DNA of 64,000 nucleotides from Lampropedia puyangensis (GTDB taxonomy: Bacteria; Pseudomonadota; Gammaproteobacteria; Burkholderiales; Burkholderiaceae_C): positions 62,001 to 126,000 of the forward strand of contig NZ_STFG01000006.1 in the NCBI RefSeq assembly GCF_004833285.1, read 5' to 3'. Position 1 is the stretch's first letter; the number at the start of each line of letters is the position of its first letter. Both the position numbers and the translations under genes were made by a program. Positions 1-64,000 of this stretch are shown here, one piece after another. The notes beneath the pieces are model-generated. The model had not been told where the DNA came from. It was given only the letters and a program-made list of their open reading frames with translations, and searched no databases.

Positions 1-1118
1 TCGGGCGTGATGTCTGCGACTTTATTCACGCTGGTCAATGTCATTGCCACGCGCATTTCCTTCTCAAACAAGTCCAGCACATGCGATACACCATCCTGCC
101 CCGCAGCAGCCAAGGCATAAATGAAGGCGCGACCAATCATGGTGCAATCGGCCCCCAAAGCCAGCATGCGCACCACATCCAACCCATTGCGTACCCCTGA
201 GTCGGCCAGAATTTTGATCTGTCCCTTCACCGCATCGGCAATCGCAGGCAATGCGCGCGCAGAAGACAGCACACCATCTAACTGACGGCCGCCATGGTTG
301 GAAACAATGATGCCATCGGCACCAAAACGTACAGCATCCTTGGCATCTTCAGGATCCAAAATGCCTTTGATCAGCATGGGGCCCTTCCAGAACTCGCGAA
401 TCCACTCCAAATCTTTCCATGAAATGGATGGATCGAAATTGGCACCCAAATACCCCATGTAATCTTCCAGCCCTACCGCCTTACCCATGTACTTGGAAAT
501 GTTGCCCAAATCATGGGGTTTGCCGTGCACCCCAACATTCCATGCCCAATGCGGGTGAGTGACGGCCTGCCAATAGCGACGCATAGCAGCGTTGGGGCCG
601 CTCATGCCAGAGTGGGCGTCGCGATAGCGAGCGCCCGGTACTGGCATGTCTACGGTGAATACCAGCGCAGAGCAGCCCGCAGCTTGCGCGCGCTCAAGCG
701 CATTTTTCATAAAACCGCGGTCTTTGAGCACGTACAACTGAAACCACATGGGCCGCCCCAACTTAGGGGCCACTTCTTCAATTGGACAAACAGATACGGT
801 CGACATACAAAACGGAATACCTTTTTTGTCCGCTGCATGTGCTGCTTGCACCTCTCCGCGCTGGGCATACATCCCTGTCAAACCAACAGGCGACAAGGCC
901 ACTGGAATGGAAAGTTTTTCGCCAAACAGCTCAATACTGGTATCGAGCTGGCTCATATCCTTGAGCACCCGCTGACGCAAGGCTACATCAGCCAAGTCGT
1001 CGACATTGCGACGCAGTGTTTTCTCGGCATAAGCTCCGCCGTCAATATAGTGAAAAAGAAATGGGGGTAGACGCTTTTGCGCCGCTGCGCGGTAATCACT
1101 TGGTGAAGAAATAATCAT
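1..1118 (-). CDS. lldD: L-lactate dehydrogenase (FMN, quinone-linked), partial
   Basis: The frame opens at an ATG at 1118 and runs off the left edge, giving about 372 residues of a family usually near 390-400, so only the C-terminal tip is missing. The N-terminus ([20 protein letters not shown]) and the IDGGAYAE segment are typical of LldD-type FMN alpha-hydroxyacid dehydrogenases. The [10 protein letters not shown] motif with the catalytic His, and the downstream [21 protein letters not shown] phosphate-binding region, are present. LldD oxidises L-lactate to pyruvate at the inner face of the membrane and passes electrons to quinone. It is the last gene of lldP-lldR-lldD, 74 bases after lldR, as in the enterobacterial operon, and should be induced by lactate through LldR. 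Confidence 0.95.
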
Positions 1119-1192
1119 GTTCGCTCTTTCTACAACTCCATGCATGACATCAAATCAATACCATCAATACATAGGAGCAACCACAGCCCTTG

Positions 1193-1969
1193 TTACTTGA
1201 TCACTAAAGGGCTGCGCATTTCATCCGGTAAATTGCTGTAACGCCTCTGCCGCGCTTCATCATCGTCATACCGTCTCACGGTATCGCGTACAAAGTTCAA
1301 ATGCTCCTCAATCAGCCCTTTAGCCCTGGGGGCATCCCCATCCAAAATGGCATTGAGCAACTGCTCATGCTGCACAGTCAAATCTTCAATGGCTTCAGTC
1401 GTTGCCAGCATGAACATGGTTTTTCTGTTTTGTTCAACAGTAGACAGAACCAGTTCAAACAAACTGTGCATAACACGCAGCAGCACCACATTGTGTGATG
1501 CTTGCGCGATAGCCAAATGGAATTGCGCATCAGCCTTTGCAGACAACTCTTTATTGCCATGCCGCTGATGCATCAACATCACATCAAAACTATGGCGAAT
1601 CCGGTCTTTATCGGCTTGTGTCGCACGCAGAGCCGCATGCCACGCAGTCGCACTCTCGAGTGCAGTGCGCGCTTCCAGCACATCGTACCGATAGACTGGA
1701 TCACGGGCGAGCAACGCGGCCAAAGGCTCGAAGGTATCCGTCAACAAGAAGGCTTGGTTGTGCTCTTGAATATACGTGCCATCGCCCCGTCGACTGACCA
1801 ATACGCCTTGGCTAACCAATTTCTGAATCGCTTCCCGCAAAGATGAGCGAGACACACCAAGTTGCTCAGCCAATTGGCGCTCTGCAGGCATTCGCTTGCC
1901 TGGCTCCCATTGGCCGTTTTTCACTAAATCATGCAGTCGCAAAGCAACTTGGTCTGCCAATCGCATCAT
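1193..1969 (-). CDS. lldR: Lactate-responsive GntR/FadR-family regulator LldR
   Basis: A 258-residue regulator with an N-terminal winged helix-turn-helix (about residues 5-70, with SRSSLREAIQKLVSQG as the recognition helix region) and a C-terminal FCD ligand-binding domain (about 85-235) carrying the spaced His residues that usually bind a metal in this family. It lies between the lactate permease and lactate dehydrogenase genes, the position of LldR in the E. coli lldPRD operon. LldR represses the operon and is released by L-lactate. Two palindromic sites matching the FadR-subfamily pattern TGGTNNNACCA lie upstream of lldP. The start at 1969 gives MMRLADQ; the second Met is an equally good start. 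Confidence 0.92.
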   Translation of the reverse strand: MMRLADQVALRLHDLVKNGQWEPGKRMPAERQLAEQLGVSRSSLREAIQKLVSQGVLVSRRGDGTYIQEHNQAFLLTDTFEPLAALLARDPVYRYDVLEARTALESATAWHAALRATQADKDRIRHSFDVMLMHQRHGNKELSAKADAQFHLAIAQASHNVVLLRVMHSLFELVLSTVEQNRKTMFMLATTEAIEDLTVQHEQLLNAILDGDAPRAKGLIEEHLNFVRDTVRRYDDDEARQRRYSNLPDEMRSPLVIK

Positions 1970-1986
1970 CTTGCGTCAATCACCCA

Positions 1987-3669
1987 TCAATGCCCAGGAA
2001 TCATCCATGGGAAAACATATGCTTGCAGGGTCGTCATGATGCCGATGATGGCAGCGAATGCCAAACTATGTTTGACCGTGAAACGGAACAAATCAGACTC
2101 ACGCCCAGCCAATCCAACAGCAGCACAGGCAATGGCAATCGATTGAGGAGAAATCATCTTGCCAGTCACCCCCCCTGTTGTGTTGGCAGCGACCATCAAC
2201 ACCTCTGGCAGATTCAGCTGCTGGGCAGTCGTAGCCTGCAATGCACCAAATAATGCGTTGGCAGATGTATCTGATCCAGTCAAGAAAACACCAATCCACC
2301 CCAAAAACGGCGAGAAGAATGTAAATGCACTACCCGTATGCGCCAAAGCCAAAGCCAAAGTCGTCGACAAACCAGAATAATTGGCAATGAAAGCAAAGGC
2401 AAGCACCATACCAATGGAGTAAATAGGCAGTGCCAGTTCCTTGAGCGTCTCGCCTGCGGTTTCAATCGCCTTAGCAGGCTTGAGGCCCAAGAAAACGATC
2501 GAGATCAATGCGGCGATCAAAATAGCCGTTCCTGTCGCTGAAAACCAGTTGAAAGAATACACCGCGCCATAGGGTGTTGCCGAAGCCACCACAGGTGGCA
2601 TCTTCTGCACCAGATTATGCAATGCAGGAACCGGAATACTCACGACCCAGCTGGCCAATGCGCCATTGGCAGCAAAAAGCGCTTTGAAAGGCTTCAAACT
2701 CCAAACAGTCACCATGGCGGTCAAGATAATGAACGGTGACCATGCCTTGATAACCTTGGCAAATGTCAGCTCGACCTGTTTTGCATTAGCAACCGCAGAC
2801 GCTGCGGCCACAGAACCTTCTCCAGCCTCCGTTTCAAAACGGAAGATGCGTTTAGGTTGCCAAACTTTCAGGAACAACGTCAACACAATCAATGACGCAA
2901 TGGCTGAAGTGATATCAGGCAATTCAGGGCCAATGTAATTGGCCGTCAGGAACTGCACCACCGCAAAGGTTCCACCACCAACCAATACGGCAGGCCAAGT
3001 CTCTTTCACCCCGCGCCAGCCGTCCATGATGGCCATGAGCCAAAACAGCACGAGAACTGTCATGAATGGCAATTGGCGACCTGCCATCTGGCTGATCTCC
3101 ATTGCGTCCACACCAGACACTTGCCCTGCCACAATAATTGGAATTCCCATAGCGCCAAATGCCACAGGCGCAGTGTTTCCAATCAAACACAAACCTGCTG
3201 CATACAGCGGTTTAAAGCCTAGACCAACGAGAAGGGCTGCAGTAATAGCCACTGGCGCGCCGAATCCAGCGGCGCCTTCCAAAAATGCCCCAAAACAAAA
3301 TCCAACCAAGATTAGCTGCAACCGCTGGTCAGGCGTAATGGACAGAATGGATGAACGAATGACATCAAACTGCCCAGTCTTTACAGAGACCTTATAAAGA
3401 AACACTGCAGCCACAATGATCCAGGCAATCGGCCATAAGCCATAGAAGAAGCCATAAACGGCGGAAGCCAACGCATTGGCCACCGGCATTCCATAAAAAA
3501 GAAGAGCAACGCCTAATGCCAAAACGACGGTAATCGTCCCCGCAACATAACCTTTAAGCCGCAGCTTGGTTAACGCCAAGAAAAAGAAAATGATCGGAAT
3601 CAACGCGATCAAAGCGGAAATCCAGATGTTTCCCGCTGGGTCATAGTTTTGCTGCCAGAGATGTTCCAT
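1987..3669 (-). CDS. lldP: L-lactate permease
   Basis: A 560-residue integral membrane protein, close to the E. coli LldP length of 551, with 12 or more hydrophobic segments spread along the chain. The N-terminus [19 protein letters not shown] and the internal [20 protein letters not shown] region are characteristic of the lactate permease family, which imports L-lactate, and often D-lactate and glycolate, with protons. It is the first gene of the lactate operon and ends 17 bases before lldR. A purine-rich ribosome binding site (TAGGAG in reverse orientation to the printed strand) may lie upstream but was not decisive. A candidate promoter and two operators precede it. Confidence 0.95.
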
Positions 3670-3880
3670 TGCCTGACTACCTCAGTTTTAGGAGAAAAGA
3701 AGAGCGTCCACCACAAGACGCACAGTGGCGTGCTCCTGCAATAGTTGCAAACCTCTTTTCCTGGGCAAAGATCCAGCTTGGCTAGCCAAATCTCGCATGC
3801 GCTCCAAGCCAAAACCAACCTGATATGGAGTGGCGTTGCAAAACGACTGACCGAGAAAAGAGGCAAAGTACCCATCGCAC

Positions 3881-3895
3881 ATTGGTCTGACCAAT
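3881..3895. promoter_or_regulatory. LldR operator, promoter-proximal
   Basis: A perfect 7-1-7 palindrome, ATTGGTC T GACCAAT, matches the FadR-type GntR operator core TGGTNNNACCA. It lies about 212 bases before the lldP start and just downstream of a candidate promoter. The site is seen directly; assigning it to LldR is inference from its location and the known E. coli lldPRD arrangement. Confidence 0.8.
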
Positions 3896-3920
3896 AAAAT
3901 TAATACGAGGGCGCGCAATT

Positions 3921-3948
3921 TTAATAATCCCTCTATGAGGCCATCCAA
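3921..3948 (-). promoter_or_regulatory. Candidate lldP promoter
   Basis: Read on the minus strand, TTGGAT at 3948-3943 and TATTAA at 3926-3921 are separated by 16 bases. This would place the transcription start near 3914, with one LldR-like palindrome centred near +26 and the other near -87. The match to consensus is moderate; the arrangement rather than the hexamers supports the call. Confidence 0.45.
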
Positions 3949-3993
3949 AAGGGTTAACCCTTAAGAAACAAGCAATAGCACCACTTTATTTAA

Positions 3994-4008
3994 ATTGGTC
4001 TGACCTAT
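3994..4008. promoter_or_regulatory. LldR operator, upstream copy
   Basis: ATTGGTCTGACCTAT repeats the proximal operator with one base changed in the right arm. The two centres are 113 bases apart, on either side of the candidate lldP promoter, as expected for a looping repressor of the LldR type. Confidence 0.7.
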
Positions 4009-4144
4009 AAAGCCATACATTCAAAAATTGAAAAAATATTTACATCAAGACGCACTCATACTATTCATCGAATCTAAGCCCTTCACCCCTTCAGCTTCAC
4101 TCGTCAATACAGCAGCAGCCTCGAAGTCTTATATAAGATACAAT

Positions 4145-4161
4145 AATACCGAACGGTACAG
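4145..4161. promoter_or_regulatory. TetR-type operator upstream of gcd
   Basis: AATACCGAACGGTACAG contains the perfect palindrome TACCG-AA-CGGTA (4147-4158). It follows directly after an AT-rich -10-like element (TACAAT, 4139-4144), so a bound repressor would cover the start of transcription. A near-identical sequence lies upstream of the TonB receptor gene near 9.9 kb. Confidence 0.65.
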
Positions 4162-4331
4162 TACACCTGCGTCGTTATTGGTTTAGCCCAAAGAGACGGC
4201 AAGCATTGACGCTTGTGGTCAATACTTATCTTGAACACTCGAGGGGTGCAGGCACAAGCTGTCGCACTCCCCTTTTGCGATTCAAGCGTAGGTCGAGGCA
4301 TTGGCATGTCCCCTTTCTGAGGATCTATTGA

Positions 4332-6770
4332 ATGACAACTGTGAAGCAAGACGCAGTGACACAGCCCACTAGCCGGGTCTGGTCGTTGCGCATTTTTGGC
4401 GTTCTAGTCGCCTTAATTGGCCTGACATTGGCTGGCGGTGGTATCGAGCTGATTGGTTTGGGTGGTTCGTGGTACTACCTGCTGGCAGGGATAGGGTTGT
4501 TGATTGCTGGAGCGTTATTGGCCCTGCGAAAAACACTTGGAGCATGGATTTTTACCCTCGTGATGGTGGCCACCATCATTTGGGCCTTGGCCGAAGTGGG
4601 TTTGCGTTTTTGGCCGCTGATGCCACGTTTAGCTCCTTTTGCAGTACTGGCATTCGTGTTGGCATTGCTATTGCCATCGCTAGCTGGGCCTGGCATCAAA
4701 CGGACATCCGGGGTATTGGCTGGCATATTGGGCTTGGTCTTGATCGCTGGCGGGGTCTCGGTATTCCAAGAGCACGGTGTGACACAAGCACAGGTGCAGC
4801 CTCAAAACGATCCCATCAAGATCGAGACCGATGGCAATGCCTCAGCTTGGCAATACTATGGCCGCACACCTGCGGGCACACGGTTTGCACCATTTGATCA
4901 AATCGACCAGAACAATGCGAAAGACTTGCAAGTGGCCTGGACCTTCAGGACCGGAGAAGACTCAGTCGGTGCATCGGAGTTCCAAAACACTCCAACCCAA
5001 ATTGGCGACACGGTGTACGTTTGTACGCCATTAAACAAGGTCATTGCACTCGATGCTGAAACCGGGAAAGAGCGTTGGCGGTTCGACCCCAAAGTACAAG
5101 ATCGCAAAACATGGAATCGTTGCCGCGGTGTTGGGTATTACGAGCCTGCAGCGGTGAAACAACCCTACAACTTTGCCGAAGATGCGGCATTCCACGCATC
5201 CCGCGCGACCCAAACCACAAGCGACGGTCAATGCGCAGGCCGCATCGTGCTCACCACCATTGATGCACGCATGATCGAGCTGGATGCTAAAACAGGCCAA
5301 CCTTGCGAAGATTTCGGCCATGGCGGCACAGTAGATTTGAGCACTGGCTTGGGCAAAACGGATTACGACGGCGTGCTCTGGTGGTATCTCACCTCTGCAC
5401 CCACCGTGGCGAACAATATGATTGTGCTCGGTGGCTGGGTGTTCGATGGCCGTGATGTGAATGAGCCATCTGGTGTAGTACGCGGCTTCAGTGCGGATAC
5501 CGGAGAGTTGATCTGGGCTTGGGACATGGGCCAACCAGAAATCACCAAACTCCCTCCTGAAGGAGGTGCCTATTCACGCGGTACACCCAACGTATGGTCT
5601 ACCCCGGCATTCGACGAGAAATTAGGTTTGGTGTATCTGCCAACAGGCAACCAACAACCAGACTTTTGGGGTGGTGACCGCCCAGAAAGCACAGAAAAAC
5701 ACTCCTCAGCCGTAGTGGCACTAGACATTGCCACAGGGCGCGTCAAGTGGGTCTACCAAACCGTGCACCACGACATTTGGGACTATGACATTGCCTCGCA
5801 ACCTGCACTCTATGACATCCCCGATGGCAAGGGCGGCAGCACCCCAGCACTGATCCAGCTGACTAAGCGCGGTCAGATTTTCATGCTAGATCGCCGCACC
5901 GGCCAGCCGATTACAAAGGTAGAAGAGAAACCTGTTCCGCAAACAGTAGCCAAAGGCGACTGGGTCGCCAAGACCCAGCCGTACTCAACAGGCATGCCCG
6001 CTTTAGGGGCCGAGCCGTTGACCGAAGCGGACATGTGGGGCGCAACTTTTTTTGACCAGCTGGCATGCCGCATTGCCTTCCGCAAGCTCAACTATGAAGG
6101 CGAATTTACCGCCCCATCCACCAAGCCAACCCTGCTCTACCCTGGCTACTACGGTGGCTTCAACTGGGGCAGTGCCTCTATTGATGAACGCAATGGCTAC
6201 CTGTTCGTCAACGACATTCGCATGCCACAGGTGGTACAACTGGAGCCACATGAGTCAGTCGATCCATCAAAGTTGGTGGCTGGACATGGCGTGGGTAGCA
6301 CCTACCCGATGAATGGCACCCCCTTTGTCATCGACCATCGCGCATTCAACTCCCCATTGGGCATTCCTTGCCATGCGCCACCATGGGGTGTGTTCGCTGC
6401 AATCGACCTCAAAACCCAGCAATTGGTGTGGGAACGTCCAGCAGGCACCGTGGAAGATGCGGTAGTCAACGGTATCAAAGCCAAGCTGCCCGTACCACTG
6501 GGAATGCCAACGCTCGGTGGTGGCGTCAGCACCGCTTCAGGCTTGGTTTTCTATGCGGGCACGCAAGACTACTACCTGCGTGCACTGGATATTGCGACAG
6601 GCGAAGAAGTCTGGAAAGGACGTTTACCAGTGGGTGGGCAAGCAACGCCCATGAGCTATATCTCACCAGAAAGCGGTCGCCAATTTGTAGTGATAGCCGC
6701 TGGTGGTGCTCGACAATCTCCCGACAGAGGTGATTACGTGATAGCTTACGCGCTTCCCAAGAAGCCTTAA
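4332..6770 (+). CDS. gcd: Membrane-bound PQQ-dependent glucose dehydrogenase
   Basis: At 812 residues this matches the mGDH family (E. coli Gcd 796). Five hydrophobic segments in residues 20-145 form the membrane anchor, followed by the periplasmic eight-bladed propeller with repeated ALDAETGKERWR-type tryptophan docking motifs. The VHHDIWDYDIASQP segment near residue 478 and TKRGQIFMLDRRTG near 511 hold the catalytic Asp and the PQQ-contacting Lys (about D484 and K512 by motif alignment). The enzyme oxidises glucose, and often other aldoses, to the lactone in the periplasm and feeds electrons to ubiquinone. It needs PQQ, and no pqq biosynthesis gene is in this window. A TetR gene follows after 12 bases, so the two are probably cotranscribed. 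Confidence 0.95.
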   Translation: MTTVKQDAVTQPTSRVWSLRIFGVLVALIGLTLAGGGIELIGLGGSWYYLLAGIGLLIAGALLALRKTLGAWIFTLVMVATIIWALAEVGLRFWPLMPRLAPFAVLAFVLALLLPSLAGPGIKRTSGVLAGILGLVLIAGGVSVFQEHGVTQAQVQPQNDPIKIETDGNASAWQYYGRTPAGTRFAPFDQIDQNNAKDLQVAWTFRTGEDSVGASEFQNTPTQIGDTVYVCTPLNKVIALDAETGKERWRFDPKVQDRKTWNRCRGVGYYEPAAVKQPYNFAEDAAFHASRATQTTSDGQCAGRIVLTTIDARMIELDAKTGQPCEDFGHGGTVDLSTGLGKTDYDGVLWWYLTSAPTVANNMIVLGGWVFDGRDVNEPSGVVRGFSADTGELIWAWDMGQPEITKLPPEGGAYSRGTPNVWSTPAFDEKLGLVYLPTGNQQPDFWGGDRPESTEKHSSAVVALDIATGRVKWVYQTVHHDIWDYDIASQPALYDIPDGKGGSTPALIQLTKRGQIFMLDRRTGQPITKVEEKPVPQTVAKGDWVAKTQPYSTGMPALGAEPLTEADMWGATFFDQLACRIAFRKLNYEGEFTAPSTKPTLLYPGYYGGFNWGSASIDERNGYLFVNDIRMPQVVQLEPHESVDPSKLVAGHGVGSTYPMNGTPFVIDHRAFNSPLGIPCHAPPWGVFAAIDLKTQQLVWERPAGTVEDAVVNGIKAKLPVPLGMPTLGGGVSTASGLVFYAGTQDYYLRALDIATGEEVWKGRLPVGGQATPMSYISPESGRQFVVIAAGGARQSPDRGDYVIAYALPKKP

Positions 6771-6782
6771 GCCACCACCTTG

Positions 6783-7472
6783 ATGACCGCAGCCAATCCA
6801 AGAAAAAAAACAACCGTTAAAACAACCGAATCCCCCGTTTTAACCAGGCGCGGTCAACAGCGGCAGGAAGTGCTTCTGGCAGTGGCAGCCGAGCACTTCC
6901 TCAGCCACGGTTATCAAGGCAGCAGCCTCGATGCCATCATTGCCCAGGCAGGAGGCTCCAAAGGAGCCATTTATCGCCACTTCAATGGCAAAGAAGGCTT
7001 ATTTTCTGCAGTCGTAGAGCAGCTTTGCTACGAATTCCTGACTGACCTACGTGCCATTGATGTGCGCGAGTGCGCCCTACCCGATGGACTGCGGATGGTG
7101 CTGCTGGAATTGGTGCATGTGCTGGCCCAGCCACGCCATGCTGCGTTCTATCGGCTCATCGTTGCTGGCTCTGCGCAATTTCCTGACGCGGGAAAAACCT
7201 GGTATGAACACGGCCCTGCCCGCTGGTTCGATGTGTTGATGCAACTGTTCAACCACCAGCGCGAACAAGGTATCGTCACCAGCGATATTCCGATTGAACA
7301 CATTGCCCGCATACTGTTTGACGCCGTGCTCAGCAACCTCACCACACAGTTCGTTATTCTGGGCAAGCCCATTGAGGTAGAAGAAACAACGCCGCTGATT
7401 GAGGAATTAATCAGCATGACACAGGCACGGTTTGCCGTGCGTAGTGCCAATGCGGGCCTTGCCCCCCCTTAG
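6783..7472 (+). CDS. TetR-family transcriptional regulator, linked to gcd
   Basis: About 229 residues. The N-terminal helix-turn-helix (about residues 20-70, with SSLDAIIAQAGGSKGAIYRH) is a standard TetR DNA-binding domain; the C-terminal half is a helical ligand-binding domain of unknown ligand. A TTG three bases upstream is an alternative start, but ATG at 6783 is preferred. It follows gcd by 12 bases and converges with the TonB receptor gene. The palindromes TACCGAACGGTA upstream of gcd and TACCAATCGGTA upstream of the receptor are typical TetR-type operators, so I infer that it controls both transcription units and itself. The effector could be PQQ, a sugar or an acid product; the sequence does not say. 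Confidence 0.88.
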   Translation: MTAANPRKKTTVKTTESPVLTRRGQQRQEVLLAVAAEHFLSHGYQGSSLDAIIAQAGGSKGAIYRHFNGKEGLFSAVVEQLCYEFLTDLRAIDVRECALPDGLRMVLLELVHVLAQPRHAAFYRLIVAGSAQFPDAGKTWYEHGPARWFDVLMQLFNHQREQGIVTSDIPIEHIARILFDAVLSNLTTQFVILGKPIEVEETTPLIEELISMTQARFAVRSANAGLAPP

Positions 7473-7494
7473 CCGACTTAACGGCCAAAAGCAA

Positions 7495-7512
7495 GCCGCT
7501 CAAACGAGCGGC
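7495..7512. terminator. Hairpin between convergent genes (weak terminator)
   Basis: A perfect 7-base stem GCCGCTC/GAGCGGC with loop AAAC lies between the tetR stop and the receptor stop. Flanking tails are only modestly T-rich on either strand (GCAAAAAC to the right), so termination is plausible but weak. Confidence 0.4.
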
Positions 7513-7590
7513 CAGCAAAAACTAAGCGTTGCCCCGCATGCCAGCGACTGCATGCAGGAATCATGTATAGAGATATATCGGGTCAGCTTC

Positions 7591-9771
7591 TTAAAACTGC
7601 CAGGTTGCCGTCAGCCCGGTACTCCACTGGCGCCCCGCGGCAGGCTCATAAAAACGGCTGTTGCCATCGTTCACGATGACCGAACCTACATAGTCTTTAT
7701 CCTGCGCATTATCAACGCGGGCAAACCACTGCCATCGCCATGCGCCCTGCTTCCATGCATACCCCCCGGATAGCCCCAGTGTTGCAAAGCCATTGGCAAA
7801 TTCAGCATTGGCATCATTAACCGCAATGCGGCTCAGGGCCTGCACATCCGCACCAGCCTGCCAGCCGGTATCCGGCGCCCAGCGCACGCTGGCGTAAGCA
7901 CTTTGTTGTGGCACACCCGGGATACGCTTGCCTGACCAAGCCGCACCCGCATCTTGCCCATAACGCGCCCGCGTATAGGTGTAGGCAAAATCCAGTTGCG
8001 CATGTTCCAGCCAACTTTGGCGATACGACAGCTCCACCCCTTTTCGACTGGTTTTGGCCGCATTGCGGAAGCTGCCTTTACCGTTGTTGTTCTCGGCACT
8101 GACTATGTCCTGCTTGGTATCAATTTGAAAGACTGCAGCGGTTACCAAGCCTTGTGGATGAACACGCCATTTGCTACCCAACTCCCACGAAGTACTGCGT
8201 GCAGGCTTCAGGTCGAGATTGAGGCCCAACTGTTGTTGGCCCGCGGCATCCCGTGGGCGGTATGCCAGCTCATTGGCTGTAGGGGTCTCAAATCCGCGCC
8301 CGGCAGAAGCATAGAAACTCCAAGCCTCGGTCGGCTGCCAACGGATCGCCGCCGACGGCAGCCATGCGCTGTACCGGGTCGATCCACTGTCATCACCGTT
8401 GCTCAAATACAGGTCTCGCGAACGGAATCGGACTTGGCTATAGCGCAAAGCACCATCCACACTCCATTGTGGCGACAGCCACACCGTCGCCTGCGCATAG
8501 GGGTCAAGACTATTCACACGGTTGGTCTCGTCGCGGCGCATCGCACCTTTGACACCGTAGCTGGTATTGGCCGGGCGAATGAAGTTCTCATAACCACTGC
8601 GCGCATCTTTGAGTGCGTCGTAACTCAAACCAGTCACCAACAACGCGTCATACCCAGCCACTTGCAATGCGCTGGTCAAGCGTGCCTCTGCCCCGCCATA
8701 GTCTCTATTGAGGTCAATCACCCCACCGGAATGCCCGGCATTGTTGATCTGCGCCGCACTTGGAATGGATTGGTACTGCCGATTGCTGCGCTGGCCGTAA
8801 TAGCCCATGACATGCAGTTGCTGGTCCGCATTGAGCTTCTTGTCCCACACCAAGCCTACTTGCGATTGGCGCACCGTTTTACGCGTATCAAACTGCACTG
8901 CGGTAGGGCTTTGGCGCCGGTCTTGTAGCATTTGCGCTCGGGTTTGACCCAGCGGATCTTGAGCCTGAACATCCACATGGTTGAGCACAATCTTCAAGCG
9001 ACTGCCGTCGTGCAAGCCAATCCCTAACTTGGCATTAGCCAAGCCTTTTTGCGCTTGAGCTTGCTGGCGATAACCATCCGTGTCGAAACGGGTGGTGCTT
9101 AGACTGTAGTTCTGCACACCGACCTGCGCGTCGGTCGCCCCCTGAACGCGCAGCCCCCAGCGGCGCATGCCATCACTCCCGGCTGCTGCACTGGTTGTGA
9201 TCGACGCGGGCCCCTGCCCATCTTGGGTGTACGCCAACAGCACACCGCCGGAAGCGTTGCCGTACATACCTGAAAGCGGGCCATTGAGCACCTCCATCCG
9301 ATCCAACGTGAACAAATCAATATGTGAAGTCTGCGACTGCCCATCAGGCATGGTGGCCGGCACATCATCCACGTAAACACGAATGCCACGCACGCCAAAT
9401 GTTGAGCGCGCACCAAAGCCGCGCATGATCAATTGCACATCTTGTGCGTAATTCTGGCGGTTGCGTACCTGCAAGCCTGGAACGGCCGCCAATCCCTCAG
9501 ACAAATTGACTTGTACGTTCCGCTCAAAAGCAATGCCGTCAACAACTTGAATGGAGGCTGGCGCTTGCCACTGCGTGGTGTTTTGCCGCGTGGCTGTCAC
9601 CGTCACTTCATCGAGCGTCTTGCCATCGCTTTGAACGCGCGTCTGCGTATCTGTGGTGGTTTGTGCCAGCACAACTCCAGCGCCACTGGCCAGCACCATA
9701 CTGACAGCGCATTGGAGTAAAGAGGGGCGTGCAGGAACAAAGAGGCGGGGACGAAGACGCAAAATTTGCAT
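7591..9771 (-). CDS. TonB-dependent outer-membrane receptor, YncD/PqqU-like
   Basis: Starting at ATG 9771, the 725-residue protein has a signal peptide ending near residue 37 (VLASGAGVVLAQ), a TonB box (DEVTVTA, about 54-60), a plug domain (about 60-170) and a 22-strand barrel ending in a terminal Phe (TATWQF). A longer frame begins upstream at 9867, but its extra 32 residues lack features. The plug contains NRQNYAQDVQLIMRGFGARS and VPATMPDGQSQTS, which I associate with the YncD group, whose E. coli member is the PQQ uptake receptor PqqU. Location opposite a PQQ-dependent glucose dehydrogenase and sharing its operator supports PQQ import. A sugar or siderophore ligand cannot be excluded from sequence alone. 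Confidence 0.85.
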   Translation of the reverse strand: MQILRLRPRLFVPARPSLLQCAVSMVLASGAGVVLAQTTTDTQTRVQSDGKTLDEVTVTATRQNTTQWQAPASIQVVDGIAFERNVQVNLSEGLAAVPGLQVRNRQNYAQDVQLIMRGFGARSTFGVRGIRVYVDDVPATMPDGQSQTSHIDLFTLDRMEVLNGPLSGMYGNASGGVLLAYTQDGQGPASITTSAAAGSDGMRRWGLRVQGATDAQVGVQNYSLSTTRFDTDGYRQQAQAQKGLANAKLGIGLHDGSRLKIVLNHVDVQAQDPLGQTRAQMLQDRRQSPTAVQFDTRKTVRQSQVGLVWDKKLNADQQLHVMGYYGQRSNRQYQSIPSAAQINNAGHSGGVIDLNRDYGGAEARLTSALQVAGYDALLVTGLSYDALKDARSGYENFIRPANTSYGVKGAMRRDETNRVNSLDPYAQATVWLSPQWSVDGALRYSQVRFRSRDLYLSNGDDSGSTRYSAWLPSAAIRWQPTEAWSFYASAGRGFETPTANELAYRPRDAAGQQQLGLNLDLKPARSTSWELGSKWRVHPQGLVTAAVFQIDTKQDIVSAENNNGKGSFRNAAKTSRKGVELSYRQSWLEHAQLDFAYTYTRARYGQDAGAAWSGKRIPGVPQQSAYASVRWAPDTGWQAGADVQALSRIAVNDANAEFANGFATLGLSGGYAWKQGAWRWQWFARVDNAQDKDYVGSVIVNDGNSRFYEPAAGRQWSTGLTATWQF

Positions 9772-9883
9772 AAAAAACGATCTATGAATGGCGGGGCAAA
9801 CACCTGCCCGCTGGCTTGTGCATTCTAGGCATTCAGGCATACAAAACCAGAGGCGACTGAGACACATGGCATCACGCCAAAAA

Positions 9884-9900
9884 GTGTACCAATCGGTATT
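9884..9900. promoter_or_regulatory. TetR-type operator upstream of the TonB receptor
   Basis: Read on the minus strand this is AATACCGATTGGTACAC, which differs from the site upstream of gcd (AATACCGAACGGTACAG) at only three of 17 positions. TAAAAT, a -10-like element, overlaps its upstream edge, the same layout as at gcd. It lies about 115 bases before the receptor start. Confidence 0.65.
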
Positions 9901-9966
9901 TTAAGCAATAAGCCATCATCCGCAGCATCAACAAGGTCAAGTGCAATGTCCCATGGCTCCATCCAA

Positions 9967-10815
9967 TCAGATCAGTTTTTTGCGAACCTTGGCCGTCAAC
10001 CATTCACTCAAAACCACCGTGGCCAAAATAGCCAACAAAATCAGTGTCACTTTCGGCCATGCGAGCGTGCCCAATGCGGCCTCCAGTTTCACCCCAATGC
10101 CACCAGCTCCCACTAAACCTAATACAGTGGATTCGCGGATATTGATGTCCCATCGAAACAAACTCACCCCCGCCAACGTGGGCGCAGTTTGCGGCGCAAT
10201 CGCCCAAGCCATCACTTGTACGCGACTGGCGCCTGTCGATTCGATTGCTTCAACCTGTTTGGCATCAATCTCTTCGATCGCCTCGTACATCAACTTGCCG
10301 ATAAAGCCGATCGAGCGCAACGCAATTGAAATGATGCCGGCCAAAACACCCGGCCCCAAAATCGCCACCAACAGCAACGCCCAAATGAGCGAATTGATGG
10401 AGCGCGAGCCCACAATCACCAGCAAAGCCAAAGGCCGCACAAAGCGCACACTTGGCGTGGTGTTGCGGGCCGCTAAAAAGGCCACCGGCAATGCCAAGGC
10501 CATCCCGAGCAAAGTCCCCAGTGTTGCAATATTCAGTGTTTCCCACATGGGTTGAACAATCTCACGCGCAAAGCCCCAATCGGGCGGCAACATACGTGCA
10601 CCCACGTCCTGTACTTGGCGCGGCGCATCGGTCACAAAAGCCCAGATGGTGTCTTTGGTCATCACCTGAAATGCCCAGGAAACCAAAGCCAAACCGAGCA
10701 CCCAGGCCATAAAAAGCAGTACTTCTTGCTTGACGCTGCGCTTGCGCCAAAAGGCAGACGTACGCAGAGGCTCTGGTGGTGAAGGAAAAGAAGATGCCAT
10801 GGTTGGTGTGTTCAT
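9967..10815 (-). CDS. phnE: PhnE-type ABC transporter permease
   Basis: A 282-residue permease with about six membrane segments. The EAIEEIDAKQVEAIESTGAS segment (about residues 190-210) is the cytoplasmic EAA loop that docks on the ATPase, and RESTVLGLVGAGGIGVKLEAA near the C-terminus is typical of phosphonate/phosphite permeases. A strong ribosome binding site GGAGGATCC precedes the ATG at 10815. It is the last gene of a phnD-phnD-phnC-phnE-phnE cluster on the minus strand, 18 bases after the other permease. The substrate could be phosphonate, phosphite or phosphate; no C-P lyase or phosphonatase gene is nearby. Confidence 0.88.
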   Translation of the reverse strand: MNTPTMASSFPSPPEPLRTSAFWRKRSVKQEVLLFMAWVLGLALVSWAFQVMTKDTIWAFVTDAPRQVQDVGARMLPPDWGFAREIVQPMWETLNIATLGTLLGMALALPVAFLAARNTTPSVRFVRPLALLVIVGSRSINSLIWALLLVAILGPGVLAGIISIALRSIGFIGKLMYEAIEEIDAKQVEAIESTGASRVQVMAWAIAPQTAPTLAGVSLFRWDINIRESTVLGLVGAGGIGVKLEAALGTLAWPKVTLILLAILATVVLSEWLTAKVRKKLI

Positions 10816-10833
10816 AGTACGGATCCTCCTGCC

Positions 10834-11670
10834 TTAATCAAACCGTTTGCGAATCCAGCCTGATGCGTACTCGGCCAACATCACAACGGCAATGATCACC
10901 ACAATCACGGCAGCAGCCGTATTGAACTCATAGCGGTCCATGGCCGTATTGAGCGTGGCACCAATGCCGCCAGCGCCCACAATACCGACTACAGCTGACT
11001 CACGAAAATTGATATCCAGCCGGTACAAGGACAACCCCACCAGCCGCGGCAGCACCTGTGGGTACACAGCAAACACCAGCATCTGGCCATAGCTGGCCCC
11101 GGTGGCACGCAAGGCTTCCAACTGGCTTGAGCGCACCTCTTCCATATCTTCTGCCAGCAACTTGGCCATGAAGCCCACGGTCGCAATCGTCAGTGTCAGA
11201 AAGCCTGCAAAAGGGCCGAAACCAAACATCACCACCATGAAAATGGCAATGATGATTTCGTTGAGTGTGCGCGAAAGCGCAACGATCGTGCGGCACAAAA
11301 AATACACAGGAGCGGGCGCCAAGTTACGCGCGGCGCCCACCGCAACGGGAATAGACAAAACCACCCCCAACGCCGTGGACGTCAAGGCCATGGTCAGACT
11401 TTCAACAAAGCCCGTCAAAATGTCATGCTTGCGCGTTAGAAAATCAGGTTGTGCAAAAGCAGCCACAAAGCGCCAGCCACGCTCCAAACCTTCAGAGACT
11501 CGCAGCCAGTTCACCTCCAACGATCCAACTGCAGCCACCAGCCAAGCAAAAGCGACCAACGCCAGTCCGTAGCGCCACCACGGATTAGCAATCAAGGCGG
11601 GGCGCCGCCACTGTGTCGGCCATTCAGAGTGGCCAGACGCCACCAAAGAATCTGAAGCAGACACTCTCAT
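10834..11670 (-). CDS. phnE: PhnE-type ABC transporter permease (paralogue)
   Basis: A 278-residue membrane protein of the same family as its downstream neighbour, with about six hydrophobic segments, an EAA loop ([20 protein letters not shown]) and the C-terminal [21 protein letters not shown] motif. Two non-identical permeases probably form the transmembrane heterodimer. Its start codon overlaps the stop of phnC by four bases (ATGA type), indicating translational coupling. The N-terminal 30 residues before the first membrane segment are unusually polar for the family but the frame is continuous. Confidence 0.88.
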
Positions 11671-12593
11671 GGTGTAACCACCTGCGCTGCCATCAAGGGC
11701 TTGGTGTTACCGGCCGACAAATGGCCTGAGTCCAACGCCAGCAAAGCCGCTGTGCCTGATGCCCGTTCTTGTTGAAGTGGGCTCTCCACAACCTCATCCT
11801 CCAGCGCACCATCCTGAGCGGCGTTGGTTTGCATGTTGCGGGTAATCGCAGACCAGTCCTCATCGCCATAAATGCGGGTAAGCACCACAGCATCCATGCC
11901 ACTGGCAGGGCCGTCATAAACAATTTCGCCTGATTTCAGCCCCACGATGCGCGGCAAATACTGCGTTGCCAGCACCACGTCATGGATATTGACAATAGCA
12001 GCCAAACCACGCTCTGCACACAACTCCATGATCAGACGCATCACTTGGCGAGAGGTCTTGGGATCGAGACTGGCAGTAGGCTCATCCACCAACAACAGAC
12101 GCGGCTGCTGCATCAGCGCACGGGCAATTCCCACCCGCTGGCGCTGCCCCCCAGACAAGGCATCGGCACGCTTGTTTTCCATGCCTGCCAACCCTACCCG
12201 GTCTAATAATTCAAAGGCACGCGCAATGTCATTGCCATCAAATCGGCGCGCCCAACTCTTCCAAAACCCGGTATAGCCCAACCGACCAGACAGAAGGTTT
12301 TCCATCACCGTCAGGCGCTCAACCAGTGCATATTCTTGAAAAATCATGCCAATTTGGCGCCTTGCGCGGCGCAAACCTCTGCCGGACACATGGGCCAAAT
12401 CCACCCCATCCAGCGCGATGCGACCTGCCGTAGGCGTAACCAGTCGGTTCACACACCGAATCAACGTGGATTTACCCGCACCTGAAGGCCCGATCAAGCC
12501 GACTACTTCACCGGCGCGCAGTTCCAAAGAAACGCCTTTGAGCGCCACATCGCTGTTGGGGTAGCGCTTCTGCAAGGAGTCAATCACCAACAT
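11667..12593 (-). CDS. phnC: PhnC-type ABC transporter ATP-binding protein
   Basis: From the ATG at 12593 the protein is 308 residues with Walker [10 protein letters not shown] (about 34-42), signature [15 protein letters not shown], Walker [13 protein letters not shown] and a switch His in NIHDVVLA. This is the PhnC subfamily that energises phosphonate/phosphite importers. About 50 residues after the usual end (from roughly [10 protein letters not shown]) form a low-complexity C-terminal tail of unknown role. An in-frame TTG lies 18 bases upstream, but [13 protein letters not shown] aligns better with the family start. It couples to the following permease by a four-base overlap and lies 57 bases after the nearer PhnD gene. 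Confidence 0.9.
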
Positions 12594-12650
12594 CACAAAT
12601 CCATTCTTCAAGCCATCAACGCTACCGCAGGGCAGATTGCTAACCCGCCT

Positions 12651-13676
12651 TCAACGGCACGTCGTGGACTGGCCCATGGCCGCATCCACATCACGCACAA
12701 TTTGCCACTGTGTCAGGTAGCTGATGGGAACAAAACGTTGTTGGGGTGGCTCGCTTGCACCGAATTCACGCTGCAATGCGGAACCCTCCCAGTCGAAAGT
12801 AAAAAAAGCCTTTTCAATGGCTTGTGCCAACTCTGGTTTCAAGTCATGCGCGTAGCCGTAGGCTGGCGTTGGAAAAGGGTCTGACTCATACAACACCCGA
12901 ATGGAATCGAGCTGCACTACGCCACGTCCGGCCATGCGCCGTGCAATTCCACTGGCCACCGCCGCTGCGTCATAGTCCCGGTGCACCACGCCCAAAATCG
13001 AGTTGTCATGTTTGCCAGAAAAAACGGCTTGGTAGTCTTGCCCTTGGCGTAATCCAAACTGTTTCTCCAGCACCGCTGCAGGAGCTTTGTAGCCAGAGTT
13101 AGACGACTCGGAGGTAAACGCCAAGCGTTTGCCTTTCACATCAGCCACATGCTGCAATGGGCTGTCATTGCGGGTGATGATTTGCATGCGATAGCCAAAG
13201 CGGCCATCGTTGGCCGTCATCATCGCAAAAGGCACAAACCCTGCGCAATTAACCGCCAAAGGAACCGCCCCTGTTGCAAACGCAGCCACATGCAAACGCC
13301 CCGCCCGCATCGCCTCAATTTCAGAGGCATTGCTTTGCACCGCAAAGTACTGCACCCTTTTTCCCGTCACATCGGCTAAATGCGCCAAAAAACCCTTCCA
13401 AACATCGGCAAACACTGCCGGATCCTCTGCGGGGCTGAAAGCGAACACCAACGTCGTGGGGTCACGCCATTGGGCTGCATCCTCAGGACGATCTGCTACC
13501 AAATCGCCATTGGCATCCTGGTATCGACCATCCAGAGCTGATGCAGTGTGCACAGGAGCCATCAGCGCAGCTATGGCAGTGGCAGTGGTCGCGAGTGCAA
13601 CCAATGCCGTACGATAAGCGGCTCTCTGGCGCACAACGCGGCCCGCAGGCACAGGAGAAGAAAAGGCAGAGTCCAT
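12651..13676 (-). CDS. phnD: PhnD-like phosphonate/phosphite-binding protein, copy 1
   Basis: About 341 residues from the ATG at 13676, with a twin-Arg-free signal peptide ending near MAPVHTASA, then the mature start ALDGRYQDANGDLVAD. Family features include LVFAFSPAEDPAVFADVWKG, EAMRAGRLHVAAFATG and FTSESSNSGYKAP, the last forming the phosphate/phosphonate-binding loop of PhnD/PtxB proteins. It is clearly homologous along its whole length to the next gene upstream, so it arose by tandem duplication. An upstream in-frame start at 13751 is possible but has a worse N-terminus. It sits in the periplasm and delivers ligand to the PhnE permeases. Confidence 0.88.
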   Translation of the reverse strand: MDSAFSSPVPAGRVVRQRAAYRTALVALATTATAIAALMAPVHTASALDGRYQDANGDLVADRPEDAAQWRDPTTLVFAFSPAEDPAVFADVWKGFLAHLADVTGKRVQYFAVQSNASEIEAMRAGRLHVAAFATGAVPLAVNCAGFVPFAMMTANDGRFGYRMQIITRNDSPLQHVADVKGKRLAFTSESSNSGYKAPAAVLEKQFGLRQGQDYQAVFSGKHDNSILGVVHRDYDAAAVASGIARRMAGRGVVQLDSIRVLYESDPFPTPAYGYAHDLKPELAQAIEKAFFTFDWEGSALQREFGASEPPQQRFVPISYLTQWQIVRDVDAAMGQSTTCR

Positions 13677-13823
13677 AGTCGTTCGTATTGATGCAAAAGA
13701 GCGCAGCTGCGCCAAAACGCGCATGCTATGCCGATTGCCATACGGTGACAACCATACGCAGCCAAATCAGCGTCAGCGCATAGATCGCGCCCCTCTCACA
13801 CTTCGCCTGACTTCTTGCACACT

Positions 13824-14810
13824 TTATTTGCAGCTGTATGCCACCCCCATAGCCTGGTCGATGTCACGCACCACTTGCCAATGCTCTTTGTAAGTAATGG
13901 GCAAGAACTTCTCTTGTGGCGGCTCAGAGGTATTGAACTCTTTGGCCAAGCCTGAGCCTTCCCAATTGAAAGTGAAGAATGCTTCTTTCACTTTTTCAGC
14001 CAACTCAGGCTTGAGGTTGTACACATAGCCATATCCCGTGGTCGGAAAGGTTTGTGACTTGTAGATCGTCACCGTTTGTGCTGGCTTGACCACATCGCGC
14101 GCTTGCATGCGCTGGAGCACAGAATTGGCAATTGCAGCGGCCGGATAGTCTTTGTTTGCAACACCGATGATGGAGTTGTCGTGTTTACCAGAAAACACGG
14201 GCTCATAGTCTTTGCCCGCTTCCATCTTGAATTCTTCGCGCAGCAATGCCGACGGCGCTTTGTAACCCGAGTTGGATGTCTCCGAGGTAAAAGCCAACTT
14301 TTTGCCTTTGATGTCTTGCACCTTTTCAATCCCGCTGGCTGGATAGGTGATGATTTCCATCTCATAGCCATAACGGTCATCGTTGGACGCCATCATGGTG
14401 AATGGCACAAAACCCGCGCAATTGACTGCCAGTGGGTTGGAGCCGGTATTAAAACCTGCCACATGCAAGCGGCCCGCACGCATGGCCTCTAACTGAGCCG
14501 CGTTGTTCTGCACCGGGAAAAACTGCACTTTTTTGCCTGTGGTTTTCGCCAAATGATCCAGAAATTCTTGCCAGACCTTGGCATACACCGCAGGGTCTTC
14601 CACAGGGGTATAGGCAAACACCAAAGTGTCGGGATCGATCCACAGCTTGGGATCAGTTGGTGCATCGGCCACCAAATCACCATTGGCATCTGTAAACCGG
14701 GAATCCAGTGCATGGGCTTGTGCGCCCAAGACCATGGCAGCGCCAGCGCATGCGGCACTCAGCCATGTACGCAAGCTGCGCGGGGTGCTGTTGTCTGTGC
14801 GTGTGAACAT
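13824..14810 (-). CDS. phnD: PhnD-like phosphonate/phosphite-binding protein, copy 2
   Basis: From ATG 14810 (ribosome binding site AGGA) the protein is 328 residues with signal peptide LSAACAGAAMVLGAQAHA and mature ALDSRFTDANGDLVADAP. It keeps EAMRAGRLHVAGFNTG and FTSETSNSGYKAP and ends in MGVAYSCK; the C-terminal Cys is shared with copy 1 (STTCR) and may pair with the Cys in NPLAVNCAGF. It is the first gene of the transporter cluster and is 147 bases before copy 1. Having two binding proteins with one permease set suggests an extended substrate range. The longer frame from 14936 would overlap the divergent gene's start region, so I reject that extension. Confidence 0.88.
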   Translation of the reverse strand: MFTRTDNSTPRSLRTWLSAACAGAAMVLGAQAHALDSRFTDANGDLVADAPTDPKLWIDPDTLVFAYTPVEDPAVYAKVWQEFLDHLAKTTGKKVQFFPVQNNAAQLEAMRAGRLHVAGFNTGSNPLAVNCAGFVPFTMMASNDDRYGYEMEIITYPASGIEKVQDIKGKKLAFTSETSNSGYKAPSALLREEFKMEAGKDYEPVFSGKHDNSIIGVANKDYPAAAIANSVLQRMQARDVVKPAQTVTIYKSQTFPTTGYGYVYNLKPELAEKVKEAFFTFNWEGSGLAKEFNTSEPPQEKFLPITYKEHWQVVRDIDQAMGVAYSCK

Positions 14811-14916
14811 CTCGTCAATCCTGTGTAGCTGTGATGAAAAACACGCAGAATAAAAAGCCTCTGTGACAAGCGCATGAATACCCACATGACCAGGGTTTGG
14901 CTTATGCACGTTTCGC

Positions 14917-15579
14917 ATGTGCACAATAGCGGCCATGCCGCAGTCCCTTACTCCCGCCCTGTCTTGCGCCCAAGTGCGTTACGTCGTCTTTGCTGCCTCC
15001 TGGGCATCGTTTGCCACCATGGCAGTAGAAATGCTGTTCGCTCGCATCGTGGCGTCTTACTTTGGCAGCGGCATCGCGGTGTGGGGCAGCATCATCACGG
15101 TTTTATTACTGGCCATGGCCGCTGGGTATTTATGGGGAGGAAAGCTCTCGCAGCGCAGCGTTGTGCACCCCACGCGGTTTTACCAACTGCTGTTGTGGCT
15201 GGCATGCACCCTCGTGCCCATGGTGCTGATTTCAGACCTTATCTTGTCTGAAATCACATATTGGATGACCGACTCTCGCTATGGCAGCTTGCTGGGCGCC
15301 AGTCTATTGCTGGCAGCACCCGGCTGGTTTGCAGGCAGCTTAACGCCTTATGCCATGCGTCTGATCGTCACGCGTGTAGAAGAAGCTGGTGCCCGGGCTG
15401 GCCTACTCAGTGCCATGACCACGCTGGGGGCTGCAGCCGGAACCATCTTGCCTTCCTACTACTTGGTGCTCTGGTGGGAAATCAATACGATTTTGTTGGG
15501 CTTGGTCATCATGACTGCGGCCATTGCTGGCCTACCATGGTTGCTGTGGTCCAACACTGCAGCGCCAGCACTCAAGTGA
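14917..15579 (+). CDS. Membrane protein, N-terminal half of spermidine-synthase-like fusion
   Basis: A 220-residue protein with six predicted membrane segments (near residues 20-45, 52-75, 88-110, 124-150, 160-185 and 188-210). It resembles the membrane part of the fused MFS/spermidine-synthase family, including AAGYLWGGKLSQRS and GSLTPYAMRLI. The catalytic half is absent here and is encoded by the next gene, starting 17 bases later in another frame. ATG 14935 (MPQSLTPAL) is an alternative start. It is divergent from the phnD cluster across about 106 bases. Function is unknown; it may anchor or feed the neighbouring enzyme. Confidence 0.75.
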   Translation: MCTIAAMPQSLTPALSCAQVRYVVFAASWASFATMAVEMLFARIVASYFGSGIAVWGSIITVLLLAMAAGYLWGGKLSQRSVVHPTRFYQLLLWLACTLVPMVLISDLILSEITYWMTDSRYGSLLGASLLLAAPGWFAGSLTPYAMRLIVTRVEEAGARAGLLSAMTTLGAAAGTILPSYYLVLWWEINTILLGLVIMTAAIAGLPWLLWSNTAAPALK

Positions 15580-15596
15580 GCGCACAGTCCCTCGCC

Positions 15597-16577
15597 ATGC
15601 GCCAATCTTCACTCTTACTCTGTTGTTGGCTACGCTTGCCATCTTTAATGGCATGGGCTGCGCTGATTGGTATCTTCTGCACGTTGAAGCCGCAAGCGGC
15701 ACTTGCAACCCAGCCGTTTCAAACGGCCTCCACAACCTCCAACAACCAGCAAGCGCCAAGTCTGGAAACCCGTTTGATGGAGGACACGTTTGCGCTGCAA
15801 ACCATCGTTCGCGGACAGCACGTAGATGTCATGGTGATGGAAGGGGCGGCCTTTCGGTGCATGAGCTTTGACCGGCGCAGCCTCTACCAAAGTTGCATGT
15901 TCAAAGCGCAACCGAATGCATTGGCACTGGAATACACGCGCGGCCTGCTAGCGGGCATGCGATTGCTGCGCAAACCGCCACAAAAATTATTGCTTATCGG
16001 CATGGGAGGCGGCTCGATTGCCAAAGCGGTGATGCATGACTACCCGGAGGTACAGCTCGATGTGGTCGAACTCGACCCTGCTGTTGTACAAGTTGCACGC
16101 GATTGGTTTGCCTTTACACCCAGCGCACAAGTGACTGTGTACGAAATGGATGCGCGGGTATTTGTACGCCAGCAACTGCGTAAAAATGCCGCCTACGACT
16201 TGATCATGCTTGATGCTTTTGACCATGACTACATTCCTGAGCATTTGCTGACAGTGGAATTTCTCCAACAAGTGCGCCAGCTTCTGACCACAGGCGGCAT
16301 TGTGGCCGCCAACACCTTCGCGCGCGGGCGCTTACTGCCTCATGAAGAAGCCACATGGCAAGCCGTTTTCCCGCACCTGTGGCGAGCCCAGCGCCTGATG
16401 AATGACATCTTGTACGCTGCCATAGAGCCGCTGGTACAGTCACCCCAGAGCGATGCACTGCAAGACCAGCTTACCGGCCCCTGGCAACAATACCCAGCCT
16501 CTGAAGTGCCACGCAGCGCTGCCAGACCACTAACCGATCAATGGTCGCCCACCAATATCCTGCGTACGCAACCATGA
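15597..16577 (+). CDS. Spermidine-synthase-like (Rossmann) enzyme
   Basis: 326 residues from ATG 15597. An N-terminal hydrophobic stretch (about 5-38) looks like a signal peptide or anchor. The core has LLLIGMGGGSIAKAV (about 130-145) and LDVVELDPAVVQVAR, the nucleotide-binding motifs of aminopropyltransferases and related methyltransferases, then YDLIMLDAFDHDYIPEHLLT, where classical spermidine synthases have an Asp-rich substrate motif. It is therefore a member of the spermidine-synthase superfamily but not clearly a polyamine synthase. It pairs with the membrane gene just upstream, from which it is separated by 17 bases. The open frame extends upstream to 15261, but that part overlaps the membrane gene. 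Confidence 0.75.
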   Translation: MRQSSLLLCCWLRLPSLMAWAALIGIFCTLKPQAALATQPFQTASTTSNNQQAPSLETRLMEDTFALQTIVRGQHVDVMVMEGAAFRCMSFDRRSLYQSCMFKAQPNALALEYTRGLLAGMRLLRKPPQKLLLIGMGGGSIAKAVMHDYPEVQLDVVELDPAVVQVARDWFAFTPSAQVTVYEMDARVFVRQQLRKNAAYDLIMLDAFDHDYIPEHLLTVEFLQQVRQLLTTGGIVAANTFARGRLLPHEEATWQAVFPHLWRAQRLMNDILYAAIEPLVQSPQSDALQDQLTGPWQQYPASEVPRSAARPLTDQWSPTNILRTQP

Positions 16578-16589
16578 CAGCGTGATGAA

Positions 16590-16634
16590 TTGGCCACAAG
16601 AATCCACAATCGCTGTGGATAAAGTTGTGCATAA
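16590..16634. promoter_or_regulatory. Cluster of DnaA-box-like 9-mers
   Basis: Four DnaA-box-like sequences lie in 45 bases between convergent genes: TTGGCCACA (16590-16598) and GAATCCACA (16600-16608) on the plus strand, each 7/9 to TTATCCACA, then TTATCCACA (16622-16614) and TTATGCACA (16634-16626) on the minus strand, both fitting TTATNCACA fully. The central pair forms a 7-base inverted repeat (ATCCACA/TGTGGAT) that could instead act as a transcript-end hairpin, but there is no T tract. Confidence 0.5.
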
Positions 16635-16721
16635 GGTGGGCGCCTCCTAGGGATTGCCCTATAGCGGTCTGTCCATCGCTTAAAAAGTAGGCATTTATGC
16701 TTGGCAGCTCGGCTCCCACAT

Positions 16722-18002
16722 TCACGCCGGATAGATAGCCCCCAGAACTCTCTCTCCACGGGCATGCGTAGCGGCAGGCACATTACCGGGTAAGCCCAAC
16801 ATGCATTGACGTGCTAACCATGCAAAAGCCGCTGCTTCCACTTGCTCCGGGCCAAGCCCCCACTCCAGGGTACTGTGCACAGCGACTGGCTCGCCCAGCA
16901 GCAATTGCAAATGCTGTGCAATGCGCTCCATCAGATAAGTATTGAACGCGCCACCACCGCACACCCCCACGCTGCGCTGACCTTGTTGATAACGGACAAA
17001 TGTTTGGGCCACTGTCACTGCGGTCAATTCCACCAGCGTGGCTTGAACATCCTCAGGGGAAAACGCTTGTGCGGGGACCTGCAACTCCAAATGCGCTTGC
17101 AGCCACGACATATTGAACAGATCCAGCCCCGTGCTTTTAGGCGCGGGTGCATGGAAATATGGCTCTTGCATGCATTGCGCCAGCAACGCCTGCTGCACCG
17201 AACCACTGGCGGCCCACTGCCCATGCCGGTCAAAAGGCTGCCCGGTATGCACCTGGCACCATGCATCTAATAAGGTATTGGCAGGGCCGCTATCAAAGCC
17301 CATGGTCTGCCCTTGGCTATCAATCAAACTCCAGTTGGCAATCCCCCCTAGATTCAACACAGCAACACCAAGGCCAGATTGCCCAAATAACGCACGATGA
17401 AACGCAGGCACCAACGGGGCCCCTTGACCGCCTGCTGCCATATCGCGACGGCGAAAATCTGCCACCACGGCAATGCCCGTCTGTTCAGCCAGCCATGCCG
17501 GGTTATTGAGTTGAATCGTATAGCGGCCAACAGCCTGAGCCTGCTCAGCCAAATGGGCATGTGGGCAAAGACTACTAAGCGCAGCAATAGCGCCAGCCTC
17601 CCCGCGCACGCTGGGTTGATGCCGCACCGTTTGACCATGCGCGCCTATGGCCACCACGTCTGCTGCGGCCACTCCGGTTTGAGCGCATAAAGCCTGAACA
17701 GCTTGGGCATAACGCTGAGCCAGCGCATTTTCAGCCAGCGCCGCCCGGTGCAGCTCATCAGCTCCAGGTGCATTCAGTTGCTTGAGCCACGCCACTAGAG
17801 GACCCTCGAATGGCACATGCGCATGTCCAGCCACTTCAATCTGCTCCAAGCGCCCTCCCATCACTGCGCCCTCACGTGGAGAGAACCGCGCCAGCACAGC
17901 ATCCACGCCATCCAAAGACGTGCCAGACATCAAACCCACATACCAGCCTTGTGCCAACGCTGGTACAGGCGCACTCTGTAGCGCACGGGTGTTTTCTGGC
18001 AT
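16722..18002 (-). CDS. anmK: Anhydro-N-acetylmuramic acid kinase
   Basis: 426 residues from ATG 18002, chosen for its ribosome binding site (AAGGA) and because MSGTSLDGVD then falls near residue 25. The family is usually about 370 residues; the excess is an N-terminal lead of about 20 residues and small insertions. GLMSGTSLDGVDAVLARF, GAHGQTVRHQP, NLGGIANWS and GFDSGPANTLLDAW are hallmark AnmK motifs, with GVCGGGAFNTYLMERI near the C-terminus. The enzyme hydrolyses the anhydro bond and phosphorylates recycled anhydroMurNAc to MurNAc-6-phosphate in peptidoglycan recycling. It is divergent from the ABC-F gene. Confidence 0.95.
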   Translation of the reverse strand: MPENTRALQSAPVPALAQGWYVGLMSGTSLDGVDAVLARFSPREGAVMGGRLEQIEVAGHAHVPFEGPLVAWLKQLNAPGADELHRAALAENALAQRYAQAVQALCAQTGVAAADVVAIGAHGQTVRHQPSVRGEAGAIAALSSLCPHAHLAEQAQAVGRYTIQLNNPAWLAEQTGIAVVADFRRRDMAAGGQGAPLVPAFHRALFGQSGLGVAVLNLGGIANWSLIDSQGQTMGFDSGPANTLLDAWCQVHTGQPFDRHGQWAASGSVQQALLAQCMQEPYFHAPAPKSTGLDLFNMSWLQAHLELQVPAQAFSPEDVQATLVELTAVTVAQTFVRYQQGQRSVGVCGGGAFNTYLMERIAQHLQLLLGEPVAVHSTLEWGLGPEQVEAAAFAWLARQCMLGLPGNVPAATHARGERVLGAIYPA

Positions 18003-18110
18003 GTTGATTCCTTCTAAAAATGGACTGATTCTGCAGTTTGAACGTAAAACCAATTGTGGCAGAAGCACATCTCGCCACAAACTACAGCAACACCCTTGAT
18101 AATGCCGCCC

Positions 18111-20099
18111 ATGATTACATTGAAGGAATTGGTGCTGCGCCGAGGCACCAAAGTGCTTTTAGACGGCGTGAACGTGACCATTCAACCAGGTGAGAAAGCG
18201 GCCCTGGTGGGTCGTAATGGCGCTGGAAAATCCACTCTGTTCGCATTACTGAACGGCAGCCTCCATGAAGATGGCGGCAGTTTCTTCATGCCCGCAGGCT
18301 GGCGCATGGCACAAGTGGCACAAAACATGCCAGAAACTGGCGAAAGTGCCACCGATTTCGTGCTCGATGGTGATAGTCGCCTGAGTGAGCTGAATGTGCG
18401 ACTGCAAGCGGCTGAAACCGCCAACGACGGCATTGCCATAGCGCAAGTGCATGCAGAACTAGCCGACGCCGGCGCCTACGATGCACGCGCACGTGCGCAA
18501 GCCTTGATTTTAGGCTTGGGCTTTCAGCCCGATCAACTCGAGCGCCCGGTCAACAGCTTCTCCGGTGGCTGGCGTATGCGCCTGCAACTGGCCAGAGCCT
18601 TGATGAGCCCCAGCGATTTGCTTTTGCTCGATGAGCCCACCAACCACTTGGATTTAGACGCCCTCATTTGGCTTGAAGGCTGGCTCTCACGTTACCCTGG
18701 TACGTTGCTGGTGATCAGCCATGACCGGGAATTCCTTGATGCCACCACCCAAGTGACACTGCACTTGGACCACCAAAACATCACCCGCTATGGCGGCAAC
18801 TACAGCTTCTTTGAAGAGCAACGCGCGCTCAAACTGGAGCAACAGCAAGCAGCCTTTACGCGGCAGCAAGACAAAATTGCACACCTGCAAAAATTCATTG
18901 ACCGCTTCAAAGCCAAAGCCACCAAAGCCCGACAGGCACAAAGCCGCGTCAAAGCGCTCGAACGCATGGAACGGGTTGCGCCTGTGCTGGCTGAGGCCGA
19001 ATTCAGCTTTGAGTTCAAAGAACCCATGGCTCTACCCAACCCCATGCTGGTGGTGAAAAACGCTGACATGGGCTACAGCAACAAAGAAGGCAGTGAACGC
19101 AAAACCATTCTGCACAACGTCAGCCTTTCCGTTCAGGCAGGTCAACGCATTGGTATTTTGGGGGCCAACGGACAAGGTAAATCAACCCTGATCAAGTCCA
19201 TTGTGGGCGACACCCCACTGATCGCAGGAGAGATCACCCAGGGCAAAGGTCTCACCATTGGTTACTTTGCGCAGCAAGAATTAGACGTGCTGCATGAATC
19301 GGACAATCCGCTAGAACACTTCATCCGCTTGGCGCGCAGTTATGGCGCCACCCCTCCCAATCCCGCGCGCGAGCAAGACTTGCGCAATTTTCTGGGTAGC
19401 TTCAATTTCAGCGGCGACATGGTGGCCCAACCAATCGGCACCATGAGCGGTGGGGAAAAAGCGCGCTTGGTGTTGGCAATGCTGGTATGGCAACGCCCCG
19501 GCCTGCTGTTGCTTGACGAACCAACCAACCATTTGGATTTGGCCACCCGCGAAGCACTCGGCATGGCACTGAACAGTTTTGAAGGCACCTTAATGCTGGT
19601 GAGCCATGACCGCGCGCTACTGCGCACTGTCAGCGACCAGTTCTGGCTGGTCAGCCAAGGCAAAGTTCAAGACTTCGAAGGCGATTTGGAAGACTACCAA
19701 CGCCATGTACTGCAGCAGCAAAAAGAACTGCGCGCCCAGTTGGATGCAAAAAAAGAAGCACCGAAAACCAGCGGCAGCAGCAATACGACAGCCACTGCAG
19801 AGGTTGCTCCAGCTACAAACATGCGCGAGCAAAGACGCCTGGATGCCCAAAACAGGCAAAAACTGGCCGAAAAAACCCAACCGTTGAAGAAAAAAATTCA
19901 GGCATTAGAAAAAAAGATGGCCGATGCAGAAAATGCAAAAGCAGCACTTGAAGCCGCGCTAGGCGCAGAAAGCACACCGCAGCAATGGGCTGAATCAGGC
20001 AAAAAAATCAAAACATTACAAGAAGATATTGAAGCTGCAGAAGAAGAGTGGCTCACTCTTTCAGAAGAGCTCCAGACACTGACACAAGCAGCTCAATGA
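18111..20099 (+). CDS. ABC-F family ATPase, YheS-like
   Basis: 662 residues from ATG 18111 (MITLKELVLRRGTKVLLDG); an ATG nine bases upstream is possible. Two ABC domains are present: Walker A GRNGAGKST and GANGQGKST, signatures FSGGWRMRL and MSGGEKARL, and Walker B LLLLDEPTNHLDLD in both. The linker between them (about residues 230-310, QQAAFTRQQDKIAHLQKF) is the P-site tRNA interaction motif of ABC-F proteins. A C-terminal coiled coil rich in Lys and Glu (about 570-660) follows. There are no membrane segments, so it is a soluble ribosome-associated factor rather than a transporter. Domain order and sequence match YheS better than EttA or Uup. Confidence 0.92.
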   Translation: MITLKELVLRRGTKVLLDGVNVTIQPGEKAALVGRNGAGKSTLFALLNGSLHEDGGSFFMPAGWRMAQVAQNMPETGESATDFVLDGDSRLSELNVRLQAAETANDGIAIAQVHAELADAGAYDARARAQALILGLGFQPDQLERPVNSFSGGWRMRLQLARALMSPSDLLLLDEPTNHLDLDALIWLEGWLSRYPGTLLVISHDREFLDATTQVTLHLDHQNITRYGGNYSFFEEQRALKLEQQQAAFTRQQDKIAHLQKFIDRFKAKATKARQAQSRVKALERMERVAPVLAEAEFSFEFKEPMALPNPMLVVKNADMGYSNKEGSERKTILHNVSLSVQAGQRIGILGANGQGKSTLIKSIVGDTPLIAGEITQGKGLTIGYFAQQELDVLHESDNPLEHFIRLARSYGATPPNPAREQDLRNFLGSFNFSGDMVAQPIGTMSGGEKARLVLAMLVWQRPGLLLLDEPTNHLDLATREALGMALNSFEGTLMLVSHDRALLRTVSDQFWLVSQGKVQDFEGDLEDYQRHVLQQQKELRAQLDAKKEAPKTSGSSNTTATAEVAPATNMREQRRLDAQNRQKLAEKTQPLKKKIQALEKKMADAENAKAALEAALGAESTPQQWAESGKKIKTLQEDIEAAEEEWLTLSEELQTLTQAAQ

Positions 20100-20100
20100 T

Positions 20101-20125
20101 AAATTTTTAAAAATTTGATTTTTTT
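20101..20125 (+). terminator. AT-rich possible terminator after the ABC-F gene
   Basis: A 16-base AT-only palindrome (AAATTTTTAAAAATTT, 20101-20116) directly follows the stop and is followed by GATTTTTTTG. Stem stability is low, so this is a weak call. Confidence 0.35.
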
Positions 20126-20450
20126 GAGCGCGGCATGTCAACGCATCCTCAAAGGGCACGTTAAAGGATCATCTGTCATCTTTTTGAGGAACAAGACATG
20201 AATACGATGAACACACAAATTTGGCCTGACGACGAACGCGATCGCAAGCGTTAATGTGCCGAGGGCGATTGGCAAAGTGGGTTAGCCGCTCACGAAAGGT
20301 CAGCAAGATCAATGCCAATACCCCCGATCTGCGAGAGCACAACATGGATGCCAATACACGCTGAAGACCTCGATAGTGGTTGCCACACGAAAATGCTTGT
20401 ATTCCTGGTGGAATAGGCTTTAGAACTCGAACAACATACGAAAATACTTC
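20126..20450. other. Gene-poor stretch with two tiny coupled frames
   Basis: No recognisable gene. An 18-codon frame at 20198-20254 (MNTMNTQIWPDDERDRKR) has a good ribosome binding site (GAGGA, six bases before ATG). Its TAA overlaps the ATG of a 36-codon frame at 20254-20364 that ends in NANTPDLREHNMDANTR. Coupling of this kind is uncommon by chance, but neither peptide is recognisable, and the stretch could equally be the eroded remains of a gene. Confidence 0.3.
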
Positions 20451-20472
20451 AAACCCCGCCTTGGCGGGGTTT
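20451..20472. terminator. Bidirectional terminator between ABC-F gene and relA
   Basis: AAACCCCGCC/GGCGGGGTTT forms a 10-base GC-rich stem around a two-base centre, about 50 bases past the relA stop. The plus-strand tail reads ATTTATG after the TTT of the stem, and the minus-strand tail reads GAAGTATTTT, so it may serve both convergent units. Confidence 0.7.
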
Positions 20473-20521
20473 ATTTATGTCTGCAAGCCATCACCAAGGT
20501 TGCTTTCATTCATTCTCGCGG

Positions 20522-22774
20522 TTACTTACGACGAGCAGATCGCACTCCCTGTACCTGTGCTACCGCAGCCAATACGCCTTGCAGGCGCGTGGCATTTTGG
20601 ATCTCCACAGTAAACGTCATGGTGGCGGTTGATTTGTGACTCCGGGTTTGCACACCAATCACATTGGTACGTTCGCGGGTGAACACATCGGAAATATCGC
20701 GCAACAATCCTTGGCGGTCCTGCGCCTCGACATGGATATCAACCGGGTACACGGACTGCGAAGCACCTGCGCCTTGCGCATGGCCAGCATCACTCCATTG
20801 CACATCAATAACCCGCTCAGGCGTGGTCTCCAGCATTTTCTGGAAATTCGGGCAGTCACTACGGTGAATTCCCACGCCTTTTCCACGCGTAATAAAACCA
20901 CCAATGTCATCAGGCGGCGCTGGCATGCAACATTTGGCTAAATGGGTCATCAGAGAATCCATTCCCACCACCAACACCTTACCACTGCCGGTATTGCGCG
21001 GTTTACGCAATACCACGTCATCGCCAGCTTGGGCATCCTCAGGCTGCGCGGGGTGCAGCAGCACTTCCAACGTGCGTAGGGAAAACTCATCTTTGCCGAC
21101 CATTTCGAAAAATGCGTCGGTGGATTTGAAACCCAGCTGCCCTGCAATGTCTTCCAGTTTGAGTGCTGTCTTCCCTTCGCGCTGGAGCACTTTTTCAACG
21201 ATGTCACGCCCTTTGGCGATCGTGTCTTGCAATGCCTGCGCATTGAACCACGCACGAACTTTCGATCGCGCTCGCTGGCTGCAAAGGTAACCCAAGTCTT
21301 TATTGAGCCAATCTCGCGAGGGCCCCCCCTCCTTAGCCGCCGTAATTTCCACTGTCTGCCCATTTTGCAGTGGCGTATTCAAGGCCACCATCACGCCATC
21401 GATCTTGGCGCCACGGCACCTGTGCCCCAAATTGGTGTGCACGGTATAGGCAAAATCCACAGGGGTCGCCCCTTTGGGCAGTTCCACAATGGATGCGTTA
21501 GGGGTCATGACATAAATGCGGTCATCAAAGAGGCCCAGTGCCCGCACCTCATCGCTATCGGCAAACTCACGCTCCCACGCCAACAACTGACGCAAAACCG
21601 CAATCTTGGAGTCGTATTCGCCAGTAGCTGAAACGCCTGCGTAGCCTTTGGTTCCGGCCTCTTTGTAAGCCCAGTGCGCAGCCACACCATTCTCTGCATG
21701 GTCATGCATCGCTTGGGTGCGGATTTGAATTTCAACCGCCCGCCCCTCTTCATCACGCACAACCGTGTGCAGCGACTGGTAACCATTGGGCTTGGGTTTG
21801 GCGATGTAATCATCGAATTCGGCTTCGACAGGCGTGAATCGGGTATGCACCCAACTCAGGGTTTCGTAGCAGTCCTCCACCGTTTGCACGATGATGCGCA
21901 TCGCCCGGATATCGAAGAGCTGATCGAACTCCAGTGACTTCCCGCGCATCTTTTTAACGATGCTGTAAATGTGCTTTGGTCGCCCTTGCACCGTAGCCTG
22001 AATATGACGCTCTTGCAGTTGCTCGCACACAGTATCGCAAAGCGTTTGCATGTAATGCTCACGCTCGCGGCGCTTTTCATCGAGCTGTTTGGCCACTTCG
22101 CGGTAGGTATCAGGCTCCAGAAAGCGGAACGCCAAATCCTCCAATTCCCATTTGAGCTGCCAAATGCCCAGCCGATTGGCCAGCGGTGCAAAAACGTACA
22201 AGCTCTCTTCGGCCAACAGCCGATCAATCGGCACTTTTGAATTGGCGTGGTAGCGCAAGGTTTGCAAGCGCGAGGCCAAACGAATCAGTACCACACGCAG
22301 GTCACGCGAAAACGCCAGCAACATCTTGCGCACTGTTTCCGTGTGCTCAATCTTGGCTTCACCGCTTTTACGTGCTCCTGACCCACTACGAGCCTGCCCC
22401 TGCACTTGCATCAACTTGGAGGTTTCTAGCGCCAAAGACGCATAAGTCTCCCCAAAACGGCGCGCAATGGCCTCGTGCGGGTTGCTCAAGTGGAACGAGG
22501 CATAAATCAGATAGGTGGCCGCCTGCATAGCTTCAGAGCCACCAATCTCATCGAGAATCCGCGCCACTGCATGCGCATGGTCGAGAACATTCTCACCATT
22601 GCGCAGCGTTTCATCAGTCAATAAGGGCTCTGCAAATGCCTTGGCCCTGGCCAGCATGTTGGCCTGCTTGGGCAGCATGGCAGTGGCTGCACTGAGCAGC
22701 AATGGCTCGCGGCCCCGCCCTTCCTGCGATGGCGCAAGAAGCGGCTGAGGGGTGTCTGCGATCGGTAAATTCAT
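20522..22774 (-). CDS. relA: GTP pyrophosphokinase RelA, hydrolase domain inactive
   Basis: 750 residues from ATG 22774; a TTG nine bases upstream is less likely. The N-terminal pseudo-hydrolase domain has AATYLIYASFHLSN where active SpoT/Rel proteins have the HD metal site, so ppGpp hydrolysis should be absent. The synthetase domain has RPKHIYSIVKKM and EFDDYIAKPKPNGYQSLHTV; EFDD is the acidic motif of the monofunctional RelA type. A TGS domain (IYVMTPNASIVELPKGATPV, about 400-460) and a C-terminal ACT domain (VYPVDIHVEAQDRQGLLRDI) follow. It makes (p)ppGpp in response to uncharged tRNA on the ribosome. A separate SpoT must exist elsewhere in the genome. Confidence 0.93.
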   Translation of the reverse strand: MNLPIADTPQPLLAPSQEGRGREPLLLSAATAMLPKQANMLARAKAFAEPLLTDETLRNGENVLDHAHAVARILDEIGGSEAMQAATYLIYASFHLSNPHEAIARRFGETYASLALETSKLMQVQGQARSGSGARKSGEAKIEHTETVRKMLLAFSRDLRVVLIRLASRLQTLRYHANSKVPIDRLLAEESLYVFAPLANRLGIWQLKWELEDLAFRFLEPDTYREVAKQLDEKRREREHYMQTLCDTVCEQLQERHIQATVQGRPKHIYSIVKKMRGKSLEFDQLFDIRAMRIIVQTVEDCYETLSWVHTRFTPVEAEFDDYIAKPKPNGYQSLHTVVRDEEGRAVEIQIRTQAMHDHAENGVAAHWAYKEAGTKGYAGVSATGEYDSKIAVLRQLLAWEREFADSDEVRALGLFDDRIYVMTPNASIVELPKGATPVDFAYTVHTNLGHRCRGAKIDGVMVALNTPLQNGQTVEITAAKEGGPSRDWLNKDLGYLCSQRARSKVRAWFNAQALQDTIAKGRDIVEKVLQREGKTALKLEDIAGQLGFKSTDAFFEMVGKDEFSLRTLEVLLHPAQPEDAQAGDDVVLRKPRNTGSGKVLVVGMDSLMTHLAKCCMPAPPDDIGGFITRGKGVGIHRSDCPNFQKMLETTPERVIDVQWSDAGHAQGAGASQSVYPVDIHVEAQDRQGLLRDISDVFTRERTNVIGVQTRSHKSTATMTFTVEIQNATRLQGVLAAVAQVQGVRSARRK

Positions 22775-22929
22775 AAGCTTCAAATCAACGGCAAGACTAT
22801 ACGCCTAAGTTTTGTCAAATCGATGTCGATTCACTGGCTGCAGGCGGCGCAATATTTGTTAAATGGGCGTCCATTTGTCACAGCTATCGCCGCAACAATT
22901 GCTCTCTAGGCATGCACCATCATTTCACG

Positions 22930-23895
22930 TCAAGGTGTATCCAGCAAGAAGCGCACCACAGCCTCCACTTGGTCGTCTTGTACCAAAGTGGGGGCATGGC
23001 CTACCCCAGCAAATTCGACCACCTGCGCTCTGGGGCCACGCGCTGCCATGGCTGCAGCCGTCGCCACGCTGAGCAGATCCGAATCCTTGCCGCGTAGCAA
23101 TAAAGTTTTTGCGCTCACCTGATCGTACAAAGACCACAACGTAGCCTCACCTGCTTTGGAGGCCTCTTGCGTCAAAGCTTGGTAAGGCACTGCAATAGCC
23201 GGGTCGTAATGGGTCGTGACACTTCCATCTTCTAACTGCCTAAACATGGCTTGCGACAAAGCCAGCCACTGTGCATCAGTATGTGGACCAAAACCAGCAG
23301 CAATGCTGCGCAAATAGGCAGCCCCTTCTTCCACAGAGCCGTATTGGCCGGACTTGCCTAAATACTGCCCAATACGCATTAAGGAAGACCATTCAATCAC
23401 GGGCCCTACATCGTTGAGCACCAATTTGCCTACTGGTATTGGCAAACCGGGCAATGTGACAAAACCCAAGCCAATCAGCCCCCCCATACTGGTACCAACC
23501 CAATCGAGTTGACTAATCGGCTGCCCTTGGTTTTGAGCCTCCTGGACCAATTGCCCCATCAAAGACAACATATCTCCTACATAGGCAGGAATTTGGTAGC
23601 CCTGCGGGTCAGCCAGCCAATCACTGCGGCCGCGCCCCACGATATCAGGGCAAATCACCCGAGCCTTGGTACTCAAATGCTGAGCCAACACATCAAAATC
23701 ACGCCCAGTTCTGGTCAAACCATGCACGGCCAGCACCACATGGCTATTGTCATGGGTATTCTCAGCAGGCCAATCCCAATAGGCCATACGATGCGCGACC
23801 GCACTGGCTAAGCCGTTAGGGCCAGTCTTGCTTGCTCCTGGACACTGCACATAGCGCAGGACTGGCTGCTTGGGTGTTGTGGATGTAATCGGCAT
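22930..23895 (-). CDS. Alpha/beta hydrolase
   Basis: 321 residues from ATG 23895, which has a better ribosome binding site (AAAGGAG) than the upstream start at 23925. The fold is clear: VVLAVHGLTRTGRDFDVLAQHL holds the oxyanion HG motif, VGTSMGGLIGL the nucleophile elbow with Ser, PDIVGRGRSDW precedes it, and VGHAPTL near the C-terminus supplies the catalytic His. There is no signal peptide, so it acts in the cytoplasm. It is divergent from the 3-hydroxybutyrate dehydrogenase gene across 198 bases. An ester or oligomer of hydroxybutyrate is a possible substrate but nothing in the sequence proves it. Confidence 0.8.
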   Translation of the reverse strand: MPITSTTPKQPVLRYVQCPGASKTGPNGLASAVAHRMAYWDWPAENTHDNSHVVLAVHGLTRTGRDFDVLAQHLSTKARVICPDIVGRGRSDWLADPQGYQIPAYVGDMLSLMGQLVQEAQNQGQPISQLDWVGTSMGGLIGLGFVTLPGLPIPVGKLVLNDVGPVIEWSSLMRIGQYLGKSGQYGSVEEGAAYLRSIAAGFGPHTDAQWLALSQAMFRQLEDGSVTTHYDPAIAVPYQALTQEASKAGEATLWSLYDQVSAKTLLLRGKDSDLLSVATAAAMAARGPRAQVVEFAGVGHAPTLVQDDQVEAVVRFLLDTP

Positions 23896-24093
23896 AGTTC
23901 TGGTCTCCTTTATTCTCTCATGCACCTATTGCCCCCCCTAAAAGGGAAAAGCGTAAGTGCGGCAATGGATTTCACCCATCCTCCCATCACCTGAAAAACT
24001 GCGCGAGAATGGCAATGATTGCATGCAGTTCAACAACGCGCTTGCGTGGATTGATCAACGTTTTTCACATCCTAATTGATATGGAGGTAGTCG

Positions 24094-24879
24094 ATGTCTT
24101 TAAAAGGAAAAACCGCCTTAGTGACAGGTTCCACCAGCGGCATTGGTCTGGGTATAGCCCAAGTATTGGCAGCGCAAGGCGCCAATATTGTGATCAACGG
24201 GTTTGGCGACCATGAAAGCCCAAGTCAGCAAATCCTCCAAGCTGGAGCAACGCACAACATTCGCACCGCTTTCCATGGCGCCGACCTGAGTAAGCCTGCA
24301 GAAATCGAAGACCTGATTGCTTTTGGCGGCAAAGAGTTTGGACACATCGACATTCTGGTCAATAACGCAGGCATTCAGCACACCTCACCTATTGACAGTT
24401 TCCCTGTTGACCGCTGGGACGCCATTATTGCGATCAACCTCAACAGCGTCTTCCACACCACGCGCTTGGCCCTGCCTGCTATGCGCAAGGCCAATTGGGG
24501 CCGTATCATCAATATCGCATCGGTTCATGGCTTAGTCGGCTCGGCAGACAAATCGGCCTATGTCGCAGCCAAACACGGTGTGGTCGGCTTTACCAAAGTC
24601 GCCGCACTAGAAACGGCGACAACCGGCATCACGGTCAACGCTATTTGTCCAGGCTGGGTACTGACACCATTGGTGCAAAAGCAAATTGATGCACTGGCAC
24701 AAAAAAATGGCGTCAGCAATGAAGAGGCCACCAAAGAGCTGCTGCAAGCCAAGGAACCGTCACTTAAGTTCACCACCCCTGAAGAGCTAGGTGCACTGGC
24801 TGCCTTTTTCTGCTCGCCTGCAGGCGACAACATCCGTGGTGTCGCTTGGAACATGGATGGTGGTTGGGTCGCACAATAA
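24094..24879 (+). CDS. bdhA: 3-hydroxybutyrate dehydrogenase
   Basis: A 261-residue short-chain dehydrogenase with the NAD-binding TGSTSGIGLGIA motif at residues 11-22, NNAG near 90, catalytic Ser in IASVHGLVGS and YVAAK near 155. The segments GIQHTSPIDSFPVDRWD and ALETATTGITVNAICPGWV..TPLVQKQI are typical of D-beta-hydroxybutyrate dehydrogenases, which interconvert (R)-3-hydroxybutyrate and acetoacetate with NAD in the breakdown of polyhydroxybutyrate. A strong ribosome binding site GGAGGT precedes the ATG. A good terminator lies 40 bases after the stop, so it is a single-gene unit. Confidence 0.92.
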   Translation: MSLKGKTALVTGSTSGIGLGIAQVLAAQGANIVINGFGDHESPSQQILQAGATHNIRTAFHGADLSKPAEIEDLIAFGGKEFGHIDILVNNAGIQHTSPIDSFPVDRWDAIIAINLNSVFHTTRLALPAMRKANWGRIINIASVHGLVGSADKSAYVAAKHGVVGFTKVAALETATTGITVNAICPGWVLTPLVQKQIDALAQKNGVSNEEATKELLQAKEPSLKFTTPEELGALAAFFCSPAGDNIRGVAWNMDGGWVAQ

Positions 24880-24918
24880 GCCCCTGGCCACGCTCCCCTC
24901 CCATTCATTCTCAGGTCA

Positions 24919-24946
24919 AGCACCAGCGCATGCTGGTGCTTTTTTT
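24919..24946 (+). terminator. Intrinsic terminator of the 3-hydroxybutyrate dehydrogenase gene
   Basis: A 9-base stem AGCACCAGC/GCTGGTGCT with loop GCAT is followed by a run of T residues. This is a textbook rho-independent terminator in the plus direction. Confidence 0.9.
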
Positions 24947-25089
24947 ATATGTCGTATGTAAAAAAATACGGTTGCAAATACAAGTGCACCAGCATTGCAA
25001 GTCAGCAGGAAACCCAGTGGCGCCACATGGCACTCAGGCATAGCGCATAATTTCGCCATTTCTGCACCTTGGCGCACGAAAGCAGATGA

Positions 25090-26317
<1,228 letters not shown>

Positions 26318-26319
<2 letters not shown>

Positions 26320-26355
26320 AAAACAAAAACGCAGCAGCTGCATCATGGCTGCTGC
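26318..26355 (-). terminator. Terminator of the dnaX-ybaB-recR operon
   Basis: On the minus strand GCAGCAGC/GCTGCTGC forms an 8-base stem with a 9-base loop and is followed by GTTTTTGTTTTTT. It begins 12 bases after the recR stop and its T tract overlaps the tgt stop codon from the other side. Confidence 0.85.
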
Positions 26356-26367
26356 GGGCACGCAGCA

Positions 26368-26961
26368 TCAATGCCGATCTGCCAATGCATGGGCGATTGT
26401 GCCCAAATCCACGAACTCCAGCTCCCCCCCGGCAGGCACACCACGGGCAATACGTGTGCTTCTGATGCCGCGCTTAGCCAAGCCTTGCGCAATCACATGG
26501 GCGGTCGCTTGACCTTCTGCCGTGAAACTGGTCGCAATGATGACCTCTTCAATCACACCATTGCTGGCACGCTCCATCAAATGCGATAAGCCTAACTCAG
26601 CAATTCCCACTCCATCCAATGGGCTTAAGCGGCCCTGCAATACAAAGTACAAGCCCTCATACGCGCCAGTGCGCTCCATGACGGCTTGGTCTGATGGCGT
26701 CTCCACCACACACAACCGGGTCTGGTCACGACTGGGATCAGAACAAGTGCTGCAAATCGCCTCTTCTGTGAAGGTATAGCAACGCTCACAGTGGCGCACG
26801 TTTTGCACCGCAGTCTGTAAGGCTTGCGACAAACGCAGCGCACCGTCACGGTCATGCTGCAGCAAGTGGTAAGCCATGCGGGCTGCTGATTTGACGCCCA
26901 CTCCTGGTAATTGCCGCAAAGCTTGCACCAGGTGCTCAAGGCTTTTGGTGTTGTGATCCAC
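26368..26961 (-). CDS. recR: Recombination mediator RecR
   Basis: A 197-residue protein of normal length. It has an N-terminal helix-hairpin-helix ([20 protein letters not shown]), a four-cysteine zinc finger ([16 protein letters not shown], about 57-72) and a Toprim domain (about 80-175) with [12 protein letters not shown] and [10 protein letters not shown]. RecR works with RecF and RecO to load RecA on gapped single-stranded DNA. It is the third gene of dnaX-ybaB-recR, an arrangement conserved in many bacteria, and is followed immediately by a strong terminator. Confidence 0.96.
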
Positions 26962-27071
26962 AAAACTCCTGAAAAACTACGGCTAAATGGCTACATATGA
27001 CAGGCATCAAGCAAAGTCCTCAGCAACGCTGATTGCTCCAAATGCTTGCACACTGCCAATGCAACAACCAT

Positions 27072-27410
27072 TTAAAACGGCAGTTTGAAGCCACCCAAGC
27101 CCCCCATTCCACCCATCCCTGCGGTGAGTTTGCCCATTTTTTCCTGTTCCACTTCAGCGGCTTTGCGTACCGCAGCATTGAACGCTGCAGCAACCAAGTC
27201 TTCCAGCATATCCTTGTCGTCAGCCAACAAGCTAGGATCAATCGTGATGCGCTTGACTTCATGTTTAGCCGTCATCAGCACCTTCACCAGCCCCGCCCCC
27301 GATTCGCCTTCAACCTCAATGGTTGCCAATTCTTCTTGGGCTTTTTTCAGGTTGTCTTGCATCGCTTGTGCTTGCTTTAACAAGCCTGCCATTTGTCCTT
27401 TGTTGAACAT
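27072..27410 (-). CDS. YbaB/EbfC-family nucleoid-associated protein
   Basis: A 112-residue protein beginning [18 protein letters not shown], with a long amphipathic helix (about 8-35) and a beta-rich centre, typical of the tweezer-shaped EbfC/YbaB DNA-binding dimer. The C-terminus is rich in Gly and Met (GGMGGLGGF), as usual for the family. It lies between dnaX (85 bases upstream) and recR (110 bases downstream) on the same strand. The 110-base gap before recR is longer than in many genomes, and I see no feature in it. Confidence 0.93.
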
Positions 27411-27495
27411 GGTATTTCCTTCTCAATCGTGATGGGTTCAAAAACAAGAAAGCAACGCGGCACTGCTGGCACCGCGCTGCCCAATTCAACGTGTC

Positions 27496-29589
27496 TCAAT
27501 GTCGCACGTCAATAGAAATAGGTTTTATGCTGCCTGGCACAATCTCCGCCCCTAAATGGCTTTGCAACCATTGCACACGGACGTCGTTTTCAACAATGCT
27601 CTGTGCAATATCTTGCGCACGGCGTTTGTCCGCTTCCATCTGGAGCATCAAACTGGCACTGACCTCGCCATATTCCAGCGTTAAAGTACCAGGAACCTCG
27701 GCGGCTTGAAGAATCGCTTGCAACTTACCTCGTAAGTTCTCATTCATCAAACTTTGGTTGTTGATGCGCAAATGTACGCCGTTGGCATCACGCTTTTGCG
27801 CCTGCGATTGCTGGGCCAACTCACGCACCAACGACACCAGGGTGCCTTGCTCATTCAACTGCCGCACCAAACTCTGCCACCATTGTTGTAGCGCAGGATC
27901 AGCAGCACTTGCGCCATGTGACACCGCCACTGCAGCCACTGGCCGCACGGTAGTGGCCAGCGTATCTTCTGCAGGAGCAGTTTCAGTCTGCGCCAAAGCA
28001 TCGCCTGGAGAGGCTATGACAACAGGCGCATCAACCGCCACCAGCAGTTCAGGCGCCAATTCGACTGCTTTTTCTTGTGAAGCTTGCGCAGGCCATGCCA
28101 CAACAGCGCTCTCTTGTTCCTCCCAAGGCAAAGCCTCCCTTGGCGCATGCTGCGAAGGTACCAGCTCGGCGAACTGAACCTCTTGCAATACTGGCTCAAC
28201 GTTGTGTTCTGCATCGAGCGCCGCAGTCACCGGTTTAGTCTGTGCCGCACTGTCAAGCGCTGCAGTGTCCACCTCAACCATGTGGCTGCGCTCAACAGGT
28301 TCGACCTTCTGCTCATTTGGTGGAGAAGTTTCTGCAAGAGGGGGCTGAATCGTTTCTGCCGTGCTTGCTGCTGCGCCCTGCTCACAAGCTACTGATGATG
28401 ACGATGCCGAACCTGACAAGCTATCGCCGTGGTTCGCATTGCCACCACCACCACCACCACCACCTGCAACGGGCGTTGATCCGGGAGGCGCTTTAAATGC
28501 CAACAGTCTCAACAGCACCATCACCAGGCCTGAATACTCATCAGGGGCCAAGCCCAGCTCTTCACGCCCTTTCAAACAAAAGGTGTAGAGCAATTGGGTT
28601 TCATCGGGCGGCAACTTACCAGCCAACTCAAGCAGCGGCTGTAAATCCACATCATCGCCACTGTCCCAGGCACTGGAAGGTACGCTTTGGTACAGCGCCA
28701 TCTTCTGTAGTGCTAAGGCCATGTCTTCGAGCAAAGAAGCCGCAGGAATGCCTTGCTGGCGCAAGGTATCAGCCAAGGAAACAATCGCAACGCCATCGGC
28801 AGCTGCCAAGGCCCCAATCATCTCAAGCACATAGCGCTTATCCACCACACCCAACATTTGTCGCACGGTAGATTCTTGTAGAGCCCCATTGCCATAGGCA
28901 ATGGCTTGATCTGTCAAGGACAGCGCATCACGCATCGAACCGCGTGCCGCACGAGCCAAAAGCTGCAAGCTCGCACGGTCTTGTGCAACCGCCTCTTTTT
29001 CAAGCACATGCTGCAAATGCTCTGTGATGGTTTGAGGCGCCATAGGCCGCAAATTGAACTGTAAACAGCGAGAAAGCACCGTCACCGGAACCTTCTGCGG
29101 ATCCGTCGTGGCCAACACGAATTTCAAATATTCAGGCGGCTCCTCCAACGTCTTTAACATGGCATTGAATGCCGTGTTGGAGAGCATGTGCACCTCATCA
29201 ATCATGAAGACTTTGAAGCGGCCTTGCACTGGCTTGTAGACCGCCTGCTCCATCAAACTCTGTACTTCCTCAACTCCACGATTGGATGCTGCATCCAACT
29301 CGGTGTAATCGACAAAACGACCCGCATCAATATCCCGGCAAGCTTGGCAAACTCCACATGGATGCGGGGTAATCGTCCCTTGCCCGTCTGGGCCCTGGCA
29401 GTTGAGTGACTTGGCCAAGATGCGCGACACCGTGGTTTTCCCAACACCTCGCGTGCCGGTAAACAAATACGCATGGTGCAACCGTTGCTGGGCAAGCGCA
29501 TTAGAGAGCGCTTTCACGACGTGTTCCTGCCCCACCATTTCATCAAAATTATGGGGGCGATATTTGCGAGCAAGCACCAGATAAGACAT
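27496..29589 (-). CDS. dnaX: DNA polymerase III subunit tau/gamma
   Basis: 697 residues from ATG 29589 (MSYLVLARKYRPHNFDEMVG), which is the conserved DnaX start; an upstream GTG/ATG-like frame start at 29613 is not needed. Walker A GTRGVGKTT is at 45-53, the zinc module uses C64, C78, C81 and C84, and MIDEVHMLS is the Walker B region. Domains I-III (to about residue 365) load the clamp; a low-complexity linker rich in Ala, Glu and Val follows, then the tau-specific C-terminus that binds the polymerase. A run of eight Gly sits in the linker near residue 376. I see no A6G-type slippery site for making gamma. Confidence 0.95.
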   Translation of the reverse strand: MSYLVLARKYRPHNFDEMVGQEHVVKALSNALAQQRLHHAYLFTGTRGVGKTTVSRILAKSLNCQGPDGQGTITPHPCGVCQACRDIDAGRFVDYTELDAASNRGVEEVQSLMEQAVYKPVQGRFKVFMIDEVHMLSNTAFNAMLKTLEEPPEYLKFVLATTDPQKVPVTVLSRCLQFNLRPMAPQTITEHLQHVLEKEAVAQDRASLQLLARAARGSMRDALSLTDQAIAYGNGALQESTVRQMLGVVDKRYVLEMIGALAAADGVAIVSLADTLRQQGIPAASLLEDMALALQKMALYQSVPSSAWDSGDDVDLQPLLELAGKLPPDETQLLYTFCLKGREELGLAPDEYSGLVMVLLRLLAFKAPPGSTPVAGGGGGGGGNANHGDSLSGSASSSSVACEQGAAASTAETIQPPLAETSPPNEQKVEPVERSHMVEVDTAALDSAAQTKPVTAALDAEHNVEPVLQEVQFAELVPSQHAPREALPWEEQESAVVAWPAQASQEKAVELAPELLVAVDAPVVIASPGDALAQTETAPAEDTLATTVRPVAAVAVSHGASAADPALQQWWQSLVRQLNEQGTLVSLVRELAQQSQAQKRDANGVHLRINNQSLMNENLRGKLQAILQAAEVPGTLTLEYGEVSASLMLQMEADKRRAQDIAQSIVENDVRVQWLQSHLGAEIVPGSIKPISIDVRH
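28442..28464. repeat. CCA trinucleotide repeat inside dnaX
   Basis: Seven CCA units plus CC encode a run of eight Gly on the minus strand, in the flexible linker of tau. The reading frame tolerates gain or loss of units, so the tract length may vary between strains. Confidence 0.9.
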
Positions 29590-29656
29590 AGCTTGGCATT
29601 CTAACTGTTGCACTGCAAATGCCCGGCATTTGCATGGTTGATATAAAAGCTCAGCA

Positions 29657-29790
29657 CCCTAAGAACGGGTTTAGGATCTTAAGGCAGACCGGATTGAAAT
29701 CCAAAAGCTTTAAGCGCACGCTCTTCACAAAGCAGCGTCAATGCCGATGCCACCGCAACGGCAAATACCCGGTGCAGAGCCCGTACTTAC
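29657..29790. mobile_element. Eroded copy of the MITE-like repeat
   Basis: The first 24 bases (29657-29680) match 21 of 24 bases at the left end of the repeat at 60291-60566. Inside, short blocks resembling the same element recur in order (a GGATTGAAATCCAAAAG block and GGCAAATACCCGG). The right end is not recognisable. It occupies the gap between tolA and dnaX, where no gene is present. Confidence 0.5.
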
Positions 29791-29804
29791 TAGGCGATCA
29801 AATT

Positions 29805-30998
29805 TTAATCATTCGGTTTAAACACCAAAACAGCTGAAGGCACCGAACGGCCATTGTCTAACGGCAACTTCTGAGTTTTATCAATCGCTCGCAGTACAGC
29901 CTCATCCCATGCAGCATTGCCACTGGACTTCACAATCCGACGGCCGGTGACTTTACCTGTGCTGTCCATTCGCACTTCAACTTCGGCCGATGGATTCCCA
30001 ACAATCGCGGCAGGAAAAACAATATTGGGACGTACTGCAGCACGAACCTGCCCACCCCAGCCTGCCGATGGGCCTGAAGACTGCAATGCGGAGCCCGAAG
30101 CATTAGCCCCACCGCTGGCACCGGCCATGCCTCGAATATTTTGCAATTGCGCAGCGCGCCTGGCTTCCGCTTCTGCGGCCTCTTTCTTCGCCGCCGCCTC
30201 CTGCGCCGCTTTTTTCTTGGCCGCAGCCTCTTGTTCGGCTTTTTTCTTGGCCGCCGCTTCTTCTTCCTGTTTTTTCTTCAGTGCAGCCTCTTCTGCCGCT
30301 TTCTTCTTGGCCGCTTCTTCAGCAGCCTTTTTCTTAGCTGCCTCTTCTGCGGCCTTTTTCTGCGCAGCAGCCTCCTGATCCTGCTTGCGTTTTTGCGCCT
30401 CTTGCTCTTGCTCTTTCTTCTGGCGCGCGGCATCCTCTGCCGCCTTTTTATTCGCAGCCTCAGTCTCTTCCTGTTTCTTTTTACGTGCGGCCTCCTCCAC
30501 AGCCTTTTTCTTCGCTGCAGCCTCTTCTGCTTGCTTATGCGCTTGGGCCTCCAACTCCTCTTGACGCTTACGCTCGGCTTCCTCACGTTTTTTGCGCTCA
30601 ATCACCAATTGTGGATTGGGCTGAGGAGCAACCTGCTGCACAGGGGCTGGAACTGGCGCAGGTGCTGGTGGAGGTGCCGAAGGAGGGGGCGGTGGTGGCG
30701 GTGGCGGTGGCGGTGGCGGTTCAGGAACAGGATCTGGCTCAACCACAGGCTCAGGAGGTTTTGGCACCTCCTGAGGCGGTGTTGGTGGTGCGGGTGGCGC
30801 TGCAGGGGCCGCCTCTTGTGGCAACTCTGACCAAACCTCAGCTTCCAAAACGGAGTCCACAGGGCGCTGCCAACTCACGCCGACTAATGCGCCAATCAAA
30901 CCGACATGCACCAACACGGCCAAGGCCACTGCGCGCAAGCGCATCGGAGGCTGAGGTGGCAGCAATGGTTCGTTACTCAAAGGAGGAAGTGCTGGCAT
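29805..30998 (-). CDS. tolA: Cell-envelope integrity protein TolA
   Basis: 397 residues with one N-terminal membrane anchor (about 20-42, RAVALAVLVHVGLIGALVGV). A proline-rich region (about 65-120) with a run of 13 Pro comes next, then a long Ala/Lys/Glu coiled-coil domain II built on AAKKKA-type repeats (about 130-285), and a C-terminal globular domain (about 310-397) with SAEVEVRMDSTGKV and VFKPND. TolA spans the periplasm and links the TolQR motor to Pal and TolB during outer-membrane constriction. The C-terminal domain is of the TonB-like fold. The expected tolB and pal genes do not follow; dnaX does. Confidence 0.92.
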   Translation of the reverse strand: MPALPPLSNEPLLPPQPPMRLRAVALAVLVHVGLIGALVGVSWQRPVDSVLEAEVWSELPQEAAPAAPPAPPTPPQEVPKPPEPVVEPDPVPEPPPPPPPPPPPPPSAPPPAPAPVPAPVQQVAPQPNPQLVIERKKREEAERKRQEELEAQAHKQAEEAAAKKKAVEEAARKKKQEETEAANKKAAEDAARQKKEQEQEAQKRKQDQEAAAQKKAAEEAAKKKAAEEAAKKKAAEEAALKKKQEEEAAAKKKAEQEAAAKKKAAQEAAAKKEAAEAEARRAAQLQNIRGMAGASGGANASGSALQSSGPSAGWGGQVRAAVRPNIVFPAAIVGNPSAEVEVRMDSTGKVTGRRIVKSSGNAAWDEAVLRAIDKTQKLPLDNGRSVPSAVLVFKPND

Positions 30999-31057
30999 GA
31001 AACGGAGATAAAAAAATTGTCAGCGAACAAAAAGTGCTCAACTATCAGTCCATGGGC

Positions 31058-31498
31058 TTATTTTTGATTTAAAAGAAAAGCCACCCGCTTGATCTGCGCC
31101 TCTTGCAAAGCGGTCATGGTATTCATCACATACTCGTAGCTGGCTTGCTTGTCACCCACAATAACAATGGCAAATTGCTCTTGCGTTTTACCTTGTTCAA
31201 GCTGTTTGGCCTGCCACTCACGCGCCAACTCTTTTACCTGCTCTAGCGTAGCGGTCTGCTTGCCTTGGCCAGTAATTTCCCATTCCATTTTCCCGGTCGG
31301 GTCCACGTACACGCGCGCTGTCTCAGGCGGCGTCTGATCTGCTTTACCAACCGTGGGCGCATTGATCACGCCTGGTGTCACCATGGGGGCCGTCACCATG
31401 AAGATAATCAACAATACCAACATCACATCAATGAAGGGCACCATATTGATTTCATTGACGGTGCGACGCCCTCTTCCACGTCTTGCTATGCCTGCCAT
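31058..31498 (-). CDS. tolR: Tol-Pal system protein TolR
   Basis: A 146-residue ExbD/TolR protein with a single membrane segment (about 20-42, VPFIDVMLVLLIIFMVTAP). Its Asp near residue 25 is the conserved proton-pathway residue. A periplasmic domain follows, with a family-typical VDPTGKMEWEI and VIVGDKQASYEYVM. TolR works with TolQ to use the proton motive force to energise TolA. It lies 44 bases after tolQ and 59 bases before tolA, all in the same direction. Shorter homologues often end soon after QIKRVAFL, as here. Confidence 0.94.
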   Translation of the reverse strand: MAGIARRGRGRRTVNEINMVPFIDVMLVLLIIFMVTAPMVTPGVINAPTVGKADQTPPETARVYVDPTGKMEWEITGQGKQTATLEQVKELAREWQAKQLEQGKTQEQFAIVIVGDKQASYEYVMNTMTALQEAQIKRVAFLLNQK

Positions 31499-31542
31499 TG
31501 CAGCGTCCTCCTTGAAAATAAGCTCACTACGAGCGAAGCTGC

Positions 31543-32241
31543 TCAGTGACCAGACGGAGACTGCGTCGCACCCAAGTTGCGCTGCAAGATATTGGTAAAT
31601 TCATCGCCAAAGGTTTCCATGCGGATGGCTGTGCGATCCACATCACGGCTAAAACGGTTATAGGCTACTACGGCAGGAATAGCGGTAAACAAGCCCATGG
31701 CAGTGGCCACCAACGCTTCCGCAATCCCTGGAGCTACGGTAGCGAGTGAAATCTGCTCCATTCCCGCGAAACCCGTGAAGGCATGCATGATCCCCCAAAC
31801 GGTACCAAACAAACCAACATAAGGTGCAATAGAACCAACGGTACCCAAGAATGAAAGGCCGTTTTCCAAGGCATCCATTTCGCGATTGAAGCTGGCCATC
31901 ATGGCTCTGCGCGATCCATCAAGCAGCGTATTCGCATTGTGAATCTGGCGCTCACGGAGTTTATGGAATTCACGCATACCATTAGCAAACATGCGCTCCA
32001 ACGGGCCAGAAGTACGGGCATTTTGTACTGCCGCAGTGTAGAGATCATTAAGACTGGCCCCTGACCAGAAATCTTCTTCAAACTCACCATTGAGTTTGCG
32101 CGCATCTTTGAGCAGCATGGACTTCTTGAAAATAGTGGCCCAACTCGCAATCGAGCCAACCACCAGAATCACCATTACGGCCTGCACCACCCAACTGGCG
32201 TTGAGGATGAGGTGCGTTATCGACATGTCTTGAGCGTTCAT
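31543..32241 (-). CDS. tolQ: Tol-Pal system protein TolQ
   Basis: A 232-residue ExbB/TolQ-family inner-membrane protein. It has one N-terminal membrane segment (about 15-38), a cytoplasmic domain, and two further membrane segments around SIAPYVGLFGTVWGIMHAF and SLATVAPGIAEALVATAMGLFTAIPAV, the conserved Thr- and Gly-rich pore region. Its start overlaps the stop of ybgC by four bases (ATGA type), so translation is coupled and the start choice is secure. TolQ forms a proton-driven ring around TolR. Expression is from the ybgC promoter. Confidence 0.95.
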   Translation of the reverse strand: MNAQDMSITHLILNASWVVQAVMVILVVGSIASWATIFKKSMLLKDARKLNGEFEEDFWSGASLNDLYTAAVQNARTSGPLERMFANGMREFHKLRERQIHNANTLLDGSRRAMMASFNREMDALENGLSFLGTVGSIAPYVGLFGTVWGIMHAFTGFAGMEQISLATVAPGIAEALVATAMGLFTAIPAVVAYNRFSRDVDRTAIRMETFGDEFTNILQRNLGATQSPSGH

Positions 32242-32678
32242 AAGAACAAATTGTGTACGTTTTCAGGAATTCGGCTTGCGCGAACAGTCACACTGTCCAC
32301 CCACCCAATGCGCACTTGAGCATCACACAGTAGTGTGCCACCTTCTTGCGCCTCGTCATGCCGATAAATGTGTTGCTGCATAGTCATGGAGGCACGCCCC
32401 CTCTCTACCACGGACGCAGTCACCCATAACCAATCATCTAGCCGTGCCGGCTGCAAATACCGCAACGACAAGTTGGTTACGACAAACATACCGCCCAATT
32501 GTTCCCGAGCTTGTTGCTGACCTATCCCCTTGCTTCGCAGCCATTCACTGCGGGCCCGCTCCATAAACTTGATGTAATTGGCATGGTAAACAATACCTCC
32601 CGCATCGGTATCTTCCCAATACACCCTGAGATGCATTCCGTAGTGCGAAAAAATGGATTCTTTCACTTGCTCATCCAC
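32238..32678 (-). CDS. ybgC: Tol-Pal associated acyl-CoA thioesterase YbgC
   Basis: A 146-residue hot-dog-fold thioesterase. YWEDTDAGGIVYHANYIKFMERARSEW contains the catalytic Asp and the family signature, shown here only as the residues around YHANYIKF near position 30-37. It is the first gene of ybgC-tolQ-tolR-tolA, which is the standard place for YbgC in proteobacteria. YbgC hydrolyses acyl-CoA thioesters and interacts with phospholipid synthesis enzymes. I see no strong promoter in the 150 bases upstream, which also hold a terminator for the neighbouring cyo genes. Confidence 0.9.
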   Translation of the reverse strand: MDEQVKESIFSHYGMHLRVYWEDTDAGGIVYHANYIKFMERARSEWLRSKGIGQQQAREQLGGMFVVTNLSLRYLQPARLDDWLWVTASVVERGRASMTMQQHIYRHDEAQEGGTLLCDAQVRIGWVDSVTVRASRIPENVHNLFL

Positions 32679-32826
32679 CCTTATTTTCTATATGGATTGG
32701 TCCACTATCACGACCGGCTCGTTATTCTAGAGAGATTCAATTATGAGGATAAAACAATTTGCAGATCATGGATTTGCACACCACACTTTAAGTTTCGCAA
32801 ACACAGACAAAGCACAAATAACACAT

Positions 32827-32861
32827 AAAAAAACAACCCGCACAAGGCGGGTTGTTTTTTT
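32827..32861. terminator. Terminator of the cyoABCD operon
   Basis: A 9-base stem ACAACCCGC/GCGGGTTGT with loop ACAAG lies 26 bases past the cyoD stop. The minus-strand tail is TTTTTTTATG, and the plus-strand tail is also T-rich, so it could work in both directions. Confidence 0.85.
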
Positions 32862-32880
32862 ATAGCAGTCTGCCAACTCT

Positions 32881-33276
32881 TTATTTAGACAGATCCGTAG
32901 CACTAGGTGGAATGAAAGACGAATTTCCCATCGTATGGGGCATCATGTGTTCTTCTAGGTTGCGCATGACCCAAATAGAGCCAACCAGCGCAATCACCAA
33001 AGTAATGATCGTAAAGATCATGGCCATGAAAGACCAACCACCTTCAGTGTTGGGCTTCATATGCAGGAAATACACCACATGAACGATCACCTGCACCACT
33101 GCAAATGCCAAAATCCAACCGACTGTTGCTGTCTTGCTGTCGAGCACATCGCCCATCACCAACCAAAACGGAATCACAGTCAAGATCACCGCAAGGACAA
33201 AACCTACGACGTAGTCCTTCAGCGTACCGTGTGGAGCTCCACCATCAGTGTGGTGGTCATGGTTATGTTGGCTCAT
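32881..33276 (-). CDS. cyoD: Cytochrome bo3 quinol oxidase subunit IV
   Basis: 131 residues from ATG 33276 with a His-rich N-terminus (MSQHNHDHHTDGG) and three membrane segments (about 30-50, 58-78, 90-112), typical of CyoD. VHVVYFLHMKPNTEGGW is the conserved loop. It overlaps the cyoC stop by four bases. A longer frame upstream to 33357 is spurious because it lies inside cyoC. CyoD assists assembly of the CuB site in the terminal oxidase. No cyoE heme O synthase follows; the operon ends at a terminator. Confidence 0.92.
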   Translation of the reverse strand: MSQHNHDHHTDGGAPHGTLKDYVVGFVLAVILTVIPFWLVMGDVLDSKTATVGWILAFAVVQVIVHVVYFLHMKPNTEGGWSFMAMIFTIITLVIALVGSIWVMRNLEEHMMPHTMGNSSFIPPSATDLSK

Positions 33277-33923
33277 CCTACGACTCCAATCAGATAAACA
33301 TAAGAAAACACGATGATCCAGATCACATCCAAGAAGTGCCAAAACATGGACAGACACATCAAACGGCGTTGATTGGCTTCATTCAAACGGTGTTTACGCA
33401 ATTGAAACACCAGCACAATCAACCAAATCAAGCCAAACGTAACGTGCAATCCGTGCGTACCTACCAACGTGAAAAAGGCTGAAAGAAACGCACTGCGTTG
33501 TGGAGTTGCCCCCAAGTGAACCAAGTGCTGAAACTCGTAAATTTCAATAGCCAAGAACGCCAAGCCAAACACCGCCGTGATCAACAACCATTTGATAGTT
33601 CCAGCCACATTGCCTTTGTAGGACTGCAACATAGCAAACCCAAAGGTAATGGAAGAGAACAACAGCATAAATGTGTTGAGCAAGATCAGTTTGAGATCAA
33701 ACAAATCAGCAGGTGATGGGCCCGCTGCATAGTTGCGGCCCAAGACGGCATATACAGCAAACAGGATTGCAAAGATGAGACAGTCGCTCATCAGGTAAAT
33801 CCAGAAGCCGATACCAGTGGTGTTATTGGTATGACCATGGCCATCATCATGACCGTGGTGCGGATCTTCATGAACGAAGAATTCGCGCTGCCCTGCAGGC
33901 GCGTGTGCGGTTGTTACTGACAT
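33273..33923 (-). CDS. cyoC: Cytochrome bo3 quinol oxidase subunit III
   Basis: 216 residues from ATG 33923; a GTG 12 bases upstream is an alternative. After a His-rich polar N-terminus (about 15-35), five membrane segments follow, in the pattern of CyoC. GIGFWIYLMSDCLIFAILFA, SAFFTLVGTHGLHVTFGL and the final FWHFLDVIWIIVFSYVYLIG are characteristic. It is part of the four-subunit bo3-type ubiquinol oxidase that reduces oxygen to water and pumps protons. It is translationally coupled to cyoD and lies 21 bases after cyoB. Confidence 0.94.
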   Translation of the reverse strand: MSVTTAHAPAGQREFFVHEDPHHGHDDGHGHTNNTTGIGFWIYLMSDCLIFAILFAVYAVLGRNYAAGPSPADLFDLKLILLNTFMLLFSSITFGFAMLQSYKGNVAGTIKWLLITAVFGLAFLAIEIYEFQHLVHLGATPQRSAFLSAFFTLVGTHGLHVTFGLIWLIVLVFQLRKHRLNEANQRRLMCLSMFWHFLDVIWIIVFSYVYLIGVVG

Positions 33924-33944
33924 AGTTTGCTGCACTCCGAGCGA

Positions 33945-35972
33945 TCAAGTTCTTGCACTGGCAGCGAGTTGCTGCGTGCGCGCATCTTCGATTTCCTGCA
34001 CTTCTTTGGCAGGAATATAGTAATCCCTGTCGTAATTGAAGGTGTGGTAAATCGACAAACCAATAATGGCCACGAATGTGAGGATAGCCAGCCACCACAC
34101 ATAGAAGATCATGGCAAAACCAAAGACTACGCTAATAACACTGAGGACAACGCCCATGCCGGTGTACTTAGGCATATGGATTGGAACGAAACCAGACACT
34201 GGACGAACCGCACCGTGTTTTTTCATATCCCACCAAGCGTCCAAATCGTGCACACGAGGCGAGAACGCAAAATTGTAGGCAGGCGGAGGAGAAGACGTTG
34301 CCCACTCCAAAGTACGACCATCACCCCAAGAGTCACCAGTCAAATCACGGGTCTTCTCACGTTGGAGCCAGCCCACCACGATAGAAAGCACGAAGGCCAA
34401 GATACCAGCGCCGATCAACAAACCGCCCAGCAAAGCCACGACAAAGTATGGCTGCAAGGACGTATCAGCAAATTGGCTGATACGGCGAGTCACGCCCATC
34501 AAACCCATGATGTAAAGCGGTGTGAACGCCACCCAGAAACCAATGAACCAGCACCAGAAAGACACCTTGCCCCAAAACGCATTCATCTTGTAGCCAAACG
34601 CTTTCGGGAACCAAAATGTCAAGCCTGCGAACAAGCCAAACACAACGCCACCAATGATGGTGTTATGGAAGTGGGCAATCAAGAACAAGCTGTTGTGCAA
34701 CACAAAGTCAGCGGCAGGAATTGCCAGCATCACACCAGTCATGCCACCGATAGCGAAAGTGACCATGAAACCCAGCGTCCAGTACATCGGCACTTCCATG
34801 CGGACGCGACCTTTGTACATCGTGAACAACCAGTTGAAAATCTTGGCTCCCGTTGGAATCGAGATGATCATCGTGGCAATGCCGAAGAAGGCATTCACAT
34901 TCGCCCCTGCCCCCATGGTGAAGAAGTGGTGCAACCACACCAAATAAGACAACACCGTGATAGCCATCGTTGCAAACACCATGGAGGTGTAGCCGAAGAG
35001 ACGTTTTTTCGTCAGTACAGGAACGATTTCAGAGAAGATACCAAAGGCTGGCAAAACCAAGATATAGACCTCAGGGTGACCCCAGATCCAGATCAGGTTG
35101 ACATACATCATTGGGCTGCCACCCAACTGGTTAGTAAAGAAGTTCGTACCCAGATAACGATCCAAAGTCAACAACACCAGTGTTGCTGTCAGGATCGGAA
35201 AAGTCGCCACAATCAGCATGTTTGCGCCAAATGCAGTCCATGTGAACACAGGCATTTTCATCAATGTCATGCCAGGCGCACGCATGCGGATGATCGTCAC
35301 CAGCATGTTGATACCTGAAAGCGTGGTACCCACACCAGCGATGTTCAATGACCACAGGTAGTAATCCATCCCTGTTCCTGGGCTGTAATCAATACCAGAC
35401 AGTGGCGGGTAAGCCAACCAACCGGTTTGCGCAAACTCACCGACAAACAGAGAGATCATCACTAAAACAGCACCAGCAGTAGTCATCCAGAAACTGAAGT
35501 TATTCAGAAACGGGAACGCCACGTCGCGTGCACCAATTTGTAGCGGAACCAAATAGTTAAAGAAAGCCGTAACTAATGGCATAGCCACAAAGAAAATCAT
35601 GATGACCGCGTGAACGGTAAACACCTGATCGTAGTGGTGGGCATTGAGATACCCTTCGCCTCCGCCTGAGGCCAAGGCTTGCTGTAAACGCATCATCAAG
35701 GCATCAGCAAAACCGCGCAGCAGCATCACGATCCCCAAGATCGCATACATGATGCCGATTTTTTTGTGGTCAATCGTCGTGAACCATTCTTTCCACAAAT
35801 AGCCCCACAGGCGGAACTTGGTAATCAAAGCCAAAAGCGCAAGACCACCGAGCATTACCCCGATGAAGGTCGCCATAACGACGGGCTCCTTCAACATAGG
35901 GAATGTGACATGGTCAAACGTAATGCGCCCAAGTAACGGGCTCACGTTTTCATTAAAAAAAGCAGCTGACAT
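33945..35972 (-). CDS. cyoB: Cytochrome bo3 quinol oxidase subunit I
   Basis: 675 residues with about 15 membrane segments, matching CyoB length (E. coli 663). Diagnostic motifs are the [16 protein letters not shown] region with the His-Tyr cross-link, the HHFFTMG CuB histidine pair, and HFHNTIIGG which carries the heme histidines. [20 protein letters not shown] is typical of the quinol oxidase branch. It is the heme-copper catalytic subunit. It follows cyoA by 17 bases and precedes cyoC by 21 bases, so all four subunits are one transcript. Confidence 0.96.
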
Positions 35973-35989
35973 TGTTCTAGCTTCCAGTA

Positions 35990-37246
35990 TCAGAGTGCAG
36001 TGGAAACAGCACCCGTGTTGGCACTGATCTTTTGAGTGGACACTGCGCCATGCGCGCCTGCATCCTCGTTTTTAGCCGTATCAAATGGTGAGCGCACCAA
36101 GTCAGCAGTTGTAGAGTCTGGCGTGCACACAAAGGTGCCAGGAATAATGCCGGAGAACTTCACCAAATCCAATTGGGTCTTCAGCGTGCGGCGGCTGTCA
36201 TAACGCAGACGCTTGAGGTTATCCAGGCTATCAACACCAGCACCACCGGCTGTATCAATAGCCATCATTTCATCCATGCACATAGAGCCAGGGCGAGCGC
36301 ACAGATTCAAAATCGCGTGGTACATATCAACCTCTACGTTGGCATAGTGACGTGTACCGAAGTACTGCACAAAACCACGTTCATTGGTCTGATCTGCCAC
36401 ATCCAAGGCCATGTACTCCTTACGATCAAGCGTTTGCGGTGATTGACGAACCTGCTCAACCCACTGATCAAAGCCTTGCTGGCTCATCCCAGTGAAGTCA
36501 AAGTGCATTTGACTAAAACCCCAACCGGTGTAATTAGCAGAGAAGCCTTTGTATACACCCTCTTCATTCATGACTGCGTGCAACTTGGTTCGCATGCCCG
36601 GCATAGCATAGACCTGACCTGCCAACGCGGGGATGTAGAACGAATTCATCGCAGAAACTGAGGTGAGCGTAAAGTCAATTGGCGTATTGACTGGCGCAGC
36701 CAACTCATTCACGGTGGCTATACCGTAGTCCGGGTAAATGAAGAGCCATTTCCAATCCAATGCGGCCACCTCAACACGCAAAGGCTTGACATCAACAGTC
36801 TTCTCATTGACACGCCCCGGATCGATAACCGCAGCCGTCATGCGTTTGACTGCCCCCAAGTTTTCATTCACACCGGCGATGGCGGTATCTTTATCGATAC
36901 GTGCCAGAGGGCGGTATGGATCCAGCAAGTGCGACGAACCCCATGTCACCAACGCCAGCACAATAATGATGGCAATCGGAGCGCCCCAGATCAACACTTC
37001 CAATTTGTTGGAATGGTAAAAATCAGGGTCATATTCCGCATTAGCCGATGCGCGGTACTTCCACGCGTAATACAACGTGGCGATGATCACCGGAACGATG
37101 ATCAACAGCATGACATAGACAGAGAACAGCAACAGGTTACTTTGTTGCTTGGCAACATAGCCCGATGGGTTGATCACCGTCCAGTTACAGCCCGATAGCA
37201 GCGACGTCGCTGCCGCTGCTGCGACAAGGGGAATCGTTTTTTTCAT
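35990..37246 (-). CDS. cyoA: Cytochrome bo3 quinol oxidase subunit II
   Basis: 418 residues from ATG 37246 (ribosome binding site GAGGT). The signal peptide ends in a lipobox LSGC with the lipidated Cys at residue 20. Two membrane segments (about 45-65 and 85-105) and a periplasmic cupredoxin-like domain follow, containing [19 protein letters not shown] and the [16 protein letters not shown] segment. The CuA ligands of cytochrome c oxidases are absent, as expected for a quinol oxidase. It is longer than E. coli CyoA (315), with about 100 extra residues at the C-terminus of low complexity. It is the first gene of the operon. Confidence 0.93.
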
Positions 37247-37310
37247 GCACACCTCAAGAGAAGATATTCCCAACAAAACAAGCCCAATAGAAAGCCTTTA
37301 GTTAAAAAAA

Positions 37311-37348
37311 CAAAGACAATCCGGCCTGATGGAAAGGCAGGCCGGATT
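37311..37348 (-). terminator. Terminator after typA
   Basis: An 11-base perfect stem AATCCGGCCTG/CAGGCCGGATT around a 9-base loop is followed on the minus strand by GTCTTTGTTTTTTT. It lies about 200 bases past the typA stop and about 70 bases before the cyoA start, so it separates the two operons. Confidence 0.8.
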
Positions 37349-37550
37349 CTATCCCTTTTCATTGAACTTTCGATGCTAGAGAAGCTCAGCAGCAGCTTTT
37401 CCTGCAAGCTAAAAGCCTATGCCACAGGCAAAAAAACTACCTATAGCGACCCAAACCCTCTATGGGCTTGGGATACCTCACATGACCTGCACTGCCCCCC
37501 CCAAGTCACTAGACGAAGTACTAGCAGAACGAAAAACAAAGAATAGTCGA

Positions 37551-39383
37551 TTAGGACAGTGCGGAATTCTTCGCACGCTTGCGGTCACTTTCTTTCAAGT
37601 GACGTTTGCGCAAACGAATCGAGGTTGGGGTAATTTCTACCAACTCGTCGTCATCAATGAATTCCACCGCGTATTCCAACGACAAATCGATAGGAGGGGT
37701 GATTTTGATCGCATCTTCCTTGCCACTAACACGGAAGTTGGTCAGCTGCTTGGTACGTGTCGCATTCACCACCAGGTCGTTGTCTCGGCTGTGAATACCC
37801 ACGATCATGCCTTCATACACAGGATCACCAGCTTTAACGAACATGCGGCCGCGGTCGTCGAGCTTGCCCAGTGCGTAGGTAAAGATTTCGCCATCATCCA
37901 TCGAGATCAGCACGCCGTTTTTGCGGCCACCGATTTCACCGGCATAAGCTTCGTAGCTGTCGAAGATGTTGGAGATCAAGCCCGAGCCACGTGTCAAGTT
38001 CAAGAACTCGTTGGTGAAACCAATCAGACCACGGGCAGGAATGCGGTATTCCAGACGCACACGGCCACGGCCATCGGATTCCATGTTAACCAGCTCGCCT
38101 TTACGCTCACCCAAAGCTTGCATCACGCCGCCTTGGTGGCCTTCTTCGATATCAGCCGTCACCATTTCGAATGGTTCATGGGTTTCGCCATTGACTTCAC
38201 GGAACACCACGCGTGGCTTAGACACTGCCAGCTCGTAGCCTTCACGACGCATTTCTTCCAGCAAGATGGTCAAGTGCAACTCACCACGACCAGACACTTC
38301 AAAAATACCGTCTTCGTCGGTTTCTTTAACGCGCAAAGCGACGTTGGAACGCAATTCTTTTTGCAAACGGTCCCAAATTTGGCGGCTGGTGACGAACTTG
38401 CCTTCACGACCAGCCAATGGGCTGGTGTTCACGCAGAAATTCATGGTCAAAGTTGGCTCGTCGATTTTCAACATTGGCATTGGCTGTGGATTGGCCACGT
38501 CGGTGATGGTTTCACCGATGCCGATGTTTTCAATACCATTGACCAGCACGATGTCGCTAGGGCCTGCTTCAGTGGCTTGCACGCGCTCCAGCCCCTGGAA
38601 GGTCAGCACCTGATTGACACGGCCTTTGTAAGTGCCACCGTCCACGCCTTTGGCAACCAGCACGTCCATGCCGGGCTTCAAGGTGCCTTGGGTAATACGG
38701 CCCACACCGATACGGCCAACGAACGTGGAGTAATCCAACGCTGAGATTTGCAATTGCAAAGGCGCAGTTGCATCGCCTTTGACAGATGGCACATGGCGCA
38801 AGATGGTGTCAAACAAAGGCGCCATGTCAGTGCCCCATTTTTCACCTGGCTCGCCCTCTTCCAGCGACGACCAGCCGTTGATACCGGAGGCATACACCAC
38901 AGGGAAGTCCAACTGCTCGTCAGTCGCACCCAGTTTGTCGAACAGATCGAACGCGGCATTGACCACTTTGTCTGGGTTCGCGCCTGGCTTGTCCACTTTG
39001 TTGACGACCACGATGGGCTTCAGACCTAAGGCCAAGGCTTTCTTGGTCACAAAACGCGTTTGTGGCATTGGACCTTCTTGGGCGTCGATCAACAACACCA
39101 CGCCGTCCACCATAGACAGCGCACGTTCCACTTCACCACCGAAGTCCGCGTGACCGGGTGTGTCGAGGATGTTGATGTGGGTGCCATTCCAGTTGACCGC
39201 ACAGTTTTTGGCCAAAATCGTGATGCCGCGCTCACGTTCAATAGCGTGGTTATCCATCACGGTGTCGACCACTTTTTCGTGCTCTTCAAACGTGCCGCTT
39301 TGGCGCAGCAATTGGTCAACCATGGTGGTCTTACCATGGTCAACGTGGGCAATGATGGCTATGTTGCGAATTTCTTTAGTCAT
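37551..39383 (-). CDS. typA: Ribosome-associated GTPase TypA/BipA
   Basis: 610 residues, the usual family size. The G domain (about 1-200) has AHVDHGKTTMVDQLL (P-loop), DTPGHADFGGEVERAL (G3) and NKVDKPGA (G4). It is followed by EF-G-like domains II, III and V and the C-terminal BipA-specific domain (about 480-600) with the basic RLRKRHLKESDRKRAK tail. TypA acts on 50S assembly and translation under stress. Here it is the last gene of a translation operon, 35 bases after truB, which is an unusual but plausible position. The terminator lies after it. Confidence 0.95.
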   Translation of the reverse strand: MTKEIRNIAIIAHVDHGKTTMVDQLLRQSGTFEEHEKVVDTVMDNHAIERERGITILAKNCAVNWNGTHINILDTPGHADFGGEVERALSMVDGVVLLIDAQEGPMPQTRFVTKKALALGLKPIVVVNKVDKPGANPDKVVNAAFDLFDKLGATDEQLDFPVVYASGINGWSSLEEGEPGEKWGTDMAPLFDTILRHVPSVKGDATAPLQLQISALDYSTFVGRIGVGRITQGTLKPGMDVLVAKGVDGGTYKGRVNQVLTFQGLERVQATEAGPSDIVLVNGIENIGIGETITDVANPQPMPMLKIDEPTLTMNFCVNTSPLAGREGKFVTSRQIWDRLQKELRSNVALRVKETDEDGIFEVSGRGELHLTILLEEMRREGYELAVSKPRVVFREVNGETHEPFEMVTADIEEGHQGGVMQALGERKGELVNMESDGRGRVRLEYRIPARGLIGFTNEFLNLTRGSGLISNIFDSYEAYAGEIGGRKNGVLISMDDGEIFTYALGKLDDRGRMFVKAGDPVYEGMIVGIHSRDNDLVVNATRTKQLTNFRVSGKEDAIKITPPIDLSLEYAVEFIDDDELVEITPTSIRLRKRHLKESDRKRAKNSALS

Positions 39384-39418
39384 GGTCGTCTTTGGAAAAA
39401 TCTAAAAATCGGAGGGAT

Positions 39419-40387
39419 TCAGGTATTTAGCAAGCTCTGGGCCTGCACCAATGTTTGCTGTATCTCAATGGGGCTGAGCAAACGGTCTGGGATGAGTTCG
39501 CCGGTTTGCACATGGGCAACTCCCAGCAAGGCCCTGGGTGCGATACCGAATACGGCAGCCGATGGCATATCAGGCCACGTGCCGCGTCTGCGCACACCAC
39601 TGAGAAAGCGTCCCGCATCCGAGGCGTCCAATTCAATGGGCACATGATGCGACAAAAGTATTTCGGTTGGATGCAGCGCTGCCATGCGCTGTGCCTCAGG
39701 CATGGCCTCCAAGGCTTCCAGCGTGATGGCTTGATCGACATGCAGGCCGCCGGTCTCGACTCTGCGCAGCAAAGTCAAATGTCCGCCGCAACCCAGTGCA
39801 TTGCCAATGTCTTCACCCAAAGTACGGATGTAAGTGCCTTTGGAGCATTGCACCAGCAAGCGCAGATAAGGCGCCTCGCCTTGCAACTCCATCTCCAGCA
39901 ATTCCAGCTTATGAATCGTCACGTGGCGCGCTTCGCGCTCCACGCTCACGCCTTCACGGGCGTATTCATAAAGGGCTTTGCCGTCTTTTTTCAACGCGCT
40001 GTGCATCGGCGGGACTTGGGTGATCGGCCCCATAAAGGCATCGAGCACTTCCACCACCTGCCCTACGCTGCAATGCACGGGCCGCAGCTCAACCACCTCG
40101 CCTTCGGCATCGGCGGTAGTGGTGGTCACGCCCAATCGCACTACGGTTTCGTAGGTCTTGTCCGCTTCCAACTGCAGCTGGCTGAATTTCGTAGCCGCCC
40201 CAAAACACAGCGGCAAGATGCCGCTGGCCAATGGATCGAGCGTGCCGGTATGACCGGCTTTTTCGGCGCGCAGCAACCACTTGGCTTTTTGCAAAGCTTG
40301 GTTGCTGGAAAGCCCCAGAGGTTTATCGAGCAGCAACACCCCATGCACAGGGCGCCGCTGCACCCTGACACGGGTAGGCGCTGTCAT
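39419..40387 (-). CDS. truB: tRNA pseudouridine-55 synthase TruB
   Basis: 322 residues with [16 protein letters not shown] (N-terminal signature), the catalytic block [18 protein letters not shown] carrying the nucleophilic Asp, and [17 protein letters not shown] of the tRNA-binding part. It has the C-terminal PUA-like domain. TruB converts U55 of the T loop in elongator tRNAs to pseudouridine and acts as a tRNA chaperone. It starts four bases after rbfA stops and is followed by typA, within the rimP-nusA-infB-rbfA-truB-typA order. Confidence 0.95.
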
Positions 40388-40391
40388 TGGC

Positions 40392-40772
40392 TTACTCCGC
40401 TTCTTCTTTGCCGCGCGACTCGACCGCTTTGGCGATCAAAGCATTCATGTCAGCAGCCCGCTCAGGTGTGCGGTCAAAAATAAAGTGCAAAGTCGGCACA
40501 GTGTGAATGTGCAGACGCTTGAACAAGCCGTTGCGCAAAAAGCCTGCAGCCTGGTTCAAAGCGTCCACGGTTTCCTGCGCATCGCCCACCAAAATGCTCA
40601 CGAACACTTTGGCATGGGCGTAGTCAGGCGTGACCTCCACGCTCTGAATGGTGACCATGCCCACGCGTGGGTCTTTCAATTCACGCGCGATCAAATCGCT
40701 CAGATCACGTTGAATTTGGTCGGCCACCCGGTAGCCGCGATTGATGGTGGGGTTCTTGCGATGCGTCGCCAT
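40392..40772 (-). CDS. rbfA: Ribosome-binding factor A
   Basis: A 126-residue KH-fold protein starting [20 protein letters not shown], with the conserved [26 protein letters not shown] segment. RbfA binds the 30S subunit and is needed for 16S rRNA 5' end maturation and cold adaptation. It lies 20 bases after infB and four bases before truB on the minus strand, so the three are cotranscribed. Nothing unusual was seen in length or sequence. Confidence 0.95.
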
Positions 40773-40792
40773 AAATCACCTTGCCTGCACGC

Positions 40793-43642
40793 TTACAGCG
40801 TACGCGCAATCTCCTTGATTTCGAAGAATTCGAGCTGATCGCCTTCTTTGATATCGTTGTAGTTGCGCAGTTTGATACCACACTCGAACCCCTCACGCAC
40901 TTCTTTGACATCGTCTTTGATGCGACGCAGCGATTCGACTTCGCCGGTGTAGACCACCACGTTGTCACGCAGCAAGCGGAAGTTCGAATGACGAGTAACA
41001 AAACCAGAGGTAATGTAGGAACCTGCCACCGTACCAATTTTCGAGGCCACGAACACGGTGCGAATTTCGGCCGAACCGATAACCTCTTCACGGCGCTCAG
41101 GAGCCAACATGCCGGACATCGCTGTTTTCAACTCGTCCACAGCGTCATAGATGATGCCGTAGTAACGGATGTCCACATCGTTGGACTCGGCCAGTTTGCG
41201 CGCGCCAGCGTCGGCACGGACGTTGAAACCGATCACGATACCGCCAGAGGCAATCGCCAAGTTGACGTCGGATTCGCTGATGCCACCCACGCCGGAGTAC
41301 ACCACCTGCACCTTGACCTCGTCGGTCGAGAGCTTGAGCAGCGACTGCGACAACGCTTCTTGCGAACCTTGCACGTCGGCCTTGATGAGGATTGGCAAAG
41401 TTTTGACTTCGCCAGCCGTCATATCGGCAAACATATTTTCCAGCTTGGCCGCTTGTTGCTTGGCCAGCTTGGTGTTGCGGAAGCGACCAGCGCGGTAAGT
41501 GGCGATTTCACGGGCACGGCGCTCATCACTCATGACCATGAAGTCATCACCAGCTTGTGGCACTTCGGTCAAACCTTGGATTTCCACCGGGATGGATGGA
41601 CCGGCTGATTCCACGCGGGAGCCGTTTTCGTCCAGCATCGCACGTACACGGCCATAGGTTTGGCCAGCCAGCACGATATCGCCCACTTTAAGCGTACCGG
41701 ACTGCACCAACACGGTGGCCACAGGGCCGCGGCCTTTGTCCAGCTGCGCTTCAATGACCAAACCTTTGGCCATCGCGTCCACCGGAGCCTTCAACTCCAG
41801 CACTTCGGCTTGCAACAATACTTGTTCGAGCAATTCATCAATGCCCATGCCGGTTTTAGACGACACAGCGATGAATGGCGAGTCACCACCGTACTCTTCT
41901 GGCACGACCGATTCGCTGACCAACTCGCCCTTGACCTTCTCAAAGTTGGCATCGGGTTTATCGGCCTTGGTGATCGCCACCACAATCGGCACACCAGCAG
42001 CTTTGGCGTGTTTAATCGCTTCTTTGGTCTGAGGCATCACCCCATCATCAGCAGCCACGACCAAAATCACGATATCAGTCGCCTGAGCACCACGCGCACG
42101 CATAGCCGTGAAAGCCTCGTGGCCCGGGGTATCTAGGAACGACACGATCCCGCGTGGAGTTTCCACATGGTAAGCACCAATATGCTGGGTAATACCACCG
42201 GCTTCGCCTGAAGCGACTTTAGTGCGACGGATGTAGTCCAACAACGAAGTTTTACCGTGATCCACGTGGCCCATGACGGTTACCACAGGAGCGCGTGTGA
42301 CTTGCTCAGCTTGGTATTGTGTTGTTTCGACTTCAGTAAATGCTTCTGGATCATCCAGTGTGGCAGGAATGGCTTTATGGCCCATTTCTTCCACCACGAT
42401 CATAGCTGTATCTTGATCGAGGGGTTGGTTGATCGTCACCATCTGCCCCATTTTCATCAAAGATTTGATGACTTCAGAAGCCTTGATCGCCATTTTGTGC
42501 GCCAACTCGGCCACGGTAATGGTTTCAGGCACATGCACATCCAGCACGCGCGCTTCAACAGGCTGCTGCGGCTCATTGCGGCGCTGGTCACGGCGATCAC
42601 CACCGCGCTTACCACCTTTGCCACCAGCCTTCCAATTGTTACCTGCCCCCGAACGCCCTACGCTGGCTGTCGTATCGCCACGGGTCTTGATTTCCTTGCG
42701 GCGGCCATCATCGGATGTCCAGCTGGAGGAGAGATCGGAAGACTTGACTTCTTTGACTTTGGCCCCTGCACCAGCAGTTGCGGAGGCGCCGCCTTTTTTC
42801 TTATCTGTCGTTTCCGGCTTAGACAATGTACCTTTTTTTGCATCAGCCGCCGCAGCTGGTTCTTCAGGCTTCTTAGCCACCAGCACTTTGCGCGGAGCCG
42901 ACATCATCGAGCGAATAGCGGCAGCTTCCGCCTCCGCCTTGCGGCGGCGAGCTTCCAAGTCTGTCGCACGCTTGGCTTCTTCAGCGGCGCGTGCCTTGGA
43001 CTCTTCTTCCGCTTTACGTCTGCCTTCTTCTTGCTCTTTCAGGCGCTGGGCAGCACCATCCTTTTGCTCTTGCAAAACCTGTTTTTTCTCCGCTACTTCA
43101 CGGGCCTTTTTCTGGGCCTCTTGGCGAGCATATTCCGCCGCACGCTCTTCGGCCTCACGCTCTTTGCGCTCACGCTCTTCGCGTTCAAGCCGCTCTTTGG
43201 CTAGCGCATCCTCCTGCTGGCGCAGGGACTCTGCGTTGCGCAATGCTTCTTCCTCGCGGCGCACCAACTCCTGGTCTTGCTGCTGGACTTCTTCAACCTC
43301 ATGCACACTCGTATCCGCTTCTGGCGCGTCGGCCTCTGTTGCATCGTCACGTTTCACAAACGTGCGTTTTTTGCGTGTCACCACATTAATGGTGCGTGCT
43401 TTTCCAGTCGCATCGGACTGTTTGATAGCGCTGGTTGAACGCTTGGTCAGCGTGATTTTTCGGCGGTCATCAGCATGACCTGTCACACTCTTCAAATGAT
43501 CCAAATAGCGCTGCTTATCGGCATCGCTCAACACTTCGTTCAACGATGATTTTTCAATGCCTGCATCTTTGAGTTGCTGCAACACCACTTCAGGTGCTTG
43601 CTTGATCTCTGCGGCGAATTCTGTAACGGTATTAGTCGACAT
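40793..43642 (-). CDS. infB: Translation initiation factor IF-2
   Basis: 949 residues from ATG 43642 ([19 protein letters not shown]); a TTG frame start 30 bases upstream is not favoured. The N-terminal IF2N domain (about 1-55) is followed by a long Lys/Glu/Ala/Arg linker (about 60-330) with [10 protein letters not shown]-type repeats. The second IF2N domain comes next, then the G domain with [26 protein letters not shown] and ITKADKPD, and domains II-IV. It loads initiator tRNA on the 30S subunit. It lies 26 bases after nusA and 20 before rbfA. Confidence 0.96.
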
Positions 43643-43668
43643 AAATCTGCGATTGCCCTCCCTGATAC

Positions 43669-45171
43669 TCAAGCCTGACCGGCCTGATCTTCGCCATCAA
43701 ACCAATGTGCACGCGCCTTCATAATCAGCGCCGTTGCAGCCTGCTCATCCATCCCACCAATCTGCACCAACTCATCAGTTGCCAAATCGGCCAAATCGTC
43801 ACGCGTCAACACTTCGTTTTCAGCCAATTTGGCTAACAAATCTGCATCCACGCCTTCCAAATCACGCAAATCTTGCGCCACCTGGGAAACACTTTGCTCT
43901 CGCGCAATGTCTTGGGTCAACAAGGCGTTCTTGGCACGTGCCCGCAACTCATTGACCGTATCCTCATCAAAATCCTCGATTTCAAGCATTTCTTGCAAAG
44001 GCACATACGCAACTTCTTCCAGCGTAGTAAATCCTTCAGCAATCAAGGAGTCAGCAATCTCTTGATCCACATCCAACTTCTGCATGAACAAATCACGAAT
44101 TTGTCCATCTTCGCTGGCCTGCTTCTCTGCAGACTCATTCGGATCCATGATGTTGATCTTCCAGCCTGTCAAATCGGATGCCAAACGCACGTTTTGCCCA
44201 CCACGCCCAATCGCATTGGCCAAATTCTCTTCATCGACCACCACATCCATGGAGTGCGATTCCTCATCCACATAAATGGATTGCACCTGGGCTGGAGACA
44301 ATGCACCAATCACAAACTCAGCCGGATCTTCTGACCACAAGACCACGTCCACCTTCTCTCCAGCAAGCTCATTGGTTACCGCGTTGACGCGCGTAGCGCG
44401 CATCCCCACACTGGTGCCAATTGGATCGACACGCTGGTCATGTGAAACCACTGCAATCTTGGCGCGAGAACCCGCATCGCGTGCGCAGGACTTGATCTCG
44501 ACCACCCCTTGACCAATTTCAGGCACCTCATTACGAAAGAGTTCAATCATGAATTCAGGCGCCGTGCGTGAAAGCTGAATAGCAGGGCCGCGCAACTCAG
44601 GATTCACTTCCATGATCATGGCCCGCACACGATCACCGCTACGCAGGTTCTCCTTAGGAATCATGTGGGAGCGACGCAGACGTGCCTCAATACGCCCACT
44701 TTCGACAATAGCATCGCCACCTTTATCGATACGCTTGATCGTGCCCGAAAAAATCTTCTCACCATGAGAGAGAAAATCATTGAGCAACATTTCACGCTCG
44801 GCCTCACGAATCTTCTGCAAGATCACTTGCTTCGCAGCCATTGCACCAATACGACCAATCGGAATAGACTCCACCGATTCTTCAATGTAATCACCCACTT
44901 GCAGTGCAGGATCGCGATCCTGCGCCTCCATCAGCAACTCTTCTGCATCAGGATTCTGCAACCCTGCATCATCAGGCACAACCAACCAACGGCGCGCAGT
45001 TTCATAGTTGCCACTATCGCGGTCAATATGAACCCGAATATCCACATCTTCCTTGTAGAGCTTCTTGGTGGCCTGAGCCAGCGCTTGCTCAATCGCACCA
45101 AAAACCACATCGCGCTCTACATTTTTTTCAAGTGAAATGGCATCCACCAGCATCAACAATTCGCGATTCAT
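43669..45171 (-). CDS. nusA: Transcription termination/antitermination factor NusA
   Basis: 500 residues from ATG 45171, which has the ribosome binding site AGGAG at good spacing; a codon two residues upstream is also in frame. Order: N-terminal RNA-polymerase-binding domain (about 1-125), S1 domain (about 130-200, [20 protein letters not shown]), KH1 and KH2 (about 205-350, [42 protein letters not shown]), then two C-terminal helix-hairpin-helix repeats (about 365-500). The protein modulates pausing and termination and regulates its own operon in many bacteria. It follows rimP by 97 bases. Confidence 0.96.
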
Positions 45172-45268
45172 GAACAACTCCTGCAGCCCGCGGGCTCCTA
45201 TTTCATCTATCTAATTAACCGCCACAGTCGCCACTAACACCACGAACGACCATCAGCACCTTGCGATG

Positions 45269-45889
45269 TCACTTGACCGATCGCCCCTTGAAACTCACGA
45301 TAGGGGCCAAGCGCACCTCCTTCACCTCATCCAACGTAAAGCCCAAAGCCTGCGCTGGCGGCGGAACATATTTCTTACTCACTTTCTGGCCCGGTTTGCG
45401 TTCAGGCTCATCGACCCAAACCACCTGCCAGCCGTCACCTTGCTCCGCAGGAAACAACTCCCCGCGGAAACGTTTACGGTTGGCACTTACCTGACCTTGC
45501 GCCGCTGAACCAATAGGCATCTTCAGCACCACATCCACAACTTGCCCCGTAAAACGACGCAAATCCTTCTCATCACGAAGCAAACGATCAATTCCAGGAG
45601 ATGAGACCTCCAGGCGAGCGTAGTCAGCGCCATCGACTTCCAGCGCAAACTGCAACTGGCGCGTAACTACTTCACAGTCTTCAACCGTAATCGGGCGCTG
45701 CACCTGCACAGCCTCCTCACTAGGATTCAACGCCGCTGCATCACCATCAGCAATCTGAGGTTCTTGCCAAGGGTGATCAATCGTGACACGCAGCAACCCT
45801 CCGGTAGAGCGCTCCACCTCCACCAGATCAAAACCCAGACCAGAAACAGTCTGCTCAATCACTTGCTGCAATGCCAAATCAAACCCCAT
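45269..45889 (-). CDS. rimP: Ribosome maturation factor RimP
   Basis: 206 residues from ATG 45889 (MGFDLALQQVIEQTVSGLGFDLVEVE). The open frame extends 18 codons upstream but the family start is at 45889. LEVSSPGIDRLLRDEKDLRRFTGQVV is the conserved core, seen here around residue 100-130. An insertion (IADGDAAALNPSEEAVQVQRP) near residue 55-75 is typical of betaproteobacterial members. RimP is needed for 30S maturation. It is the first gene of the operon, and a promoter and candidate terminated leader lie 190-330 bases upstream. Confidence 0.93.
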   Translation of the reverse strand: MGFDLALQQVIEQTVSGLGFDLVEVERSTGGLLRVTIDHPWQEPQIADGDAAALNPSEEAVQVQRPITVEDCEVVTRQLQFALEVDGADYARLEVSSPGIDRLLRDEKDLRRFTGQVVDVVLKMPIGSAAQGQVSANRKRFRGELFPAEQGDGWQVVWVDEPERKPGQKVSKKYVPPPAQALGFTLDEVKEVRLAPIVSFKGRSVK

Positions 45890-46074
45890 TTCCAGCGGAC
45901 GCCAAGCTAACGCCCACCCTAATTTGCAAAAACAAAAAAACAAAAACCCGCAGGCGGCGAAACCTCGGGTCAGCCAGTGCTTGCTACTGCACCACTACCA
46001 AACTGTTTGAAGAACACCCTGGCAAATCCAATCCCTTTCGCCCCTACCAATACGCAAAGCAGACAGATAGGAAC

Positions 46075-46101
46075 AAAAAAGGCGGCCCCTATTGTCCGCC
46101 T
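46075..46101 (-). terminator. Intrinsic terminator upstream of rimP
   Basis: On the minus strand AGGCGG and CCGCCT form a 6-base stem with a 10-base loop, followed by TTTTTT (46080-46075). No minus-strand gene lies upstream of it, so it ends either a leader transcript of the rimP operon or a separate small RNA. Confidence 0.6.
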
Positions 46102-46183
46102 CCCAGCCTAGTCATCGCCAGATTCAGTCAGTCGCCGCCATTGGCGGCACGCACCGAAAACGTATTTGGTCGAATGCAAAACA
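46075..46183 (-). ncRNA. Candidate leader or small RNA before the rimP-nusA operon
   Basis: A minus-strand promoter with TTGCTT (46218-46213), a 17-base spacer and TACAAT (46195-46190) would start a transcript near 46183. About 105 bases later lies a hairpin plus six T (46101-46075). In between is a second stem-loop GCCGCC/GGCGGC (46134-46148). There is no gene on this strand in the segment, only a five-codon frame. It may be an attenuator controlled by NusA or a small RNA; the sequence does not separate these. The 300 bases to rimP include no other recognisable feature. Confidence 0.45.
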
Positions 46184-46189
46184 CTTCGC

Positions 46190-46218
46190 ATTGTAGCCGC
46201 AAACCACTTTTCAAGCAA
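46190..46218 (-). promoter_or_regulatory. Promoter upstream of rimP
   Basis: TTGCTT and TACAAT with a 17-base spacer on the minus strand fit the sigma-70 consensus well (TTGACA, TATAAT). It lies about 300 bases before the rimP start and about 90 bases before a terminator hairpin. Confidence 0.55.
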
Positions 46219-46378
46219 AGACTCTCTTGGATGTTTCGTATAGGCGACACCTATCCCTCCCAAGTCTCTGCATGATATCCATCAACCCTTCACCTCCAGC
46301 AAAAACCTGCACGACATACTCCACGCCAAGTCTCGCCATAATGAATGCATTCACCACTTACAACACAGCAGCCACACG

Positions 46379-46948
46379 ATGAGCATCCCCACCCCCGTAG
46401 AGCGCAAGCTGGCACACACCCGCACCGTATCTTTTCAAGGCTTTGAACGCAGCGATGGTCTCTGGGACATCGAAGCCGAGATGATGGACACCAAGCCATT
46501 TGCGTTTGATTTGAGCGATAGGCATCGCCTGGAGGCAGGACAACCTGTGCACCACATGCACATTCGCATCACCATTGACCACCGGCTGATCGTGCAAGAC
46601 ATACACACATCCATGCAAGCTTATCCACACTCAGTCTGCATAAAAGCCGATCAACATATGCGCAAAATGATTGGTTGCACAATGATGAAAGGCTGGCGCA
46701 AAAGTATCGAAACCCACCTTGGCGGCATTGAGGGCTGCACCCACATGCGCGAACTCCTGTTCAATATGGCCACAGCCGCATTTCAAACATTGGCCCCCAA
46801 AGCATTGGCAAGCTACCGCACGCCCTCCGAAAATCCAAACAGACCACCTCCTCCGCATTTAGGAGGCTGTATGACATGGGATTTCAAAGGCCCGACAGTC
46901 AAGGCAATTTACCCAGTCTATTTCGACTGGCCCAATCGCACCAAATGA
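46379..46948 (+). CDS. DUF2889 domain-containing protein
   Basis: A 189-residue protein from ATG 46379. SFQGFERSDGLWDIEAEMMD and the HHMHIRITIDHRLIVQDI segment (about 60-78), then GCTHMRELLFNMATAAFQTL (about 125-145), are typical of DUF2889 proteins, which are widespread in proteobacteria and have no established role. There is no signal peptide or membrane segment. It is alone on its strand between the nusA operon and the cyanophycin genes, and converges with cphA (13 bases between stops). A link to cyanophycin cannot be argued from sequence. Confidence 0.8.
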   Translation: MSIPTPVERKLAHTRTVSFQGFERSDGLWDIEAEMMDTKPFAFDLSDRHRLEAGQPVHHMHIRITIDHRLIVQDIHTSMQAYPHSVCIKADQHMRKMIGCTMMKGWRKSIETHLGGIEGCTHMRELLFNMATAAFQTLAPKALASYRTPSENPNRPPPPHLGGCMTWDFKGPTVKAIYPVYFDWPNRTK

Positions 46949-46961
46949 TGGTCGCATAAGT

Positions 46962-49535
46962 TCAGGATGCCAAGGCACGCAAATGCGCCAAAGCCTCGTC
47001 CACCTGATCGATTAGCACCAAACAAAAATCACCAGGCTGCAGTCGAGCCATAGCGTTATCGATAGCCAGCATTTCTCCGCGCACCTCTTGCATGTGCTTG
47101 ATACGGTAGCCGGGCTCTTGACTCACGCGCTCAAAGCCTTCTCGCAGCAATGCCATCACCTCTCCATCGCCACGCCCACGTTGCGCGGCATCTTGGTAAA
47201 TCACAGCCTCATCAAAGGCAGGCGCCAAAATACTGGTTTGCACGCGAATATCCTCGTCACGGCGATCCCCCGCGGCACTAATCACCAACACGCGCTTGCC
47301 CGCAGGTGTTGCCTCCACCACTTGCACCAAAGCCTTCATGGCATCAGGGTTGTGGCCATAGTCAGCCACCACAGTGGCGCCATTGATTTTGAAGGTATTG
47401 AACCGCCCCGGTGCATTGTCCGTATCGCTAGCAAAACTGGCCAATCCACGGCGAATGGTCTCTGAAGGCAAACCCAATGCCCATGCAGCAGCCACTGCGG
47501 CCATCACGTTCTGAACTTGGAAACCAATACGTCCATTGTTTGTAATAGGCACTTCAGCCAGAGGAATACTGTCGCGCCAAGCACCCTCAGTCGCAACAAT
47601 GGCTTCACCCTCCACAAACACGCTGCGCTTGCCTTGCGAGCGATGGGTCGCCAATACAGGATGGTGCTTGTCCATTGAGAAGAAAATAGTCTCAGCAGCC
47701 GTTGTGCTTGCCATCGCAGCCACCAAAGGATCTTGCGCATTGAGTACCGCATAGCCTTTGGGTGAAATGTTACGCACAGTCACCCCTTTGACCTGAGCCA
47801 GTTCCTCCACAGTTTGGATGTAATTCATCCCCAAGTGGTCGCCCTCGCCAATATTGGTTACCACGGCCACTTGGCTTTGGTCAAACCCCAAACCTTCACG
47901 CAGCACACCTCCGCGTGCAACTTCCAGCACAGCAGCATCCACCTCCGGATGGAACAATACATTGCGCGCACTGCGCGGGCCACTGCAATCGCCACTCTCG
48001 ATTTGTTTGCCGTTGATGTAAATCCCATCAGTATTGGTCATTCCCGTGGTAAGGCCATGCGCCATCAACAAATGCGCCAACAAACGTGAAGTCGTTGTCT
48101 TCCCATTTGTGCCAGTCACCGTAATCACAGGAATGCGTCCGTTGTTGCCCTTTTCAAACAGCATGTCAACCACATACTTGCCAATAGGGCGCGGCTGACC
48201 ATACGAAGGCGCCAAGTGCATGCGCAAACCAGGTGCGGCATTGACCTCTACCACCCCGCCAGCCTGCTCTTCCAATGGCCGCTCCACGGTTTCGCACACC
48301 ACATCCACACCACAAATATCCAACCCCACCATTTGCGCAGCGGCAATGGCGCTGGCTGCCACAGAAGGATGCACCGAATCCGTCACATCCGTCGCAGAAC
48401 CGCCCGTACTGAGGTTGGCGTTGTGTCGCAAAACAACCTTCTGGCCTTTTTCAGGAATGGCATCTGGCGTAAGTTGCTGCAAGTCCAACTGCCCCAAAGC
48501 AATATCGTCGAGACGAATGCGGGTTAAGGAGGTAGCATGGCCATCACTGCGACGCGGATCCAGATTCACCATATCGACCAACTGGCGCACCGTGTGCTCA
48601 CCATCGCCAATCACTTGTGGTGGCTCGCGCCGAGCCGCCGCTGCCAGACGATTACCCACCACCAACAAACGGTAATCATGGCCGGGCAAATACTTTTCCA
48701 CCATCACCACACCGTACTTGGCTGCAGCACGGTAAGCAGCATCCAGCTCTGCACGGGTGTTGATATTGACCGTCACCCCTTTGCCCTGATTGCCATCTTG
48801 AGGCTTGGCTACAACAGGCAACCCCACTTCTTGGGCCACGATCCACGCATCATCGGGCGACTCCACCGGACGACCAAACGGCACAGGAACACCTGCAGCC
48901 ATTAAAAGCTTTTTGGTGAGCTCCTTATCTTGCGCAATCGATTCAGCAACCGTGCTGGTGGCATCCACCTCTGCGGCCTGAATGCGGCGCTGCTTGGAGC
49001 CCCAACCAAACTGAACGAGCGAGCCGCGAGTGAGCCTGCGCATAGGAATACCCCGCGCCAAAGCCGCTTGGGCAATCGAGCCCGTACTGGGGCCAAGGCG
49101 CTCATGCTCATCCTTGTCTCGCAAGGCATGAATGACAGCCGCTGTATCAAAGGTCCGTCCATCCAATGCCGCACGCACCAAAGCCTCAGCATGCTCAATC
49201 GCCAAGCGCCCAACGGACTCTTCCTTGTACTCAACAATTACCTGAAAGACGCCCGCATCAGGCGTGGGCACTGTACGTGCAAAACCAATGGCGACCCCTG
49301 CTTCCTGCTGCAATACAGCTGCAGCAAACTGCAACACATGCGCCAAAGAGACTGGACCACTATCCTCTGCACCAGGAGTACCCACAGCAGGAAATAGTGC
49401 GCGCAAACGCGCTAAAAAGCCGTCCATCTGGTTGATATCCAACTCATCACTGGTGCACTGCACTGTGGTCAACATCGCTGTTTTACGAGTCCACAGATTA
49501 GGGCCACGCAAAGCACGGGTGCGCAAAATTTCCAT
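46962..49535 (-). CDS. cphA: Cyanophycin synthetase CphA
   Basis: 857 residues from ATG 49535 (MEILRTRALRGPNLWTRKTA), close to the cyanobacterial 873; an upstream start at 49604 adds 23 unlikely residues. The N-terminal domain (about 1-160), an ATP-grasp domain (about 165-450, with VVAKPQDGNQGKGVTVN and GVVEVNAAPGLRMHLA) and a C-terminal Mur-ligase-like domain (about 470-857, P-loop GTNGKTTTSR at 474-483, GEGDHLG) are all intact. The enzyme alternately adds Asp and Arg, with ATP, to make the storage polymer cyanophycin. It sits 226 bases after a CphA-like paralogue. Confidence 0.95.
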   Translation of the reverse strand: MEILRTRALRGPNLWTRKTAMLTTVQCTSDELDINQMDGFLARLRALFPAVGTPGAEDSGPVSLAHVLQFAAAVLQQEAGVAIGFARTVPTPDAGVFQVIVEYKEESVGRLAIEHAEALVRAALDGRTFDTAAVIHALRDKDEHERLGPSTGSIAQAALARGIPMRRLTRGSLVQFGWGSKQRRIQAAEVDATSTVAESIAQDKELTKKLLMAAGVPVPFGRPVESPDDAWIVAQEVGLPVVAKPQDGNQGKGVTVNINTRAELDAAYRAAAKYGVVMVEKYLPGHDYRLLVVGNRLAAAARREPPQVIGDGEHTVRQLVDMVNLDPRRSDGHATSLTRIRLDDIALGQLDLQQLTPDAIPEKGQKVVLRHNANLSTGGSATDVTDSVHPSVAASAIAAAQMVGLDICGVDVVCETVERPLEEQAGGVVEVNAAPGLRMHLAPSYGQPRPIGKYVVDMLFEKGNNGRIPVITVTGTNGKTTTSRLLAHLLMAHGLTTGMTNTDGIYINGKQIESGDCSGPRSARNVLFHPEVDAAVLEVARGGVLREGLGFDQSQVAVVTNIGEGDHLGMNYIQTVEELAQVKGVTVRNISPKGYAVLNAQDPLVAAMASTTAAETIFFSMDKHHPVLATHRSQGKRSVFVEGEAIVATEGAWRDSIPLAEVPITNNGRIGFQVQNVMAAVAAAWALGLPSETIRRGLASFASDTDNAPGRFNTFKINGATVVADYGHNPDAMKALVQVVEATPAGKRVLVISAAGDRRDEDIRVQTSILAPAFDEAVIYQDAAQRGRGDGEVMALLREGFERVSQEPGYRIKHMQEVRGEMLAIDNAMARLQPGDFCLVLIDQVDEALAHLRALAS

Positions 49536-49761
49536 GACTGACAACCTTTTGATATGCCTAGAGAATTCAAGACAGATACAGCACTGCCACTTTATGAGCC
49601 GCACCTACTGCATGACGCACTCACCATGTACGAACGGCGCGTCAAATTGAATTCATCCAACAAAAATGCGAAAAAATATAGACCGAACCGCCTTTACTAC
49701 ACTCAATGGGCCATCAACACATGGCCACGCATCCCAAAGCGATTCCAATCAAACCTCATGC

Positions 49762-52101
49762 TTATTCCACCACCCGATTCACTGGCTGCACCCCTGGCAA
49801 CCGCGGATCAAATGTACGAATGCCAGCACCAATGAGTTCTGGCGCAGTCCCCATGGCCCAAGCAATCGCAGTACTGGCAAGCAACTGCGTAGGCTGCAAC
49901 CCCAAGGTGCAAGCATGCTGACTCAAGGCCTGCCAGCCCTCAATGCATTCACTGCCGGACTCACTCCACAACTCAATCGCATCACCGCGCACCAACACCC
50001 AACGCGACCCCGCAGCACTATCCAGAGCAGCTGCGTCCTCACCATCGTCTTTACCCTGCTCTGTTTTATCGCGTGCCTGTTGCGCTTGCTGCGCCTTCCA
50101 ACGCGCAAAAGCCTCCGCATCGGTGGCATAAAACACCACACCGCCATCACTCAAGCGCGCCAAATCAGCCACTTGCGCATCGTCTGCATTGAGAATGGCC
50201 ACACCACTGGATAACACCACGTCCACTTGGGTGCGTAACACGCGGGTCATCTGGTCTTTTTCCTGAATATCAAAATCGACCAATTCTTCATGCCCCGCCA
50301 TGTCAGAAACGACACCGATATGGCAGCGGTCGTAGGACAAGCCCTCGGCCAAAATGCTCCGAGGGCTGTTTTCAATCACAGCGACCTCAATCTGCTGATT
50401 CATCAGCAAACGGTTGCCAGCCTCCCAATGGTCACTCTGGCGTCTATCCACGCAGCGCTTATCCAGAAAAATCCCTTGGCGACACGCCACCCCCGTGTGC
50501 TTGCCCGATAAATGCAAGAGCCAAGCCACTAGACGCGCAATGCCAGTTGTGCCATGGCGCCCTGAAATTCCAATAATCGGGATACGACCAGCCGCATCAA
50601 CCCCATCTTGCACAGCGGGGACTGGAAATAGATGTTCCACAATCGCCTGCCCCACCGGCTGAGGCGACCCCACAGCAGGTTTCAGGTGCATTAACAACCC
50701 CGGCCCTGCATTCACCTCAATAATCGCCCCACCTTGAGCGGCCAATGGCATAGCAATGTCTTGCGCCATCACATCCACGCCCGCAATATCCAATCCCACC
50801 ACTTTGGCCGCCAAAGCCGCTGCCTCAGCCGTTTCGGGATGCACATCGTCGGTGCAATCCACGACCAAAGTACTGCTACGCTGGATCAGCACCAGCTTAC
50901 CGCTGGCGGGCACACTTTCAGGCGTCAACTCTTGCGCTTTGAGTTCATGCAAGATATCCGCTTGTCGCACATCCACGGGCTGCAAACGGAACGTGGTACT
51001 CAAATCATCAGGTACCGGCTTCACGGCTGAACTGTCTTTGGCTGCGATCTGGGGCTTTCTGCGCGGGTCACTGTTGACTTGCTTGTCAATCAGCTGCGCC
51101 ACACTCGACTGACCATCGCCTGTGACCTTGAGTGATTCGCTTCGCGCTGCCGCAACCACCTTGCCACCAACTACTAATAGCCGATGCTCGTTGCCGGGCA
51201 CCATACGCTCAACCATGACTTCGTAGCCGTGTGGCTCTGCTGCTGTCCAGGCGGCCTCCACCTCTGCCTGCGTGCGTAGATTCACGAATACGCCACGGTT
51301 GCGCGACGCATCCGAAGGTTTTACCACCACTGGCACACCAATATCTTGTGCAGCCTCCCATGCCTCTGCCGGGCTTTCTGCCACTTGCCACTCAGGCACC
51401 GGCACACCACAGATCTGGATCAAGGTCTTAGTCATATCCTTGTCGTTGGCGATTCCTTCGGCAATGGCACTGGTATTGGCCGTCTCGGTGGTCCAAATCC
51501 GCTTTTGCGCCGAACCATAGCCTAACTGCACCAAATTGCCGTCATTGAGCCGGAACGCCGGGATACGCCGCTCAAACGCAGCATCCACAATGGCTGCAGT
51601 ACTCGGCCCCAAGTACCGCTCTTCGATCACCTCGCGAATAGCAGACACGGCAAGCGCCACATCAAAAGACTGGTCATTAATGGCCGCCATAATCAGACGA
51701 TGCCCCTCGCGCAATGCCACGCGCGCAACCTGCTCATCCTTGGCGCGAAACACCATTCGATAAACGCCATATTGAGACGTGCTTCGTGTTTGCCCAAATG
51801 CCGTAGGCATGCCCGCCAAATTGAGCAACTCAATAATGATGTGCTCCAGGATGTGGCCTGGCCAGGTGCCTTCATCAAGGCGCATCAAAAAACCGCCACG
51901 CTCGCCTACACCGCAATGGTGCTCGACCAAGCCTGGCAACCATGTCTTCAGGCGCTCAGGAAATCCGGGGATTTTGTTGGAAGGATACTCTTCCAGCTCC
52001 CCCAAATCCAACCAGACCTCCAGTACCTCGCGGTATGTCCAAATACTGGGGCCACGCAGGTAGTTCACGCGCAATAGCGCAATATCCTTGAATGTGGGCA
52101 T
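49762..52101 (-). CDS. CphA2-like cyanophycin synthetase with degenerate Mur domain
   Basis: 779 residues, shorter than its neighbour. The N-terminal and ATP-grasp domains align with CphA (YGSAQKRIWTTETANTSAIA, GGAIIEVNAGPGLLMHLKP), though the Gly-rich loop reads DASRNRGV instead of DGNQGKGV. In the Mur-ligase domain the P-loop lysine is lost: SGRHGTTGIAR (about 513-523) replaces GTNGKTTTSR. The usual EVARGG and GEGDHLG motifs are also changed (ENSPRS, AGHEEL). Loss of the Mur ATP site is known for CphA2 proteins, which polymerise beta-Asp-Arg dipeptides at a single active site. The pair cphA plus this gene also occurs in Ralstonia/Cupriavidus as cphA and cphA'. Confidence 0.88.
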   Translation of the reverse strand: MPTFKDIALLRVNYLRGPSIWTYREVLEVWLDLGELEEYPSNKIPGFPERLKTWLPGLVEHHCGVGERGGFLMRLDEGTWPGHILEHIIIELLNLAGMPTAFGQTRSTSQYGVYRMVFRAKDEQVARVALREGHRLIMAAINDQSFDVALAVSAIREVIEERYLGPSTAAIVDAAFERRIPAFRLNDGNLVQLGYGSAQKRIWTTETANTSAIAEGIANDKDMTKTLIQICGVPVPEWQVAESPAEAWEAAQDIGVPVVVKPSDASRNRGVFVNLRTQAEVEAAWTAAEPHGYEVMVERMVPGNEHRLLVVGGKVVAAARSESLKVTGDGQSSVAQLIDKQVNSDPRRKPQIAAKDSSAVKPVPDDLSTTFRLQPVDVRQADILHELKAQELTPESVPASGKLVLIQRSSTLVVDCTDDVHPETAEAAALAAKVVGLDIAGVDVMAQDIAMPLAAQGGAIIEVNAGPGLLMHLKPAVGSPQPVGQAIVEHLFPVPAVQDGVDAAGRIPIIGISGRHGTTGIARLVAWLLHLSGKHTGVACRQGIFLDKRCVDRRQSDHWEAGNRLLMNQQIEVAVIENSPRSILAEGLSYDRCHIGVVSDMAGHEELVDFDIQEKDQMTRVLRTQVDVVLSSGVAILNADDAQVADLARLSDGGVVFYATDAEAFARWKAQQAQQARDKTEQGKDDGEDAAALDSAAGSRWVLVRGDAIELWSESGSECIEGWQALSQHACTLGLQPTQLLASTAIAWAMGTAPELIGAGIRTFDPRLPGVQPVNRVVE

Positions 52102-52435
52102 AGAGGGATCGAGACCTTCTCAGAAAAATAATTCAACGATCAAATTTGAAATTCGCAATTTTTTGTTTCAGCGGCCTTAAACAGGCCCCGAAAGGAATGC
52201 TTGAGGCCATTGCAAACAAACAGGCGAATTTTGGCACGTCTGGACTGGCCCGCTGACAGAAAAACCGTGTCAACAAAACCACAACGCTGCGCGTTCTTAA
52301 GGCCAAAGCCAGCCAGCAAAGGCCACTTTTTCATGGTGGCAAAGCGACTGTGCGATTGCTTGAAAACTTTATGCATTTATCGACCCATAACGCTGACGCT
52401 GATGGCAAGATACAGGCTAAAGGCAAAAATTAAAA
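52102..52435. other. Divergent region between the CphA2-like and ABC exporter genes
   Basis: 334 bases between genes on opposite strands. It is AT-richer near both ends (TTTTTTG near 52160-52166 and AAAAATTAAAAATG before the ABC start). A 5-base stem GGCCT/AGGCC at 52173-52187 is the only structure noted. I find no certain promoter or gene; a 78-codon minus-strand frame here lacks features. Confidence 0.6.
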
Positions 52436-54688
52436 ATGACTTCTGCTTCATCGCTTTCCACCCCCATCGCGGCCAACCAAACACCACCAGAACCTGTACT
52501 GGCACAGGGTGAAAACGTCTTGTGCGCACTCTTCGTTGACTTGAGTGAAGACTTGCGCTTTAGTCAAGCCAAACTCGTGCTGACAGACAAAGCCCTGCTG
52601 AGCTGGCAACAAGGTCAAACCACCTGGCAACGCTGGCCAGTTGATGGACAGCACCAACTGCGCTTTTCTGAGCACGCAGGGCTGGTCACACTTAGCCTGC
52701 ACACCCCAGCACAGCGTTTAGCAGTGTGGTACTTAACGCAACAAGGCAGCGTACAAACCCAACGGTTGGTCGAATGCTTTAAAGCCCATTTTCTAATGGA
52801 CATGCAAAGCGCCTTGCGCGTGCAAGACATGTCCACTTGCTCAAGCTGTGGCGCTGCCCTGCCTTTGGATGACTCACACTGCACGGCTTGCGCTGAGAAA
52901 GACGAAGAAAAAGAAGTCTCCAGCTGGGTCTTATTGCGCTTGCTGCGTTTTGCAAAACCGTATCGCAAGCTTATCGCCTTGGGTTTTACACTGACACTGG
53001 CCTCCACTGCCGCTACGCTGGTGCCTCCGTACCTGACGATCCCGCTGATGGATGACATTCTCATCCCTTACCAATCGGGCGCTCCGATTGACCCACATCT
53101 CGTCTCCTTTTACCTCGGAGCCTTACTGGTTTCTGCCATCGTGGCCTGGATTTTGGGCTGGAGCCGCACCTACGTCCTGTCACTGGTATCAGAGCGCATC
53201 GGCTCTGATTTGCGCACCACGACCTTCAACCATCTGATGCGCCTGTCGCTGGACTATTTCAGCAACCGCCGCACGGGGGACTTGATCGCGCGTATCGGCT
53301 CTGAAACGGATCGCATCAACACATTCCTTTCGCTGCACGCACTGGATTTCGCAACGGATGTGATCATGATCGTGATGACTGCCATCATCTTGATCACTAT
53401 TGATCCGACGCTGGCGTTGGCCGCCCTGCTTCCATTGCCGTTCATCTTCATTCTCATTCAGCGCGTGCGCGCAAAACTCAAAATAGGCTTTGAGCGTGCC
53501 ACCCGTGTGTGGTCACAAGTCACCAACGTTTTGGCCGATGCTATTCCCGGTGTGCGCGTAGTGAAAGCATTTGCCCAAGAAAGCCGTGAAGAAGCGCGCT
53601 TTGCCGAAGCCAACAGAGTCAATTTAGAAGCCAATGACAAAGTCAACCGTGTCTGGTCGCTGTTTTCACCCACCGTCACTCTATTGACTGAAGTTGGCAC
53701 CTTGGTGGTATGGGCATTCGGCATCTGGCTGGTTGCAAAAAACGGCATCACCGTTGGTGTGCTTACCGCTTTTATTGCCTATATCGGCCGCTTTTACACA
53801 CGCCTTGACTCGATGAGCCGCATCGTCAACGTGACGCAACGCGCTGCCGCAGGGGCCAAGCGTATTTTCGATATTCTCGATCATGTTTCCACCGTGCCGG
53901 AGCCAGCCAAGCCTGTTGCAATGAACGATGTCCAAGGCCGCATCAGTCTGAAAAACTTGGGGTTTCGCTATGGCAGCCGCCAGGTATTGAAAAACCTCAA
54001 CCTTGACATTCAACCAGGCGAAATGATCGGGCTGGTTGGGCACAGTGGCTCAGGCAAGTCCACCTTAGTGAACCTGATTTGCCGCTTTTACGATGTCAGT
54101 GAAGGCGCCATCCTGTGCGATGAAGTCGATATTAGGCAAATCGCTGTCTCAGACTACCGCCGCCACATTGGTTTGGTGCTTCAAGAGCCGTTTCTGTTTT
54201 TTGGTACCGTGGCAGAAAACATTGCCTACGGCAAGCCCGATGCGACAAGAGAAGAAATCATTGCCGCAGCACGGGCCGCACACGCACACGACTTCATCCT
54301 GCGCCTACCCCACGGCTACGACTCATTGGTTGGTGAACGCGGGCAAAGCCTCTCCGGTGGTGAGCGCCAGCGTATCAGTATTGCGCGCGCCTTGCTGATT
54401 GACCCGGCCATCCTCATCATGGACGAAGCCACCTCAGCGGTGGATACCGAAACTGAAAAAGAAATTCAAAAAGCACTGGACAACCTTGTACAAGGGCGCA
54501 CCACCATTGCCGTAGCGCACCGCCTCTCAACATTGCGCAAGGCCAACCGTTTGGTGGTCATGGACCGTGGTGTCATCGTTGAGGTGGGCGGCCATCAAGA
54601 ACTAATGGATAAACAAGGGGCCTATTGGAGGCTCTACCAAGCCCAGCAGCGTCGCAACGAACAACAAGACACGGAGATCCTCGCATGA
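52436..54688 (+). CDS. ABC exporter with N-terminal zinc ribbon, cyanophycin-linked
   Basis: A 750-residue half-exporter. The first 160 residues are an unusual N-terminal domain ending in a zinc-ribbon-like CSSC...CTAC (C135, C138, C149, C152). Six membrane segments (about 165-445) and an ATP-binding domain follow, with GHSGSGKSTLVN, LSGGERQRISIARAL, and IMDEATSAVDTE. It overlaps the DUF1854 gene by four bases. Its location next to two cyanophycin synthetases matches an ABC/DUF1854 pair that I recall being called cyanophycin-metabolism-associated; I cannot verify this here. Substrate is unknown; no ribosome binding site stands out before ATG 52436. Confidence 0.85.
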   Translation: MTSASSLSTPIAANQTPPEPVLAQGENVLCALFVDLSEDLRFSQAKLVLTDKALLSWQQGQTTWQRWPVDGQHQLRFSEHAGLVTLSLHTPAQRLAVWYLTQQGSVQTQRLVECFKAHFLMDMQSALRVQDMSTCSSCGAALPLDDSHCTACAEKDEEKEVSSWVLLRLLRFAKPYRKLIALGFTLTLASTAATLVPPYLTIPLMDDILIPYQSGAPIDPHLVSFYLGALLVSAIVAWILGWSRTYVLSLVSERIGSDLRTTTFNHLMRLSLDYFSNRRTGDLIARIGSETDRINTFLSLHALDFATDVIMIVMTAIILITIDPTLALAALLPLPFIFILIQRVRAKLKIGFERATRVWSQVTNVLADAIPGVRVVKAFAQESREEARFAEANRVNLEANDKVNRVWSLFSPTVTLLTEVGTLVVWAFGIWLVAKNGITVGVLTAFIAYIGRFYTRLDSMSRIVNVTQRAAAGAKRIFDILDHVSTVPEPAKPVAMNDVQGRISLKNLGFRYGSRQVLKNLNLDIQPGEMIGLVGHSGSGKSTLVNLICRFYDVSEGAILCDEVDIRQIAVSDYRRHIGLVLQEPFLFFGTVAENIAYGKPDATREEIIAAARAAHAHDFILRLPHGYDSLVGERGQSLSGGERQRISIARALLIDPAILIMDEATSAVDTETEKEIQKALDNLVQGRTTIAVAHRLSTLRKANRLVVMDRGVIVEVGGHQELMDKQGAYWRLYQAQQRRNEQQDTEILA

Positions 54689-55221
54689 CAACCCCTGCAC
54701 ACCCGCACCTGCGCTATTTGCCTGAGCAGGTTGTTCTTCTGGGGCCCAATGCGACCGAAGAACAACTCACGCGTAATGCGCATGGACAATTGGTCCTAAG
54801 CATTCCGGGTGAAGCTGAGCCCACTGCCGTCCAGCCGGTTGTGGCTTTCGCGCTAACCGCACCGCGCCAGAGTATTTCTCTGGTGGACAACCGTGGTAAA
54901 GAGCGCGGCTATATTGAGCACCTGGACCAGCTCCCGCCCGCCTGTAAGGCTGCGGTTGAGCAAGCCTTGGCTCTGCGCGAATTCATTCCAACCATCACTG
55001 CCATCACGGCAGTTGACAGCTTTTCAACCCCTAGCATTTGGCACATTGAAACCGATCGCGGCAGTACCGAATTGCGGCTGCAAAGCGAAGACGACATCCG
55101 CAAACTCGGTGACGAAGGCAAAACCTTGCGTATCACTGATAAGAACAGCCTGCAATACCAGATCCCGGATATTGAAGCCTTACCCAAAGCTTCGCGTAAA
55201 TTGCTGATTCGATTTATTTGA
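54685..55221 (+). CDS. DUF1854 domain-containing protein
   Basis: 178 residues from ATG 54685, which overlaps the ABC exporter stop (ATGA), so translation is coupled; the longer frame from 54625 lies inside that gene. The core FALTAPRQSISLVDNRGKE, then LREFIPTITAITAVDSFSTP and WHIETDRGSTELRLQ, are typical of DUF1854. It has no signal peptide. The family has no known function; being coupled to the exporter and near cphA suggests a part in cyanophycin handling, for example as a soluble partner. This is inference. Confidence 0.8.
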   Translation: MTTPAHPHLRYLPEQVVLLGPNATEEQLTRNAHGQLVLSIPGEAEPTAVQPVVAFALTAPRQSISLVDNRGKERGYIEHLDQLPPACKAAVEQALALREFIPTITAITAVDSFSTPSIWHIETDRGSTELRLQSEDDIRKLGDEGKTLRITDKNSLQYQIPDIEALPKASRKLLIRFI

Positions 55222-55342
55222 TTGCAGCACCAAAACAGGGAGATTTATTCTTCTCGCGATCATGTGCACATCAACTGTGCATCCAAAGCCTCAACTGCGT
55301 ATCGCCCACAACTGCAGCGATAGTCGACGAGATATTTCAAAC

Positions 55343-55371
55343 AAAAAAAGAGCCGCCCACCACGGCGGCTC
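55343..55371 (-). terminator. Terminator of the porin gene
   Basis: On the minus strand GAGCCGCC/GGCGGCTC forms an 8-base GC-rich stem with a 6-base loop, followed by TTTTTTT. It lies about 115 bases past the porin stop. Confidence 0.9.
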
Positions 55372-55425
55372 AAATGTCCTTGGAGTATCCGCTTGTAGGC
55401 GGCTGTAATGGTTATCCTGTCTCTT

Positions 55426-55452
55426 CCTTGCTTGAAGATGCTTCAAGCAAGG
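55426..55452. repeat. Perfect 12-base inverted repeat after the porin gene
   Basis: CCTTGCTTGAAG and CTTCAAGCAAGG flank a 3-base centre (ATG). It lies 34 bases past the porin stop and 55 bases before the terminator stem. Loop size suggests a tight RNA hairpin in the porin mRNA tail, possibly stabilising it. Confidence 0.85.
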
Positions 55453-55486
55453 ACAATGCCAGCTTTATCCTCGCTGGCCCGGCGGC

Positions 55487-56488
55487 TTAGAACTTGTGCA
55501 CAATGCCGATACCGAATGTCTTGTCCTCGGCCGAGCGCACACGGACACCATTGACAGTTGAGCCGTTGAGCAATTCAGCTTCATCGTTGAGCGAGCCGTA
55601 TGCTGCATAAACACGGGTACGCTTAGACAGCTTGTAGTTAGCAAACAGTTCGAAGGTTGTTGCATCTTCATAGGCCTTATTGGCGCTGTCAGTCAAACGT
55701 GCAGCTTGCAAGCCAACTGTGAAGTTTCCAAATGGAACTGCGGCGCCCAGACCAAAGCCCTTACCACCGGCTTTTGTCTCGCGCTGCGTGTACAAACCGC
55801 TGATCACAAAGCTCTTGAAGTCGTACTTGGCTCCTAACGCATAGCCAGTGCGATTGTCAGGAGCACTGCTCAACTTGGATTGAATGGCCGCACCCACAGT
55901 CAGGCCACCACCGCTGTAGCGCCCTGCCACTTGCAAAAAGTTTTTGTTGGGAGAGCCACCACGGTCATCTTTGAACACATAGGATACGCGTGCTTCAAAA
56001 CCACCCATTTTTGGGGTTGCGTATTGGAACTGGCTGTTTTGACGAGAACCACCAAAGCTGCCATTAGCAGCCAAACCGACGTATTTCAAAGCGGAGGAGC
56101 CGTCTGCAGTATCGTTCAAATCAAACGTACCCATGATGCGGTTCTGCGCAGTAGTGGTGCGGCCCATCATCACACTACCAAAACCACCACTGACACCCAC
56201 CCAAGCTTGGCGATTAAAGCTGCCGTTGCCCCCCACAGAGCCTGAACCCAAGTCAATCGTGCCTGACTCAAGGTTGAAATTCGCTTTGAGGCCGTTACCC
56301 AGGTCTTCAGAACCACGCACGCCCCAACGGGATGTACCGCTGTAGTTAGAAATAAAGCCTGTGTCATCCATGGTGTAACGCTGGCCAATGCCTGCATCAG
56401 CCTCACCATACAACACCACATTGGACTGTGCAGATGCACCACCAACCAAAGCGCTGAGCGCAGCTGCAGCTACCAATAATTTTTTCAT
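55487..56488 (-). CDS. Gram-negative porin
   Basis: 333 residues from ATG 56488 (MKKLLVAAAALSALVGGASAQ signal peptide, cleaved near residue 20); the open frame further upstream is not needed. The mature start SNVVLYGEADAGIGQRYT, the NRQAWVGVSGGFGSVMMGR constriction-loop region, and the C-terminal KTFGIGIVHKF with a terminal Phe are typical of Burkholderiales trimeric porins (porin_4 family). It forms a 16-strand general diffusion channel. It is a single-gene unit with a terminator and a stem-loop after it. A 17-base sequence with inverted TGTCA/TGACA halves (56720-56736) lies 232 bases upstream. Confidence 0.92.
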   Translation of the reverse strand: MKKLLVAAAALSALVGGASAQSNVVLYGEADAGIGQRYTMDDTGFISNYSGTSRWGVRGSEDLGNGLKANFNLESGTIDLGSGSVGGNGSFNRQAWVGVSGGFGSVMMGRTTTAQNRIMGTFDLNDTADGSSALKYVGLAANGSFGGSRQNSQFQYATPKMGGFEARVSYVFKDDRGGSPNKNFLQVAGRYSGGGLTVGAAIQSKLSSAPDNRTGYALGAKYDFKSFVISGLYTQRETKAGGKGFGLGAAVPFGNFTVGLQAARLTDSANKAYEDATTFELFANYKLSKRTRVYAAYGSLNDEAELLNGSTVNGVRVRSAEDKTFGIGIVHKF

Positions 56489-57200
56489 AGTCGTCACTCC
56501 AAACAGATTTTGACTGCGCCCCACTATCGGACAGGGGGCTGCGTGGGTTGAGAAAAGCAAAAGGAGCTGTTTGAGCCCCTCGCCAAGCTGCGTCTGATCT
56601 CGCCTGCCCTATGCGGCTATTGCGCTACCAAGTCGTGCAGTGATGCGCATTGGAGCGTTTGTAAATGACAACTTGAAGACATTGATACGCAATGTCGCAT
56701 CGCAACAACGTCAATTAACTGTCATAAATCGTGACAAAAGACTTACCTCGCATCACACACTGGTCAAATTCATCCTTCGCCTGTATGTGAGGCTCTAGGT
56801 GTGCTCAGGCACCATTCCACAGTCATGCAAATGCATTGCTGTGATGCAGATCCCTCACATGCATAGACATCCTCCTTCCTACTATTTGTCAGTACCGCAT
56901 ACATGACGCCCGTAGGTGGTTACGCTCCGTCCTTCTGCCCAAGTCTTGCCAGTACCAACAGACGCAATACCCCCACGTTGTTGCGTCTTGTTTCAGCACC
57001 TCACCGAGTGCAAAGACGGTATATTGCGCGCTTGGTACAGGCATGAAGGCCGGTTTGAAGTCATTGTTGTATTGCACGCCTGCATTGCATCCAACAGCCC
57101 GGCTTTAGACCGTATTCACGACTTCCCCCTAAAAAACCCACCACTTTTTTGTGTAGCCACCTTCCGCTGCACATGTGTTATGGATTAGATATTGATTGTT
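56489..57200. other. Long intergenic region upstream of porin and the secreted protein gene
   Basis: 712 bases with no supported gene. It holds an inverted sequence TGTCATAAATCGTGACA (56720-56736) and an 8-base stem AGACGCAA/TTGCGTCT at 56960-56988, with one bulge if extended to 11 bases. Several short frames cross it without coding character. Both divergent promoters must lie here, but I do not see a convincing one. Confidence 0.6.
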
Positions 57201-58907
57201 ATGCGCGGTTTTTTGCAGCCACATCTACCTCAAACAGCCCCCAAGCCTGCTCATGCACGCTTGGCCGCCAAGGCTGCTGGATTGTTGACACTACTGAGTA
57301 TCTGCTTGCACGCACAAGCACAAACTGTTGCGCTGCCTACTCCTCAAAATGGGATCTGGGTCGTTAAACAAGAAGCCGCGGCCAGTCCCAAGCGCAACCT
57401 CAGCATCGACGTTCAAGATGGCGTGCTATTGGCGCAAATCGCTGACTATGACAGCGACGGTAATCCGACATTCCAGGTCACTGCAGGCACCTTGCATGCG
57501 GATGCAGAGCAGCCCAACGCCATCAGCACCATGAAAGCCCCATTGCAACGCTATCGGGATGGCCGCTCCATTGGCGGACCCGCGCAAGCAGCCGTTTTGG
57601 ATGGCAACGCTGGCGAAATTCGCTTGCGTTTTTCCAGCTCGTATGAAGGCACCGCAGAGTTCCCTGGCCAAGCACCTGTGGCCATTGAGCGCCTCCAACT
57701 CGACACCCGCAGGCTCGCCAATCCTGACGTGCAAACTGTTGATGCGTACACTGGCCACCTTCACCAAGTACAAGGCCCAGAAGACGTCTTGCGCGATTCA
57801 GCCTTTCATCTGCGTGTCATTCGTCAAGCGCCCAGCGGGCAAGTGCAGTTGCAATTGCGTGTCTCACAAGAGCGCATACCAGAACCCTTGACATGCGAGG
57901 CGGACTCCTCTTCGCCAGCACCTGACAACCAACCCGCGCTGCTTGCCGCACGTGAAACCCAATGGCACTGCACGGGCAATGCCACCAACGAGGACATTAC
58001 TGCAGACTTGCGCATTCGCCTAGTGGCCAATGAAGTGGTTGGTCACCTCCAATACCACCGTACAAACTTGGCTGGCGCATCACAACAAGCCACCGCGCAG
58101 CTGCGCGGCATTCGGCGTTTCTATGAGACCAACAACGTACGAACAGGCGAGAGTCTGTACTACGCTTACTCTGCGACTGACGTGCAATACGTGGTGCCGC
58201 AAAGCGGCATCTGGGTTATCCCAGACGAGCTCAATGGCCAGCCAGGCCGCGGTTTTGCCATTGACGTAGATGGCGACACGCTTGTACTCGAAGTTTTTGG
58301 CTACGATGAGGCAGGCGATGCGACCTTCCATATCGGCACAAGCCCCTTTATTCCAGGCACCATCAGCCAAGTGCAGTTGCAGCAACCCAGCAGTACGCAT
58401 TTGAAAAGCCCCGGAACAGCCAGTCTTTCATTTGACTCACTGACCTCCGGCACGATTGCGCTGCCCGGTGAACCTGCTCGCAAAATTGTGCGCTTTGCAC
58501 TCAGTGGCCCGCCAGATGTGCGCAGCCTGCAAGGTCTATGGCGTTTCAACATCCCAGGCCGCGGCGCAATAAGCGTGCAGCTCAATACACTCAAAGACAA
58601 TGCCATCGAATCTTCCGATGGCCTGTTCCGTTGTGAATTCGTCTCACCAGCCATCACGCAAGACGCTGGCGATACCCTATGCACCCAATACCCTGCCGCG
58701 CACGAGGCTGACCAGTCCCTGCGCCAATTTGTTTTTCAATGGCAGATGGATCTTTCCGACCTCTATGGACAATACTTCCATACTGACAGCGCCAAACGCG
58801 AGGGCACAGGCATCAGCCGAATCGCTTACCCGGGAAAAGACAACGCTGCACAAACCTATTTTGCGCAGGGCAGCGCCATCCATTTGCCACTGCGCACAGC
58901 GCCTTGA
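57201..58907 (+). CDS. Secreted protein with duplicated beta domain, unknown function
   Basis: 568 residues from ATG 57201 (TTG nine bases upstream is possible). A signal peptide ends near residue 40 (LSICLHAQAQ). The mature protein has a clear internal duplication: residues about 47-168 (PQNGIWVV..., then DVQDGVLLAQIADYDSDGNP, ending in IERLQL) and about 332-434 (PQSGIWVI..., DVDGDTLVLEVFGYDEAGDA, ending in IVRFAL). A third degenerate start, LQGLWRFN, begins near residue 443. Such GxW repeats with an acidic YDxDG-type turn suggest a secreted beta-rich domain. I do not recognise the family. Pro-rich segments separate the parts. Confidence 0.75.
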   Translation: MRGFLQPHLPQTAPKPAHARLAAKAAGLLTLLSICLHAQAQTVALPTPQNGIWVVKQEAAASPKRNLSIDVQDGVLLAQIADYDSDGNPTFQVTAGTLHADAEQPNAISTMKAPLQRYRDGRSIGGPAQAAVLDGNAGEIRLRFSSSYEGTAEFPGQAPVAIERLQLDTRRLANPDVQTVDAYTGHLHQVQGPEDVLRDSAFHLRVIRQAPSGQVQLQLRVSQERIPEPLTCEADSSSPAPDNQPALLAARETQWHCTGNATNEDITADLRIRLVANEVVGHLQYHRTNLAGASQQATAQLRGIRRFYETNNVRTGESLYYAYSATDVQYVVPQSGIWVIPDELNGQPGRGFAIDVDGDTLVLEVFGYDEAGDATFHIGTSPFIPGTISQVQLQQPSSTHLKSPGTASLSFDSLTSGTIALPGEPARKIVRFALSGPPDVRSLQGLWRFNIPGRGAISVQLNTLKDNAIESSDGLFRCEFVSPAITQDAGDTLCTQYPAAHEADQSLRQFVFQWQMDLSDLYGQYFHTDSAKREGTGISRIAYPGKDNAAQTYFAQGSAIHLPLRTAP

Positions 58908-58955
58908 ACTTCGACTTCACGCACTTTACGCACCGGCACGCGCGCAGCACCTCCA

Positions 58956-60212
58956 TCAGGCTTGCGGCCGAATCATTTGGCATGTTGAAGGCTGAGCCAA
59001 TGACTGGCCAGAAAATACCGCATCGGTACGGAAACCGTAGTTAGTCCCTTCCCAACCGGTCTTTACCAACTCCCCATCAACAGGGGCCACTGTATTGACC
59101 ACTTGGGGAAGCAACAGTTGGTGGTCTTGCGCACGCATGGTCACACGCCCAATCACACTGTCGAACTCCATGGTCTCTAATGCACGGGCCACTTGCACCG
59201 TTTGTACACTGCCGGCCTTGTTGATGGCTGCGGCCAACAAGCGGGGAGTCAAATCAATCCGGGGGGCCAGAAATGGTTTGCCTGTTCGCTCTTGGTATGC
59301 AGCAGCAAGCTGATGCGCAGCATCTGTATTGGCTTGCCCAGGATGCCACTCAGCCACCCAAGTGAGCTTGCCTTTTTGAATCATCGACATCGCAGTGACC
59401 GTGCCTGGCATGCTACCTGCGCTGTGATTGAAGAAATGCCAGTCACGCCCAGCATCGCCAGCAGCACGCATGAGCAAGGTCAAATCTTGGCCCCAATTGC
59501 CTGTAATCAGCGCCGTTGCCCCTGTCTGAGCCACATTGCCCACATAAGGAGCAAAGTCTTTGACTTGCCCAATAGGGTGATAGACCTCTCCGGTGAACTG
59601 TATGTCAGGGCGCACTTGTGCCACCATCTTTCGCCCATAACTAGCCCATTGGCGTCCATGCGCATAGTCTTGATTGAGCAGGTAGATTTTTTGTACCTCG
59701 GACAACGTACCAATCACATTAGCCAAGGCCTGCATTTTCATGGTGGTGCTTGCCTCAGTCTGGAAATGCCAAAAACTGCAGGCCTTTCCTGTTAGTTCTG
59801 GATCAATCGAAGAATGGTTGAGCACCAGCAGCTCCTTACCAGGATTGCGGCGATTCCAACGCTCCACGGCCTGCACCAGCGAAGTCACAACCGAAGAGCC
59901 GGAGCCTCCAGTCACCACCGCTTTAGCGCCCTGATCAATCGCCGCCTGTAACACGCTTTGGCTCTCTTGTGCCGAGAGTTTGCTGTCAAACTGCAGCAGC
60001 TCCAATCGCGTACCGCCTAACACGCCTCCCTTGGCATTAATGTCTTCCACCGCAAATTGCAAATGGTTGAGCATGATCTCCCCCACATTAGCAAATGGCC
60101 CTGATAAGGGGTCGATGTAAGCCAGCTTATAGCTCTCTTGCGCATAAGTGCCTGGCACACCAACCAGCATTGCGGCAGCAGAGGCGATCAGTCCAATTTT
60201 TTTTACTTTCAT
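58956..60212 (-). CDS. Branched-chain amino acid/amide-type ABC substrate-binding protein
   Basis: 418 residues from ATG 60212, preceded by a strong ribosome binding site AAGGAG; the frame upstream is not used. After a signal peptide (about 1-25) comes a Peripla_BP_6 type-I binding fold with YIDPLSGPFANVGEIMLNHLQ and DINAKGGVLGGTRLELLQFD. The pattern matches LivK/amide-urea-type proteins. No permease or ATPase gene accompanies it in the window, so it is an orphan here or the operon continues from elsewhere. Cys in TGKACSFWHFQTEAST may pair with CQMIRPQA. Confidence 0.88.
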   Translation of the reverse strand: MKVKKIGLIASAAAMLVGVPGTYAQESYKLAYIDPLSGPFANVGEIMLNHLQFAVEDINAKGGVLGGTRLELLQFDSKLSAQESQSVLQAAIDQGAKAVVTGGSGSSVVTSLVQAVERWNRRNPGKELLVLNHSSIDPELTGKACSFWHFQTEASTTMKMQALANVIGTLSEVQKIYLLNQDYAHGRQWASYGRKMVAQVRPDIQFTGEVYHPIGQVKDFAPYVGNVAQTGATALITGNWGQDLTLLMRAAGDAGRDWHFFNHSAGSMPGTVTAMSMIQKGKLTWVAEWHPGQANTDAAHQLAAAYQERTGKPFLAPRIDLTPRLLAAAINKAGSVQTVQVARALETMEFDSVIGRVTMRAQDHQLLLPQVVNTVAPVDGELVKTGWEGTNYGFRTDAVFSGQSLAQPSTCQMIRPQA

Positions 60213-60598
60213 TTTTGTCTCCTTGTATTGGTTGTAAAAAACATACTTTCCAGTTCTGTGCTGGATTAGCGGTAGTGGCCCATCTCTATGCCCTAAGAAC
60301 GAGTTCAGGATCTCCACACAGTTGCGCAAAACTCAAGAAAAGAGGCAGTACAAGGCGCCTGTGGCCTCGCATACGCCTGTGTGCGCAAAACGGGCAACGC
60401 CACAATGCGCGTTGTTGAGTCTTGCCCTTGAGGTTGGAGTCCAAAAGTCGCGCTGCTGCGTAAAAAAATCCTCGCCGGGCAAATATCCCGTCTGCGTTTT
60501 TGCCGCGCATCGCATCCTTTTGAATCCCAATGCGATCTGCGTAGGGGTCGTAAACAGGTTCTAAGGCCGTGCATCCCATGATGCGCAAATACCGATCT
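60213..60598. other. Gap between binding protein and TetR regulator
   Basis: 386 bases with no gene that I can support. Most of it is the MITE-like element (60292-60566). The start of the binding-protein transcript must lie between its start and the element, and I see no clear promoter there. Confidence 0.7.
60292..60566. mobile_element. MITE-like repeat with imperfect terminal inverted repeats
   Basis: The 275-base element has ends CCTAAGAACGAGTTCAGGATCT (left, 22 bases) and, on the other strand, a similar right end beginning CCTTAGAACCTGTTTACGAC. The two ends agree at 15 of 22 positions. It has no coding frame of note and no clear target-site duplication. A second copy of the left end and internal blocks lies at 29657-29790. 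The size, ends and second copy fit a non-autonomous mobile element; no matching transposase is in the window. Confidence 0.6.
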
Positions 60599-61363
60599 TT
60601 ACTCACCCTCCTCCTCACGCAGGCCGACAACACGCATGGCCAAGTCCGTCAGAACTTGGGCCAACTGCTCTTGCGTCAAACGTCCATCAGGCTGATACCA
60701 GGTGTATAAAAATCCGGGCAAACTGCATGCCGCCAACGCCGTGATCTTGGTGTCTTCAAAGTGCAATGCGCCCTCGCTTCTGGCTTGCTCCAGCAATGGG
60801 CACAACAAGGCGTAGAAATGGTTGGCTAATCGCGTTGTTGCTGCTAAGTAAGCACTGCTGTAGGCCTGCGGCTCTTTGTAAGGAAAGAAGGCACAGGGGT
60901 AATTGGCAATCGTGGCGCGAATCAAATCCCCGATACCTTGGCGAACCCGCTGCGCTGCGCACAAACCCGCATTTTCATCTCCATCCAAAACAGTGAAACA
61001 CGCCACAGCGGGCTGCCACGACAGTGTCTCAAACAGCTCTTGCTTGTCGTGAAAGTAGTAATACACAAACGGCTTGGTCACCCCTAGCTGCTGTGCAATT
61101 TGGGCAATCGTGGTGTTGGCATAACCTTGCTCAGCAAACAGTCCGCTGGCCACTTTCAGAATGCGATCACGCTGCACATCCGTACTGGCAGTGGTTTTGC
61201 GCTGTCGTCCCGTCTTGGTAGATACCGCCCTGCGTTGTGGTTTTTTCAGGCGTAATGCCTTCTGCACAGGCGTTTGATTGCCTGCCTCATTCTTGGCCGA
61301 TTTGTCTGCTTTCTGCAGTTTTTTCAACTGGCCAGCCTTTGGTGTCACCGATGTTATACCCAT
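60599..61363 (-). CDS. TetR-family regulator with basic N-terminal extension
   Basis: 254 residues. The first 60 residues are rich in Lys, Arg and Gln and precede a standard TetR helix-turn-helix (about 65-110, with TTIAQIAQQLGVTKPFVYYYFHDK). The C-terminal ligand-binding half carries LPGFLYTWYQPDGRLTQEQL, which is typical of regulators linked to acyl-CoA metabolism clusters. It is divergent from the acyl-CoA ligase gene across 94 bases, where it probably binds. A short inverted sequence GGCAAACTGCC lies there (61379-61389). Its start may also be internal, downstream of the basic stretch. Confidence 0.85.
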   Translation of the reverse strand: MGITSVTPKAGQLKKLQKADKSAKNEAGNQTPVQKALRLKKPQRRAVSTKTGRQRKTTASTDVQRDRILKVASGLFAEQGYANTTIAQIAQQLGVTKPFVYYYFHDKQELFETLSWQPAVACFTVLDGDENAGLCAAQRVRQGIGDLIRATIANYPCAFFPYKEPQAYSSAYLAATTRLANHFYALLCPLLEQARSEGALHFEDTKITALAACSLPGFLYTWYQPDGRLTQEQLAQVLTDLAMRVVGLREEEGE

Positions 61364-61457
61364 GGGTAGGATTGTTCAGGCAAACTGCCAAGATGACAAG
61401 ACAGCCCTAGCTGCAAGATGCCAGAAAAGCTTCAAAAATGACACCAAGGAGACAAGC

Positions 61458-63086
61458 ATGCCTAGCCAAGTCCACCATCAAACGGCCTCAAACACCGCAC
61501 TACAACCGCTGCACGAGGCACTGCGCGCGCATGCCCACAATGTGCCGGATAAGGCGGCCTGCATCTGGTATGGGCAACACATCACATGGGCCGAGTTAGA
61601 CCATGCCAGTGATGCACTGGCAGCACAACTGCAATCGCTTGGGGTTCAAAAGAGCCATCCTGTAGTGCTGTTTCTCAACAACTCTCCGCAATACCTGGTC
61701 GCCCACTTCGCCATCCAGAAAATTGGCGCGATCGTCTGCCCCAGTGGGCCGCTGAACAAAGCGCACGAACTGTCTTACCAAGTGGAAGACTTACAAGCGC
61801 GGGTCATCATTGCCGCAGACCATTTGCTACCCGTTGTCGATGCGGTACGGCCTCACTCCACGCTTGAGCATGTATTCGTAGTGCACTACGCCGACTGGCT
61901 CCCTCCTGCCCCCACATTGGATTTACCGCCTGAACTGGAAGCGGCCCGAAAAGCGCCACGGCAGGTTCGCAGCGACTGCCTCGATCTCTGGGCCATCATT
62001 CACACACCAGCCAAACCCGTTCCGGTCTCGCTGGAACTCGATGACGTGGTCTTAATGACCTACACCTCTGGCACAACCGGCATGCCCAAAGGGGCCATGC
62101 TCAGCTACCGCAATGCAGCATTCAAAACCAACGCATGTGCCAAAGCCAATGGCGTTGACGGCCAAGATGTGCTGCTGTCCATCGCCCCGCTCTACCATAT
62201 TGCAGGCATGCTGATGGGGGTCAACATCCCCGTTATGACAGGGGCTACCAGTGTGCTGCTGCACCGTTTTGATCCCCGCGCAACGCTGCAAGCGATCGAG
62301 CGGTATCACGTCACGTGGTGGTACAGCATTGCCCCCATGAACGTCGCATGCATGCAGCAAAGCGACATTGCGCAATTCAACCTCAGCAGCCTCAAAGCCA
62401 ATCCTGTCACCAGCTTTGGCATCACCTTCACCGAATCGCTCGCCAAGCAGTGGCAGACCTTTGCCACACACTGCATTGCACGCGAAGCCGCCTATGGTTT
62501 ATCAGAAACGCACACCTGCGATACCTACATGCCAGCAGACAGCATCCGCTGGGGCACACAAGGTATTGCAGTGCCTGGCGTGACCATTCGAATAGTGGAT
62601 TCGCAATCTGGCCAGCCCTTGCCCGCAGGCGAAGTGGGAGAAATCGCTTTACTCAGCGATGGGAATTTCTGTGGTTACTGGAACAAACCGGAAGCCACGG
62701 CTGCAACCTTGCGCGATGGTTGGGTCTATACAGGAGACATTGGCAGCCTCGATCAGGATGGCTACCTGCGTTTTATTGGGCGTTTCAAAGAGATGATCAA
62801 AGTCTCTGGCTACAGCGTCTTTCCAGAAGAAGTCGAAACCATTCTGATCAAGCACCCGGCCATTGCACAAGCAGCCGTCATTGCCCAGCCTGACCAGGAA
62901 AAGGGTGAAGTGGTCAAAGCTTTCGTTGTGCGCAAAGCCAATACACAACTAACAGAAGACGACATCATCCAATGGGCCCGCACCAACATGGCCAGCTACA
63001 AGGCACCACGCCATGTGCAATTTATTGATGCACTCCCGACCACCGGTGCAGGCAAGGTGCTACGCCGCCTGCTCAAGGACCTTTGA
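61458..63086 (+). CDS. Acyl-CoA synthetase (AMP-forming)
   Basis: 542 residues from ATG 61458, chosen for the ribosome binding site AAGGAG. The long frame upstream to 61278 overlaps the divergent regulator gene. The ANL-family signature is MTYTSGTTGMPKGAM (about 198-212), with YGLSETHTCD (about 350), YTGDIGSLDQDGYLRFIGR and the C-terminal catalytic Lys in PTTGAGKVLRR. It activates a carboxylic acid to an acyl-CoA via an acyl-AMP. The acid is not identifiable. With a TetR gene, a binding protein and a biotin carboxylase it forms a putative catabolic or carboxylation cluster. Confidence 0.9.
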   Translation: MPSQVHHQTASNTALQPLHEALRAHAHNVPDKAACIWYGQHITWAELDHASDALAAQLQSLGVQKSHPVVLFLNNSPQYLVAHFAIQKIGAIVCPSGPLNKAHELSYQVEDLQARVIIAADHLLPVVDAVRPHSTLEHVFVVHYADWLPPAPTLDLPPELEAARKAPRQVRSDCLDLWAIIHTPAKPVPVSLELDDVVLMTYTSGTTGMPKGAMLSYRNAAFKTNACAKANGVDGQDVLLSIAPLYHIAGMLMGVNIPVMTGATSVLLHRFDPRATLQAIERYHVTWWYSIAPMNVACMQQSDIAQFNLSSLKANPVTSFGITFTESLAKQWQTFATHCIAREAAYGLSETHTCDTYMPADSIRWGTQGIAVPGVTIRIVDSQSGQPLPAGEVGEIALLSDGNFCGYWNKPEATAATLRDGWVYTGDIGSLDQDGYLRFIGRFKEMIKVSGYSVFPEEVETILIKHPAIAQAAVIAQPDQEKGEVVKAFVVRKANTQLTEDDIIQWARTNMASYKAPRHVQFIDALPTTGAGKVLRRLLKDL

Positions 63087-63125
63087 GGGCAAACGCCCAA
63101 CGCATCACTTCATTTGAGAGCCATC

Positions 63126-64000
63126 ATGCTGAAAAAAATACTGATAGCCAATCGCGGAGAAATTGCCGTGCGGTTGATTCGCGGCCTGCAAGACATGGGG
63201 GTGCATTGCGTCGCCGTGTATGCACAAGACGATGCGAACGCCTTGCACAGACAACTGGCCGACGAAGCACATCCACTGCAGCAGCAAGGCCCCGCAGCCT
63301 ATCTGGATACGCAGGCCATTCTGTCCATCGCACAGGCTTCGCAATGTGACGGCCTTCACCCAGGCTATGGTTTTTTGAGCGAACGCGCCGATGTCGCCCT
63401 TGCTTGCCAGCAGGCAGGCATCACCTTTATCGGCCCCAGCGTTGAACAACTCCAGCTTTTTGGCGACAAAGCGCGTGCGCGTGGTCTGGCTGAAGAATGC
63501 CAAGTCCCGGTGATGCCTGGAACCGATGAAGCCGTGACGCTTGAGCAAGCCCGCGCATTCTTTCAACTACAAGCGCAAGACGGCAGCGGCATCATGATCA
63601 AGGCATTGGGCGGCGGTGGCGGTCGCGGCATGCGCGCAGTCGCCTCGCCAGAAGAGCTGGAGGCGGCGTACACCCGCTGCCAATCTGAAGCCAAGGCCGC
63701 CTTTGGCAGCGAGGGCGTCTACGTCGAACGCCTGATGCGCAACGCACGCCACATCGAGATCCAAATCATTGGGGATGGTCAGCACGTCGCCAGCTTGGGC
63801 GAGCGGGAATGCAGCCTGCAACGCCAATTCCAAAAATTAGTGGAAATAGCCCCCAGTCCATCCCTGCCCGAACCGCTGCGTCGCCAGATTACCGACGCAG
63901 CCCTGCGCATGGCACAACATGTGGCTTACAAGGGGCTTGGCACCTTCGAGTTTCTGGTTGATACGCAATCGACGCAGTGGCCTTATGTGTTCATCGAAGC
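63126..64000 (+). CDS. Biotin carboxylase domain protein, partial
   Basis: The frame starts at ATG 63126 and runs off the right edge, about 291 codons. MLKKILIANRGEIAVRLIRGLQDMG and HPGYGFLSE are the N-terminal biotin carboxylase domain; MIKALGGGGGRGMR is the glycine-rich ATP-grasp loop; and GERECSLQRQFQKLVEIAPSP is the substrate-binding motif with the catalytic Lys/Arg region. It may be a subunit of about 450 residues or the first part of a larger acyl-CoA carboxylase with biotin carrier and carboxyltransferase domains, which is common beside an acyl-CoA ligase in Burkholderiales. It lies 39 bases after the ligase and should be cotranscribed. Confidence 0.9.
   Translation, partial: MLKKILIANRGEIAVRLIRGLQDMGVHCVAVYAQDDANALHRQLADEAHPLQQQGPAAYLDTQAILSIAQASQCDGLHPGYGFLSERADVALACQQAGITFIGPSVEQLQLFGDKARARGLAEECQVPVMPGTDEAVTLEQARAFFQLQAQDGSGIMIKALGGGGGRGMRAVASPEELEAAYTRCQSEAKAAFGSEGVYVERLMRNARHIEIQIIGDGQHVASLGERECSLQRQFQKLVEIAPSPSLPEPLRRQITDAALRMAQHVAYKGLGTFEFLVDTQSTQWPYVFIE

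Follow-up and report, generated by a model that had tools for sequence, protein, structure and literature searches.

A cyanophycin synthetase paralogue that keeps the peptidase site next to a CphA that has lost it: a possible division of active sites in Burkholderiales

The cyanophycin synthetase CphA1 has a third active site in addition to its ATP-grasp (G) and Mur-type (M) domains. Its N domain carries a metallopeptidase motif, Cx19HxxEH, and acts as an endo-cyanophycinase that cuts cyanophycin into primers; mutation of H57, C59, R70, H79 or E82 abolished or reduced primer-independent activity (PMC9262961). The same source finds the motif in 83% of nr70 CphA1 sequences and shows that the site can act from a separate chain: SuCphA1 with inactivated G and M domains, added in trans, rendered the primer-dependent TmCphA1 primer-independent, and an SuCphA1 heterodimer with the N site on the other protomer equalled its control when primer was supplied and fell somewhat below it when none was. 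In betaproteobacteria with cphA1 a cyanophycinase can seldom be recognised (2.8% of 903 such genomes in PMC10206079; its rarity is also reported in PMC5178258 and PMC5670224). Paired synthetase genes from such organisms are already in print: an adjacent pair of homologues in Sideroxydans (PMC5178258), cphA in two copies, accompanied by an ABC transporter and not by cphB, in the activated-sludge 'Group 1' (as given in the available text of PMC10687191), two copies with no cyanophycinase in Herminiimonas (likewise for PMC5670224) and two homologues in Ralstonia eutropha H16 (PMC11362209, citing Adames 2013). What is new here is the proposed division of labour between the copies; in the accessible text of the open-licence literature we found no published division of active sites between two cphA genes.

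We analysed a 64,000-nucleotide stretch of the Lampropedia puyangensis genome (contig NZ_STFG01000006.1, positions 62,001 to 126,000), here called the window. It holds a CphA paralogue, P (CphA-prime), directly upstream of a partner CphA on the same strand, and two divergently placed genes. The features are as follows.

52436-54688, plus strand: cyanophycin metabolism-associated ABC transporter, divergent from the pair (NF052233, 1293 bits, cut-off 880)
54685-55221, plus strand: cyanophycin metabolism-associated DUF1854 protein (NF052234, 179.7 bits, cut-off 150)
49762-52101, minus strand: paralogue P, ATG start, 779 aa (ORF list)
51622-52101, minus strand: N domain of P, residues 1-160, metallopeptidase-like (Pfam PF18921, 128.5 bits)
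51841-51915, minus strand: Cx19HxxEH motif of P (C63, H83, E86, H87), translation CGVGERGGFLMRLDEGTWPGHILEH
51292-51321, minus strand: ATP-grasp P-loop of P, KPSDASRNRG (CphA1 H267 to R, G268 to N)
50854-50889, minus strand: site of the deleted Asp-binding loop in P, LIQRSSTLVVDC against ANLSTGG in CphA1
50533-50562, minus strand: degenerate Mur P-loop of P, GRHGTTGIAR (window translation)
46962-49535, minus strand: partner CphA, ATG start, 857 aa, without the N motif and with its Mur site and ATP-grasp ligands intact

The partner start was placed at ATG 49535, which has a plausible ribosome site by eye; the ORF list begins at GTG 49604. P scores 896 bits against the NF010623 cyanophycin synthetase subfamily (cut-off 877) and 607.5 bits against the TIGR02068 equivalog, below its cut-off of 850. 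P and its partner are the only CphA-type proteins in the window's genome at E <= 1e-100. The nearest named relatives of P, from Lampropedia, Vandammella, Corticibacter, Allofranklinella and a Comamonadaceae MAG, are 74-88% identical over the best segment. Its best match among solved structures is SuCphA1 (E 9.8e-120); PDB entries 8fxh and 7ta5 are presumably CphA2, and 7lgn presumably TmCphA1. An AlphaFold prediction for P of the window and seven close relatives reached a mean pLDDT of 44.6 and a pTM of 0.29 and carries no structural claim. Promoter and terminator scans gave about as many sites as shuffled sequences did. The ABC transporter of the window has a Cys-rich N-terminal stretch and is exporter-like by family.

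The original prediction held that both ligase P-loops of P are altered, and both changes are real: GRHGTTGIAR stands where the adjacent CphA reads GTNGKTTTSR, and DASRNRGV belongs to the ATP-grasp loop, where P has KPSDASRNRG and the adjacent CphA reads KPQDGNQGKG. Its claim that other Mur-ligase motifs are changed was also borne out, with the catalytic D585 and H586 of SuCphA1 aligning to E605 and E606 of P. In the same alignment the Mur P-loop lysine becomes T518 and H267 becomes R267. The Asp-binding site of the G domain, whose role, like that of H267, was established in TeCphA1 (PMC9427784), is dismantled in P: N394 is replaced by T411, S396 is deleted, R323 becomes S321 and R458 becomes L470. 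A Mur_ligase domain was not matched in P by Pfam at E 0.001, and the C-terminal Mur lid is missing. The deletion in the Asp-binding loop, the loss of the lid and the N motif were all absent from the original prediction, which was right about the damaged ligase sites, and right to ask whether P is active or regulatory, but overlooked the third active site.

These changes are common to the named relatives and so are not due to chance or sequencing error. GRHGTTGIAR occurs in six of the seven named relatives (Lampropedia hyalina has GERHGSGIAR), DASRNRG in six of seven and DSSRNRG in one of the seven with a full-length match, and Arg at 267 with Asn at 268 in P of the window and all seven.

To place P in a wider sample, NF010623 was searched (E <= 1e-100) in genomes with a completeness of 90% or more. 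Matches were found in 20/370 genomes of a class sample, 196/299 of the window's own family and 131/349 of its own order, three samples that overlap. From among the matches listed, which stop short of the lowest scores and so under-represent weak scorers, 120 stretches were fetched, mostly one per genus. The resulting 110 P comprise 102 from these stretches, the seven named relatives and the window; they are compared with 109 adjacent partners (L217 is a P without a partner within its fetched stretch) and 17 lone CphA. Matches below 230 bits were excluded from the alignment, and L159, a partner truncated by the end of its contig, from the lone group; L218, a weak ATP-grasp match from the named-genome scan, was dropped and the seven full-length relatives kept. 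L245 of genome G679, a weak match with the N motif absent, was not counted as CphA. Further loci were checked by pattern alone and stand outside the counts of 110 and 109. One genome (G1005, 80% complete) has a partner without P, and another of the same genus (G1001) has neither. A genome of the window's genus carries a second, diverged P/partner pair beside the main one (G537:C16:23876-28286; L228, L246).

The N domain behaves quite differently from the ligase sites. In the window, P reads C-GVGERGGFLMRLDEGTWPG-HILEH, an exact Cx19HxxEH, while neither the cysteine loop nor the second histidine survives in its partner; PF18921 (Cyanophycin_syn domain) scores 128.5 bits in P and 38.4 bits in the partner, which has clear Mur domains. 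Across the examined loci, drawn from among the matches listed, the strict motif is found in 110/110 P and 0/109 partners. With relaxed spacing it is still found in none of the 109 partners, and is present in 16/17 lone CphA, in all five further lone proteins (L236, L238, L239, L240 and L243) and in L016; in three partners an HxxEH lies somewhere among residues 1-160, with the cysteine missing. Nine residues that PMC9262961 names as belonging to the active site or as contacts (H57, C59, F67, R70, H79, E82, H83, E87 and Y110) do not vary among the 110 P, and 23 of the 26 invariant N-domain sites of P have the SuCphA1 residue. Some substrate contacts of the SuCphA1 N domain do differ: E90 is Asn in 90/110 P, as in 9/17 lone CphA, and Y14 and A96 vary. 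Of the three active sites, the N site alone has its catalytic residues conserved in every P examined.

The ligase sites of P vary between lineages. Alignment columns 396-400 are gapped in all 110 P, R323 is Gly in 99 and R458 is Leu in 107. The Mur P-loop together with D585/H586 is retained in nine of the 110 (eight full length, one shorter); the Asp loop is already absent from these nine, so the loss of Asp binding probably preceded that of the Mur site. H267 is kept in 96/110 P and the six ATP/Mg ligands of the G domain are complete in 108/110. Two P from outside the order (L166 and L167) have lost some ATP/Mg ligands and kept all nine N residues.

Could P then be a CphA2-like dipeptide polymerase, in which the G domain re-ligates beta-Asp-Arg or its oligomers, the N site is an accessory and the clade of the window is a late, weakened form? 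The pattern of loss is what such an enzyme might show, in that the Asp-recognition side (loop 396-400, R323, R458) is gone and the ATP/acyl-phosphate side is kept in nearly all P, and CphA2 is likewise described without the Mur P-loop and lid (PMC9427784). Against this, the N motif present in P is reported absent from CphA2 in the available text of PMC9262961, H267 and G268 are replaced by Arg and Asn in the window and the seven named relatives, and on the tree of the 110 P the residue at 267 changes six times and the N tetrad never. We therefore consider this reading unlikely for the group, although dipeptide ligation of the CphA2 kind is possible for those P that conserve the ATP side of the G domain and less so for the window's clade, whose G loop is altered. 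The label 'CphA2-like' in the original prediction fits the lost Mur P-loop and lid; as a statement of membership it fails on the N motif, going by the CphA2 features described in the accessible text of PMC9262961, and we rejected P as a CphA2 on that ground. The likeness to CphA2 appears to have arisen inside the P group, since nine of the 110 P are Mur-intact and P is sister to the neighbouring CphAs, in a tree that has no CphA2 row.

That tree, of G domains, was built from 26 of the 110 P, 26 of the 109 partners, 22 lone CphA and SuCphA1. P and partner each form one clade and are mutually sister (SH-aLRT 93, not starred), and in 109 of 109 pairs P lies upstream of the partner on the same strand. 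The next branch outside the two is L238, a long branch from a genome of the same family. L238 (genome G545) is a lone CphA with the motifs of all three sites, a G loop with Gln and Lys like that of the pair partners, and a cyanophycinase gene just upstream. It may possibly be an image of the state before duplication. At two other lone-CphA loci (L152:7756-9510, plus strand; L170:3132-4841, minus strand) a neighbouring protein matches the Mur part of CphA alone; these proteins have 585 and 570 aa and reach 326 and 316 bits against TIGR02068, under its cut-off, and about 180 N-terminal residues have no assignment. Several lone loci are alike in this respect.

We also compared the rates of change in the three domains. 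For P of the window against relatives (seven comparisons), dN was 0.058-0.088 in N and 0.12-0.31 in M, and N was the lowest domain in six of the seven; the exception was L211, with 0.062 in G and 0.067 in N. In the partner the order is reversed, N (0.12-0.37) being highest in six of six comparisons, with 0.04-0.19 in M and 0.03-0.12 in G. On the tree of the 110 P we counted six changes of H267, six of the complete Mur site and none of the N tetrad, in counts that do not separate gain from loss. dN/dS of P was about 0.02-0.10 where computable, values that are rough because dS was saturated or undefined in several comparisons.

These data bear on two readings in which P has no catalytic role. 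With two active sites and the C-terminal lid gone, P might be a duplicate in decay that is turning into a pseudogene, and the search tables flag single stops in a small number of P matches, for the most part close to the end. However, purifying selection, an open P in each of the 109 fetched pair loci and in the window, and the invariance of the N domain make this hardly credible, and we disfavoured it on selection and wide retention. Alternatively, P could be an inert scaffold or regulator that binds polymer and, in a mixed oligomer, the partner, which it would tune with all its own active sites idle. Damage to both ligase sites and a tandem order fixed in 109/109 pairs are compatible with this, and strong purifying selection can act without catalysis. 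Yet it is not evident why a mere scaffold should preserve every metal ligand, the general base and the second shell in 110/110 proteins while other catalytic residues change repeatedly, and we judge it very unlikely.

In the partner the ATP-grasp ligands and the Mur site are intact. K220, K261, R309, R323, N394, S396, D431, E450, N452, R458, K499, T500, E558, D585 and H586 are kept in 109/109 partners, as is the stretch S396-G399. The G site is otherwise strongly conserved but has Gln in place of the catalytic His267 in 107/109 (KPQDGNQGKG in the window), and position 215, which binds polymer, is mostly Ser (78/109) or Ala (22/109). Ala at 267 inactivates the G domain of SuCphA1 and a position-215 Ala mutant of TeCphA1 was impaired; competence of the partner is therefore not certain. 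In one genome the gene for the partner is spread over two overlapping frames, next to an intact P (G372:C1:4012775-4015335; L242, L250), through a frameshift or a sequencing error.

The cyanophycinase family TIGR02069 (E 1e-10) was matched in 6/80 pair genomes, 80 of the 103 having been searched, versus 22/23 genomes with a lone CphA. The contrast holds by stratum (pair versus lone: own family 2/29 versus 4/4, rest of the order 4/49 versus 5/5, outside the order 0/2 versus 13/14). It is based on few gene-level origins, and in lone-type clusters the cyanophycinase gene is often found near cphA; Fisher tests on the contrast ignore the non-independence of genomes. The sole lone genome without TIGR02069 is G203; its protein, L180, lacks the N motif and scores under the family cut-off, and for these reasons may not be a true CphA1. 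In the whole genome of the window, P included, TIGR02069 had no match at E 1e-10. A relative of the window's ABC transporter (tblastn >400 bits) was found at 104/109 pair loci, the window not counted, versus 0/17 lone loci, and a tblastn match to the DUF1854 protein at 60/109 versus 0/17.

Motif complementarity, gene order, tree grouping and co-occurrence with the absence of cyanophycinase lead us to favour, with moderate confidence, a three-site CphA1 split after tandem duplication, in which P is a trans-acting peptidase subunit and the partner the polymerase. An ancestral CphA1 would have had an endo-cyanophycinase in N, an ATP-grasp site adding Asp in G and a Mur-type site adding Arg in M, and its tandem duplication would probably date from early in Burkholderiales. 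In the downstream copy G would then have retained its Asp-binding and ATP-ligand residues and M its catalytic ones, with N lost; having no N site, this copy should need primers, by analogy with TmCphA1. The upstream copy, P, would have kept N and lost Asp binding in G, with M lost in most lineages and here, and with the G loop additionally lost in the window's genus and near relatives. P is predicted to associate with its partner in a mixed oligomer, or to act in trans, and to cut partner-made cyanophycin into short primers as a zinc peptidase. It may also be the depolymerising enzyme, as a cyanophycinase can seldom be recognised in these genomes. Because most P retain H267 and the ATP/Mg ligands, the family as a whole may still carry out a G-domain reaction that this split leaves unexplained.

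Among the points against this split, a review (PMC8560796) states that overexpressing the genes of R. eutropha H16, whether in that host or in E. coli, gave no cyanophycin, and PMC11362209 likewise reports none detectable, although the R. eutropha host has both homologues. A further, speculative reading, which we hold to be quite unlikely, is that the pair, the ABC transporter and the DUF1854 protein form a distinct cyanophycin system, with the partner as polymerase, P as a dedicated cutting subunit in place of cyanophycinase and an ABC protein of exporter type, in which short beta-Asp-Arg oligomers are turned over or exported, not stored as granules. It would fit the reported failure to find cyanophycin in R. 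eutropha, and also the window's genome, in which no IaaA match and no IadA match above cut-off was found; the latter two results also weigh against the favoured split.

The split of CphA1 between P and its partner offers a testable answer to the rarity of recognisable cyanophycinase in cphA1-bearing betaproteobacteria and to the missing polymer in R. eutropha despite its two synthetase homologues. With cutting separate from building, each could be regulated by expression, as a single CphA1 (PMC9262961) cannot be. It also suggests that attempts to produce polymer with betaproteobacterial enzymes should co-express both genes.

The feature is real and widespread, and is a variant of a known enzyme. 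P shares with CphA1 (SuCphA1, PDB 7lg5/7txu) the N-G-M order and identical N-domain catalytic residues; unlike CphA1, it has lost the Asp-binding loop, R323, R458, H267, the Mur catalytic residues and the lid, and the N function that lies within one protein in CphA1 lies on a separate gene here. With CphA2, the cyanobacterial dipeptide polymerase, it has in common the degenerate Mur P-loop and missing lid, but unlike CphA2 as described it keeps the N motif, adjoins its own CphA and, here, has no G catalytic His. The partner resembles the primer-dependent TmCphA1 in having no N motif (PMC9262961), whereas the TmCphA1 G loop keeps H267 and the Burkholderiales partner has Gln. The cyanophycinases CphB/CphE (TIGR02069) are a different family from P, with cyanophycin cleavage as the proposed overlapping task. 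The locus itself resembles the published betaproteobacterial pairs in its adjacent cphA genes, its ABC transporter and a genome with no TIGR02069 match.
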